From: an uncultured Eubacteriales bacterium | GTDB taxonomy: Bacteria > Bacillota > Clostridia > Lachnospirales > Lachnospiraceae | NCBI GenBank assembly: GCA_949294665.1 | Contig: CASFID010000032.1 | Coordinates: 1-44,646 of the forward strand | Reading direction: 5' to 3' | DNA: 44,646 bases | Shown: one piece after another, positions 1 to 44,646 of the stretch | Layout of the letters: each line of letters opens with the position of its first letter | Numbering within the stretch: position 1 is the first letter of the stretch | Position numbers and translations under genes: made by a program | The notes under the pieces: generated by a model | The model's database searches: none | What the model saw: the letters and a program-made list of their open reading frames with translations, nothing else | What the model was told of the DNA's origin: nothing

Positions 1-440
1 CCCCATACCATATGAGCCATCGGATAATATACGATGACAGACCAGAGAGCGATAAAAGCAAACAGTGCCTTAAATTTCATTCTTCCTACAACTGCACCGG
101 TAATAAGCGCCGGTGTAATCATTGCAAACATCATCTGGAATGCAGCATATACAAGATGCGGTATACTGTCAGAGTACGGACCTGCATCCCAGCCCACGCC
201 GTTTAATCCGAGCCATTCAAAGCTTCCGATTACTCCGCCGTGGTCGCTGCCGAATGAAAGTGAATATCCGAAAAGTGTCCACATAAATACGGACAATCCC
301 ATGATCGCCACGCAGGCCATCATTGTGTTTACTACATTTTTCCTCCTGACAAGTCCCCCGTAGAAGAAAGCCAGTCCCGGCGTCATGATAAACACGAGCG
401 CCGCGCAGATCATTATAAATCCTGTGTTTCCTGTGTCCAT
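1..440 (-). CDS. amt: Ammonium transporter (Amt family), N-terminal part, runs off the window
   Basis: The minus strand from the ATG at 440 reads about 146 residues with no stop before the window edge, so only the N-terminal third is present. It begins MDTGNTGFIMICAALVFIMT and contains the Amt signature FYGGLVRRKNVVNTMM, FQMMFAMITPALITGAVVG (holding the pore-gate phenylalanine region) and YYPMAHMVWG. These match the first five or so membrane helices of Amt/MEP channels, which move ammonium across the cell membrane. A GGGAGG ribosome-binding site lies 7 bases before the ATG. The gene has its own promoter and a leader hairpin (537-631). In many Firmicutes amt is followed by a PII gene; that side is outside the window. 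Family assignment is very secure; substrate preference is inferred. Confidence 0.95.
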   Translation of the reverse strand, partial: MDTGNTGFIMICAALVFIMTPGLAFFYGGLVRRKNVVNTMMACVAIMGLSVFMWTLFGYSLSFGSDHGGVIGSFEWLGLNGVGWDAGPYSDSIPHLVYAAFQMMFAMITPALITGAVVGRMKFKALFAFIALWSVIVYYPMAHMVW

Positions 441-521
441 AGAAATACCTCCCGTTTCCTGTAGAGCTAACAGATTTTCATGATTCCCCGGGTACTTTGT
501 CACAAAAAAGAGTTAAACTGC

Positions 522-585
522 TTTTTAAAAAAGAAAAGACGCCTGATCGGTGAGGGCGTTCCATTTGCCTCAGCATCAGACGTCT
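522..585 (-). promoter_or_regulatory. Terminator-like leader hairpin before amt (candidate attenuator)
   Basis: Read on the minus strand, an 11-base arm (575-585) pairs with 537-547 with one mismatch. Inner GAGG/CCTC pairing adds to the stem, and a T-rich run follows (522-536). It lies between the predicted transcription start (about 596) and the amt start codon at 440, the layout of a premature terminator controlled by an antiterminator protein or ligand. The regulator is not identifiable from sequence. It could instead be a plain terminator. Confidence 0.6.
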
Positions 586-602
586 TTGTCTTTATGGGGC
601 AT

Positions 603-631
603 AGTCTAGCAGAATGAAAAACAAAAATCAA
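603..631 (-). promoter_or_regulatory. Promoter of amt
   Basis: On the minus strand TTGATT (626-631) and TAGACT (603-608) are separated by exactly 17 bases. Transcription should start near 596, just upstream of the leader hairpin at 537-585. Confidence 0.7.
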
Positions 632-664
632 GCAAAAAAGCAAAAAAATAAATATTTTGTTAAA

Positions 665-704
665 TTTTCAGGAAAAATCCGATAATTTATTTGAATTATC
701 GGCT
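665..704. terminator. AT-rich hairpin between the divergent amt and cbiJ genes
   Basis: CCGATAATT, a 6-base loop and AATTATCGG form a perfect 9-bp stem at about 678-701, with short T-rich runs on both sides. It lies upstream of both divergent genes, so it could be a leader structure or an operator instead of a terminator. No function can be fixed. The rest of 441-793 holds only the amt leader and promoter. Confidence 0.35.
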
Positions 705-793
705 TATTTTACAAAACTTATTTCCCGTGATAGAATACATAAAAACTGATATCCGGCGGACAGCAGGTCGGAACAGAAAACGAGGATGAAATT

Positions 794-1663
794 ATGAAGA
801 CAGACAGAACGGATCCCGCAATCCTGATCTTTGCGGGGACGACCGAGGGCAGGAAACTGGCAGAATATGCATCGCTGCATTCTGTCAGATGTTATGTAAG
901 CGTGGCTACGGATTACGGGAAAAGCCTGATCGAGCATCTTGAAAATATCAAGATCCTTACCGGACGGATGGATGAAAAAGCGATGGAGAATTTTATAGAA
1001 GAAAATAAGATTCAACTTGTCATAGACGCCACCCATCCTTTTGCCCGGGAAGTGACGAAAAATATAAGAGAAGCCTGCGAAAAAGCGTGGGCACATTCAG
1101 AAGTCCGCTATGTGCGCTGTATCAGACAGTTTGAAGGCGGGAGTTCGTCCGGGCCGGCGGAAGAGACATTGGAGACGGGAGGCCAGACGGCCGGCGGGGA
1201 AGAAATTCGGGACGGACGGATCGTATATACAGATTCGGTACAGGAGGCGGTGGAGTATCTGCAAAAGACGAAAGGAAACATCCTGATTGCGACAGGCAGC
1301 AAAGAACTGCACCTGTACACTGAAATTGAAAACTACAGAGACCGATGTTTCGCAAGGGTGCTGTCCACGGAACCTGCCGTAAGAGAGAGCGTGCGGCTCG
1401 GCTTTGAGGGAAAGCACCTGTTCGCCATGCAGGGACCGTTTGCGCGGGATCTGAACCTCGCCCTGCTGCGTCAGACAAAGGCAGACTACTTTGTCACAAA
1501 AGAGACCGGGAAAGCCGGCGGATTTGAGGAGAAGGCTGAGGCGGCGGAAATGGCCGGCGCGGTGCTGGTAGTGATCGGCAGACCGCAGGAGAGCGGTGAG
1601 AGCGTGGAGAACGTAAAGAAAATGATTCGGATGTATGGAGAAAAGCAGAGCATCAGAGTTTAG
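794..1663 (+). CDS. cbiJ: Precorrin-6A reductase (CobK/CbiJ family)
   Basis: The 289-residue protein should reduce (cobalt-)precorrin-6A with NAD(P)H in corrin-ring synthesis for cobalamin, in the cytoplasm. Family motifs are clear: FAGTTEGRKLA (13-23), DATHPFA (78-84), ATGSKEL (166-172), QGPF (213-216) and VTKETGKAGGFEEK (234-247). It is somewhat longer than the usual roughly 250 residues because of a Gly/Ser/Glu-rich, low-complexity stretch at about 113-142, probably a surface loop. A GAGG element lies 8 bases before the ATG. No other cobalamin gene is in the window, so this copy is separated from its pathway partners or serves a pathway encoded elsewhere. Its 3' end is 43 bases before the next start, so the pair may share a transcript. 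Confidence 0.9.
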   Translation: MKTDRTDPAILIFAGTTEGRKLAEYASLHSVRCYVSVATDYGKSLIEHLENIKILTGRMDEKAMENFIEENKIQLVIDATHPFAREVTKNIREACEKAWAHSEVRYVRCIRQFEGGSSSGPAEETLETGGQTAGGEEIRDGRIVYTDSVQEAVEYLQKTKGNILIATGSKELHLYTEIENYRDRCFARVLSTEPAVRESVRLGFEGKHLFAMQGPFARDLNLALLRQTKADYFVTKETGKAGGFEEKAEAAEMAGAVLVVIGRPQESGESVENVKKMIRMYGEKQSIRV

Positions 1664-1706
1664 AAAAACGCAGATCGCTCATGTATTTAAGAAGGAGCTG
1701 AGGTTT

Positions 1707-2648
1707 ATGGACGAGAGCAGAATGCAGAGAAGGTATCATTCGCTGGAAGAAATGATACAAGATAATTATGGGGATTCTGTATCTGTTATAAGAACAGACA
1801 GTGTTCCGGGCGGAGATATCAACAATGCATACAGACTGAGGCTTTCCGATGGAACCTGTCTTTTTGTGAAAACGAATTCCGTCGGTAACCTGAATTTTTT
1901 CCTTACAGAATCCGGAGGGCTGGGCGCTCTTCGCTCCTTGAATAAGGTCGGGGTGCCGGAAGTTCTGGGAACAGGAACCGATGAGCAGAGGGGCATATCA
2001 TTCCTTGCGCTTGAATATATAGAAAGTTCTCCCCGGACGCCCGCGTACTGGGAGGATTTCGGCCGTCAGCTCGCCGCGCTTCACAGGGCGGAGTGCCAGA
2101 ATTATGCAGCTTCGGAGAGTAGCGGGAAAAGCGGGTCAAAGTTCGGATTTTACGAGGATAATTATATCGGAGCCACGCCCCAGAAGAATCAGCCTCAAAA
2201 GAACTGGGTTGATTTCTACCGTGAATGCCGGCTCCTGCCGCAGATCACCATGGCCGGGAAATATCTGGATCTTTCTGTCAGGAAAAAAGCAGACTGGCTT
2301 CTGGAGCATCTTGATCTGTATATGCGGGAACCCGAATTTCCATCTCTGCTCCACGGAGATCTGTGGAGCGGCAATATGATGTGCGGGAAGGGAGGCGTGC
2401 CCTGGATCATAGATCCGGCGGCCTACGTGGGAGATTTTGAGGCGGATCTTGCCATGACGCAGATGTTCGGAAGTCTGCCGGGGAGATTTTACGGAGCATA
2501 TAACGAGGTGAATCCGGTCGACAAGACAGGATATACGCAGCGGAGAAAACTGTACGATCTGTATCAGCTTCTGAATCATCTGAACTTATTCGGAAGTATG
2601 TATCTTGGAAGTGTCGTGGATATTATAAATATGTATGCCGGAGCCTGA
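1707..2648 (+). CDS. Fructosamine kinase family protein
   Basis: A 313-residue protein of the fructosamine/ketosamine-3-kinase family, in the wider aminoglycoside-phosphotransferase fold. Members phosphorylate sugar-derived amino adducts so that these fall off proteins or free amines. Visible motifs are a candidate ATP-binding lysine in LFVKTN (about residue 55), the catalytic loop LLHGDLWSGN (214-223) and the metal-binding IDPAAYVGDFEADLAM (235-250). The ATG at 1707 is chosen because GGAG sits 9 bases upstream. An in-frame start at 1635 would overlap the preceding gene by 29 bases and has no better site. Length fits the family's usual roughly 290 residues. The physiological substrate is unknown. 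Metabolite repair is inferred from the family only. Confidence 0.88.
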   Translation: MDESRMQRRYHSLEEMIQDNYGDSVSVIRTDSVPGGDINNAYRLRLSDGTCLFVKTNSVGNLNFFLTESGGLGALRSLNKVGVPEVLGTGTDEQRGISFLALEYIESSPRTPAYWEDFGRQLAALHRAECQNYAASESSGKSGSKFGFYEDNYIGATPQKNQPQKNWVDFYRECRLLPQITMAGKYLDLSVRKKADWLLEHLDLYMREPEFPSLLHGDLWSGNMMCGKGGVPWIIDPAAYVGDFEADLAMTQMFGSLPGRFYGAYNEVNPVDKTGYTQRRKLYDLYQLLNHLNLFGSMYLGSVVDIINMYAGA

Positions 2649-2677
2649 CAGAACTCTGAAACAGCCGGAAAAACTCC

Positions 2678-2706
2678 TTGCAATGCACATTTATCTGTGA
2701 TATACT
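2678..2706 (+). promoter_or_regulatory. Promoter of rpsB-tsf
   Basis: TTGCAA (2678-2683), a 17-base spacer and TATACT (2701-2706), with a TG one base before the -10 (extended -10). It predicts a start near 2713 and a leader of about 110 bases. Confidence 0.8.
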
Positions 2707-2726
2707 ACGAATGTTGCAAAAAAACA

Positions 2727-2793
2727 CGTATGCGGATTTCTCTGACGGTGCCAAAACCGGATAACGGAACGGTCTCAGGGAACAAAACATACG
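2727..2793 (+). promoter_or_regulatory. Possible structured rpsB leader
   Basis: CGTATG (2727-2732) is complementary to CATACG (2788-2793), closing a roughly 65-base region that contains a small CGGT/ACCG hairpin. S2-type autoregulatory leaders are known in several bacterial groups. Whether this is one is inference; no consensus was matched. Confidence 0.3.
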
Positions 2794-2824
2794 GAAGATC
2801 AAAAACCAAATGGAGGAAAGAAAC

Positions 2825-3580
2825 ATGAGTGTTATTTCAATGAAACAGCTTTTAGAAGCAGGTGTACACTTCGGACACCAGACAAGAAGATGGAACCCGA
2901 AAATGGCTCCGTACATCTACACAGAGAGAAATGGTATTTACATCATCGACCTGCAGAAATCTGTAGGAATGGTTGACGACGCATATAAGGCCGTTTCTGA
3001 CATCGCTGCAGAGGGCGGCACGATTCTTTTCGTAGGAACAAAGAAACAGGCTCAGGATGCGATCAAGGCAGAGGCAGAGCGCTGCGGTATGTTCTATGTA
3101 AACGAGAGATGGCTGGGCGGTATGCTCACAAACTTCAAGACGATCCAGAGCCGTGTAAAACGTCTCAAAGAGATCGAGGCTATGTCAGAGGACGGGACAT
3201 TCGACGTACTTCCGAAGAAAGAAGTTATCGCACTGAAAAAAGAGTGGGCGAAACTTGAGAAGAACCTCGGCGGTATCAAAGAGATGAAGAGACTGCCGGA
3301 TGCGATTTTCGTAGTTGATCCGAAGAAAGAAAGAATCTGCGTACAGGAAGCTCATACACTGGGCGTTACACTGATTGGTATCTGCGATACAAACTGCGAT
3401 CCGGAAGAGCTCGACTATGTGATCCCGGGGAATGACGACGCGATCAGAGCAGTGAAGCTGATCGTTTCCAAGATGGCTGACGCTGTTATCGAGGCAAACC
3501 AGGGTGCGGCTGCCGATACAGAGGAAGATTATTATGAGGAAGAGACAGTAGAGGAAACAGAAGAGGCTGTAGAAGAGTAA
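2825..3580 (+). CDS. rpsB: 30S ribosomal protein S2
   Basis: The 251-residue product starts [20 protein letters not shown] and has the S2 signatures [25 protein letters not shown] and [27 protein letters not shown] follows, then [13 protein letters not shown]. It assembles onto the small ribosomal subunit near S1. The C-terminus ends in an acidic tail rich in glutamate, a common S2 extension. GGAGG (2812-2816) lies 8 bases before the ATG at 2825, which rules out the in-frame ATG at 2810. It is the first gene of the rpsB-tsf operon, the conserved arrangement in bacteria. Confidence 0.98.
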
Positions 3581-3607
3581 TATCTTGATTTAATGGAGGA
3601 ATTTATC

Positions 3608-4531
3608 ATGGCAATCACAGCAGGAATAGTAAAAGAGTTAAGAGAAATGACGGGCGCAGGCATGATGGACTGCAAGAAAGCCCTTACAGAGACAAACGGA
3701 GATATGGATGCGGCCGTTGAGTTCCTTAGAAAGAACGGACAGGCAAAGGCTGAGAAGAAAGCCGGCAGGATCGCAGCAGAAGGTATCGTCAAGACGGTTG
3801 TGAAAGACGATAAAGTGGCAGCGATCGTAGAAGTGAACTCCGAGACGGACTTTGTGGCCAAGAATGACGAGTTCCAGAGCTTTGTTGAGGCTGTTGTAAA
3901 TCAGGTAGTAGATACAGACGCGGCTGATATGGATGCTTTCATGGCGGAAGCATGGGAAGCAGATCCGTCCAAGACTGTCAAAGATGCACTTGTTGAGAAG
4001 ATCGCAGTGATCGGGGAGAATCTGAACATCAGAAGATTCGAGAAAGTAAGCGCTGACAACGGATGCGTCGTATCTTATATCCATGGCGGCGGACGTATCG
4101 GCGTACTTGTAGTTGCCGATACAGACGTTGTAAACGAAGAGATCAGGACTTGCTTAAAGAATGTGGCTATGCAGGTGGCGGCTATGTCTCCGAAATATGT
4201 ATCCCGTGAAGAAGTTTCACAGGAATACCTTGATCACGAGAAAGAGATCCTGCTTGCTCAGGCGAAGAAAGAGAATCCGGAGAAGCCGGACAATATCATT
4301 GAGAAGATGATCATCGGACGTCTCAACAAGGAGATGAAAGAGATCTGCCTGCTGGATCAGGTATATGTGCAGGACAGTGACCTTACAGTTGCAAAATATG
4401 TTGCCAAAGTTGCGAAAGAGAACAATGCTAATGTAACAGTTAAGAAGTTTGTCCGCTTCGAGACAGGCGAAGGCATTGAGAAAAAGGTTGACGACTTTGC
4501 GGCAGAGGTTGCAGCTCAGGCCGGAATGTAA
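3608..4531 (+). CDS. tsf: Translation elongation factor Ts
   Basis: The 307-residue nucleotide-exchange factor releases GDP from EF-Tu. The N-terminal UBA-like domain has LREMTGAGMMDCKKAL (11-26), and the core carries the EF-Tu-contacting TDFVAKN motif (80-86). HGGGRIGVLV and CLLDQVYVQD follow. Length is that of the long EF-Ts form with two core subdomains. GGAGG (3595-3599) sits 8 bases before the ATG at 3608, which is preferred over the in-frame ATG at 3593 that overlaps this site. It begins 27 bases after the rpsB stop and shares its promoter. A strong terminator follows. Confidence 0.98.
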   Translation: MAITAGIVKELREMTGAGMMDCKKALTETNGDMDAAVEFLRKNGQAKAEKKAGRIAAEGIVKTVVKDDKVAAIVEVNSETDFVAKNDEFQSFVEAVVNQVVDTDAADMDAFMAEAWEADPSKTVKDALVEKIAVIGENLNIRRFEKVSADNGCVVSYIHGGGRIGVLVVADTDVVNEEIRTCLKNVAMQVAAMSPKYVSREEVSQEYLDHEKEILLAQAKKENPEKPDNIIEKMIIGRLNKEMKEICLLDQVYVQDSDLTVAKYVAKVAKENNANVTVKKFVRFETGEGIEKKVDDFAAEVAAQAGM

Positions 4532-4597
4532 TCTGAAGAGCAGCAAAACAGATGCCTGGAAATCTATACAGAACAGGTACTGACATCTTGAGACATG

Positions 4598-4645
4598 ATC
4601 CCTTATAAGCGGAGATTCTGCCCCGCTTATAGGGGATTTTTGAGA
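4598..4645 (+). terminator. Rho-independent terminator after tsf
   Basis: ATAAGCGG pairs with CCGCTTAT around a short loop, extended by CCC/GGG, and is followed by a run of Ts (4637-4641). It ends the rpsB-tsf operon. Confidence 0.85.
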
Positions 4646-4698
4646 TGCGGCACATTAATATGAGAAACAGACCGATTGGCCGGAAAGGATATGATCTG

Positions 4699-6198
4699 AT
4701 GAATAAAGTTATATATCGTATAAGCGCCCTTGCCAGCACTCTGTGCTATATCATTCTGTTATATCAGATCTGGCATTTGTGTCAGTACGGCGGGATCAGA
4801 AGCCATCTCCCGGTTCTGGCAGGGACAGGACTTTTACTTGCAGCAGGAACAGTACTGTGCGTGATCATGAGACGCCATATCAGAAAAGAGGAGAACACAA
4901 GGAGCAAAACGGGCAAAATGATATGGCTGGGAGCGGCGGTCTGTCTGATCGCCACCGTATACTTTGGCGGCAGGATCATATATTCCCTGTCGACATATAA
5001 CAGCGCTCTGGCATGGAAGATCGACGAGTGGAGAAGAGAGGAAAAAGTAGAACTTACGCACAGTAATTTTTTTGACAGCGGAGCAGAAGGCGTGCTGGAT
5101 GATCTGGACCGGGCGCTGGACCTGCCGGAAGAACTCTATGTGGTAAATCAGTTTCAGATGACATTCGACGGAAACGGGACAATTCAGACGATCTATACCT
5201 TCTTGTACGGCAAAGACGCAGACGGGAACACAAGGACGTATCTTATAGACTATGACGCAGGGAAGGGGACGGACATGACTGTCTGGAAAGACGGACGGGC
5301 CAATGCCGATTACAATGCAAATATGAAACTCGCCCCCATGTTCAGAATCCTGGAGAAAGCCTCCTGTAAAAGCCAGGTGTCTGAGTGGGAGAAAGAGCGC
5401 GGAAAAGAAACTTATGAAATACTGTATATGGGAAGAAGATCTTTTTCATCGGCGGATGGACTTGAGTGTTATTCCGGCGATGTGGACGGCGATGGTACAG
5501 ACGACAGCAGTTTCCTGCCCGAGATGCTCAGGACCGGCGGAGAGGTCATCGGATACGAAGTGTCCCTGCACATTCCGTCCACAGAGGAAGTGACGCCCGT
5601 TCGATATATGATGGAACCGGAGTATATCAGTGCGGCGGAGATTGAGAAGGAGCAGGAACAGCAGCAGGCAGAAACGGCAAAACAATCGGATTCGTGGACT
5701 GTAGACAGAACGGATGGGAGCATGACCTATTTTTTAAACGACAAGCTGGGGTGGCAGCTGTCGGTCGTTAATGCCGCCGCGGGCAGCAGGGCTTATGAAC
5801 TTGAAAAGACGCAGGATGGCGGCGCGGTTTGGGAGACTGTGAACCAGGATTCTTTTGCGGGAAATATCGGTGTTGCGGAAGGAATTCAGTTTTTTGATGA
5901 GGATTTCGGCTTTGCGGCGTTATCCGGGGCGTCTCAGTCTTATTCCCGTATGTATATGACAAAGGATGGAGGCAGCACGTTTACTGAGATCGTACTTCCT
6001 ATGAGTGAAGTGACGCGGCTTCCGGAACATGCGGAAGACTATGGGCATGTGCTGGAGGATTATTCGTATCTGTGTATGCCGGAAAAAGACGGGAATGCTT
6101 TTACGATCAGCGTCTTGACAGGAGCAGGTGAAGAGGAGGGGATCCGTTTCCGCTCAGAGGACGAAGGCGCAACATGGACTTATGACGGGGTTTTCTGA
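4699..6198 (+). CDS. Membrane-anchored protein with Asp-box (BNR-like) repeats, function unknown
   Basis: A 499-residue protein with three predicted membrane helices near the N-terminus (about 9-26, 37-57 and 74-95) and a long, mostly extracellular region. The central part carries a calcium-loop-like DVDGDGTDD (about 261-269). The C-terminal third has repeats of the Asp-box type: TQDGGAVW, TKDGGSTF and SEDEGATW (486-493). Asp boxes mark beta-propeller blades in sialidases and in BNR-like proteins with no catalytic role. No catalytic signature was recognised. The ATG at 4699 is chosen because AAAGGA lies 9 bases upstream; an in-frame ATG at 4645 has no such site. It lies alone between two terminators. 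A surface sensor or binding role is inference. Confidence 0.65.
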   Translation: MNKVIYRISALASTLCYIILLYQIWHLCQYGGIRSHLPVLAGTGLLLAAGTVLCVIMRRHIRKEENTRSKTGKMIWLGAAVCLIATVYFGGRIIYSLSTYNSALAWKIDEWRREEKVELTHSNFFDSGAEGVLDDLDRALDLPEELYVVNQFQMTFDGNGTIQTIYTFLYGKDADGNTRTYLIDYDAGKGTDMTVWKDGRANADYNANMKLAPMFRILEKASCKSQVSEWEKERGKETYEILYMGRRSFSSADGLECYSGDVDGDGTDDSSFLPEMLRTGGEVIGYEVSLHIPSTEEVTPVRYMMEPEYISAAEIEKEQEQQQAETAKQSDSWTVDRTDGSMTYFLNDKLGWQLSVVNAAAGSRAYELEKTQDGGAVWETVNQDSFAGNIGVAEGIQFFDEDFGFAALSGASQSYSRMYMTKDGGSTFTEIVLPMSEVTRLPEHAEDYGHVLEDYSYLCMPEKDGNAFTISVLTGAGEEEGIRFRSEDEGATWTYDGVF

Positions 6199-6208
6199 AA
6201 AAGAAAAG

Positions 6209-6258
6209 AGAAGTTGTATTGTATTTTGTTCAAAAAAACAATACAACTTCTTATTTTA
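6209..6258 (+). terminator. Terminator between the Asp-box gene and araR
   Basis: A perfect 14-bp stem (6209-6222 with 6238-6251) around an A/T-rich loop is followed by TATTTTAT. It lies 10 bases after the preceding stop codon. Confidence 0.8.
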
Positions 6259-6296
6259 TGCTAAAAAATAGCTGAAATATTTATTTATATTGCGGA

Positions 6297-6325
6297 TTGT
6301 ATTGAAAGTTGTTATGTTATATGAT
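6297..6325 (+). promoter_or_regulatory. Promoter of araR
   Basis: TTGTAT (6297-6302), a 17-base spacer and TATGAT (6320-6325). The -10 overlaps an AraR-like half site, which fits autoregulation. Confidence 0.65.
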
Positions 6326-6332
6326 TTGTACA
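6324..6332 (+). promoter_or_regulatory. AraR-like operator half site at the araR promoter
   Basis: ATTTGTACA matches half of the palindromic AraR operator known from Bacillus subtilis (ATTTGTACGTACAAAT). It covers the end of the -10 and the start point, where a repressor would block polymerase. The second half is degenerate, so this remains a candidate. Confidence 0.45.
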
Positions 6333-6380
6333 CAGGCGAATGATAAAGAAATGTGCATGAAGATGAAAGGGGGCTGATGG

Positions 6381-7460
6381 ATGCAGAAAAAGTATGAGCG
6401 CATCGTCTCGTGGGTGCAGTCCGAAATTGAAAACGGTGCGTTAAGCCGCGGGAGTAAGCTCCCATCGGAAAATGATCTGATGGAACGTTTCGGAGTGAGC
6501 CGTCAGACGGTCCGGCGTGCTATGGAAGAGATGACGGAAAAAGGCATTGTCGAGGGGCGCAGAGGAAGCGGGACTTATGTGACTGTGAATACCCGGCGAT
6601 ATGCGGGCAAAGAGATCAGGATTGCCGTTATGCTGACTTATGTAGACACTTATATCTTTCCCTCTATCATCAGAGGAATCGAATCTGTGCTCTCCCGTGA
6701 GGAATGCACTCTGCAGATCGCTATGACGGACAACGCAGTAGAAAAGGAAAGAAGGCTGCTCCGTGAGTTTATCCGCACACAGTCGGTTGACGGAGTCATT
6801 GCGGAGACGGTAAAGAGCGCTCTGCCCAACCCGAATGTGGAACTTTACAGAGAGCTTGAGAATCTTGGGATTCCTGTCCTGTTTGTCAACAGCTATTACA
6901 GGGAACTTGATATCCCGCATGTCAGTATGGACGACCGGAGAGCAGGATATCTGGCGGCGAAGCATCTGGCGGAGTGCGGTCATACCCGAATAGGCGGTAT
7001 ATTTAAGGCGGATGACGGACAGGGACATCTGCGGTATGCGGGCTATACAGACGCGCTGATGGAGAGAGATATCAGGATACGGGGAGAGCAGGTCATATGG
7101 ATCGATTCGGAAGCTTTAAGAGCAATGGAAGAAGATAACGCCAGGTTTCTCAAAAGGCTGAAAGGATGTACGGCGTGCGTCTGTTATAACGACGAAACGG
7201 CATACAAGATCGTGGGGATTTTACAGAAGGCCGGCCGACGTGTGCCGGACGATCTGTCTGTGGTGGGAATCGATAATTCGGGACTTGCAAAATTCTGCCC
7301 TGTGCCGCTTACGTCAGTGGAGAACCCGGTAGAAGAACTGGGCAGGACGGCGGCGGAGCAGATCATCGGAAAGATACTTAAGAATGAGGAAATGGAAACT
7401 TTGGAATTTGCGCCGAAACTCATCATGCGCAATTCCGTGAAAGTCATCCATGAGATATAA
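6381..7460 (+). CDS. araR: AraR-type transcriptional repressor (GntR DNA-binding domain with LacI-type ligand domain)
   Basis: The 359-residue protein joins a GntR-type winged helix (about 1-70: [20 protein letters not shown], then [13 protein letters not shown]) to a periplasmic-binding-protein-like sensor domain (about 73-359: [56 protein letters not shown]). This fusion is the AraR architecture, in which L-arabinose binding releases the operator. It is followed 17 bases later by araD, so the regulator is probably the first gene of the arabinose transcript. Lengths match the family. Operator-like half sites occur at its own promoter and upstream of araB. Assignment rests on the domain fusion plus context. 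Confidence 0.92.
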
Positions 7461-7477
7461 ATAAAAGGAGGATCATT

Positions 7478-8176
7478 ATGCTGGAACAATTAAAGGAAGA
7501 AGTCTATGAGGCGAACATGCTTCTGCCCAAATACAATCTTGTGACATTCACATGGGGCAATGTAAGCGGAATTGACCGTGAGAGCGGACTGTTCGTGATC
7601 AAGCCGAGCGGCGTAGAGTATGAGAAGCTGACTCCGGACGATATGGTCGTTGTCGATCTTGACGGAAATAAAGTGGTGGGAAGATACAATCCTTCCTCGG
7701 ATACGCCGACTCATGTCGTGCTCTATAACCGCTTCCCGAAGATCGGGGGAGTCGTACACACCCATTCTCCATGGGCCACAAGCTGGGCGCAGGCAGGGCG
7801 GGACATCCCCTGCTACGGAACAACACATGCGGATTATATTTACGGTGAGATCCCCTGCGTGAGAAATCTTACAAAAGAGGAGATCGAGGAAGCATATGAG
7901 AAAAACACAGGCGTACTGATCGCAGATGAGTTTGAGAGAATGAAGAAGGACTATATCGCGGTTCCCGCCGTGCTCTGCAAGAATCACGGCGTCTTCACAT
8001 GGGGGAAAGACGCGCATGAGGCGGTTCATAACGCCGTCGTCACAGAGGAAGTCGCAAAGATGGCGGCACGCTGCGAGTTCATTAACCCCGAGGTACAGCC
8101 GGCTCCAAAAGAGCTTCAGGATAAACATTATTTCAGAAAGCACGGGGCGAACGCGTATTACGGACAGCCGGGATGA
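7478..8176 (+). CDS. araD: L-ribulose-5-phosphate 4-epimerase
   Basis: The 232-residue class II aldolase-like enzyme converts L-ribulose 5-phosphate to D-xylulose 5-phosphate, the last step of L-arabinose entry into the pentose phosphate pathway. [17 protein letters not shown] and [12 protein letters not shown] match the substrate-binding loops. [15 protein letters not shown] and the later [10 protein letters not shown] supply the zinc-binding histidines. AGGAGG stands 6-7 bases before the ATG. It lies between araR and araA, in the same direction. Confidence 0.95.
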
Positions 8177-8271
8177 AACAGCAACGCTGCGGACGGACCG
8201 TCCATACAGGAGATGCCAGACATTGTCTGATATCGGTAAAATAATATATTTAATCACAGGAGGAATTAAAA

Positions 8272-9771
8272 ATGTTAAAAAGAAAAGAGTACAAATTCTG
8301 GTTCTGCACAGGCTCACAGGATCTTTACGGGGAGGAGTGCCTCGCACATGTGGCTGAGCATTCAAGGATCATAGTAGAGAAACTTAACGAATCCGGGAAT
8401 CTTCCCTATGAAGTCGTGTTAAAGCCGACGCTTATCACCAATGAACTGATCAGAAAAACATTCAACGAGGCGAATATGGATGAGACTTGCGCGGGCGTCA
8501 TCACATGGATGCATACATTCTCTCCGGCAAAATCATGGATCCTTGGCCTTCAGGAGTACAGGAAACCGCTCCTTCATCTGCACACTCAGTTTAACCGTGA
8601 AATCCCGTACGACACCATCGACATGGATTTTATGAATGAAAACCAGTCTGCCCATGGCGGCCGCGAGTATGGTCACATCTTCACCCGCATGGGGATCGAG
8701 CGCAAGGTGATCGTCGGATACTGGGCTGATGAAGATATACAGAAGAAGATCGGCTCCTGGATGCGCACGGCAGTAGGAGTGATCGAGAGCAGTCATGTAC
8801 GCGTTATGAGAGTAGCTGACAATATGAGAAATGTTGCGGTTACAGATGGAGACAAGGTAGAGGCGCAGATCAGATTCGGCTGGGAGGTAGACGCATATCC
8901 GGTCAACGAGATCGCAGAGGCCGTGGAGGCTGTGTCCGAGAGTGATGTAAAAGCGCTGACAGATGAGTATTATGATACATACGACATCCTGCTTGAGGGA
9001 AGAGATCCTGAGGAGTTCCGCCGTCACGTGGCCGTGCAGGCGCAGATCGAGATCGGATTTGAACGGTTCCTTGAAGAAAAGGATTATCAGGCGATCGTCA
9101 CACATTTTGGAGATCTGGGAAGCCTGAAGCAGCTTCCGGGACTTGCCATCCAGAGACTGATGCAGAAAGGATACGGCTTCGGAGCAGAGGGAGACTGGAA
9201 GACGGCGGCTATGGTCCGTATCATGAAGATCATGACAGAAGGAATGGAAAATGCGAAGGGGACTTCCTTCATGGAAGATTACACTTACAATCTTGTACCC
9301 GGAAAAGAGGGAATCCTTCAGTCTCATATGCTTGAAGTGTGCCCGACGATCTCCGACGGTCCGATCGGCATTAAGGTGCAGCCGCTCTCCATGGGAGACA
9401 GAGAAGATCCTGCAAGGCTTGTGTTCACGGCGAAGACAGGACCGGCGGTGGCGACGTCTCTTATTGATCTCGGAGACCGTTTCCGTCTGATCATCAATGA
9501 TGTGAACTGTAAGAAGACGGAGAAACCGATGCCGAAACTTCCGGTGGCGACAGCGTTCTGGACACCGGAGCCGAATCTTCAGACAGGTGCGGAAGCGTGG
9601 ATCCTCTGCGGCGGAGCGCATCACACAGCGTTCTCCTATGACCTGACAAGCGAACAGATGGGAGACTGGGCAGCAGCCATGGGGATCGAGGCGGTCTATA
9701 TTGACAAAGATACGACGATCCGCGGCCTGAAAAATGAGATGAAATGGAACGATCTCGTTTATAGAAAATAA
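8272..9771 (+). CDS. araA: L-arabinose isomerase
   Basis: The 499-residue enzyme interconverts L-arabinose and L-ribulose using a bound manganese ion. It begins KEYKFWFCTGSQDLYG, the typical N-terminus. FMEDYTYN and SHMLEVCPTIS hold the two metal-binding glutamates, and the C-terminal GGAHHTAFS holds a metal/active-site histidine. Length equals the usual roughly 500 residues. An AGGAGG site precedes the ATG. The gene is in line with araD after a 95-base gap with no clear terminator. A second GTACAAAT sequence lies inside its early codons (8289-8296) and may be chance. Confidence 0.97.
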   Translation: MLKRKEYKFWFCTGSQDLYGEECLAHVAEHSRIIVEKLNESGNLPYEVVLKPTLITNELIRKTFNEANMDETCAGVITWMHTFSPAKSWILGLQEYRKPLLHLHTQFNREIPYDTIDMDFMNENQSAHGGREYGHIFTRMGIERKVIVGYWADEDIQKKIGSWMRTAVGVIESSHVRVMRVADNMRNVAVTDGDKVEAQIRFGWEVDAYPVNEIAEAVEAVSESDVKALTDEYYDTYDILLEGRDPEEFRRHVAVQAQIEIGFERFLEEKDYQAIVTHFGDLGSLKQLPGLAIQRLMQKGYGFGAEGDWKTAAMVRIMKIMTEGMENAKGTSFMEDYTYNLVPGKEGILQSHMLEVCPTISDGPIGIKVQPLSMGDREDPARLVFTAKTGPAVATSLIDLGDRFRLIINDVNCKKTEKPMPKLPVATAFWTPEPNLQTGAEAWILCGGAHHTAFSYDLTSEQMGDWAAAMGIEAVYIDKDTTIRGLKNEMKWNDLVYRK

Positions 9772-9782
9772 TGCGGTATTCA

Positions 9783-9811
9783 TTGAAAACTTGTTCCCGG
9801 ACCTGTATAAT
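9783..9811 (+). promoter_or_regulatory. Consensus promoter of ddh
   Basis: TTGAAA (9783-9788), exactly 17 bases, then a perfect TATAAT (9806-9811). It lies just after the araA stop, so ddh can be transcribed independently of arabinose control. Confidence 0.85.
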
Positions 9812-9855
9812 AACAGGCAGAGATGAAACTAAAACAACAGAAAAGGAGCAGGCAG

Positions 9856-10842
9856 ATGAGTATCAAAATAGGTATTTTAGGTTATGGAAATCTTGGACGT
9901 GGGATTGAGTGCGCCATAAAACAGAATCCCGATATGGAGCTTGCAGCGGTCTTTACCCGAAGAGATCCTGCCGGCGTGACGATACTGACGGAGGGTGTGC
10001 CTGTATGCAGGGCAGATGAGGCCGAAGAATGGGCGGGCAGGATCGACGTTATGATCCTCTGCGGAGGCAGCGCTACAGATCTTCCGAAACAGACGCCGGA
10101 ATATGCGCGCATGTTCAATGTCATTGACAGCTTTGACACCCATGCAAAGATTCCGGAGCATTATGCAAATGTGGATGCGGCGGCGAAAGAGGCCGGTAAG
10201 ATCGGGATCATTTCTGTAGGCTGGGATCCGGGTATGTTTTCGCTTAACAGACTGTATGCAAACGCCATTCTTCCGGACGGCAAAGATTATACATTCTGGG
10301 GCAAGGGCGTGAGCCAGGGACATTCTGACGCTGTCCGCAGGATTGAAGGAGTCAAAGATGCAAAGCAGTACACGATTCCTGTAGATGCGGCGCTTGAGGC
10401 CGTCAGAAACGGAGAAAATCCTGATCTTACGACAAGGCAGAAACATACGAGAGAGTGCTTCGTTGTCCTCGAAGAAGGGGCGGATGCGGCGAAAGTCGAG
10501 GAAGAGATCAAGACCATGCCGAACTATTTTGCGGAGTATGATACGACCGTACATTTTATCAGTGAAGAAGAATTAAAAAGAGATCACAGCGGAATCCCGC
10601 ACGGCGGGTTCGTCTTAAGGAGCGGAACGACCGGATGGAACGGCGAGAACAGCCACCTGATCGAGTACAGTCTGAAACTGGATTCCAATCCGGAGTTTAC
10701 ATCTTCGGTTCTGATCGCTTATGCCCGTGCGGCATACCGCCTGTCACAGGAAGGACAGTGCGGATGCAGGACAGTCTTTGACATCGCGCCGGCGTATCTG
10801 AGCGCAAAGAGCGCAGAAGAGCTGCGTAAGACAATGCTGTAG
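9856..10842 (+). CDS. ddh: meso-Diaminopimelate D-dehydrogenase
   Basis: The 328-residue NADPH-dependent enzyme makes meso-diaminopimelate directly from tetrahydrodipicolinate and ammonia, for lysine and peptidoglycan. The Rossmann start IGILGYGNLGRGIE is followed by LCGGSATDLPKQ, IDSFDTHAKIP and the substrate loop GWDPGMFSLNR. WGKGVSQGHSDAVRRI and the C-terminal SSVLIAYARAAYR also match the family. The ATG at 9856 is chosen because AAAAGGAG ends 7 bases upstream; the in-frame ATG at 9823 lacks such a site. It separates araA from araB although it has no role in arabinose use. Its strong private promoter suggests constitutive expression and an insertion or rearrangement within an ancestral ara operon. 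Confidence 0.95.
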   Translation: MSIKIGILGYGNLGRGIECAIKQNPDMELAAVFTRRDPAGVTILTEGVPVCRADEAEEWAGRIDVMILCGGSATDLPKQTPEYARMFNVIDSFDTHAKIPEHYANVDAAAKEAGKIGIISVGWDPGMFSLNRLYANAILPDGKDYTFWGKGVSQGHSDAVRRIEGVKDAKQYTIPVDAALEAVRNGENPDLTTRQKHTRECFVVLEEGADAAKVEEEIKTMPNYFAEYDTTVHFISEEELKRDHSGIPHGGFVLRSGTTGWNGENSHLIEYSLKLDSNPEFTSSVLIAYARAAYRLSQEGQCGCRTVFDIAPAYLSAKSAEELRKTML

Positions 10843-10849
10843 GATACAG

Positions 10850-10881
10850 ATCAGCAGGTGCGGGACAAGGCGCCTGCTGAT
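10850..10881 (+). terminator. Hairpin between ddh and araB, weak or partial terminator
   Basis: ATCAGCAGG (10850-10858) pairs with CCTGCTGAT (10873-10881), with further GC pairs inside. The downstream sequence TGCTGTAC has no T run, so termination may be incomplete. Confidence 0.4.
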
Positions 10882-10884
10882 TGC

Positions 10885-10893
10885 TGTACAAAA
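10885..10893 (+). promoter_or_regulatory. AraR-like half site upstream of araB
   Basis: TGTACAAAA is an 8/9 match to the reverse complement of the half site at araR (ATTTGTACA). It lies 33 bases before the araB start. No strong promoter was seen beside it. Confidence 0.35.
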
Positions 10894-10925
10894 ATACATA
10901 TAACATCAAAAGGAGGAGTGCTTTA

Positions 10926-12530
10926 ATGCGTAGTAAACAGGAAATCAGAGAGATGATAAGCGACGGACAGGCAGTGCTCGGAATTGAGCTGGGATCGACC
11001 AGGATCAAAGCGGTGCTGATCGATGTGGATAAATCCCCTGTGGCTTCCGGCAGTTACGACTGGGAGAATCAGTATGTGGACCATATCTGGACGTACGATA
11101 TCGACGAAGTGTGGAAAGGGCTTCAGGGCAGCTACCAGGATCTTGTGAAAAATGTACAGGAGGAATACGGCGTCACCATCACGAACCTGGCGGCGGCCGG
11201 AGTCAGCGCGATGATGCACGGTTATCTGGCGTTTGATGGGAACGATGAACTGCTTGTGCCGTTCCGCACGTGGAGGAACACGATCACAGGAGAGGCGTCG
11301 GAAAAGCTGTCAGAGCTTTTTCAGTACCACATCCCGCAGCGCTGGAGTATCGCGCATCTGTATCAGGCGATCTTAAATGGCGAAGGTCATGTGGGCAGCG
11401 TGCGTTTCTTCACAACGCTCTCAGGATACATCCACTGGAAACTGACCGGACAGAAAGTGATCGGAAGCGGCGACGCGGCCGGTATGTTCCCGATCAATAT
11501 CGAGGCGAAAGATTTTGACGGCAGGATGCTGGATCAGTTTGACGAGCTGGTGGCAGACAAGGGATTCCCGTGGAAGATCCGTGAGCTCCTTCCGAAAGTG
11601 CTCCTTGCCGGAGAGGATGCGGGCGCTCTGACGGAGGAGGGTGCGAAACTTCTCGATCCTGCAGGAAATCTTGCGGCAGGAATCCCCATGTGTCCCCCGG
11701 AGGGAGACGCAGGAACCGGAATGACGGCCACAAACAGCGTCGCTGTAAGAACAGGAAATGTATCTGCCGGAACAAGCGTATTTGCCATGGCTGTCCTCGA
11801 GAAAGATCTGACAAAACCGTACGAGGAGATCGATCTGGTGACGACTCCTTCGGGCGACCTTGTGGCAATGGTGCACTGCAATAACTGTACGTCCGACCTG
11901 AACGCCTGGGTTGGGCTGTTCAAAGAATTTGCAGAAAGCTTCGGCGTTGACGTAGATATGAACAAACTGTTCGGTACTCTTTATAATAAAGCGCTTGAGG
12001 GCGATGCCGACTGCGGCGGACTGCTTGCATACAATTACTTCTCGGGCGAACATATCACAGGATTTGACGAGGGACGTCCCCTCTTCGTGCGCTCCCCGGA
12101 GAGCAGATTCAATCTGGCAAACTTTATGCGAGTGAATCTCTATACATCTCTCGGAGCTCTGAAAACAGGGATGGATATCCTGCTCAAGAAAGAAGATGTC
12201 AAACTTGACCGCATGATGGGACACGGCGGCCTGTTCAAGACAAAAGGCGTAGGACAGAGAATACTCGCCGGAGCGATCGATACTCCCGTGTATGTTATGG
12301 AAACCGCAGGAGAAGGCGGAGCATGGGGGATCGCACTGCTGGCGGATTATCTTGTCCGTAAAGAAGACGGAGAGAGTCTGACAGATTACCTTAACAACAA
12401 AGTGTTCCACGATGCAAAAGGTTCGGGAATGGATCCGGTGCCGGAAGATGTGGAAGGATATGAGAAGTTCATGGAGAGATACACAAAAGGACTGGCGATC
12501 GAAAGAGCGGCAGTGGACTGTGATATCTAA
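10926..12530 (+). CDS. araB: FGGY-family carbohydrate kinase, probable L-ribulokinase
   Basis: The 534-residue FGGY kinase should phosphorylate L-ribulose to L-ribulose 5-phosphate. The N-terminal ATPase-fold motif [16 protein letters not shown], the segment [13 protein letters not shown], and [15 protein letters not shown] with [12 protein letters not shown] are typical of the superfamily. The C-terminal phosphate-binding region has [16 protein letters not shown] and [15 protein letters not shown]. The ATG at 10926 has GGAGG 9 bases upstream; the in-frame start at 10881 does not. Context with araD, araA and araR makes ribulokinase the best call, although this branch differs from classical enterobacterial AraB and other pentulose substrates are possible. 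A palindromic repeat begins directly at its stop codon. Confidence 0.85.
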
Positions 12531-12654
12531 ATTCGTGATTGTCAGATAGACTTCTCTTGGCAAAACATCCGAAAACCAATCGGATACAGTGGAATGACTC
12601 ACATATCCGGAACAGTCGGGATTGTAATGCTTCCGGCTCCGGTTACAAAAGGAA

Positions 12655-12769
12655 GATAAACTAATAACCCTGAAATATAGCTAAAAACAATCAGCCAGAC
12701 GGACAACTCACAGTGCTCAGACAAGTCCGCCTGGCTGATTAACGCTATATCTCAGGGTTAAAGTTTATC
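12655..12769. repeat. Central hairpin of unit 1
   Basis: About 38 paired bases in five blocks around a roughly 20-base loop. As DNA it could form a cruciform. As RNA it is a long stem behind araB that could stabilise the 3' end or, with the T-containing outer strand, help termination. Confidence 0.75.
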
Positions 12770-12907
12770 TACCCTTTCTACACAGTCACCGTCCGCATTA
12801 CAATCCCGGCTGATCCGAAAGATGGTTCATATCGGCTGTATCCGATTGATTTTCTGTGCTTATCCAATCGGAAATGTCTCTACAGCAATCGCAGAATTTA
12901 TAGAAAA

Positions 12908-12936
12908 TCGGTTGAAATGGCGAGGTAGTCGAGAAA
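12908..12936 (+). repeat. Direct repeat copy 1 flanking the vanZ remnant
   Basis: A 29-base block containing GTTGAAATGG and GTAGTCGA resembles 13382-13411 in the same orientation, with about 80 percent identity and one indel. The two copies bracket the vanZ-like fragment. Confidence 0.55.
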
Positions 12937-12981
12937 GTTCGTCTTAAATTTCAAAAAATATTAAAGATTTCTATAAGTTAA

Positions 12982-13374
12982 TCTGAAAAATTGCTCCCTT
13001 TTGCCGGTTCGGTTGTGATAAACGGAAAAACGGATATGGACGAGATCGTGAATAATTTTATTGTGTTTATCCCTGTTGGTCTGTATTTGGGAATGCTGAT
13101 GCCGAAAGCATCTCCGGTAAGAAAGATTGCTCCGATATTCGGACTCAGCCTGTTTTACGAAGTGATCCAGTTTATCTTTGCAATAGGCGCCAGCGATATC
13201 ACAGATCTCATCATGAATACACTGGGCGGAACAGCAGGCGTTTTTCTAGTATTTCTGATTTCAAAACTTCTGAAAGACAATACAGTAAAAGTCCTCAATA
13301 TAGCAGCAATCATATGTACAGTCGCAATAACAGCATTCATGGCACTGCTGATAGGGGTGAATTATTTAATCTGA
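12982..13374 (+). pseudogene. VanZ-like membrane protein remnant, 5' end missing
   Basis: The open frame reads SEKLLPFAGSVVIN, then DEIVNNFIVFIPVGLYLGML, then GLSLFYEVIQFIFAIGASDITDLIMNTLGG and two further hydrophobic segments, about 130 residues in all. VanZ-family proteins carry the motif NxxPF, then NxxxFxPxG, then ExxQ....R/D-x-D-Dxx-NTxG, so the core and C-terminal helices are here. The first membrane helix and a proper start are absent: a TAA stands in frame at 12979 and only a TTG (12991), with no ribosome-binding site, precedes the homologous part. It lies between two palindromic elements, so truncation by repeat insertion or rearrangement is likely. A functional short protein cannot be excluded. 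Confidence 0.65.
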
Positions 13375-13381
13375 TACCAAA

Positions 13382-13411
13382 CCGATTGAAATAGGGAACG
13401 TAGTCGATAAA
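13382..13411 (+). repeat. Direct repeat copy 2 flanking the vanZ remnant
   Basis: Partner of 12908-12936. It starts 8 bases after the last codon of the vanZ-like frame and leads into the beta arm of unit 2. Confidence 0.55.
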
Positions 13412-13800
13412 TCTCACCCTTTCGACCAGTTTCCAGTAAATTCCGTGATTATCGGGGAGACACTTCCAATCGGATGAACGCAGAAAATCAGTCGGATACA
13501 GCCCTTTTGATGAACCTTTCAGGACGGGCGGGGAGGGGATGCTGACGGTGACTGTGCAGGAATATTAGACAAAGCTAAAACCTGAGATGCAGCGTTAATC
13601 AGGAAAATGAAATTGTCTGAGTGAAACGAGTTGTTCATTTTCCTGATTGCTTTTAGCTGTATCACAGGTTTGTTACTTTGCCTTATGTTCCGTAACCGGA
13701 GCCGGAAACATTCCCCTCCCCGCCTGTCCTGGATACGTGAGTCAATCCAATGTATCCGAGTGATTTTCGGATGTTTTACCGAGGAAATGTCTCTCGGATA
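13412..13800. repeat. Palindromic repeat element, unit 2 (beta arm, hairpin, alpha arm)
   Basis: Same architecture as unit 1 in the opposite orientation. GAAAATCA (13483-13490) plus TCGGATACA (13492-13500) pair with TGTATCCGA (13751-13759) plus TGATTTTC (13761-13768). Next, 13521-13541 (G-rich) pairs with 13709-13730 (C-rich), with few mismatches. The core is CAAAG/CTTTG, AAACCTG/CAGGTTT and a perfect 14-bp stem (13597-13610 with 13635-13648). The palindrome spans 286 bases against 283 in unit 1. The alpha arm ends about 10-20 bases before the aroA stop (13810). Confidence 0.85.
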
Positions 13801-13809
13801 AATATGGAT

Positions 13810-15099
13810 TTACAGCAACTCCTCAAAGGTATCATAGAATGTCGGATACGACACATCCACGCATCTGCTGTCCAGTATCTTTGTATTCCCCTCCGCTGCC
13901 AGTGCGGCGATACTGAACGCCATCGCGATGCGGTGGTCCAGCAGTGTGTGGATGGATGCGCCTTTGAGTTTCCCTCCGGTGATGATCATGCCGTCGGAGG
14001 TCGGCGTTACATTACATCCCATTGCTTTTAAGTTGTCGCAGACTGTCTCGATCCGGTCCGTCTCTTTCACTTTCAGTTCTGCGGCGTCTTTTATGACAGT
14101 GGTGCCCTCGGCGACAGCTGCCATGACTGCGATGACGGGGATCTCATCGATGAGCGTCGGGATGAGATCGCCCTGGATCGTGATGCCGTGGAGCCGGCTG
14201 GAACGGACAAGGATGTCGGCAATTTTTTCACCGCTCTCGACGCGTTCGTTGAGCAGGGTGATATCTCCGCCCATGTCCTCGCATACTCTGAGAATGCCGG
14301 CGCGCGTCGGATTTATGCCGACGTTTTCAATGAGGATCTCGGAATTTGGAACGATCAGGCCCGCTGCAATGAAGTATGCGGCGGAAGAGATATCGCCGGG
14401 TACGGTGATCTTCTGGCCGTAAAGCTCCTGGCAGGGCGAAATGGCGGCTGTAGCTCTGGTGCTGTCCAGCTCATGTGTGGAGCGGATATCGGCGCCGAAT
14501 TCTCTGAGCATGAGTTCTGTGTGGTTTCGAGAGAGAGACGGCTCAGTGACAGAGGTTACCCCGTCGGCATACAGACCGGCAAGCAGGAGGCAGGACTTCA
14601 CCTGCGCGGAAGCAACCGGGGACTCATAGTGTATTCCGTGGAGTCTGCCGGGAGAAATGTACAGCGGCGCGCAGCCGTTTCTCAGGACGCTCGAGATATT
14701 TGCTCCCATCTGTGTCAGCGGATCTATGATCCGTTTCATGGGGCGGGAGTTGAGTGACTCGTCCCCCGACAGCTTTGACTCGAAAGACTGTCCTGCCAGA
14801 ATGCCCGACATCAGACGTGTAGTTGTGCCGCTGTTTCCCACGTCCAGGATATCGCCCGGGGCGGAAAGTCCGTGAAGCCCTTTCCCATGAACGAGGACGG
14901 TGGAGCCGTTCTCATCGATCTCAATTCCAAGCGTGCGAAAACAGCGTATCGTTGCCAGACAGTCTGCTCCTTTCAAAAAATGATGGATCTCCGTTGTGCC
15001 GCGGGCGATCGATCCAAACATCACACAGCGGTGAGAGATGGACTTGTCCCCCGGGACGGTGATCTTACCTTTTAATCCTGTAATACTGCATAATTCCAT
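13810..15099 (-). CDS. aroA: 3-Phosphoshikimate 1-carboxyvinyltransferase (EPSP synthase)
   Basis: The 429-residue enzyme joins phosphoenolpyruvate to shikimate 3-phosphate, the sixth step of the shikimate pathway. PGDKSISHR near the N-terminus, NSGTTTRLM and LSRNHTELML match substrate-binding loops. DEIPVIAVMAA carries the catalytic aspartate, LKVKETDRI follows, and DHRIAMAFSIAAL is the C-terminal signature. Motif spelling (NSGTTTRLM) resembles class II enzymes of Gram-positive bacteria, but class is not asserted. AAAGGAT lies 8 bases before the ATG at 15099. It follows tyrA by 109 bases on the same strand, so the two aromatic genes probably share a transcript. A palindromic repeat lies directly behind its stop. 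Confidence 0.96.
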   Translation of the reverse strand: MELCSITGLKGKITVPGDKSISHRCVMFGSIARGTTEIHHFLKGADCLATIRCFRTLGIEIDENGSTVLVHGKGLHGLSAPGDILDVGNSGTTTRLMSGILAGQSFESKLSGDESLNSRPMKRIIDPLTQMGANISSVLRNGCAPLYISPGRLHGIHYESPVASAQVKSCLLLAGLYADGVTSVTEPSLSRNHTELMLREFGADIRSTHELDSTRATAAISPCQELYGQKITVPGDISSAAYFIAAGLIVPNSEILIENVGINPTRAGILRVCEDMGGDITLLNERVESGEKIADILVRSSRLHGITIQGDLIPTLIDEIPVIAVMAAVAEGTTVIKDAAELKVKETDRIETVCDNLKAMGCNVTPTSDGMIITGGKLKGASIHTLLDHRIAMAFSIAALAAEGNTKILDSRCVDVSYPTFYDTFEELL

Positions 15100-15119
15100 A
15101 AATTTTATCCTTTCTTCAC

Positions 15120-15163
15120 TAAATACGGCGAATACCTGAAGACCTGAAATACGGTGAATACCG
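15120..15163 (-). repeat. Short direct repeat between tyrA and aroA
   Basis: AAATACGGCGAATACC and AAATACGGTGAATACC, 16 bases with one difference, occur 28 bases apart upstream of aroA. Function unknown; possibly slippage-derived. Confidence 0.5.
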
Positions 15164-15208
15164 GGGCCTGCGGGCTGAGTGACGTCTTTTTATCTTCGCG
15201 GATTTCCG

Positions 15209-16306
15209 TCAGGTCTCGTAGACGATATAGTGATACTTCTGCAGGAGCTGTACCGCTCCGGCAGAGGAAGTCTCGTCATAGAATTCGATCCTGAGTACGC
15301 CCTCTTCAAACTCCCTGTTGTGTACGATGCCGATATTTTTAATGTTGATGTTATTGCTTGCGAGGATCGTCGCGATCGTCGCAATCCCGCCCGCTTCATC
15401 GATGATGTCGCAGTAGACGGCGAACTGTTTCTTGATCGGTCCGGCGGAAGTGTTCGGCATAGAGTCTCTGTAGTCGCGCGAAGTCTCGAACAGAGAGTAA
15501 AGTTCGCTCTCGTTTCCGGCTTCCACCGAGGCTCTGGCCTTTTCAAGCGCATCGATATATCCGCCGAGGATACGGGAGATATTCGATCTGTTCTTCAGAC
15601 AGATCTGCTGCCACATCACGGGCGAAGAAGAGGCGATCCTTGTGATATCTTTGAATCCTCCTGCCGCCAGCGCTTTCATCAGTTCGTCTTTCGTGTCATG
15701 ATCGCGGACGTAGTTCACGAGAGTAGAGGCAATGATATGAGGCAGATGGCTGATCGTACCGGTGATCAGATCGTGCTCTCTGTAGTCCAGCACAAGCGGC
15801 ATCGCTTTCAGTGAAGCGATAAGATCCCGGTAAGCTTCCGTTTTCTCTTTGGCGACTTTCCCGGTAGGTGTAAGGATGTAATAGGCGTTCTCGATGAGAT
15901 GGGCCTTGGAATTGGCGAATCCGTTCTTCTCGGAACCCGCCATCGGATGTCCGCCGATAAAGTTCTCCTCCATGCCAAGGGCCGCCACTTCCTCGTGGAT
16001 GGAAGTTTTCACACTGCCTACATCTGTCAGGATGCAGTCGGGATTCATAAGTCCCTTTAACTGGGAAAGATAAGCCGTATTGTATGAGACTGGAGCGCAC
16101 AGGAAGATATAACGGCACTCCCTGAAATTATCGTCGATAGAAGAACATGCCGTATGTATGATGTCGTCCTGCACGGCGAGAGCAAGCGTCTCCCGGTTTT
16201 TGTCAAATGCGATGATCTCGTAGTCGGGGTAATATTTGCGGATGGCTTTGGCGACGGATCCTCCGATCAGCCCCAGCCCTATAAATCCGATTTTTGAAGA
16301 AGCCAT
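15209..16306 (-). CDS. tyrA: Prephenate dehydrogenase with C-terminal ACT domain
   Basis: The 365-residue enzyme oxidises prephenate to 4-hydroxyphenylpyruvate for tyrosine. An N-terminal NAD-binding fold has IGFIGLGLIGGSVAKAI. The catalytic segment has DVGSVKTSI, GGHPMAGSEKNGF and ISHLPHIIASTLV. The last 70 or so residues read FAVYCDIIDEAGGIATIATI and beyond, an ACT domain that usually binds tyrosine for feedback inhibition. The ATG at 16306 is preferred: a TTG at 16315 lies only 3 bases from the AAGGA site, while the ATG is 12 away. Its promoter is recognisable at 16374-16402. Confidence 0.95.
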   Translation of the reverse strand: MASSKIGFIGLGLIGGSVAKAIRKYYPDYEIIAFDKNRETLALAVQDDIIHTACSSIDDNFRECRYIFLCAPVSYNTAYLSQLKGLMNPDCILTDVGSVKTSIHEEVAALGMEENFIGGHPMAGSEKNGFANSKAHLIENAYYILTPTGKVAKEKTEAYRDLIASLKAMPLVLDYREHDLITGTISHLPHIIASTLVNYVRDHDTKDELMKALAAGGFKDITRIASSSPVMWQQICLKNRSNISRILGGYIDALEKARASVEAGNESELYSLFETSRDYRDSMPNTSAGPIKKQFAVYCDIIDEAGGIATIATILASNNINIKNIGIVHNREFEEGVLRIEFYDETSSAGAVQLLQKYHYIVYET

Positions 16307-16321
16307 GATGAACAATGTTCC

Positions 16322-16350
16322 TTTCGTAAATGGTCGTAAATGGTCGTAAG
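16322..16350. repeat. Three tandem copies of a 10-base repeat upstream of tyrA
   Basis: CGTAAATGGT occurs twice and is followed by CGTAAGTGGG, all in tandem within the predicted tyrA leader. Probably a slippage product; a regulatory role is not supported. Confidence 0.6.
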
Positions 16351-16373
16351 TGGGAAGTCCACAATACAGAGAT

Positions 16374-16402
16374 ATCTTAGCATTTTACAGTATAAATGTA
16401 AA
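16374..16402 (-). promoter_or_regulatory. Promoter of tyrA-aroA with an overlapping inverted repeat
   Basis: On the minus strand TTTACA (16397-16402), 17 bases, TAAGAT (16374-16379). The -35 forms one half of a perfect inverted repeat TTTACA-N7-TGTAAA (16384-16402), a plausible operator. The rest of the 393-base gap between tyrA and the EF-G-like gene holds small GC-rich hairpins (16425-16465) and the promoter at 16602, nothing else recognisable. Confidence 0.55.
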
Positions 16403-16601
16403 CCGGAAGAGTTCGGCCCGCGCCATTCGCAGGACCGCACTTCGTGCGTATTGCGGCTGACGCCGCTGTTTTACTCATAGACGGGCGCTCATCTTATCTG
16501 CCGGTCAGCCGCCGGATTCTTATGCGGGCAGGCATAAATCCGTCTTCTGACGTCAGGTGTCTGGAATGTTGCAGAATATATGTGAAAAATGAATAAAATA
16601 G

Positions 16602-16630
16602 TTGTAATCATGCTGTAATTTTAGTACAAT
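16602..16630 (+). promoter_or_regulatory. Promoter of the EF-G-like gene
   Basis: TTGTAA (16602-16607), 17 bases, TACAAT (16625-16630). The start point falls near 16637, about 63 bases before the start codon. Confidence 0.75.
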
Positions 16631-16699
16631 ATATCCATGATGTGCTTATCCTACGGATTGTACGGTGGGCATAATAACTACATACAAGGAGGCAGCAGC

Positions 16700-18775
16700 A
16701 TGAAGGTTTACAGAACGGACGAAATAAGAAACGTGGTATTGCTCGGACACGGCGGAAGTGGAAAGACAAGTCTCGTCGAGGCAATGCTGTACGTATCAGG
16801 AGCGTCGAACCGCATGGGTAAAGTATCAGATGCCAGCACGGTGAGCGACTTTGATAAAGAGGAGCAGAAACGTGGATTTTCAATCAGCACAAGTCTGATT
16901 CCGATCGAGTGGGAGAAAGCAAAGATCAACATCCTTGACACACCGGGATATTTTGATTTTGTAGGCGAAGTTGAGGAAGCGGTCAGCGCTGCGGACGCGG
17001 CAGTCATAGTAGTGTCCGGAAAGGCCGGCGTACAGGTCGGAACGGAGAAAGCGTGGGAACTGTGCGATAAGTACAATCTCCCAAGAATGGTCTATGTGAC
17101 GGAGATGGACGTGGACGATGCAAGTTTCCGTCAGGTTGTAGAGGATCTGACCGCCCGTTACGGGAAGAAGATCGCACCCCATTTCCAGCCGATCCGCGAG
17201 AATGAGAAGCTGGTGGGTTATATCAATGTCATCAAGAATGCGGGGCGCAGATATACGGGGATCGGACAGAGAGAAGAGTGCGAGATTCCGGATTACTGTA
17301 AGCCAAACCTTGAGATCTTAAGAGATTCCCTGATGGAGGCTGTCGCTGAGACGAGCGAAGAATTTATGGAGCGCTATTTCGCGGGAGAGGAGTTCTCGAT
17401 CGAGGAGATCCGCGCAGCGATGCGTACGGAAGTGATGGAGGGCGACATCGTTCCGGTGGGCATGGGATCCAACGTGCAGGCGCAGGGCGTCGCGAACCTG
17501 CTGTCTGATATCGTTCGTTTCTTTCCGAGCCCGGATAAGAGGACATGCGCAGGGATCAACCGGACGACAAACGATATCTTCGAGGCGAATTATGATTTCT
17601 CAAAGGCGAAGACTGCTTATGTATTTAAGACGATGGTCGATCCGTTCATCGGAAAGTATTCTTTCATAAAAGTGTGCTCGGGTGTGCTTAAAGGGGACGA
17701 TGTTCTCTATAATGCGGACACAGAGTCCGAAGAGAAACCGGGCAAGCTCTATACGATGTGCGGGAACAAACCGTCAGAAGTGTCGGAGCTGTTCGCGGGG
17801 GATATCGGCGCCATTGCCAAGCTGACCAATACGCGCACCGGCGATACCCTGTCCACAAAGGCGAACCAGGTGACATATGCGAAGACGGATTATTCCGTGC
17901 CGTATACATATATGAGATACCGTGTGAAGAATAAGGGCGACGAGGATAAAGTATCACAGGCCCTTGCAAGGATGACGGCAGAGGACGTGACGCTGCGCGC
18001 GGTCAATGACAGTGAGAACAGACAGACGCTACTCTACGGCATGGGCGATCAGCATCTGGAGATCACAGCGAGCAAGCTGGCGGCCAGATATAAGGTGGAG
18101 ATCCTGCTGGAGACTCCGAAAGTTGCATTCCGCGAGACGATCCGCAAGAATTCCGATGTGGATATGAAGTATAAGAAGCAGACAGGCGGACATGGACAGT
18201 ACGGACATGTCAAGATGAAATTCGAGCCGTCAGGCGATCTGGATACGCCGTATGTATTTGAGGAATGTGTGGTCGGCGGAGCGGTTCCGAAGAACTACTT
18301 CCCGGCAGTGGAGAAAGGTCTCCAGGATTCTGTTGTCAAGGGACCTCTGGCCGGATATCCGGTAGTCGGCGTGAAAGCGATCCTCTACGACGGATCCTAT
18401 CACCCGGTAGATTCCTCGGAGATGGCGTTTAAGACAGCCACGGTGCAGGCGTTTAAGAAAGGGTTTATGGAGGCGTCTCCAGTCCTTCTCGAGCCGATCG
18501 CATCTCTCAAGGTCACAGTGCCCGATGACTATACCGGCGATGTGATGGGGGATCTTAACAAGAGGCGCGGACGTGTGCTCGGCATGAATCCGATCGCAGG
18601 CGGCAAGCAGGTCATAGAAGCGGATATCCCAATGACAGGGCTGTTTGGCTACTGCACGGCACTCCGTTCCATGACAGGCGGGCGCGGCACATATGCATAT
18701 GAATTTGCAAGATATGAGCAGGCGCCGTCGGATGTACAGGAGAAAGAGATCGCCGCACGTGCGTCCGAAGAGTAG
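16700..18775 (+). CDS. EF-G-2-type translational GTPase (EF-G paralogue)
   Basis: A 691-residue protein with the full five-domain layout of EF-G, including KKQTGGHGQYGHVKM in domain IV and a C-terminal VMGDLNKRRGRVLGM. The GTPase motifs depart from the housekeeping factor. G1 is GHGGSGKTS (16-24), G2 reads RGFSIS where EF-G has RGITI, and G3 is DTPGY (80-84) where EF-G has DTPGH, so the catalytic histidine position is tyrosine. G4 is TEMD (134-137) in place of NKMD. The first three changes resemble the EF-G-2 group known from Thermus; the lysine-to-glutamate change in G4 goes further. GGAGG precedes the ATG at 16700. Monocistronic, with its own promoter and terminator. The role is unknown; the main fusA is presumably elsewhere. 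Confidence 0.88.
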   Translation: MKVYRTDEIRNVVLLGHGGSGKTSLVEAMLYVSGASNRMGKVSDASTVSDFDKEEQKRGFSISTSLIPIEWEKAKINILDTPGYFDFVGEVEEAVSAADAAVIVVSGKAGVQVGTEKAWELCDKYNLPRMVYVTEMDVDDASFRQVVEDLTARYGKKIAPHFQPIRENEKLVGYINVIKNAGRRYTGIGQREECEIPDYCKPNLEILRDSLMEAVAETSEEFMERYFAGEEFSIEEIRAAMRTEVMEGDIVPVGMGSNVQAQGVANLLSDIVRFFPSPDKRTCAGINRTTNDIFEANYDFSKAKTAYVFKTMVDPFIGKYSFIKVCSGVLKGDDVLYNADTESEEKPGKLYTMCGNKPSEVSELFAGDIGAIAKLTNTRTGDTLSTKANQVTYAKTDYSVPYTYMRYRVKNKGDEDKVSQALARMTAEDVTLRAVNDSENRQTLLYGMGDQHLEITASKLAARYKVEILLETPKVAFRETIRKNSDVDMKYKKQTGGHGQYGHVKMKFEPSGDLDTPYVFEECVVGGAVPKNYFPAVEKGLQDSVVKGPLAGYPVVGVKAILYDGSYHPVDSSEMAFKTATVQAFKKGFMEASPVLLEPIASLKVTVPDDYTGDVMGDLNKRRGRVLGMNPIAGGKQVIEADIPMTGLFGYCTALRSMTGGRGTYAYEFARYEQAPSDVQEKEIAARASEE

Positions 18776-18816
18776 AGATAAAAAGAAAGCGATTGATAAA
18801 TCGCAGGAAACATAAG

Positions 18817-18861
18817 CGAGACGGAGGATCTGCAGGAGCGGATCTTCCGTCTCCTTTTTCG
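18817..18861 (+). terminator. Terminator after the EF-G-like gene
   Basis: GAGACGGA and GATC (18819-18830) pair with GGATCTTCCGTCTC (18840-18853), followed by CTTTTTC. Beyond it, 18862-18987 shows only short GC-rich hairpins before the trkA promoter. Confidence 0.85.
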
Positions 18862-18987
18862 GAGATGGCGACGGGCCGGAAGCCCGGGCTCATCCGGGAC
18901 TCCGGCAGCCTCCACGATCCCGGAATATGCCTTTTGGAACTTCCGGCAATTCTCTGCTGATTTTGTGCCAAGAAAGTGTTAATATTG

Positions 18988-19016
18988 TTGTACTTTGCAG
19001 ACAAAGGTGCTATAAT
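18988..19016 (+). promoter_or_regulatory. Promoter of the trk operon
   Basis: TTGTAC (18988-18993), 17 bases, and a perfect TATAAT (19011-19016). The start would be near 19023, giving a leader of about 70 bases. Confidence 0.75.
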
Positions 19017-19092
19017 TTCTCTGCTGTATTAGCACAGGATTAGTGACGCAGTATATCGACACTAAAATATTGACTTAACAGAGGGAAAGAGA

Positions 19093-20451
19093 ATGAAGAT
19101 TGTTATCATTGGAGATGGAAAAGTAGGTTACAAACTTGCAAAACAGCTTTCTGTCGAAGACTATGACGTGGTGATGATCGACAGCAACGAAAAGAAATTG
19201 AAATATGCTGTGGACCGGCTGGATATCGCCTGTGTGACAGGCGATGCGGCGGATGCTCAAGTGCAGAAAGAGGCGGATGTACCGCATGCGGATCTCGTGA
19301 TCGCCTGCACGTCTGCAGATGAGTGCAACATGCTGAGCTGCCTTATTGCAAAGAGACTCGGAGCGAAACATACGATCGCGCGCGTGCGCAATCCCATCTA
19401 TTTTAACCAGATCGGACTGCTCAAGGAAGATCTGCATCTGAGTATGGCCGTGAATCCGGAACTGATCGTGGCAGATGAGATCAGCAGAGTGCTGCTGTTT
19501 CCCGATGCCAGCAAGATAGAGACCTTCGTAAAAGGAAGGGTAGAACTTATCGAGTACCTGATACAGAAAGAGAGCAAGCTGGCAGGCACGTCCCTGGCAG
19601 ACATGTATGAGAAATATCAGATCAAGCTGCTTGTCTGCGCAGTAGAGCGCGGAGGAGACGTTCTGATTCCGGACGGCGACTATGTGATCCAGGAGGGAGA
19701 CAGACTGCACATAGCAGTCTCCCACAGAGAGATGAAACGCTTTTTCGGGATGTTCGGCAAGCATCGCGGAAAGATCAAAAAGGTCATTATCTGCGGCGGA
19801 GGAAGAGTGGCGTACTATCTGTCTGTACAGCTCTTAAAGCTTGGAATGCAGATCAAGATCATCGAGCGCAACGTGGAGAGATGCGAGCAACTGTGCGAGC
19901 TTCTTCCGAAAGCGACGATCATAAACGGCGACGCCACGGACCACGATCTTCTGATCGAGGAGGGGATCGAGGACGCAGACGCGTTTGTCGGACTGACCGG
20001 AATGGATGAGGAGAATATCATCACGGCGCTGTTCGCAAAGAGTCAGGGGGCGTCCAAGATCATAGCGAAGATCAACGACGACCGCCGGGTAAGTATGATA
20101 GAGGACTTCGGCATCGACAGCATCGTTTCCGCCAAGACGGCGACTGCGGATGCTATCCTGAGCTATGTAAGGGCGCGACAGAATTCACAGGGCAGCGCCA
20201 ACGTGGAAACGCTGTATCAGCTTGTGGATGACAAGATCGAAGCGCTCGAGTTTATCATAAAATCCGAAACGCGTTACACCGGGATACCTTTTAAGGATCT
20301 GCCGCTTAAATCAAACAATCTGATCGCCTGTATCGCAAGAAAACGACAGATCATCATACCCGGAGGAAACGACTGTATGGAAGTCGGCGACAGCGTGATC
20401 GTGATCACGATGGAAAAACATATAGAAGATATAGAGGATATTTTGGTGTAG
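19093..20451 (+). CDS. trkA: Trk potassium uptake regulatory subunit TrkA
   Basis: The 452-residue cytoplasmic subunit gates the TrkH channel in response to bound nucleotide. It has two RCK modules in tandem. Each starts with a Rossmann glycine motif: VIIGDGKVGYKLAKQL at about 4-19, and VIICGGGRVAYYLSVQLLKL in the second half. Each ends with a TrkA-C domain; the last one has the segment GDSVIVITMEKHIEDIEDIL. Length matches the duplicated form. It stands 10 bases before trkH, so the two are co-transcribed. No fusion or truncation is seen. Confidence 0.95.
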   Translation: MKIVIIGDGKVGYKLAKQLSVEDYDVVMIDSNEKKLKYAVDRLDIACVTGDAADAQVQKEADVPHADLVIACTSADECNMLSCLIAKRLGAKHTIARVRNPIYFNQIGLLKEDLHLSMAVNPELIVADEISRVLLFPDASKIETFVKGRVELIEYLIQKESKLAGTSLADMYEKYQIKLLVCAVERGGDVLIPDGDYVIQEGDRLHIAVSHREMKRFFGMFGKHRGKIKKVIICGGGRVAYYLSVQLLKLGMQIKIIERNVERCEQLCELLPKATIINGDATDHDLLIEEGIEDADAFVGLTGMDEENIITALFAKSQGASKIIAKINDDRRVSMIEDFGIDSIVSAKTATADAILSYVRARQNSQGSANVETLYQLVDDKIEALEFIIKSETRYTGIPFKDLPLKSNNLIACIARKRQIIIPGGNDCMEVGDSVIVITMEKHIEDIEDILV

Positions 20452-20461
20452 GTGCAGAAAA

Positions 20462-21907
20462 ATGAATAAAAGAATGATTGTATACATACTGGGAAGGATG
20501 CTTGGCGTGGAGGGCGCAGTGCTCCTGATCCCTGCCCTTGTCTCGCTTATCTACCAGGAGGAGAGCGGTTTCTCGTTTCTGATCGTGAGCGTTATCCTGG
20601 GGATCATCTTTCTTATATTTGGCAGAAAGAAACCGAAAAGCACAAGGATATATGGGAAGGAGAGTTTTGTCATCGTCGCTCTTGCGTGGATCCTGTGGTC
20701 TCTCTTCGGAGCGCTTCCGTTTGTGATATCGGGGAGTATTCCTGATTATATCGATGCTTTCTTTGAGACTGTATCAGGCTTTACTACAACGGGATCTACG
20801 ATCCTCAAAGAGATTGAAAGTCTGCCTATGGGAATTAACTTCTGGAGGTGTCTGACTCACTGGATCGGCGGTATGGGAGTGCTCGTGTTCGTGCTCATGA
20901 TCACTTCTCTCGACGATGAGAATCACATGCCTCTCATGCGCGCGGAGATGCCGGGGCCGGAGGCGGATAAACTTGTCCCTAAGGCAAGAAATACGGCGAC
21001 GATCCTGTATGGAATGTATTTTGCGCTCACGGCAGTGGAAGTGATCCTGCTCATGTTCGGCGGCATGAATCTCTATGACGCCCTGGTGCATTCTTTCAGC
21101 ACTGCGGGTACAGGAGGATTTTCCAACAGGAATGCAAGCGTCGCTTTTTATGACAGTGCGTACATCGACGGTGTGATCACGGTGTTTATGATCCTGTTTG
21201 GGGTGAACTTCAACCTGTACTTCCTGCTGCTCTTAAAAGACTGGAAGAACGTGCTCAAAAACGAGGAGCTGCGCGCATATCTTGGAATCATAGCTGCCTC
21301 CATCGTGGTAATAACGGTCAATATCCTGAGTATCTATGAGAATGTATTTCATGCGTTCCGCTATGCGGCGTTCCAGGTAGCGTCCATCATTACCACAACG
21401 GGATTCTACACTGCGGATTACGAACTGTGGCCTGAGCTGTCGAAAACAATTCTGCTGGCGATCATGTTCATAGGAGCCTGTGCGGGTTCCACCGGAGGCG
21501 GGATCAAGGTATGCCGGTTTGTGATCCTGCTCAAGTCGATACGGCAGGAGATCAATAAGATCCTGCATCCGAACGCTGTGACGGTTGTAAAACTGAACGG
21601 GAAGAAGGTCGGACAGGATACGATGCGGGGGATAAATATCTATCTTGCCGCATATGTCTTTATCCTGGCGGCATCTGTTCTGATCGTATCGATTGATAAT
21701 TTTGATTTCGCTACATCTTTCAGCGGAGTTCTGACAACAATAAACAATGTAGGACCGGGAATTTCCAAAGTAGGTCCCGTGGAGAATTTCCACATGTTCT
21801 CTCCGCTTTCCAAGCTGGTGTTCAGCTTTGACATGCTCGTGGGGAGGCTGGAGATCATCCCGTTCCTGCTGCTTTTATCACCGGCGCTGTGGCGTAAGAA
21901 GTTCTGA
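20462..21907 (+). CDS. trkH: Trk potassium channel subunit TrkH
   Basis: The 481-residue integral membrane protein forms the K+ pore from four helix-loop-helix repeats. All four selectivity-filter loops are visible: TTTGSTIL, GTGGFSN, TTTGFYTAD and NNVGPGIS, and GSTGGGIKV lies after the third. Hydrophobic segments run the whole length. The start at 20462 is 10 bases after the trkA stop and has only a weak ribosome-binding site, suggesting translational coupling. The gene ends 11 bases before the next reading frame, so the operon continues. Confidence 0.96.
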   Translation: MNKRMIVYILGRMLGVEGAVLLIPALVSLIYQEESGFSFLIVSVILGIIFLIFGRKKPKSTRIYGKESFVIVALAWILWSLFGALPFVISGSIPDYIDAFFETVSGFTTTGSTILKEIESLPMGINFWRCLTHWIGGMGVLVFVLMITSLDDENHMPLMRAEMPGPEADKLVPKARNTATILYGMYFALTAVEVILLMFGGMNLYDALVHSFSTAGTGGFSNRNASVAFYDSAYIDGVITVFMILFGVNFNLYFLLLLKDWKNVLKNEELRAYLGIIAASIVVITVNILSIYENVFHAFRYAAFQVASIITTTGFYTADYELWPELSKTILLAIMFIGACAGSTGGGIKVCRFVILLKSIRQEINKILHPNAVTVVKLNGKKVGQDTMRGINIYLAAYVFILAASVLIVSIDNFDFATSFSGVLTTINNVGPGISKVGPVENFHMFSPLSKLVFSFDMLVGRLEIIPFLLLLSPALWRKKF

Positions 21908-21918
21908 AAGGGGAAAAT

Positions 21919-23586
21919 ATGAAAAATCTCAAAAGAAAGATGATCATTGCGGTGATCGTGATCCTGCTGCTCGGGTGCTATTATTATGCGGCGCTTCCGG
22001 CTCTGAATATCCACTCTGTTGAATTCTGGATATTTCTGGGAGTGCTTATCCTGATCATTGCCGCAGCATTTATAAAGCGGAAAGGTCTCGATCTCCGGGA
22101 TCTCGGGGAACTCAGAGCCTCAAAAGGCCTGAAAGTCATCCTGGGTGCGTTCGCGGCTGTCGTGATCGTGTATCTGATCGGCGCCCTTCTGTCTTCACCG
22201 ATCGTCAATGCGAATAAATATCAGAAGCTCATGACAGTGGAGACCGGAGAGTTCACAGAAGATATAGAGGAACTTTCTTTTGATCAGATCCCGCTGCTCG
22301 ACAGGGATTCAGCCACTCTGCTGGGAAACAGAGAGATGGGAAGTATGGTGGATATGGTCTCTCAGTTCGAGGTAGACGAACTGTACTCCCAGATCAATTA
22401 TCAGGACCGCCCTGTCAGGGTGTCTCCGCTCAAATATGCGAGTATCATCAAATGGCTGACGAACAACGGGGAAGGTATCCCTGCATATATGAAGATCGAC
22501 ATGGCCACGCAGGATACAGAGCTTGTGAAGCTTGATGAAGGAATGAAATATACGACGAGCGATCATTTTAACAGAAATATCTATCGCCATCTCCGGTTCA
22601 GATATCCGACCTATATCTTCAATGAACTCAGTTTTGAGGTAGATGAAGAGGGGACTCCCTACTGGATCTGTCCGGTGAAGAAATTCAATATCGGGTTGTT
22701 CGGCGGGGTGACGGTCGGCAGAGTCGTGCTCTGCAACGCTATAACCGGAGAAACAGAGGACTATGCTATCGAGGACGTTCCACAGTGGATCGACAGGGCG
22801 TATTCGGCAGATCTTCTCGTGGAACTCTATGATTACCACGGGACTTTGCAGCACGGCTTTCTCAACAGTGTGCTCGGACAGAAAGACTGTCTGGCAACTA
22901 CGGATGGATATAATTATCTGGCTATCGATGATGACGTGTGGGTGTATACAGGAGTTACGTCTATTACGGGAGATCAGTCCAATGTCGGATTTGTCCTCAT
23001 GAACCAGAGAACGATGGAGACGAAGTTCTACGAGGTAGAGGGCGCTACAGAGCAGTCGGCTATGGATTCGGCCGAGGGGCAGGTGCAGAATCTGAAATAT
23101 AAAGCTACTTTCCCGCTCCTGCTCAATATATCAGGCGAACCCACGTATTTCATTGCCCTCAAAGACGACGCCGGACTGGTGAAGATGTACGCTATGGTCA
23201 ACGTACAGAAATATCAGATCGTGGCAACGGGAGATACAGTAAGCGAATGCGAGGAAGAGTACACTGCGCTGATGTATAAGAACGGCATCAAAGAGGCGGA
23301 AGAAGATACCCGTGAGATCCTGTCGGTCTCAGGCCGGATCACGAAGATCGCCCAGGGAGTTGTAGAGGGAAATTCACACTACTATATCATGATCGAGGGC
23401 TCGGACTCCATCTTCGACGTATCGGTGGTCGATTATATCGATGTGATCCGTTTCAATGTCGGTGATGAGGTGACGATCGAGTATAAAGAGGGGGAAGAGA
23501 CAGAAACAGTTCTGTCCATGAACGGCACGGATATTTCCAGCGCATCGGCGCCGGAGGAAGAGAGCGCAGAGCCGGTACAGGAGTAA
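21919..23586 (+). CDS. Conserved membrane protein of unknown function in the trk operon
   Basis: A 555-residue protein with three predicted membrane helices (about 8-28, 34-53 and 71-92) and a large soluble region with no catalytic signature that I recognise. The soluble part is acidic, with motifs such as MGSMVDMVSQFEVDELYSQI, PVRVSPLKYASIIKWL and YWICPVKKFNIGLFGG. The C-terminal roughly 75 residues (SVSGRITKIAQGVVEGNSHY onward, then FNVGDEVTIEYKEGE) look like an OB-fold or barrel. It begins 11 bases after trkH with a ribosome-binding site (AAAGGGG), and its only possible promoter is that of trkA. A role tied to K+ uptake or membrane state is inferred from co-transcription alone. Confidence 0.6.
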   Translation: MKNLKRKMIIAVIVILLLGCYYYAALPALNIHSVEFWIFLGVLILIIAAAFIKRKGLDLRDLGELRASKGLKVILGAFAAVVIVYLIGALLSSPIVNANKYQKLMTVETGEFTEDIEELSFDQIPLLDRDSATLLGNREMGSMVDMVSQFEVDELYSQINYQDRPVRVSPLKYASIIKWLTNNGEGIPAYMKIDMATQDTELVKLDEGMKYTTSDHFNRNIYRHLRFRYPTYIFNELSFEVDEEGTPYWICPVKKFNIGLFGGVTVGRVVLCNAITGETEDYAIEDVPQWIDRAYSADLLVELYDYHGTLQHGFLNSVLGQKDCLATTDGYNYLAIDDDVWVYTGVTSITGDQSNVGFVLMNQRTMETKFYEVEGATEQSAMDSAEGQVQNLKYKATFPLLLNISGEPTYFIALKDDAGLVKMYAMVNVQKYQIVATGDTVSECEEEYTALMYKNGIKEAEEDTREILSVSGRITKIAQGVVEGNSHYYIMIEGSDSIFDVSVVDYIDVIRFNVGDEVTIEYKEGEETETVLSMNGTDISSASAPEEESAEPVQE

Positions 23587-23599
23587 GTTACCGGAAGTA

Positions 23600-23634
23600 A
23601 AACGGCGGCAGGATCTGATCCTGCCGCCGTCAGT
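23600..23634 (+). terminator. Strong hairpin ending the trk operon
   Basis: A perfect 14-bp inverted repeat (23602-23615 with 23617-23630), very GC-rich, follows the stop by about 15 bases. The tail CAGTTTATAG is only moderately T-rich. Confidence 0.65.
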
Positions 23635-23705
23635 TTATAGCATTCTTAATTCCTGTGGACAGCTGCCGATAAGGCGCGTCCGCGCAGGTATATCGGTATT
23701 TCCTT

Positions 23706-24128
23706 CTATGCGATAATATTGTAATCAGAGGAGTCAATACCGGAAATCTCATTTTTATCCGCTCCTATGCTGAGATAAAAATCGATATTGTTTTCAGAAC
23801 TTATCTTGTTCAGTTTCTGCAGGAAAGCAGGAAGACTCTCAAGAGTGATGTTTGCCTGTTTCAGCACGCTGTCGATAAAGACGGTTTCGATGTCGTGATT
23901 GCCGGCTACCATGCCGTAAAGGAATCCGATGAATTCTTCAAGTGTAAGGATATCTGGATAATCAGCCATACGGATCGCGCGGATATTAAAATCTACTGTG
24001 TAAGTGTCCTTGTGGCTTTTTTTGATAAATACGACGTTTCCGTTGGAAGTTTTCACTTTCTCATTTGCAAGATCAATCATTTGCTGTGTTTTTCCGCTGC
24101 CTCTCGGGCCTGTAATTAAATTTACCAT
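23706..24128 (-). CDS. Small P-loop ATP-binding protein, function unknown
   Basis: A 140-residue protein beginning MVNLITGPRGSGKTQQM, with Walker A GPRGSGKT at about 7-14 and a Walker B-like ETVFID further on. The end is rich in Asn, Ser and Asp (NEISGIDSSDYN). The ATG at 24128 has GGAG 9 bases upstream; an in-frame start at 24170 would add 14 residues and has no site. It is too short to be a PilT motor or an ABC ATPase, although similar short proteins are sometimes labelled twitching-motility-like in clostridia. It stands alone, between the trk operon and the DUF3793 gene, divergent from the latter. No specific role can be given. Confidence 0.6.
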   Translation of the reverse strand: MVNLITGPRGSGKTQQMIDLANEKVKTSNGNVVFIKKSHKDTYTVDFNIRAIRMADYPDILTLEEFIGFLYGMVAGNHDIETVFIDSVLKQANITLESLPAFLQKLNKISSENNIDFYLSIGADKNEISGIDSSDYNIIA

Positions 24129-24248
24129 GGCGAATCTCTCCTTTATGTATGTATTGTTTGAGACTTTCACCTCTCAAATATCATATACTCATTATACACT
24201 AAAGCTATGTGGGGAACAACTAAAAAAAGGATAAAAAAACAAAATTAA

Positions 24249-24276
24249 TTGAGCAATCTGACTATAAGAATATAAT
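24249..24276 (+). promoter_or_regulatory. Promoter of the DUF3793-flavodoxin pair
   Basis: TTGAGC (24249-24254), 16 bases and a perfect TATAAT (24271-24276). A Fur-like palindrome begins at the last base of the -10. Confidence 0.7.
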
Positions 24277-24290
24277 GAGAAAAGTTCTCA
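24276..24290. promoter_or_regulatory. Fur-box-like palindrome overlapping the start point
   Basis: TGAGAA-AAG-TTCTCA is a perfect 6-bp inverted repeat and matches 10 of 14 defined bases of the 7-1-7 Fur consensus TGATAATnATTATCA. Its position over the -10 and +1 suits repression. Confidence 0.45.
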
Positions 24291-24337
24291 AAAAGAATAT
24301 TGAAAAGAAAGCCGGAGTGTGGTAGGATTGCATTAAT

Positions 24338-24352
24338 TGAAAACCATTCTCA
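24338..24352. promoter_or_regulatory. Second Fur-box-like site before DUF3793
   Basis: TGAAAACCATTCTCA matches 11 of 14 defined bases of the same Fur consensus. It lies 16 bases before the start codon, downstream of the promoter. Confidence 0.45.
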
Positions 24353-24368
24353 TAATTAAGGAGGGACT

Positions 24369-24956
24369 ATGCCTGCGGAAGTGTTATCTTATTTCCTGAA
24401 AAATCATGACCGGAGACTGCGGCTGGCATTCCAGGTAGTGCTCCAGTGCGCACCGTTTCTAAAAGGGCTGAAAGTATCCTGCGTCATATCGATGAACGCC
24501 GCTCTGTACAGGGAACTCGAAGAGCTGCTCCGCGAGACGGGGATCGCGTATCACAGGCTTTCCTGCTCTGAGGGAAAGTGTCTTGTTCTTTTTTACCGCC
24601 CCGATCCACTGGAGAGTTACCTGAGAAGCCCGAAGATACGCCGTCTGATCCGGGATTACGGGTACGGCGGGATGAGTCTGGAACAGATGCTTGGACGGTT
24701 GTGTTCCCGGACGGATGATTTCGCCAGGAGGGGGATGGGATTTCCCCATGAGATCGGCGCATTCCTCGGATATCCTGCCGATGATGTAAAAGGTTTCATA
24801 GAAAATGAAGGCAGGAAATATCTGATGATCGGATACTGGAAAGTATACGGAGACCTGGCAAAGGCGAGAATGATCTTCAAGGAATATGACCGTGCAAAAG
24901 ATTGCGCGGTAAATGAGTTCATCACCGGAAAAAGCATCCGGGAAATCGTGGTCTGA
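24369..24956 (+). CDS. DUF3793 family protein
   Basis: A 195-residue soluble protein recognised as DUF3793 by its pattern: an N-terminal HDRRLRLAFQVVLQCAPFLKGLK, then LFYRPDPLESYL, then HEIGAFLGYPADDVKGFIEN, then YWKVYGDLAKARMIFKEYD. No membrane segment, no known catalytic site and no cofactor motif are visible beyond scattered cysteines. In clostridia this family is commonly next to a flavodoxin, as here (68 bases downstream, same strand). AAGGAGGG precedes the ATG. Two Fur-like sites upstream suggest expression under iron limitation, when flavodoxin replaces ferredoxin. The biochemical role is unknown. Confidence 0.8.
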   Translation: MPAEVLSYFLKNHDRRLRLAFQVVLQCAPFLKGLKVSCVISMNAALYRELEELLRETGIAYHRLSCSEGKCLVLFYRPDPLESYLRSPKIRRLIRDYGYGGMSLEQMLGRLCSRTDDFARRGMGFPHEIGAFLGYPADDVKGFIENEGRKYLMIGYWKVYGDLAKARMIFKEYDRAKDCAVNEFITGKSIREIVV

Positions 24957-25024
24957 CATGTTTTGCGGCAATATCAGCGGAACTGTCCGGACAGTAAAAG
25001 ATCACAGGAAATGGAGGAGAAGAG

Positions 25025-25450
25025 ATGAGCGTATCAGTAGTATATTGGAGCGGAACCGGAAATACCCGGGCCATGGCGGAAGCTGTGGCAGAAGGGATCA
25101 AAGAGGCAGGGGAGGAGGCTGTTGTCCTGGAAGTGGGCGGCGCCGATGCGAAGTCGCTTGCATCAGAGGACGCATTTGCACTGGGCTGCCCGTCCATGGG
25201 AGCGGAACAGCTTGAAGAGACGGAGATGGAGCCCTTTGTGGAAACGCTGGAACCGCTCGTGGCGGGAAAGAAGATCCTGCTGTTCGGTTCCTACGGCTGG
25301 GGAGACGGAGAGTGGATGCGGGACTGGTCACAGCGCATGGAGAATGCCGGTGCAGTGCTCATAAGAGACGAGGGCGTCATTGCAAATGAAGCTCCGGACG
25401 ACGAGGCGCTGCAAGAGTGCCGCGCGGCAGGAAAAGATCTGGCGTCATAG
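25025..25450 (+). CDS. Flavodoxin
   Basis: A 141-residue short-chain flavodoxin carrying FMN as a one- or two-electron carrier. The phosphate loop WSGTGNTRAMAE (8-19) is intact, ALGCPSMGAEQLEE matches the first flavin loop and FGSYGWGDGEWMRDW the second. It replaces ferredoxin in many anaerobes when iron is short. A GGAGGAGAAGAG site precedes the ATG at 25025. It follows the DUF3793 gene by 68 bases with no visible promoter, so both probably share the Fur-like control at 24249-24352. No strong terminator was seen after it. Confidence 0.95.
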   Translation: MSVSVVYWSGTGNTRAMAEAVAEGIKEAGEEAVVLEVGGADAKSLASEDAFALGCPSMGAEQLEETEMEPFVETLEPLVAGKKILLFGSYGWGDGEWMRDWSQRMENAGAVLIRDEGVIANEAPDDEALQECRAAGKDLAS

Positions 25451-25526
25451 ACGGGCCTCAGTCTGCGCCGACAAGTCCGGATCATAGATCATATATGAAA
25501 GCGTCCGGAACATATATAATCAGGCG

Positions 25527-25556
25527 TTGACAAAATCTTCTCTCTGTGCATATGAT
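25527..25556 (+). promoter_or_regulatory. Promoter of the ZIP transporter gene
   Basis: A perfect -35 TTGACA (25527-25532), 18 bases and TATGAT (25551-25556). Confidence 0.65.
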
Positions 25557-25586
25557 AAGATAACGGACTGATAACAGATAATAATG

Positions 25587-25628
25587 CCGGAAAGTTCCGT
25601 CTGTGTACCAGACATCGGAGTTTTCCGG
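25587..25628 (+). promoter_or_regulatory. Leader hairpin of the ZIP transporter transcript
   Basis: CCGGAAA (25587-25593) pairs with TTTCCGG (25622-25628), and GTCTG (25599-25603) with CAGAC (25609-25613) inside. It ends 5 bases before the AAGGGAGAG ribosome-binding region. No known riboswitch consensus was recognised. Confidence 0.45.
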
Positions 25629-25646
25629 ATATAAGGGAGAGAAGAT

Positions 25647-26429
25647 ATGGATCGGAACACACTGATAGGAATATTGATACCATTTGCCGGGACAACACTT
25701 GGCTCGGCGATGGTATTTTTCATGAGAAAGGAGATGAACGAACGGCTGCAGAAACTGCTGCTGGGGTTTGCGTCAGGCGTCATGATCGCGGCTTCTGTGT
25801 GGTCGCTCCTGATCCCCGCCATTGATATGGCGGAACAGGAAGGAGGCGTTCCCTGGCTTCCGCCGGCGGTGGGCTTTCTGCTCGGAATGGGGTTTTTGCT
25901 CCTGCTGGATACACTGACGCCTCATCTTCATTTTACGGATGAGGAGCCGGAGGGGGTTCCGTCGCATTTAAAAAAAACAACCATGCTTGTCCTTGCCGTA
26001 ACGCTCCACAATATCCCGGAAGGAATGGCGGTAGGCGTTACGTTCGCAGGGGTGCTGTCTGAAAATACGGCGATGACGCTTGCGGGGGCGTTTGCCTTGT
26101 CTGTCGGTATCGCCATCCAGAATTTCCCCGAAGGGGCGATCATCTCGATGCCGCTTAAAGGACAGGGGCTGTCAAAGGCGCGTGCGTTCGCCTATGGTGC
26201 GCTCTCCGGGATCGTGGAGCCGGCAGCGGCTTTTGTTACGATCCTGCTGACCGGGCTCGTAGTCCCGCTGCTCCCTTATTTCCTGGCGTTTGCGGCAGGA
26301 GCTATGATCTATGTCGTGGTTGAGGAACTGATCCCTGAGGCGCAGGCGGGGGAACATTCCAATATCAGTACGGTGGGAGTCGCTGTGGGATTCGTGCTCA
26401 TGATGATACTGGATGTGGCGTTGGGCTGA
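25647..26429 (+). CDS. zupT: ZIP family divalent metal transporter
   Basis: A 260-residue integral membrane protein with about eight hydrophobic segments. The metal-binding signatures of ZIP transporters are intact: LHNIPEGMAVG in helix 4 and QNFPEGAIISMPL in helix 5, with a short His-containing loop (PHLHFTDEE) before them. Members bring zinc, iron, manganese or cobalt into the cytoplasm; which metal applies here cannot be read. It has its own promoter and a hairpin leader. The symbol follows the bacterial family name; a GufA-type label is equally possible. The gene stands next to a flavodoxin pair with iron-type control, but shares no transcript with it by this reading. Confidence 0.9.
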   Translation: MDRNTLIGILIPFAGTTLGSAMVFFMRKEMNERLQKLLLGFASGVMIAASVWSLLIPAIDMAEQEGGVPWLPPAVGFLLGMGFLLLLDTLTPHLHFTDEEPEGVPSHLKKTTMLVLAVTLHNIPEGMAVGVTFAGVLSENTAMTLAGAFALSVGIAIQNFPEGAIISMPLKGQGLSKARAFAYGALSGIVEPAAAFVTILLTGLVVPLLPYFLAFAAGAMIYVVVEELIPEAQAGEHSNISTVGVAVGFVLMMILDVALG

Positions 26430-26502
26430 AACTCTGTGTTTGCCGGTCTGATGTGTCCGGCAGGAAATCCACATTGCAGGGCTGATCGGAGGTACAAAAG
26501 TT

Positions 26503-27273
26503 ATGATAGATCACAGTGCGGCAAGAGAGGCGTTTGAGAGATATCTGGACGGTTATGACCGGGAGAATGACAAGGTAAAACTCAAGATCGTGCATACTTA
26601 CGGCGTGGTTGCGAGGAGCGCCGAGATTGCGGGACGCATGGGCCTTGAAGAAGAGGATGTTTCGCTTGCGCGCATCATCGCGCTTCTGCACGATATCGGG
26701 AGGTTTGAACAGCTTAAAAGATATGACAGTTTTATGCCGGATACGATGGATCACGCGTCTTACGGCGTGCAGGTGCTGTTTGGAGAGAACATGATCCGCA
26801 GGTTCGTTCCGGAGGATACATGGGACGAGATCATCAGAACGGCGATCGCAAAACACAGCGACTTTGTCCTGACGGGAATAGACGATGAGCGGTCGCTTCT
26901 CCACGCCCGCATGATCCGTGATGCAGATAAACTGGACAATTGCAGGGTAAAACTTGAGGACGCCCTTGAGACGTTTATGGGGGCGGATGCCCGGGAGATC
27001 GGAGCCGCGCAGATATCGCCGAAAGTCCGCAGAGACGCTCTTGAGGGACGGAGCGTCCTGTCGGAAGACAGGAAAACACTGATGGACTTTTGGGTATCCT
27101 ATCTGGCGTACTTCTATGATCTGAATTTCCGGGCGAGTCTGGATATAGTGGAAGAGAATCACTATGTGCAGAAGATCATACGCCGGATCCCCTATACGGA
27201 GCCGGAGACGGCAGAAACGATGAGAGAACTGGAGGACCGTCTGACGGAATATATCCATAAAGCAAAACGATAA
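26503..27273 (+). CDS. HD-domain phosphohydrolase
   Basis: A 256-residue cytoplasmic protein with the HD metal-binding set: a histidine in KIVHTYGVV, the HD pair in ALLHDIGRFEQ, histidines in MDHASYGVQVL and AIAKHSDF, and the closing aspartate in DADKLDN. HD proteins cleave phosphate esters, often nucleotides or second messengers; the substrate is not apparent. It lacks GYP motifs, so it is not a c-di-GMP HD-GYP enzyme. GGAGG stands upstream of the ATG at a suitable distance. It follows the ZIP gene by 73 bases and may be co-transcribed with it. Confidence 0.85.
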   Translation: MIDHSAAREAFERYLDGYDRENDKVKLKIVHTYGVVARSAEIAGRMGLEEEDVSLARIIALLHDIGRFEQLKRYDSFMPDTMDHASYGVQVLFGENMIRRFVPEDTWDEIIRTAIAKHSDFVLTGIDDERSLLHARMIRDADKLDNCRVKLEDALETFMGADAREIGAAQISPKVRRDALEGRSVLSEDRKTLMDFWVSYLAYFYDLNFRASLDIVEENHYVQKIIRRIPYTEPETAETMRELEDRLTEYIHKAKR

Positions 27274-27368
27274 TCACAGGAATTCCGGATGGCATATCCC
27301 GGGATCGTAAGCGTCTGAAGAGATCTCGGGCGAGCCCGGATTGATTCCGGCGCTGCGCAAACGCAAAG

Positions 27369-27402
27369 AAAGAGCGCTGCAGTCATCTGCGGCGCTCTTT
27401 TA
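27369..27402. terminator. Bidirectional terminator between the HD-domain and nitrilase genes
   Basis: AGAGCGCTGCAG (27371-27382) pairs with CTGCGGCGCTCT (27387-27398) with one mismatch. T-rich runs follow on both strands. The stem contains the last codons and stop of the nitrilase gene (27383-27385). Confidence 0.8.
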
Positions 27403-28216
27403 GTGAATATACATCATCTCTTAAATGCCTGAGAACCGGGATCTGTTCTCTTGCTTCATCGCACAATGCCAGGTCTATTTCCGTGATCCGCAGTTCTTCC
27501 TTGTCTTCTGTCTGAGAAATTGTATTGCCCCATGGATCTGTTATGATGCTGTGGCTCCAGGATACATAAGAGGAATCGGCGTCTCTTGCCGGGGCGGTGC
27601 CAATGAGAAACATCTGATTGAAAACCGCCTGGGAACGGAACAGAAGCTCCCAGTGCATGGGACCGGTCGTCATATTGAAGGACGCGGGGACAAGGACGAT
27701 CTTTGCGCCTCTTGCAGCCATAAGACGGAACAGTTCCGGGAAGCGGATATCATAGCAGACTGCAAGCCCCATGGCGCAGAATTCTGTTTCAAATACCGTG
27801 ACGTCATTTCCGGCAGAGAGTACAGCAGATTCCTGAAAATGCTGTCCGTTTTTTACACGGATATCAAAAAGGTGCATTTTTCTGTGCCTGGCGATCTGCC
27901 GTCCATTGCGGTCGAATACATAGGCTGTGTTGTATATTTTCCCGTCGGATGCCCTTTCGGGCATGGTGCCGGCAGAAAGGTATATGCCGAAGCTGCGGGA
28001 GAGATCAGAACATGTCTGCCAGAGTGGACCTCCCTCTTCCTCGGCAAAAACGGGAAAGCAATCGACGTCATAAGGGCAGCAGAACATCTCGGGAAGAGCG
28101 AGAAGATCCGCGTTTCCTTCCACTGCCTGTTGTGCCAGAGTTTCAAGCGCTTGCGTCAGTTTCTTTCTGTCCGTGCATACGGGCATCTGCGCCTGCGCGA
28201 TCCGTAATGTGGTCAT
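27383..28216 (-). CDS. Carbon-nitrogen hydrolase (nitrilase superfamily, Nit2/omega-amidase-like)
   Basis: A 277-residue cytoplasmic amidase with the complete catalytic triad: Glu43 in LLALPEMF, Lys113 in HRKMHLFDI and Cys154 in AVCYDIRFPELFR. The HLFDI and CYDIRFPE spellings and length fit the omega-amidase (Nit2) group, which hydrolyses alpha-ketoglutaramate and alpha-ketosuccinamate, products of glutamine and asparagine transamination. Other amide substrates are possible. Its ATG overlaps the stop of the upstream lipoprotein gene by 4 bases (ATGA), indicating translational coupling. Confidence 0.9.
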   Translation of the reverse strand: MTTLRIAQAQMPVCTDRKKLTQALETLAQQAVEGNADLLALPEMFCCPYDVDCFPVFAEEEGGPLWQTCSDLSRSFGIYLSAGTMPERASDGKIYNTAYVFDRNGRQIARHRKMHLFDIRVKNGQHFQESAVLSAGNDVTVFETEFCAMGLAVCYDIRFPELFRLMAARGAKIVLVPASFNMTTGPMHWELLFRSQAVFNQMFLIGTAPARDADSSYVSWSHSIITDPWGNTISQTEDKEELRITEIDLALCDEAREQIPVLRHLRDDVYSLKERRR

Positions 28217-29331
28217 GGCGTGTCTCCTTTCTGCTGTCCGCTGTAGGAATAGGAGTCTATCAGATCAAAGGAGGAGCCGGTCAGTTCCGTGAAGAGATCG
28301 CTATCGATAAAAGGCTCTTCGGAGAGCAGGACCTGAGCGCCGTCTTCTGTGTAATAATACTGTTCGTTTATATAATAGCCGGCTTCTTCAGACCAGCATT
28401 CCAACGGGATGTGGTAAGAGTAAGAAAAGGAGCAGGTGCGGCCGTCGGCGGAGGTGAATGTGAATTCCCCGGGGGTGCCGGCGACGTCATAAGTTCCTTC
28501 GCGGAGCAATACCTCGTACAGACATCCGAACGTCATGCTGTCCGAATATCGCAGGATCAGCTCAGGGTAACACAGCTGCATACCGTCAGCGCGGGTGATC
28601 GTAAAACGGTAATCTCCATTTTTATTTACCGCGTCCTGCATCTGTTCCCGGGTGAGCTGTTCTGTCCCGAGTCTGTAGGTGACGGCATATCTTGCAAATC
28701 CATCCTGCGCTTTCTTTTCTAAACTGTCGGCGTCGCCTGTCTCAAATACATAGGTGTCATGGTATGCGGCGGCGTATGGAGAGGCCTCATTGAGCAAAGT
28801 AAGAGGTTCCCGATAAGCCAGGGAATACTGCATACTGCAGGGGAATTCCTGACCGGCGATATAGTTTTCCAGTTGCTTTAATTCACCGCAGAGTGTGCGG
28901 ATCTCCCGGTATGTGTCATAAACCGCGGTTATATCCAGCATCCGGCCGCCACGGTCTTCCTCTATACCGAACCCGCTCAGGGCATCCGGATATTCCTCCA
29001 GATAACGATCAAGATAATATTTTCCCATTTCGAGGTGATAGGTCGTTTCCATCGTATAATCCATAAACAGGCTGTAAGTGGCGTGGCTGATAAGCTCGAA
29101 CTCGATTTCGGGCTTATCTTTTAAATGTGCGCTCCATATCCGGTCGGTATATCCTGCGTCATTCTTGCGCTCCGTATAATCTCTGGATACGGCGATCGTC
29201 TCGTCGATGACGTTCTCTTTGAACCATTCAGCGGCCTCGTCTCTTTTGTAATGGCGGCAGCCTGAGAGAGTTAAGACGCACAGCAGCATAAGGAAGAAAA
29301 CGAGGACCAGTTTTCCGGCATATTTCTTCAT
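28213..29331 (-). CDS. Putative lipoprotein, function unknown
   Basis: A 372-residue protein with a lipoprotein signal peptide: charged start MKKYAGK, hydrophobic core, and lipobox LSGC with the lipidated Cys25. The mature part has no recognised domain. It is rich in aromatic residues, and tyrosine-heavy stretches such as FSYSYHIPLECWSEEAGYYI mark the C-terminal part. An AGGAGG site lies before the ATG. It overlaps the nitrilase start by 4 bases and follows the LacI-family gene by 26 bases on the same strand, so it could share that transcript. A surface role is inferred from the signal peptide. Confidence 0.6.
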   Translation of the reverse strand: MKKYAGKLVLVFFLMLLCVLTLSGCRHYKRDEAAEWFKENVIDETIAVSRDYTERKNDAGYTDRIWSAHLKDKPEIEFELISHATYSLFMDYTMETTYHLEMGKYYLDRYLEEYPDALSGFGIEEDRGGRMLDITAVYDTYREIRTLCGELKQLENYIAGQEFPCSMQYSLAYREPLTLLNEASPYAAAYHDTYVFETGDADSLEKKAQDGFARYAVTYRLGTEQLTREQMQDAVNKNGDYRFTITRADGMQLCYPELILRYSDSMTFGCLYEVLLREGTYDVAGTPGEFTFTSADGRTCSFSYSYHIPLECWSEEAGYYINEQYYYTEDGAQVLLSEEPFIDSDLFTELTGSSFDLIDSYSYSGQQKGDTP

Positions 29332-29357
29332 GGATATGCTTCCTCCTTTCGAGAGAT

Positions 29358-30362
29358 TCAGCGCACGGCAGGCGCGGACGTGGAATCCCGTACGATAAGT
29401 TCTGCGTGGAGCAGGACGGTACCCAGCGGCACGCCGTTTAACAGTCCGCTCAGCGCGTTGAACCCGCTCTTTCCGAGCTGGATGCGGTCCTGTCGGACGG
29501 TCGTGAGCGGAGGTGATGTATACGCCGAGAGCGGGATGTCATCGAAGCCGATGATGCTGATATCTCTCGGAATCCGAAATCCAAGTTGCTGGCATTGCGT
29601 GATCGCAGCGCTGGCAAAGGTATCCTGGCAGCATATGATCGCCGTCATCCCCATATTGAGAAAACGGGGCAGATGTTTTTCCATACACTCGGACAGATAA
29701 AAGGAACATCCGGCGTAGGACGTGTCTGCTTTCAGTCCGTGGCTGCGCATTGCCTGAAAGAACGCTCTGTGGCGTACCTGCATGATATGGGAACCAAGCG
29801 CGCTGCTTAAATATCCGATTTTCTTATGTCCCAGTTCTTTCAGGTGGCCTATAGCCAGATCCATGCCTTCTTCATTGTCGATACCTACATAGGAGATCAT
29901 TGGATTGCCGATGATGTGATTATCATAGAGGACGGTTGGAGTGTGACAGGCGTGAAACTCTTTCATCCACGGTTCGGCAAGGGAAAAACCAAGCAGAAAG
30001 GCTCCCGAAAAGTCATGCTGCAGCATAAAAGCTTCATAGGAAATCTCCCGCTGGACATCTGCGTCTACCGGAACGACCGCCACCTCATATCCCGTCGGCT
30101 CTGCGATCTGCCGGAACCCCATGATGATGTCGTAGGCAAAATGGTGCGGCTCTTCATATTGAATATTGTTCCTCTGTACGATAACACACAGTTTTTTCGC
30201 CGGTTTTTTATAACGGCGCAGTTTCGTGTATCCAAGCTCCACGGCTGTTTCGAGTATTTGTTTTTGTAATGTTTCGCTGATGTCGGGGGCGCTGTTCAGT
30301 GCTTTTGACACAGTGCTTTTGGAAATGCCCAGTTTATCAGCGATATCCTGTATTGTAGTCAT
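29358..30362 (-). CDS. LacI-family transcriptional regulator of the maltodextrin locus
   Basis: A 334-residue regulator with an N-terminal LacI helix-turn-helix (TIQDIADKLGISKSTVSKAL, 3-22) and hinge, followed by a periplasmic-binding-protein-like effector domain (GIDNEEGMDLAIGHLKELGHKKIGYL, ISIIGFDDIPLSAYTSPPLTTVRQ). It is divergent from the binding-protein gene at 30647, the usual place for a local MalR-type repressor or activator. The intergenic region has a perfect AAGTTTC-N6-GAAACTT repeat and an AAGCGCT core typical of LacI operators. The effector is probably maltose or a maltodextrin, by inference from the target operon. Confidence 0.9.
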   Translation of the reverse strand: MTTIQDIADKLGISKSTVSKALNSAPDISETLQKQILETAVELGYTKLRRYKKPAKKLCVIVQRNNIQYEEPHHFAYDIIMGFRQIAEPTGYEVAVVPVDADVQREISYEAFMLQHDFSGAFLLGFSLAEPWMKEFHACHTPTVLYDNHIIGNPMISYVGIDNEEGMDLAIGHLKELGHKKIGYLSSALGSHIMQVRHRAFFQAMRSHGLKADTSYAGCSFYLSECMEKHLPRFLNMGMTAIICCQDTFASAAITQCQQLGFRIPRDISIIGFDDIPLSAYTSPPLTTVRQDRIQLGKSGFNALSGLLNGVPLGTVLLHAELIVRDSTSAPAVR

Positions 30363-30403
30363 TGATCTGCTATCTCCCTGATTTCCGAAAAACTTCTGAA
30401 AAT

Positions 30404-30432
30404 ATTATATAAAAAAATGGCAGTGAAATCAA
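30404..30432 (-). promoter_or_regulatory. Promoter of the LacI-family regulator
   Basis: On the minus strand TTGATT (30427-30432), 17 bases and a perfect TATAAT (30404-30409). Confidence 0.75.
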
Positions 30433-30465
30433 TGCGAATAATGGAAGACCTGATATGGTTTAGAT

Positions 30466-30485
30466 AAGTTTCGGAAAAGAAACTT
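30466..30485. promoter_or_regulatory. Inverted repeat in the divergent maltodextrin promoter region
   Basis: AAGTTTC (30466-30472), six bases, GAAACTT (30479-30485): a perfect 7-bp inverted repeat between the two divergent promoters, a candidate regulator site. Confidence 0.45.
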
Positions 30486-30549
30486 TCGGGAGATTGTATA
30501 ACAAATATGCACAAAAAATACATATGAAAATTATGCATAACAGATAAAA

Positions 30550-30563
30550 TTGAAGCGCTAAAT
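30550..30563. promoter_or_regulatory. LacI/CcpA-type operator candidate
   Basis: TTGAAGCGCTAAAT has the central CG and AAGCGCT core shared by LacI-family operators and catabolite-response elements. It lies 10 bases before the -35 of the operon promoter, so it could serve the local regulator or CcpA. Confidence 0.4.
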
Positions 30564-30572
30564 GAAAATGGA

Positions 30573-30601
30573 TTGACGATTTATCCCAATAAGCGTATTA
30601 T
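30573..30601 (+). promoter_or_regulatory. Promoter of the maltodextrin operon
   Basis: TTGACG (30573-30578), 17 bases, TATTAT (30596-30601); start near 30608. Confidence 0.7.
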
Positions 30602-30646
30602 ATGGACTAACGAAACAATACGAAATATATAAGGGAGGATGTAGGT

Positions 30647-31882
30647 ATGAGAAAAAGAGCGGTGTCAGCGCTGACGGCGGCAGTCATGGCCGTATCGCTG
30701 GCGGCAGCAGGGCTCACGGGATGCGAAAGCAAAGACGGCGGAAAAGAATCTGTGCGCCTGATGGTCTGGTCTCCTCAGGGGGATCAGTCGAAAGAAAAAG
30801 GGGAATGGCTGCAGACATGCTGTAATGCTTTTGCCGGGGAACACCCGGAATGGGACATTACATTTGTCTATGGCGTGGCGGATGAGGCCAGTTCGGCAGG
30901 TCAGGTCTCGCAGGACGCAGAGGCGAGTGCGGACGTTTTCCTGTATGCAAACGATAATCTGACGACGATGACGGATGCGGATGCTCTGGTGAAGTTCGGA
31001 GGAAAGTACAGAGAAGAGATTGAGGCGACGAACTCACAGACCTCTCTGGATTCGGTGACAAAGGATGGAGAGATATACGGCGTGCCGTTCGCTATCAATA
31101 CATGGTTTATGTTTTATGACAAGAGCGTATTTTCGGAGGAGGATGTAAAAAATCTGGATACAATGCTGGAAAAAGGCGTTGTCTCATTCCCGTTTACGAA
31201 CTCCTGGTATCTGCCGGCATTCTATATAGGAAACGGCTGTACTCTCTTTGGTGACGGAACAGACGCGTCTGCCGGGGTGGATTTCGGCGGTGAGAAGGCG
31301 CAGGAAGTAACAGATTACCTCATCGATCTGGAAGCCAATCCGAACTTCAGGATCGATGCGGATGGTTCCGGTATCGCAGGGATCCGGGACGGCAGTATCA
31401 ATGCGATATTCACAGGCTCCTGGGATGCAGCGGCGGTAAAAGAAGCGCTCGGCGACAATATGGGCGTGGCCGCACTTCCGACTTACACACTGAACGGGGA
31501 AGAAAAACAGATGTACTCCTATGCAGGTACAAAGGCCGTAGGAGTAAACGCTCAGAGCGACTATATGGTACAGGCTGTGGAGCTGGCTGTTTTCCTCGGA
31601 AATGAATATTCTCAGAGACTTCACTATGAGCTGGAAGACGTTGTCCCCTGCCACACGGCGCTTCTTGCCGATGAGGATATCCTGGCGGATGAAGTCGTGG
31701 CGGCGATCAATGACACATTTAACCGCACATCGATCCTGCAGCCGAACCTGGCCGAGATGAGCAACTGCTGGACTCCCGTGGAGAATATGGGAAAGGGGAT
31801 CCGAAACGGATCGATCACCCATGAGAATTCGGCAGAACAGACCGAACAGATGAATGAAGCAATGAACAGTGATGGAATCTGA
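30647..31882 (+). CDS. malE: Sugar ABC transporter substrate-binding lipoprotein (maltodextrin type)
   Basis: A 411-residue secreted solute-binding protein with a lipoprotein signal (lipobox LTGC, Cys26), so it is held on the outer face of the membrane. The mature part is of the family 1 type: LMVWSPQGDQSKEKGEWLQ at the start, YGVPFAINTWFMFYDKSVFS, and IFTGSWDAAAVKEALGDNMG. Context with two MalFG-type permeases and several alpha-glucan hydrolases makes maltose or maltodextrin the likely ligand. GGGAGG precedes the ATG. The symbol is used by analogy; the sequence alone does not fix the ligand. Confidence 0.88.
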   Translation: MRKRAVSALTAAVMAVSLAAAGLTGCESKDGGKESVRLMVWSPQGDQSKEKGEWLQTCCNAFAGEHPEWDITFVYGVADEASSAGQVSQDAEASADVFLYANDNLTTMTDADALVKFGGKYREEIEATNSQTSLDSVTKDGEIYGVPFAINTWFMFYDKSVFSEEDVKNLDTMLEKGVVSFPFTNSWYLPAFYIGNGCTLFGDGTDASAGVDFGGEKAQEVTDYLIDLEANPNFRIDADGSGIAGIRDGSINAIFTGSWDAAAVKEALGDNMGVAALPTYTLNGEEKQMYSYAGTKAVGVNAQSDYMVQAVELAVFLGNEYSQRLHYELEDVVPCHTALLADEDILADEVVAAINDTFNRTSILQPNLAEMSNCWTPVENMGKGIRNGSITHENSAEQTEQMNEAMNSDGI

Positions 31883-31898
31883 GAATGAGGTGACGAGG

Positions 31899-33278
31899 AT
31901 GGGAATATTGAAAAAGAGAGTAAATGAATTTCCGACTCCGTATACATGCACAAGAGCGATCCGCGAGGGCGGACCAGAGACAAAGCTCTCCATGGTGCTG
32001 ATGGGGCTGGGAAATATTATTCACGGGCAGATCACAAAAGGTCTTCTGTATCTGGCCGTGGAAGCAGCGTATATCGTTTTTATGATCATGACTGGCGCGC
32101 ACTGTCTGGCGATGCTTCCCTCGCTGGGAACTGTTGCCCAGGAAGAGGTATGGGATGAAAGTCTTCAGATCTACACTTATACAGAGGGGGACCAGTCGAT
32201 CCTGATCCTGCTTTTCGGCGTGGCGACTGTGCTGGTCACATTTCTTATGGTATGTGCGTGGAGAGGATCGCTGAAAAGTGCTTACAAGGCCGAGCGTCTT
32301 GCGAAAGAAGGAAAGCATGTCAATAATTTCGCGGAAGATCTAAAGACGCTGCTCCATGAGAATCTGCAGAGACTTCTCATGACGCCTCCGATGTTCTTTA
32401 TCGGCGCGTTCACGATCCTGCCGCTGATCTTTATGATCTGCATGGCATTTACAAATTACAGCAAGATCGACAGCCATCTGATGCTTTTTGACTGGGTGGG
32501 ACTTGACAACTTCAAGACGCTGTTCGATTCATCCAGTATCCTTGGAAGTACGTTCTGGTCAGTGCTCGGATGGACTCTTGTATGGGCGTTCTTCGCAACG
32601 TTTTCAAACTACATATTCGGTATGCTCGTCTCTCTGCTGATCAACCGGAAAGGAACGCGGGCGAAGGGATTCTGGAGATTCTGTTTCGTTCTCTCCTGTG
32701 CGGTTCCGATGTTCGTTTCGCTTCTGATCATGAGAACGATGCTGCAGCCGGAGGGCGCGATCAACGTACTGTTGAGAAATCTGGGACTGATCGCTTCCGA
32801 CGCCAGCCTTCCGTTCTTCACAGATCCGACCTGGGCGAGAGTGACTGTTATCGTGATCAATGTATGGGTCGGAGTGCCGTACACGCTCCTGCAGCTCACC
32901 GGCGTGCTGCAGAACATCCCGGCAGAGCTTTATGAGGCGGCGAGAGTGGACGGGGCGAATTCGCTCCAGATTTTCACGAAGATCACACTTCCGTATATGC
33001 TGTATGTGACGACGCCGTATCTGATCGTTACATTTACCGGAAATGTCAATAACTTCAACGTCATATACCTGCTGTCCGGCGGTGATCCCGTTACCGACCT
33101 GTCGTCCACGGCGGGCAAGACGGATCTGCTCGTCACATGGCTGTACAAACTGACTATTGACAAGCAGTATTATAATATCGGAGCCGTCATAGGTATCCTG
33201 ACATTCGTGATCCTTGCAATAGCGGCTCTGCTGACCTACAGAAACACGAAATCATACAAGGAAGAAGGAGGGTTCTAG
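31899..33278 (+). CDS. malF: Maltodextrin ABC transporter permease, MalF type
   Basis: A 459-residue membrane protein. The first 150 or so residues hold extra hydrophobic segments (GLLYLAVEAAYIVFMIMTGA, LILLFGVATVLVTFLMVCAW), then the conserved permease core follows. It includes the EAA loop EAARVDGANSLQIFTKITLP, which docks the ATPase. The N-terminal extension is a MalF trait and sets it apart from MalG-like permeases. The ATG at 31899 is chosen because GAGGTG lies about 7 bases upstream; an in-frame ATG at 31869 lies inside the end of the binding-protein gene. The next gene starts 2 bases after its stop. Confidence 0.92.
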   Translation: MGILKKRVNEFPTPYTCTRAIREGGPETKLSMVLMGLGNIIHGQITKGLLYLAVEAAYIVFMIMTGAHCLAMLPSLGTVAQEEVWDESLQIYTYTEGDQSILILLFGVATVLVTFLMVCAWRGSLKSAYKAERLAKEGKHVNNFAEDLKTLLHENLQRLLMTPPMFFIGAFTILPLIFMICMAFTNYSKIDSHLMLFDWVGLDNFKTLFDSSSILGSTFWSVLGWTLVWAFFATFSNYIFGMLVSLLINRKGTRAKGFWRFCFVLSCAVPMFVSLLIMRTMLQPEGAINVLLRNLGLIASDASLPFFTDPTWARVTVIVINVWVGVPYTLLQLTGVLQNIPAELYEAARVDGANSLQIFTKITLPYMLYVTTPYLIVTFTGNVNNFNVIYLLSGGDPVTDLSSTAGKTDLLVTWLYKLTIDKQYYNIGAVIGILTFVILAIAALLTYRNTKSYKEEGGF

Positions 33279-33280
33279 GC

Positions 33281-34153
33281 ATGGCAGGAAAGAAAATACA
33301 GTCGGCGAAAAGAAAGCGTTTTATCAATAATTCGATCGTCCATGTCGTTCTGGCGATCCTGGCGGTGATCTGGGTATTTCCGATCGTGTGGGTAGTATTG
33401 ACGAGCTTTCGTGCGGAGCAGGGTTCCTATGTGTCGACCTTTCTCCCGCAGTCTTATACACTGGATAACTACATTAAGCTGTTCACGGACACGACGATCC
33501 TGAACTTCCCGCAGATGTTTATGAACACATTATTCATTGCGGTCTTCTCATGTATTCTCTCTACATTTTATGTGCTGGCAGTATCCTACTGTCTGTCAAG
33601 GCTTCGCTTCAAGCTGAGAAAGCCTTACATGAACATGGCGATGATCCTCGGACTGTTCCCCGGGTTCATGTCAATGATCGCAGTGTATTTCATCCTCAAG
33701 GCTATCGGTCTTACAGAGGGAAATCTGATCAAGCTGGCTCTGATCCTTGTGTATTCAGGAGGAGCGGGTTTAAGCTTCCAGATCGCGAAAGGGTTCTTCG
33801 ACACCATTCCGACCGCGGTGGACGAGGCGGCTCTTCTGGACGGATGTACGAGATGGCAGATCTTTACGAAGATCACGCTTCCACTGAGCAAGCCGATCGT
33901 CATCTATACGGTACTTACATCCTTTATGGCGCCATGGCTGGACTTCATCTTTGCAAAAGTTATCTGCCGTGCGAATTCAGACCAGTATACGATCGCCATC
34001 GGACTTTGGAATATGCTCCAGAAAGAGTATATCGATAACTGGTATACATGCTTCGCGGCCGGAGCGGTACTGATCTCGATCCCGATCGCGGCGCTGTTCC
34101 TGTACATGCAGAGATACTATGTAGACGGACTGTCGGGAGCGGTCAAAGGTTAA
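33281..34153 (+). CDS. malG: Maltodextrin ABC transporter permease, MalG type
   Basis: A 290-residue inner-membrane permease with six hydrophobic segments and the EAA loop DEAALLDGCTRWQIFTKITL. It pairs with the MalF-type protein to form the translocation channel. It starts 2 bases after malF, so translation is coupled. No ATP-binding subunit follows: the next genes are hydrolases. This indicates a shared ATPase of the MsiK/MalK type encoded elsewhere, as known for several Gram-positive sugar importers. Confidence 0.93.
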   Translation: MAGKKIQSAKRKRFINNSIVHVVLAILAVIWVFPIVWVVLTSFRAEQGSYVSTFLPQSYTLDNYIKLFTDTTILNFPQMFMNTLFIAVFSCILSTFYVLAVSYCLSRLRFKLRKPYMNMAMILGLFPGFMSMIAVYFILKAIGLTEGNLIKLALILVYSGGAGLSFQIAKGFFDTIPTAVDEAALLDGCTRWQIFTKITLPLSKPIVIYTVLTSFMAPWLDFIFAKVICRANSDQYTIAIGLWNMLQKEYIDNWYTCFAAGAVLISIPIAALFLYMQRYYVDGLSGAVKG

Positions 34154-34165
34154 CGAAAAATAACA

Positions 34166-34253
34166 GCAGATATGAGATGGACTGTCGGGCGAAGTGCGAA
34201 GGGCAGTCTGTGTCCATCTTATATCTGCCATATAAAGAAAGCCCGTTTCGGGC
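34166..34253 (+). other. Intercistronic hairpins between malG and pulA
   Basis: GCAGATAT and AGATGGAC (34166-34182) pair with GTCCATCT and ATATCTGC (34212-34228), giving a stem of 16 or so pairs with one mismatched position. A second small stem GCCCG/CGGGC follows (34241-34253). No T run follows either, so it is more likely an mRNA-stability or processing element than a terminator. Confidence 0.55.
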
Positions 34254-34287
34254 GGAAAATGAAATAATACAGGAAAGGACATGATAT

Positions 34288-36348
34288 ATGAAGACAGCGT
34301 TAGAGTGGAAAACGTATTATTCCAGCCCGGAATTCCGGGAACATTATATATATGAAAAAAACGATTTGGGGGTGAGCTGTACGGACAGCGGGACTTCTTT
34401 TAAGCTGTGGAGTCCCTCGGCAGACAGTATCACCCTGAATCTGTATCATGAGGGAAACGGGGGAGAAGCATATGCGCACATCTCTATGGAGAAACAGGAC
34501 AAAGGCGTATGGAGCTGGTTTTCCCATGACAATCTGAACGGAGTCTATTATGACTATACTCTGATGCTTGAGGGGGAGGAGGTGCGCTCAGCGGATCCTT
34601 ATGCGTATGCGTGCGGCGTCAACGGCAGACGGAGCATGGCGGTGGATCTGAAGAGGACGGATCCGGAAGGATGGGAAAATGACCGGGCGCCGGAAAAAGG
34701 AACAGAGCAGATCATCTATGAACTTCATGTCAAGGAATTCTCCTGGGATCCGTCGGGCGGTTTCCCGGAGCAGTACCGGGGGAAATACAAGGCATTTACA
34801 TGCCCGGACACAACGCTTTTTGGAGACGGCATCCATCCGACGGGGATAAGATACATGAAAGATCTGGGCGTTACCCACGTGCAGATCATGCCGGCCTACG
34901 ACTATGGTTCAGTCAACGAGGCAGGAAAAGATACGGAGTTTAACTGGGGATATGATCCCGTGAACTATAACGTACCCGAGGGCTCCTACTCTACGGATCC
35001 GGCGCATGGCGAGGTGCGCATACGGGAGATGAAAGAGATGATACAGGCGCTGCATTCCCAGGGGTTCCGCGTCATAATGGATGTGGTGTATAATCACACG
35101 TATTCTCTGGATTCCTGGTTCCAGAGGACCGCGCCGTGGTATTTTTACCGTGTGTTTGACGACGGGCGCATTTCCAACGGCTCGGCATGCGGCAATGATG
35201 TGGCGAGCGAGCGTGAAATGTGTGCGAAATACATACTGGAATCTGTTCTGTACTGGACGGAAGAATACCATATCGACGGCTTCCGCTTTGACCTGATGGG
35301 GCTCCTGGACGTGGATCTGATGAACCGGATACGAAGGGAGCTCGACGTGCGTTACGGAAAAGGCGAAAAGCTTCTCTTCGGAGAACCGTGGTCAGCGGCG
35401 GACACTGCCATGGAAGGGCGGGCTGTTCCGGCATTGAAGAAAAACATCGGGCTTCTCGATGAGAATATCGGGATGTTCTGTGACGATACGAGGGATGCGG
35501 TGAAAGGCTCAGCCTTAAAGATCAAAAGACCGGGCTTTATCAACGGAGCGGCAGGAAAAGAAAAGGATATTGTCCGGAGCGCTCAGGCATGGTGTGAACC
35601 GGAGCGGGAGAGGACGGGTGCGGACAGTGATAGTTTTACCGGCGTCAGGGCTCCGTCCCAGGTCATTACATATGTATCGGCCCATGACAACCAGACGCTG
35701 TGGGATAAGCTCGCCGAGACGCTGCCGGAGACGGACGCGGCGGAACGTATGCGTCTGAACCGCATGGCGGCGGCTCTCTATATGACGTGTCAGGGAAGCC
35801 TGTTCTTTCTGTCAGGAGAAGAATTTGCGCGGACGAAAAACGGACTGGAAGATTCGTTCAACGCACCGATCGCGCTGAACCGCCTGGACTGGAAACAGGC
35901 GTGGGAGAACCGGCCTCTTGTGGAATATTATCAGGGGCTCATTGCACTGAGAACCAGACTTCCGGGACTCTGTGATAAGTCTGCCCGGGCTTCAGAGCGG
36001 ATCACTAATATAGAAATATCAGAAGGCCTGATAAGCTTCGAGGTGGATAACCGGTCGGAAGCGGGAGAACAGAAATGGGACCGGCTAAAGATCATATACA
36101 ACAGTACCCGCGAATACAGACGCGCTGTGGCGGCAACCGGCAGATGGGCAGTTCTATGCGACGGGGAGAACAGCAGACTTTGGACGTCCGTAAAATATGC
36201 GGACTCGGATCTTCACGCGGCGCCTCAGAGTGTACTCATCCTGGGCAGACTTGCAGATAAAATCGAAGGTGGAACAGGCAGCGCTGGGGCAGGTGTGATG
36301 GAAGAAGAAACAGCAGAAAACGAAACATGGGAGAAACAGGCGGTATGA
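34288..36348 (+). CDS. pulA: Type I pullulanase (GH13, debranching)
   Basis: A 686-residue enzyme that cleaves alpha-1,6 branches of pullulan and branched maltodextrins. An N-terminal CBM48-like region (about 25-110: GTSFKLWSPSADSITLNLY) precedes the GH13 barrel. The type I pullulanase motif is seen in NWGYDPVNYNVPEGSYS. Catalytic residues are Asp335 (GFRFDLMG), Glu366 (LFGEPWS) and Asp467 (SAHDNQTLWD). No signal peptide is present, so it acts in the cytoplasm on imported dextrins. Its last codons overlap the next gene's start (ATGA). Confidence 0.93.
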   Translation: MKTALEWKTYYSSPEFREHYIYEKNDLGVSCTDSGTSFKLWSPSADSITLNLYHEGNGGEAYAHISMEKQDKGVWSWFSHDNLNGVYYDYTLMLEGEEVRSADPYAYACGVNGRRSMAVDLKRTDPEGWENDRAPEKGTEQIIYELHVKEFSWDPSGGFPEQYRGKYKAFTCPDTTLFGDGIHPTGIRYMKDLGVTHVQIMPAYDYGSVNEAGKDTEFNWGYDPVNYNVPEGSYSTDPAHGEVRIREMKEMIQALHSQGFRVIMDVVYNHTYSLDSWFQRTAPWYFYRVFDDGRISNGSACGNDVASEREMCAKYILESVLYWTEEYHIDGFRFDLMGLLDVDLMNRIRRELDVRYGKGEKLLFGEPWSAADTAMEGRAVPALKKNIGLLDENIGMFCDDTRDAVKGSALKIKRPGFINGAAGKEKDIVRSAQAWCEPERERTGADSDSFTGVRAPSQVITYVSAHDNQTLWDKLAETLPETDAAERMRLNRMAAALYMTCQGSLFFLSGEEFARTKNGLEDSFNAPIALNRLDWKQAWENRPLVEYYQGLIALRTRLPGLCDKSARASERITNIEISEGLISFEVDNRSEAGEQKWDRLKIIYNSTREYRRAVAATGRWAVLCDGENSRLWTSVKYADSDLHAAPQSVLILGRLADKIEGGTGSAGAGVMEEETAENETWEKQAV

Positions 36349-38321
36349 AATGGATCTACGGAAAACAGGACTGGAAGACATTTGAGAGAGGGCAGGAAAA
36401 CTGTTATCTTATGACAAACGGGCTGGGAGGATATTCATCGCTTACCATGACGGGATCCGCGGCCCGCAATGACCATGCATTTCTTATGGCTTGTACGAAA
36501 GCGCCGAATAACCGGTATAATATGATCCACCGGCTGGCAGAACAGCTGGAGACAGGACAGGAAGTTTACACCATGTCATCCCAGGAATTTGCGGACAGGA
36601 ACTGTGAAAAAGGTTATCGGTATCTGACAGAATTTGTCTATGAAGATACGCCTGTATGGCGCTTTCTCATAAATGGTGTGGAAATTGAAAAGGAAGCGGC
36701 ACTGAAACAGGGAGAGAACACGGCTGTGGTCTGCTACAGAGTAACGAACCGTAGCCGTAGAGATGCCCGACTGACGGTGACGCCGTTTTATCAGTTCGCT
36801 CCAAAAGGCGGGGGAGAGGAACTGAATGGAACATTCCGTCACCGGGCCGGCAGGGTGGAAAACGGACATCTTGGACTGTACTATATGACAAATGGATGTG
36901 TGACAGAGATCCCGGAGACTAAGGAGCAGTATTATTATTCCTATGACGCCTGTGACGGCAGGAAAAGCACAGGGAAAGCGGCGGCATGCCATCAGATCAG
37001 TCTGGATGTTGAGAGCGGCGGCAGCGGTACTCTGGCTGTTTTGTTCAGCGTGGAAAGAGATTATGCAAAAGAGCAGAATCAAAGCGCTGTTGACGTGGCA
37101 GAATCTGTCATACAGGAGATGAAAGGGGCACGGAAGAAACTGGAGCTCCAGTCAGGATTATGTGACGAGACTGCGCGTTTCCTTGTGAAGAGCGCTCATC
37201 AGTTTGTTTCTCACCGGGAATCTACCGGCGGGAAAACGATCCTTGCAGGCTTTCCTTTTTTTGAGGACTGGGGACGAGATACGATGATCGCGCTTCCGGG
37301 CGTGTGCCTGTCTGCACGGCAGTATGAGGACGCCAGATCGATCCTGAGAACCTTTGCCCGCTATGAAAGGCATGGGCTTATGCCGAATCTGTTTCCGGAA
37401 GGGAAGAGCAAACCCATGTATAATACTGCGGATGCGGCCCTCCTTTTCATCAACTGTGTCTGGCTGTACTACAGGGCTTCAGCGGATGCGGCGTTTATAG
37501 AGGAGATATATCCGGTCATGGAGCGGATCATTACCAGCTATCAGAATGGAACAGATTATGACATACGTATGGACGACGACTTCCTGATCACAGCGGGCAG
37601 CGGCCTCGACCAGGTCACATGGATGGATGTGCGCGTCAACGATATCCTTCCCACGCCCCGCCACGGGAAACCGGTGGAGATCAATGCGTACTGGTATAAT
37701 GCTCTCAGCATCATGGGAGAGTGCGCGCGCCTGCTGCGGAAAGATCCATCGGTGTATGAAAAGACTGCGGCAGAAGTAAAAGAAACATTTACAGAGAAGT
37801 TCTGGATGGAAGGCCGGCATTGTCTGAAAGATGTGATCTCGGGAACCAGTGCTGACATGCAGATACGATGCAATCAGATATGGGCCGTGTCCATGCCGTT
37901 TACGATGCTTGACAGAGAGAAGGAGAGACAGGTAGTGGATACCGTATTTGAAAGGCTGTATACTCCGTACGGCCTTCGGACTCTGGACAAAGATGATCCT
38001 GAATTTCAGCCGGTATACGGAGGTGAAGTGCTGAAAAGGGATCTGGCCTATCACCAGGGCACTGTGTGGGCCTATCCGCTGGGCGCATACTATCTGGCAT
38101 ATCTGAAGGTCAACGGATACAGTGACGAGACAAAGGCATATATCAGAAGGCAGATGGAAGCGCTTGAAAACGCTCTTCGTGAAGGCTGCATCGGACAGCT
38201 TCCTGAGATCTATGACGGAGAGAATCCTGTTTCATCAAAAGGGTGTTTCGCGCAGGCGTGGAGCACGGGCGAGATGCTCCGGGTGTACGAGGCGCTGGAA
38301 AGAGACGAGAACATCCGGTAA
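36345..38321 (+). CDS. Glycogen-debranching-type enzyme (amylo-alpha-1,6-glucosidase, GH133-like)
   Basis: A 658-residue cytoplasmic enzyme. The N-terminal beta-sandwich domain starts WIYGKQDWKTFERGQENCYL, with GLGGYSSLTMTGSAARNDHAFL. The C-terminal (alpha/alpha)6 domain has AGFPFFEDWGRDTMIALPG, RYERHGLMPNLFPEG, YNTADAALLFINCVW and AGSGLDQVTWMDVRV, a set typical of bacterial debranching enzymes of this family. It should remove alpha-1,6-linked glucose stubs from limit dextrins. The ATG at 36345 overlaps the pulA stop by 4 bases, indicating coupling; a GGGAG element lies about 11-15 bases upstream. Confidence 0.85.
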   Translation: MKWIYGKQDWKTFERGQENCYLMTNGLGGYSSLTMTGSAARNDHAFLMACTKAPNNRYNMIHRLAEQLETGQEVYTMSSQEFADRNCEKGYRYLTEFVYEDTPVWRFLINGVEIEKEAALKQGENTAVVCYRVTNRSRRDARLTVTPFYQFAPKGGGEELNGTFRHRAGRVENGHLGLYYMTNGCVTEIPETKEQYYYSYDACDGRKSTGKAAACHQISLDVESGGSGTLAVLFSVERDYAKEQNQSAVDVAESVIQEMKGARKKLELQSGLCDETARFLVKSAHQFVSHRESTGGKTILAGFPFFEDWGRDTMIALPGVCLSARQYEDARSILRTFARYERHGLMPNLFPEGKSKPMYNTADAALLFINCVWLYYRASADAAFIEEIYPVMERIITSYQNGTDYDIRMDDDFLITAGSGLDQVTWMDVRVNDILPTPRHGKPVEINAYWYNALSIMGECARLLRKDPSVYEKTAAEVKETFTEKFWMEGRHCLKDVISGTSADMQIRCNQIWAVSMPFTMLDREKERQVVDTVFERLYTPYGLRTLDKDDPEFQPVYGGEVLKRDLAYHQGTVWAYPLGAYYLAYLKVNGYSDETKAYIRRQMEALENALREGCIGQLPEIYDGENPVSSKGCFAQAWSTGEMLRVYEALERDENIR

Positions 38322-38376
38322 ATCTCGCGAAAGGGTGAGAGACAGAAAAATCAGCGATAAAATGGAGGAGACGAAA

Positions 38377-40134
38377 ATGGATTTTGCAGCAGTATATCAC
38401 AAGACATCAGAACAGATGAGCTATGCGCTGGATGAGGACCGGCTGGCAGTCAATCTGAAAACAGGATACGACGTAAAGAAAGTGTTTCTTATCCACGGAG
38501 ATCCGTTTGACGCCGGCATTCTGGGAGGGAATGAGAGATGGACAGGCAGGAGAGAGGAGATTGTCTATAAAAAGCGTCTTCCCCATCAGATCTGGTGGAC
38601 AACAACACTTGTGCCGCCTTATAAACGGTGTAAATATTACTTTGAACTGCATACGGATGACGAAGTCTGGTATTATTTTGAGGATGGTTTTCTCACAGAA
38701 GAACAGGTCAACATGCCGGGGCGTCTGCTCCAGTATTTTATCGTGCCGTGGATGAACCCTGCGGATGTGAACAGGACGCCTTCGTGGGTCAACGATACGG
38801 TATGGTATCAGATCTTCCCGGACAGATTCTGCAACGGCAGACCCGGCCGCAGAGACGAGGGGATACTGCCATGGCAGACAGGTCCGGTGACAAATCAGGA
38901 AAAGTACGGCGGCGATCTGGAAGGAATCCGACAGAAGCTCCCGTATTTAAGTGATCTGGGGATCACAGGCATCTATCTGACTCCGATCATGGAAGCTGAG
39001 ACAAATCATAAGTATGATACAAAAGATTATACGAAGATAGATCCCTCTTTCGGCGATGGGGAAACTATGACAAAACTTGTGTCCGAAGCTCATGAACTGG
39101 GCATCCGGGTGATGGTGGACGCGGTGTTCAACCACTGCGGAAGAAAATTCGCCCCCTGGCTGGATGTGCAGGAAAAAGGAGCAGACTCGCCTTATGCGGA
39201 CTGGTTCATGGTCAATGACTGGACGCAGATTAAAAAAAGAGAGGATACGAGAGACGGCAGGTTTTATTCTTTTGCCTTCGCGGACGGGATGCCGAAATTG
39301 AATACGAACAATCCGGAAGTGATCGGATATTTCTGCAGAGTATGCGAACAGTGGATCCGTGATTTTGACATTGACGCTATCCGTTTTGACGTGGGAAATG
39401 AAGTATCGCACCGCTTTTTGAAACAGATACGGACACATCTGAAACAGATCAAACCGGACATTTATCTGCTGGGAGAGATCTGGCATGACGCCAGCCAGTG
39501 GCTGACAGGAGACGAGTATGACTCTGTCATGAATTATCCGCTGATGAGCGGTATTCACGATTTCTTTCTGGACGCTTCTATGGATAAAAAAGAGTTTGAG
39601 TACATGGTCAACCGCTGTTATACTATGTATATGCAGCAGAATAACAATGTATTGTTCAATCTTCTCGACTCTCATGACACGGAAAGGCTGATGAACCGGT
39701 TCCATGACCTGGACATTTTTTATCAGCAGCTTGCCGTCCTGTTTACCCTGCCGGGAAGTCCATGCATCTTCTATGGTACGGAGATTGCCATGGAGGGCGG
39801 ATTTGATCCGGACTGCCGCAGGTGCATGCCATGGGACGAGATCGGAAGCGAGGAAAATCAGAAGAAGATCCGGTCCATGAGACAGCTGATCCGGATGCGG
39901 CAGACAGAAGAAACGTGCAGAAGTCCGCATTTCCATTTCCCGAACCATTATGCTGAGAGCAGGTGTGTGGAGTATATTAAGCTCGACTCAGAGAACCGGA
40001 AGCTGGAAGTCCTCCTCAACTGCTCGGAAGAACCGGTTTCGGTAGAAGAAGGCGGAGAAATCCTGTTTGAGAGAAATTATGACGGCGGCATTCTGGGAAA
40101 GAATGGTACGCTGATCAGAAAGAAAGAGGTGTAA
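38377..40134 (+). CDS. Neopullulanase / maltogenic amylase-type GH13 enzyme
   Basis: A 585-residue cytoplasmic amylase. The N-terminal immunoglobulin-like domain (about 1-120) is of the CBM34 kind found in neopullulanases and cyclomaltodextrinases. The barrel follows, with WYQIFPDRFCNG and the catalytic residues Asp338 (IRFDVGNE), Glu367 (LLGEIWHD) and Asp434 (LLDSHDTERL). It should hydrolyse short maltodextrins, cyclodextrins or pullulan. The ATG at 38377 is chosen because GGAGGAG stands 6-8 bases upstream; earlier in-frame starts overlap the preceding gene. Its stop overlaps the next possible start. Confidence 0.88.
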   Translation: MDFAAVYHKTSEQMSYALDEDRLAVNLKTGYDVKKVFLIHGDPFDAGILGGNERWTGRREEIVYKKRLPHQIWWTTTLVPPYKRCKYYFELHTDDEVWYYFEDGFLTEEQVNMPGRLLQYFIVPWMNPADVNRTPSWVNDTVWYQIFPDRFCNGRPGRRDEGILPWQTGPVTNQEKYGGDLEGIRQKLPYLSDLGITGIYLTPIMEAETNHKYDTKDYTKIDPSFGDGETMTKLVSEAHELGIRVMVDAVFNHCGRKFAPWLDVQEKGADSPYADWFMVNDWTQIKKREDTRDGRFYSFAFADGMPKLNTNNPEVIGYFCRVCEQWIRDFDIDAIRFDVGNEVSHRFLKQIRTHLKQIKPDIYLLGEIWHDASQWLTGDEYDSVMNYPLMSGIHDFFLDASMDKKEFEYMVNRCYTMYMQQNNNVLFNLLDSHDTERLMNRFHDLDIFYQQLAVLFTLPGSPCIFYGTEIAMEGGFDPDCRRCMPWDEIGSEENQKKIRSMRQLIRMRQTEETCRSPHFHFPNHYAESRCVEYIKLDSENRKLEVLLNCSEEPVSVEEGGEILFERNYDGGILGKNGTLIRKKEV

Positions 40135-40136
40135 TG

Positions 40137-41777
40137 ATGACAGAAAAGAAACAGCCGTGGTGGAAAAATGCAGTAGTCTATCAGATTTATCCGAAAAGCT
40201 TTCAGGATTCAAATGGAGACGGAATAGGAGATATTCAGGGGGTTATCAGCCGGCTGGATTACCTTGAAGACCTGGGAATCGATGCGGTGTGGATTTCTCC
40301 CATGTACTGCTCTCCTCAGGATGATAACGGTTATGATATTTCCGATTATCAGGACATCGATCCCATGTTCGGCAGCCTGGATGATATGGAAGAGCTGATC
40401 GCGAAAGCGAAAGAAAAGAATATACGGATTATAATGGATCTGGTGCTGAACCACACTTCAGACGAACACCGGTGGTTCCTTGAGGCAAAAAAGTCAAAAG
40501 ATAATCCATACCACGATTACTATGTGTGGAGAGACGGCAAGGAAGGAGTATATCCCAATGATATGAAAGCTACGTTCGGCGGTCCGGCATGGGAGTGGGT
40601 TCCGGAGCTGAAGCAGTATTATTTTCATCAGTTTTCTGTAAAACAGCCGGATTTGAACTGGGAGAATCCGAAAGTCCGCAGGGAAATCTATGATATGATC
40701 CTCTGGTGGATGGACAAAGGCGTGGGAGGATTCCGCCTTGATGTGATCGACCAGATTGCCAAAGAGCCGGATAAAATGATCACCAACAACGGACCGAGAC
40801 TCCACGAATTTCTGCAGGAGATGAGCCGGGAGACATTCCAGAAAGGGGATCTGATCACTGTAGGCGAGGCGTGGGGAGCTACTCCGGAGATCGCAAAGCT
40901 CTACAGCAATCCGGACGGAAGCGAGTTTTCTATGGTATTTCAGTTTGAACACATGGTAATGGATCAGCAGGAAGGAAAGGAAAAGTGGGATCTTGCGCCT
41001 CTTCCATTTGTAAAACTGAAAAAATGTCTGGCAAAATGGCAGAATGAACTGTACGGGAAGGGCTGGAACAGCCTGTTTTTCGATAACCATGATCTGCCCC
41101 GAATAGTCTCTCGGTGGGGGGACGACGGCAAATACCGCGAAGAATCTGCTAAGATGCTCGCCCTCGTGCTTCACGGAATGCAAGGAACGCCCTATGTCTA
41201 CCAGGGCGAGGAACTGGGCATGACAAATGTAAAATTCCCGGACATCAGCTGTTATGAGGATATCGAGACGGTCAACATGTATCATGAGAGGCTGGAAGCA
41301 GGATATAAGAAAGATGCCATCATGCGTTCCATTTACGCGAAAAGCCGTGATAACGCCCGTACCCCGATGCAGTGGAGCTCCGAAGAAAATGCAGGATTTA
41401 CAACAGGCAGGCCGTGGATCAGGATGAATCCGAACTATACGAAGATCAATGCAGAAAGCGAAAGGAAAGATCCGGATTCAGTGTACCATTTCTACCGGAG
41501 ACTGATCCATATGAGGAAAGAATATCCGGTTTTTGTAGATGGGAAATTTGAACTTCTCCTCCCCGACGACGAGCAGATCTTCGCTTATGTGCGCAGGGAC
41601 GACGATTCACAGATGCTCGTCTGTGCCAACTTTACCGGTGAACCGGCAGAGTGTACGATAAGCGCGGAGTGGAAGGACGCACAGGTGCTGATCCATAATT
41701 ATAAAGATAGTGCGCCGGAGCAAACGGGGGAGTGTCTGAGGCTGAGACCTTATGAGGCGTTTATATTATATAGATGA
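40137..41777 (+). CDS. malL: Oligo-1,6-glucosidase / alpha-glucosidase (GH13)
   Basis: A 546-residue cytoplasmic GH13 exo-enzyme, releasing glucose from isomaltose-type or short maltose-type oligosaccharides. WWKNAVVYQIYPKSFQDSNG, then MDLVLNHTSDEHRWF are typical. Catalytic residues are Asp202 (GFRLDVID), Glu244 (TVGEAWGA) and Asp319 (FDNHDLPR). The sequence GFRLDVID, with valine after the nucleophile, points to an alpha-1,6-active oligoglucosidase type, by analogy with known family rules. ATGs lie at 40134 and 40137; the second has AGAGG 7 bases upstream and is preferred. It is the last gene of the operon. No terminator is visible before the next promoter at 41807. Confidence 0.9.
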   Translation: MTEKKQPWWKNAVVYQIYPKSFQDSNGDGIGDIQGVISRLDYLEDLGIDAVWISPMYCSPQDDNGYDISDYQDIDPMFGSLDDMEELIAKAKEKNIRIIMDLVLNHTSDEHRWFLEAKKSKDNPYHDYYVWRDGKEGVYPNDMKATFGGPAWEWVPELKQYYFHQFSVKQPDLNWENPKVRREIYDMILWWMDKGVGGFRLDVIDQIAKEPDKMITNNGPRLHEFLQEMSRETFQKGDLITVGEAWGATPEIAKLYSNPDGSEFSMVFQFEHMVMDQQEGKEKWDLAPLPFVKLKKCLAKWQNELYGKGWNSLFFDNHDLPRIVSRWGDDGKYREESAKMLALVLHGMQGTPYVYQGEELGMTNVKFPDISCYEDIETVNMYHERLEAGYKKDAIMRSIYAKSRDNARTPMQWSSEENAGFTTGRPWIRMNPNYTKINAESERKDPDSVYHFYRRLIHMRKEYPVFVDGKFELLLPDDEQIFAYVRRDDDSQMLVCANFTGEPAECTISAEWKDAQVLIHNYKDSAPEQTGECLRLRPYEAFILYR

Positions 41778-41806
41778 CTATGAAGAAAAATAAAATTATT
41801 TCACCT

Positions 41807-41836
41807 TGACACGGTTGTACTGCCTGGGGTAGAATA
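41807..41836 (+). promoter_or_regulatory. Promoter of thrS
   Basis: A perfect TTGACA (41807-41812), 18 bases and TAGAAT (41831-41836); start near 41843, at the beginning of the T-box leader. Confidence 0.75.
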
Positions 41837-41842
41837 ACCGAT

Positions 41843-42130
41843 GTAGAGAAAGCGTTGAAGAGGACAGTAAGCTGTCTGTGCATCGACAGAGAGGGATCGC
41901 GGGCTGAAAAGATCCTGTTGTACGGCATGACTGAAGACCACCTCTGAGCGGCCCTAATCAGGCACGGTGATTCCGTTATCATCATATGAATTAAGATGGT
42001 TTTCCATGGAAAACAAGCAGGGTGGAACCGCGGGAATATTTCCCGTCCCTGTGTGGAGTGTTTCCGTGTGACTGCATAGATTTCAGAAAAGTAAGAGACA
42101 TTCCGTGGAATGTCTCTTTTGTTTTCTATA
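41843..42130 (+). promoter_or_regulatory. T-box leader of thrS, Thr specifier ACC
   Basis: The leader has the conserved T-box sequence AGGGTGGAACCGCGGG at 42019-42034. A long stem I region (about 41850-41950) contains the loop sequence GACAGTAAGC on one side. On the other side GAAGACCACC places an ACC threonine codon (41937-41939) at the specifier position; the next triplet is also ACC. Uncharged tRNA-Thr would pair with the specifier and T-box and favour the antiterminator over the terminator at 42094-42126. This fits the downstream threonyl-tRNA synthetase. Confidence 0.92.
42094..42126 (+). terminator. T-box terminator before thrS
   Basis: AGAGACATTCC (42094-42104) pairs with GGAATGTCTCT (42107-42117), followed by TTTTGTTTT. 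It is the conditional terminator of the leader, 79 bases before the thrS start. Confidence 0.9.
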
Positions 42131-42204
42131 AAAATCTTGCGGACAGGACTTTTATCTGCGTCAGCCGGAAAACAAAAGAGATAAACAGAGAAAGGAAGAG
42201 AAAA

Positions 42205-44106
42205 ATGAAGATCACATTAAAAGACGGCTCATTTAAAGAGTATCAGGAACCAAAGAGTGTATATGAGATTGCTGCTGATATCAGTGAAGGACTTGCCAGA
42301 GTTGCTACATCCGGTGAAGTTGATGGAGAAATCGTTGATCTGAGGACAGTGATCGATCATGACTGCGGGCTCAGTATCCTGACATTTAACGATGAAAAAG
42401 GAAAAGGAGCGTTCCGCCATACTGCTTCCCATATTATGGCGCAGGCGATCAAGCGCCTGTATCCTGAGACAAAACTTGCCATCGGACCGTCAATTGCAGA
42501 CGGATTCTACTATGATGTAGACAGAGAGACTCCGTTTACGGCAGAAGATCTGGAGAAGATCGAGGCGGAGATGAAGAAGATCGTCAAGGAGAACCTTGAG
42601 ATCAAACAGTATACGATGCCGAGAAATGAGGCAATCGAGTACTTTAAAGAGAAAAACGAGCCTTACAAAGTAGAGCTGATCGAAGATCTTCCTGAGGGTG
42701 AGACGATCAGTTTCTATTCCCAGGGAGAATTCACAGATCTCTGTGCAGGTCCTCACCTTATGACTACCAAACCGGTAAAAGCTTTCAAGCTGACAAGTCT
42801 TGCAGGCGCATACTGGAGAGGCGACGAGCACAATAAGATGCTCCAGAGGATTTATGGTACTGCATTCCCGAAGAAAGCAGAACTGGAAGAGTATCTGACT
42901 ATGATCGAAGAGGCGAAGAAGCGCGATCACAGAAAACTCGGAAAAGAGCTGGGGCTGTTTATGATGCGTGAGGAAGGCCCCGGATTCCCGTTCTTCCTGC
43001 CGAACGGTATGGTGCTTAAGAACACACTGCTTGACTATTGGAGAGAGATCCACCGCAAGGCGGGATACGTGGAGATCAGCACACCGATCATGCTGAGCCG
43101 CCATCTGTGGGAGACTTCCGGACACTGGGATCACTATAAAGAGAATATGTATACAACAGTGATCGATGATGTGGATTTTGCTATCAAGCCGATGAACTGT
43201 CCGGGCGGTATCCTTGTCTATGAGTCAGAGCCGCGTTCCTATCGCGATCTGCCGATCCGTATGGGCGAGCTCGGCCTGGTGCACCGCCATGAGAAATCCG
43301 GACAGCTCCACGGTCTGATGCGTGTGCGCTGCTTTACACAGGACGATGCGCATATCTTCATGACTCCGGAGCAGATCAAGGATGAGATCAAAGGCGTTGT
43401 AAAACTGATCGACGAAGTATACAGTCTCTTCGGGTTCAAATATCATGTAGAACTTTCCACACGTCCGGAGGACAGTATGGGAAGCGATGAAGATTGGGAG
43501 ATGGCAACAGACGCCCTCAGGGCAGCCCTTGACGATATCGGACTTTCCTATGTTGTAAACGAGGGAGACGGTGCGTTCTACGGACCGAAGATCGACTTCC
43601 ATCTGGAGGACTCTATCGGAAGAACATGGCAGTGCGGTACGATCCAGCTCGATTTCCAGCTTCCGCTTCGGTTTGACCTGGAATATACAGGGGCAGACGG
43701 GGAGAAGCACAGACCGATCATGATCCATCGTGTCGTATTCGGTTCCATCGAGCGTTTCATCGGTATCCTGATCGAGCATTTTGCAGGTGCGTTCCCGACT
43801 TGGCTTGCGCCGGTACAGGTAAAAGTCCTTCCGATCTCCGACAAACATATGGAGTATGGCACGAAAGTCCTGAACGAGCTGCAGACAGCAGGAATCCGCG
43901 CTGAGATCGATACCCGCGCCGAGAAGATCGGATACAAGATCCGTGAGGCACAGATGAAGAAGATCCCGTACATGCTCGTAGTCGGAGCAAAAGAAGAGGA
44001 AGAAGAAAAAGTGTCCGTCAGAAGTAGAGCAAATGGGGACGAAGGACAGTGCGGACTCAGAGAATTTGCAGAGAAGATCAAAGAAGAGATCAATCTGAAG
44101 AAATAA
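42205..44106 (+). CDS. thrS: Threonyl-tRNA synthetase
   Basis: A 633-residue class II synthetase that charges tRNA-Thr. In order: an N-terminal TGS domain (about 1-61), an editing domain with HTASHIMAQAIKRL and LCAGPHL, the catalytic core, and the C-terminal anticodon-binding domain (PTWLAPVQVKVLPI onward). The core has MNCPGGILVY (zinc cysteine), VHRHEKSGQLHGLMRVR (motif 2), HRVVFGSIERFIGILIEHF (motif 3). The ATG at 42205 follows a GGAAGAG element; the upstream in-frame codons lie in the T-box leader and are not translated. The TGS domain is acidic in part but complete. Confidence 0.97.
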   Translation: MKITLKDGSFKEYQEPKSVYEIAADISEGLARVATSGEVDGEIVDLRTVIDHDCGLSILTFNDEKGKGAFRHTASHIMAQAIKRLYPETKLAIGPSIADGFYYDVDRETPFTAEDLEKIEAEMKKIVKENLEIKQYTMPRNEAIEYFKEKNEPYKVELIEDLPEGETISFYSQGEFTDLCAGPHLMTTKPVKAFKLTSLAGAYWRGDEHNKMLQRIYGTAFPKKAELEEYLTMIEEAKKRDHRKLGKELGLFMMREEGPGFPFFLPNGMVLKNTLLDYWREIHRKAGYVEISTPIMLSRHLWETSGHWDHYKENMYTTVIDDVDFAIKPMNCPGGILVYESEPRSYRDLPIRMGELGLVHRHEKSGQLHGLMRVRCFTQDDAHIFMTPEQIKDEIKGVVKLIDEVYSLFGFKYHVELSTRPEDSMGSDEDWEMATDALRAALDDIGLSYVVNEGDGAFYGPKIDFHLEDSIGRTWQCGTIQLDFQLPLRFDLEYTGADGEKHRPIMIHRVVFGSIERFIGILIEHFAGAFPTWLAPVQVKVLPISDKHMEYGTKVLNELQTAGIRAEIDTRAEKIGYKIREAQMKKIPYMLVVGAKEEEEEKVSVRSRANGDEGQCGLREFAEKIKEEINLKK

Positions 44107-44130
44107 AATTCGGTGTTTGTTGAACAGACG

Positions 44131-44145
44131 CTGCTACAGTAGCAG
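44131..44145. repeat. Short palindrome after thrS
   Basis: CTGCTAC-A-GTAGCAG is a perfect 7-bp inverted repeat, 25 bases after the thrS stop, at the left edge of the third palindromic element. Confidence 0.6.
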
Positions 44146-44171
44146 AGATATACTAATCAAATAGCGGACGA

Positions 44172-44353
44172 AGAAAAAGAAGACACTGCAACGCTATGCC
44201 GACTCGCTTTACCTCATCCCCTCGAATCCATGTAACGCGACATGAAAATGCTCGTCCATTGGAACTCGCATTTTCACGTCGCTAACATGGAGAACGAGGT
44301 GTATTCGGAACGCTCCATGTCGACGCATAGCTTATGCGGTGTTTTCTTTTTCT
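44172..44353. repeat. Central hairpin of palindromic element unit 3
   Basis: A 182-base nested inverted repeat. From outside inwards the pairs are 44172-44186 with 44339-44353 (AGAAAAAGAAGACAC), GCTATGC with GCATAGC (44193, 44325), TCCATGT with ACATGGA (44227, 44285), and CGACATGAAAATGC with GCATTTTCACGTCG (with one unpaired base). The outer strand ends in GTGTTTTCTTTTTCT, so on the plus strand it can act as a terminator behind thrS, and the mirrored A-rich arm gives the same on the minus strand. Confidence 0.8.
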
Positions 44354-44420
44354 GCTGTCTCATCCGGTCAGTATGATTTTCCCGGCTGCAGCGTCATCTT
44401 TCAACAGGCACTCATACAAG

Positions 44421-44527
44421 CCGGAAGCATTACAATCCCGACTGCTCAGGATATGTGAGTCAATCCACTGTATCCGCATGATTTTCGGATGTTTTGCCAA
44501 GAGAGGTCTATCCGACAAACACGAATT
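44421..44527 (-). repeat. Alpha arm of palindromic element unit 3
   Basis: Reverse-complement match to the alpha arm at 12530-12640, about 85 percent over roughly 105 bases, with shared blocks TTGGCAAAACATCCGAAAA, GACTCACATATCC and CGGGATTGTAATGCTTCCGG. The matching left arm expected for a full palindrome was not found between 44107 and 44171. The remaining 44528-44646 carries a GCTACGCGAT/ATCGC-type small inverted repeat and no gene. Confidence 0.8.
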
Positions 44528-44646
44528 GAACAAAATCGCTACGCGATGGCCTGCGAAAGCTGTCGTATAGCGATTTTTTTGTTTTCTATAACAAAAACAG
44601 TGGAAAGCAAGTCCTAATAGTAGTATTGTTAAGTTACCACCCAAAA

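What the first reader, a model, noticed from the sequence alone, without database searches (positions are those of the whole stretch)
12530..13800. Family of roughly 285-bp palindromic elements with two related arm types
Two units (palindromes at 12571-12853 and 13483-13768) have the same plan: an outer arm, a long central hairpin and a second outer arm. Unit 1 is alpha-hairpin-beta; unit 2 is beta-hairpin-alpha. Five copies of a core near GAAAATCAnTCGGATACA exist in the window: 12571-12588, 12836-12853, 13483-13500, 13751-13768 and 44469-44486. No transposase, tRNA or known RNA motif explains them. This may be an unnamed MITE-like or REP-like family; I do not recognise it.
Basis: seen in the sequence. 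Interest (0 to 1): 0.72.

Follow-up and report, generated by a model that had tools for sequence, protein, structure and literature searches.

The report
Rod-shaped palindromes docked on stop codons
The two palindromes belong to a large, apparently uncatalogued family of repeated, non-coding hairpin elements in Mediterraneibacter gut bacteria that usually sit right behind a gene's stop codon and share a conserved folded core found beyond this genus; what moves them and what they do is not yet known.

Summary
Both units are long near-palindromes (about 370 bp, larger than reported), inverted copies of each other at 73% identity, folding far better than shuffled sequence. They belong to a repeat family: 54 distinct full-length copies were extracted from own and related genomes (27 of 36 named stretches are Mediterraneibacter).

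(1) One end abuts the stop codon of the neighbouring gene in 43 of 54 copies (29 gene families; 7.8% for random positions). (2) A 109-nt apical core, GUUAA-[stem]-UGUYUGAG..loop..GAGUU-[stem']-UUUUUAG, covaries very strongly and matches no Rfam family. It occurs in 40 of 49 genus genomes (8 with 40 or more copies), 10 of 59 other genera of a family draw and, weaker, in viral contigs. (3) Mismatch asymmetry says the structured strand is antisense to the abutted gene.

Best reading: a mobile or formerly mobile non-coding REP/MITE-like family of nested hairpins, recognised as structured RNA or single-stranded DNA by an unknown factor, with terminator or insulator activity a likely side effect. 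No transposase was found; RVT_1 is absent from several element-rich drafts; the genus's RAYT-like gene has its own, different hairpin. Apparently new family; kind known, several features unusual.

The parts
12528..12897 (+). Unit 1 (A-type, oriented with the upstream gene). Its left end ATTCGTG follows directly on the TAA stop of the FGGY-family kinase gene; its structured (better-folding) strand is minus
12661..12768 (-). Conserved apical core (model R1) of unit 1
   Evidence: 106.2 bits (the model was built with this copy in it)
13437..13812 (-). Unit 2, inverted relative to unit 1, directly behind the TAA stop of the aroA-like (EPSP synthase) gene; structured strand is plus
13569..13676 (+). 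Conserved apical core (model R1) of unit 2
   Evidence: 107.8 bits (the model was built with this copy in it)
13378..13436 (.). Linker hairpin (AACCGATTGAAATAGGG..CCCTTTCGACCAGTTT) of the kind that joins an A rod to a second rod in some relatives
   Evidence: read from the sequence; half of a similar linker lies at about 12900-12940
12991..13374 (+). VanZ-like ORF lacking the N-terminal part of the domain, lying between the two units
   Evidence: PF04892, profile positions 54-125 of 126
10881..12530 (+). FGGY-family carbohydrate kinase whose stop codon unit 1 abuts
13810..15099 (-). aroA-like EPSP synthase whose stop codon unit 2 abuts
44419..44532 (-). Partial A unit: outer end only, then another module type; its outer end touches a repeat that runs to the contig edge and is probably the end of an IS91-like element

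Best explanation
A family of non-coding repeated elements made of nested palindromes ('rods'). SHOWN: many copies per genome; near-identical copies at different places of one genome; orthologous sites with different or no element; in the genus, one end docked on the stop codon of a gene; a conserved apical core whose stems covary while asymmetric internal loops stay fixed; the better-folding strand is antisense to the abutted gene. INFERRED: the elements are, or were, mobile and are recognised as one structured single strand (RNA, or single-stranded DNA during transposition) by an unknown trans-acting protein that binds the fixed loops. Arm-to-arm copying (template switching or gene conversion inside the hairpin) keeps each copy's arms complementary while copies diverge. 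Landing just behind a stop codon harms no gene, and the hairpin there probably works as a terminator or insulator between convergent genes.
For: Multi-copy and mobile-like. Stop-codon docking: 43 of 54 copies, 29 gene families, against 844 of 10800 random positions. Orthologous sites: in 30 of 30 aroA loci the protein ends in FYDTF(E/D)xLL, yet what follows the stop differs between genomes; one gene pair, recognised by eye from its ends, has a 32-bp hairpin in G000, about 795 bp of rods in G002, and rods plus two ORFs in G035. Core: 31 of 34 pairs with change on both sides; covariation 0.803 against 0.261 (sd 0.018) shuffled and 0.14-0.21 slid. Strand: A.C over G.T in the gene-sense strand in 50 of 50 copies; in core orientation G.U 273 to A.C 60 in the genus (40 of 42 rods, 2 ties) and 108 to 66 in other genera (20 rods for, 4 against, 6 ties); antisense strand folds better in 49 of 50. 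Polarity: the gene on the core's 3' side is tail-facing in 93 of 112 (no gene in 14 of 126) and 23 of 32 in other genera (no gene in 1 of 33). Arm copying: in one genome six copies have arms of 57-69 bp that are 95.6-100% complementary within a copy but 58-75% identical between copies.
Against: No transposase, target duplication or excision product was identified. Direct docking on a stop codon is shown for A-type copies of the genus only: in other genera 3 of 23 tail-facing genes on the 3' side and 3 of 13 on the 5' side stop within 15 nt of the estimated rod end (these rod ends are rough). 11 of 54 full copies did not meet the stop test. Gaps between convergent genes can be short, which by itself brings any insertion near a stop. 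Some elements are inherited in place (L404/L410, 94.6% over 1176 bp). The gene on the core's 5' side shows little preference (37 to 24; 13 to 10). Covariation can arise from arm copying without selection for structure. Related sites are not independent. There is no expression data.
Confidence: 0.58

Rival explanations
1. The rods are not mobile now; they are transcription terminators or insulators at gene 3' ends, each stopping transcription that would otherwise run antisense into the abutted gene, and they spread long ago.
For: Position and polarity: most cores point into the tail of a gene. T-rich 3' edge of the core in the genus (mean 9.7 T of 16, with 6.5 A of 16 at the 5' edge; other genera 5.5 and 3.7). 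Some genomes without a rod at aroA have a plain hairpin at or near the stop (G019, G003, G009).
Against: The consensus scan found no terminator at either core of the window (1 site, in an arm of unit 1, 1.1 expected by chance). Near-identical copies within single genomes and several states of one site point to spreading. A terminator needs neither 370 bp nor fixed asymmetric loops.
Confidence: 0.25
2. Non-autonomous ssDNA (HUH) transposition: the rods are hairpin substrates of a Y1 or IS91-type (Y2) enzyme. This would give strand asymmetry, no target duplication and a fixed landing sequence.
For: Strand asymmetry also fits ssDNA, since G.T is tolerated there. The own genome holds a repeat whose end touches a rod end at 5 of 6 places; a 74% relative of its 119 bp in Agathobacter lies just upstream of an annotated integrase and an IS91 family transposase.
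Against: The long RAYT-like Y1 gene lies next to a different hairpin; 0 of 20 such loci hold the core and 1 of 20 has an end-like motif, 2.3 kb away. In these drafts G012 and G035 are element-rich without the long Y1 gene, while G023, G032 and G033 have it and no core hit. The Agathobacter locus has no core. IS91 transposases were not counted over genomes. The contact may only mean that rods are landing sites.
Confidence: 0.2
3. Retro-element: the antisense transcript is copied into DNA at gene ends by target-primed reverse transcription, its 3' UUA matching the TAA stop.
For: The docked end is the 3' end of the structured strand. The outer end is shared by module types with different interiors, and of 101 partial copies 31 keep only this end against 3 only the other (8 both, 40 neither, 19 cut by a contig end); 12 against 3 when short shared ends of other module types are set aside.
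Against: RVT_1 was not found in element-rich G002, G036, G012, G014, G025 and G029, though it is present in G004, G005, G026 and G035 (drafts). Docking also occurs on TGA and TAG stops.
Confidence: 0.08
4. Neutral palindromes: hairpins seeded once and homogenised by replication template switching, without function or mobility.
For: Copy-specific arms nearly perfectly complementary within each copy; few one-sided intermediates in the stems (39 one-sided against 204 two-sided cells).
Against: Template switching would erase the asymmetric internal loops, yet they recur across genera. It does not explain polarity or scattered copies.
Confidence: 0.1

Closest known systems
REP/BIME palindromes with RAYT (TnpA_REP) transposases
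   Same: Multi-copy palindromes in intergenic regions near gene 3' ends, mosaic combinations of modules, possible terminator or stability effects (recalled; the REP paper PMC3733652 was seen only as title and start of abstract in the listing)
   Different: About 370 bp against 20-40 bp; no GTAG tag at the base; direct abutment on the stop codon; conserved internal loops; the genus's own RAYT-like gene is followed by a different hairpin
MITEs
   Same: Non-coding, palindromic ends, many copies, several size classes
   Different: No target duplication and no parent transposase shown; covarying core with fixed loops; strand polarity towards genes
IS91-family / other HUH elements
   Same: Strand-specific hairpins, no target duplication, fixed landing sequences (recalled); a probable IS91-like end touches rod ends in the own genome
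   Different: Rods of about 370 bp hold no HUH gene; no core in the Agathobacter IS91 locus
Structured RNA families of Rfam 15
   Same: Covarying stems, fixed internal loops, wide distribution
   Different: No family at gathering score; permissive scans gave only microRNA and sRNA models below their cut-offs

Membership tests
REP (RAYT-associated) | short (20-40 bp) palindrome with GTAG or CGTC tag at one end (size and tags from title and abstract start of PMC3733652) | tested here: not met
   Unit ends are ATTCGTGTTTG..; about 370 bp
REP (RAYT-associated) | same palindrome flanks the RAYT gene (recalled) | tested here: not met
   0 of 20 RAYT-like loci hold the core; 1 of 20 has an end-like motif, 2.3 kb away
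MITE | terminal inverted repeats | tested here: met
   TAAATTCGTG..CACGAATTTA and variants
MITE | target site duplication | tested here: inconclusive
   By eye, flanks at several states of one site show no direct duplication; the left flank is TAA, TGA or TAG, so a TA duplication is not general
MITE | autonomous parent with the same ends | tested here: inconclusive
   Of end-motif pairs in 7 genomes I read two long intervals: 2.4 kb in G035, whose two ORFs have no Pfam hit, and about 2 kb in G004, where the second motif lies inside a 510-codon frame and may be chance
Target-primed retro-element | reverse transcriptase in the genome | tested here: not met
   RVT_1 not found in element-rich G002, G036, G012, G014, G025, G029 (drafts); other reverse transcriptase models not tried
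Integron attC site | RYYYAAC...GTTRRRY core sites and an integron integrase (recalled) | not tested
   Only noted that copies lie behind many different genes (29 families), not in a cassette array
Intrinsic terminator | GC-rich hairpin directly followed by a U tract | tested here: inconclusive
   T-rich edge in the genus, but the consensus scan of the window found no more than shuffles
IS91-like element | Y2/IS91 transposase gene in the element | tested here: not met
   The units are about 370 bp; the ORF between the two is a VanZ-like fragment
Catalogued RNA family (Rfam 15) | score above the gathering threshold | tested here: not met
   Whole window at gathering: only a T-box at 41846-42053; permissive scans of the units and of 11 related loci gave only hits below the families' cut-offs

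The most novel reading that the evidence does not exclude
A new class of non-coding mobile genetic element: a rod-shaped nucleic acid whose structured strand points its 3' end at stop codons, recognised through a fixed module (GUUAA / UGUYUGA..GAGUU / UUUUUAG) by a widespread but unidentified protein used by both cellular elements and phages, so that gene 3' ends act as its general docking sites.
Probability: 0.3. Interest if true: 0.9.

Novelty: new variant of a known kind. Interest (0 to 1): 0.7.

Why it matters
If right, part of the intergenic DNA of gut Lachnospiraceae is built of an undescribed element family that marks gene ends, and a strongly covarying nucleic-acid module shared with viral contigs is missing from Rfam. 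It offers a test case for three questions: how elements can sit at gene 3' ends without harm, how giant palindromes are kept nearly perfect in bacteria, and which protein reads the fixed loops. It may also explain many contig breaks in these assemblies.

Tried and rejected
Rfam at gathering score and permissively: only a T-box, and microRNA or sRNA models below cut-off. Plasmid and phage record collections with unit 1: no match; two viral-contig hairpins against phages: no match. Autonomous parent: two long intervals read, no transposase seen. RAYT as mover: unlikely for now. RVT_1 as mover: unlikely. K-turn reading of the apex: considered from memory; the Y-G and U-A pairs fit a UGA-bulged hairpin better. 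The first rod-boundary estimate over-extended and was replaced, whose ends are still rough. The first aroA reading and its repeat inside mis-framed loci lying on the other strand; one search replaces them. Paper searches for the sequence, its peptide reading or the element kind: nothing that names it; only listings were seen and no paper was opened.

Rows dropped before counts: searches gave 201 hits; I passed 166 to by hand (133 genus, 33 other), leaving out the same site seen in two loci, hits cut by a contig end, 82-nt deleted copies and weak hits opposite a stronger one; exact repeats were then removed, leaving 126 and 33. The G.U/A.C count used rods with enough flank on both sides (129 genus, 33 other) and removed similar ones (to 42 and 30). 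One search used the 54 of 107 elements that were 335-390 bp long; the 50 that were 360-390 bp. One search examined the 30 of 37 aroA matches that came with loci. One search was given 25 of 87 viral stretches, chosen by eye. One search scored at most 48 candidates per genome, at most 64 and nine, so these are lower bounds.

Full report
WHAT WAS CHECKED. The two palindromes and five cores are present. Folded alone, each unit is far more stable than shuffled sequence. Unit 2 is an inverted copy of unit 1 (73% identity). Searches of the own genome with either unit gave 13 and 16 matching places, self matches included, some covering only one arm or the core.

THE FAMILY. Nucleotide search of 61 genomes found matches in 14, all in the same genus, the own one included. 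A 22-letter pattern from the right arm found 36 stretches in the named genome collection; 27 of the 36 titles say Mediterraneibacter, among them the strain M. catenae SW178, and many names point to chicken gut. From the loci then in hand I extracted 107 distinct elements, 54 of them full length. Sizes form a series: a 32-bp hairpin with only the outer ends (L171), copies of about 165-180 bp without the central hairpin, units of about 370 bp, and composites of about 795 bp in which an A unit, a linker hairpin and a second palindrome (B) fill the space between two convergent genes from stop to stop (L041, L058). A third module type (C) is seen in L173, L187 and L189 and at the window end.

STOP-CODON DOCKING. 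In the orientation of the adjacent gene, the left end (ATTCGTGTTTG..) follows the stop codon of an open frame of at least 60 codons within 12 nt in 43 of 54 full copies; 22 of these are exactly TAA followed by the end. Random positions in the same loci give 844 of 10800. The right end gives 13 of 54. The 43 copies lie behind 29 different gene families. At aroA the protein ends alike in 30 of 30 loci, while the DNA after the stop is a rod-like end in some genomes and unrelated sequence in others. For one convergent gene pair three states exist: 32-bp hairpin, about 795 bp of rods, and rods with two ORFs between them. Outside the genus exact docking is not shown: 3 of 23 tail-facing genes stop within 15 nt of the estimated rod end on the core's 3' side (28 of 93 in the genus by the same rough measure), although single cases such as L241 lie within 6 nt.

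THE CONSERVED CORE. Ninety-nine distinct apical hairpins share a motif. An alignment of 21 diverse ones gives 34 consensus pairs, 31 with changes on both sides; the covariation score is 0.803 against 0.261 (sd 0.018) for shuffles and 0.14-0.21 when partners are slid. Fixed are GUUAA opposite UUUUUAG, and UGUYUGA opposite GAGUU around a small variable hairpin. A covariance model hits 43 of 80 relatives: 40 of 49 in the genus, 8 of them with 40 or more hits (48 being the cap), and 3 of 31 elsewhere. A family-wide draw gave 11 of 60, the own genome included; a class-wide draw gave 7 of 391, the own one included, at a stricter limit with nine candidates scored per genome. The exact 19-letter apex is in 12 of 120 family genomes (none in the own genome), up to 22 times in one, with one match of the reversed control, and in 87 viral-contig stretches. 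Of 25 such viral loci given to the model, 12 match, 13 hits in all, with modest scores; two of these lie between genes that I recall as P2-like M and L. Some viral matches of the 19-mer are not in long hairpins.

WHICH STRAND. Aligning each of 50 full copies with its own reverse complement under symmetric scoring gives, in the gene-sense strand, 642 A.C against 256 G.T mismatches, in the same direction in 50 of 50; C.T exceeds G.A (534 to 200) and A.A exceeds T.T (286 to 144). On the opposite strand these are G.U, G.A and U.U, the mismatches that folded RNA tolerates (general knowledge). In core orientation, non-redundant rods give G.U 273 and A.C 60 in the genus and 108 and 66 in other genera. 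The antisense strand folds better in 49 of 50, by 24.5 kcal/mol on average. Cores point towards the tail of the gene on their 3' side in 93 of 112 cases in the genus (binomial p 7e-13) and 23 of 32 in other genera (p 0.02); related sites are not independent, so the first value overstates the case. On the 5' side there is little preference (37 to 24; 13 to 10). ssDNA would show the same asymmetry, so RNA is not proven.

HOW THE PALINDROMES ARE KEPT. In one single-contig genome (G125) six copies share core and extreme ends, but the arms between them (57-69 bp) are 95.6-100% complementary within a copy and only 58-75% identical between copies. Point-by-point compensation would leave more intermediates, so I infer arm-to-arm copying. 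It follows that covariation alone does not prove selection for structure; the asymmetric loops, which such copying would erase, are the better sign of function.

WHAT MOVES THEM. Not found. RVT_1 is missing from several element-rich drafts and present in others. The genus has a RAYT-like Y1 gene followed by a GTAG-type hairpin of its own, and no core lies near it in 20 loci. In the own genome a repeat, probably the end of an IS91-like element, touches rod ends at 5 of 6 places, so rods are at least landing sites for it. High-identity copies within genomes, often at contig ends, show spreading in at least G025 and G026.

VERDICT. Mobility and a single-strand recognition step are inferred; terminator-like activity is likely but untested.

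Noticed in passing
window 44528-44646; G000 C54, C30, C3, C68, C45 (L432-L437): A 119-bp repeat, 6 places in the own genome (4 full, 2 cut), all identical, most at contig ends; 5 of 6 directly touch a rod's outer end (..ACGAATT or ATGAATT, then GAAC). A 74% relative in Agathobacter lies just upstream of an annotated integrase and an IS91 family transposase, so it is probably an IS91-like end.
   Followed up: partly
L412 2123-2905 and 19 further loci (L413-L431): RAYT-like Y1_Tnp gene (frames of 246-288 codons) in the genus; 19 of 20 loci are of one type, and where the downstream DNA was held a GGGACGTAGT..ACTACGTCCC hairpin or close variant follows the stop. That RAYT-REP pairs are known mainly from proteobacteria is recalled.
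   Followed up: partly
L191 (G035:C85:32800-36200): Two ORFs (316 and 285 codons, no Pfam hit) lie between a B rod and an A rod at a site where relatives have only rods or a 32-bp hairpin: possible cargo.
   Followed up: partly
L244, L252, L259, L376, L384, L391 (G125): Copy-specific arms of 57-69 bp, 95.6-100% complementary within a copy, in elements with a shared core.
   Followed up: yes
L275, L287, L299, L347 (viral contigs): Apex motif in hairpins between co-directional phage genes that I recall as P2-like M and L; the GUUAA/UUUUUAG loop appears flipped there.
   Followed up: partly
window 12991-13374: VanZ-like ORF that starts inside the domain (profile position 54) between two rods, perhaps a remnant.
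   Followed up: no
window 41846-42053: T-box leader just upstream of a class II tRNA synthetase gene with TGS and SAD domains (threonyl type, recalled).
   Followed up: no
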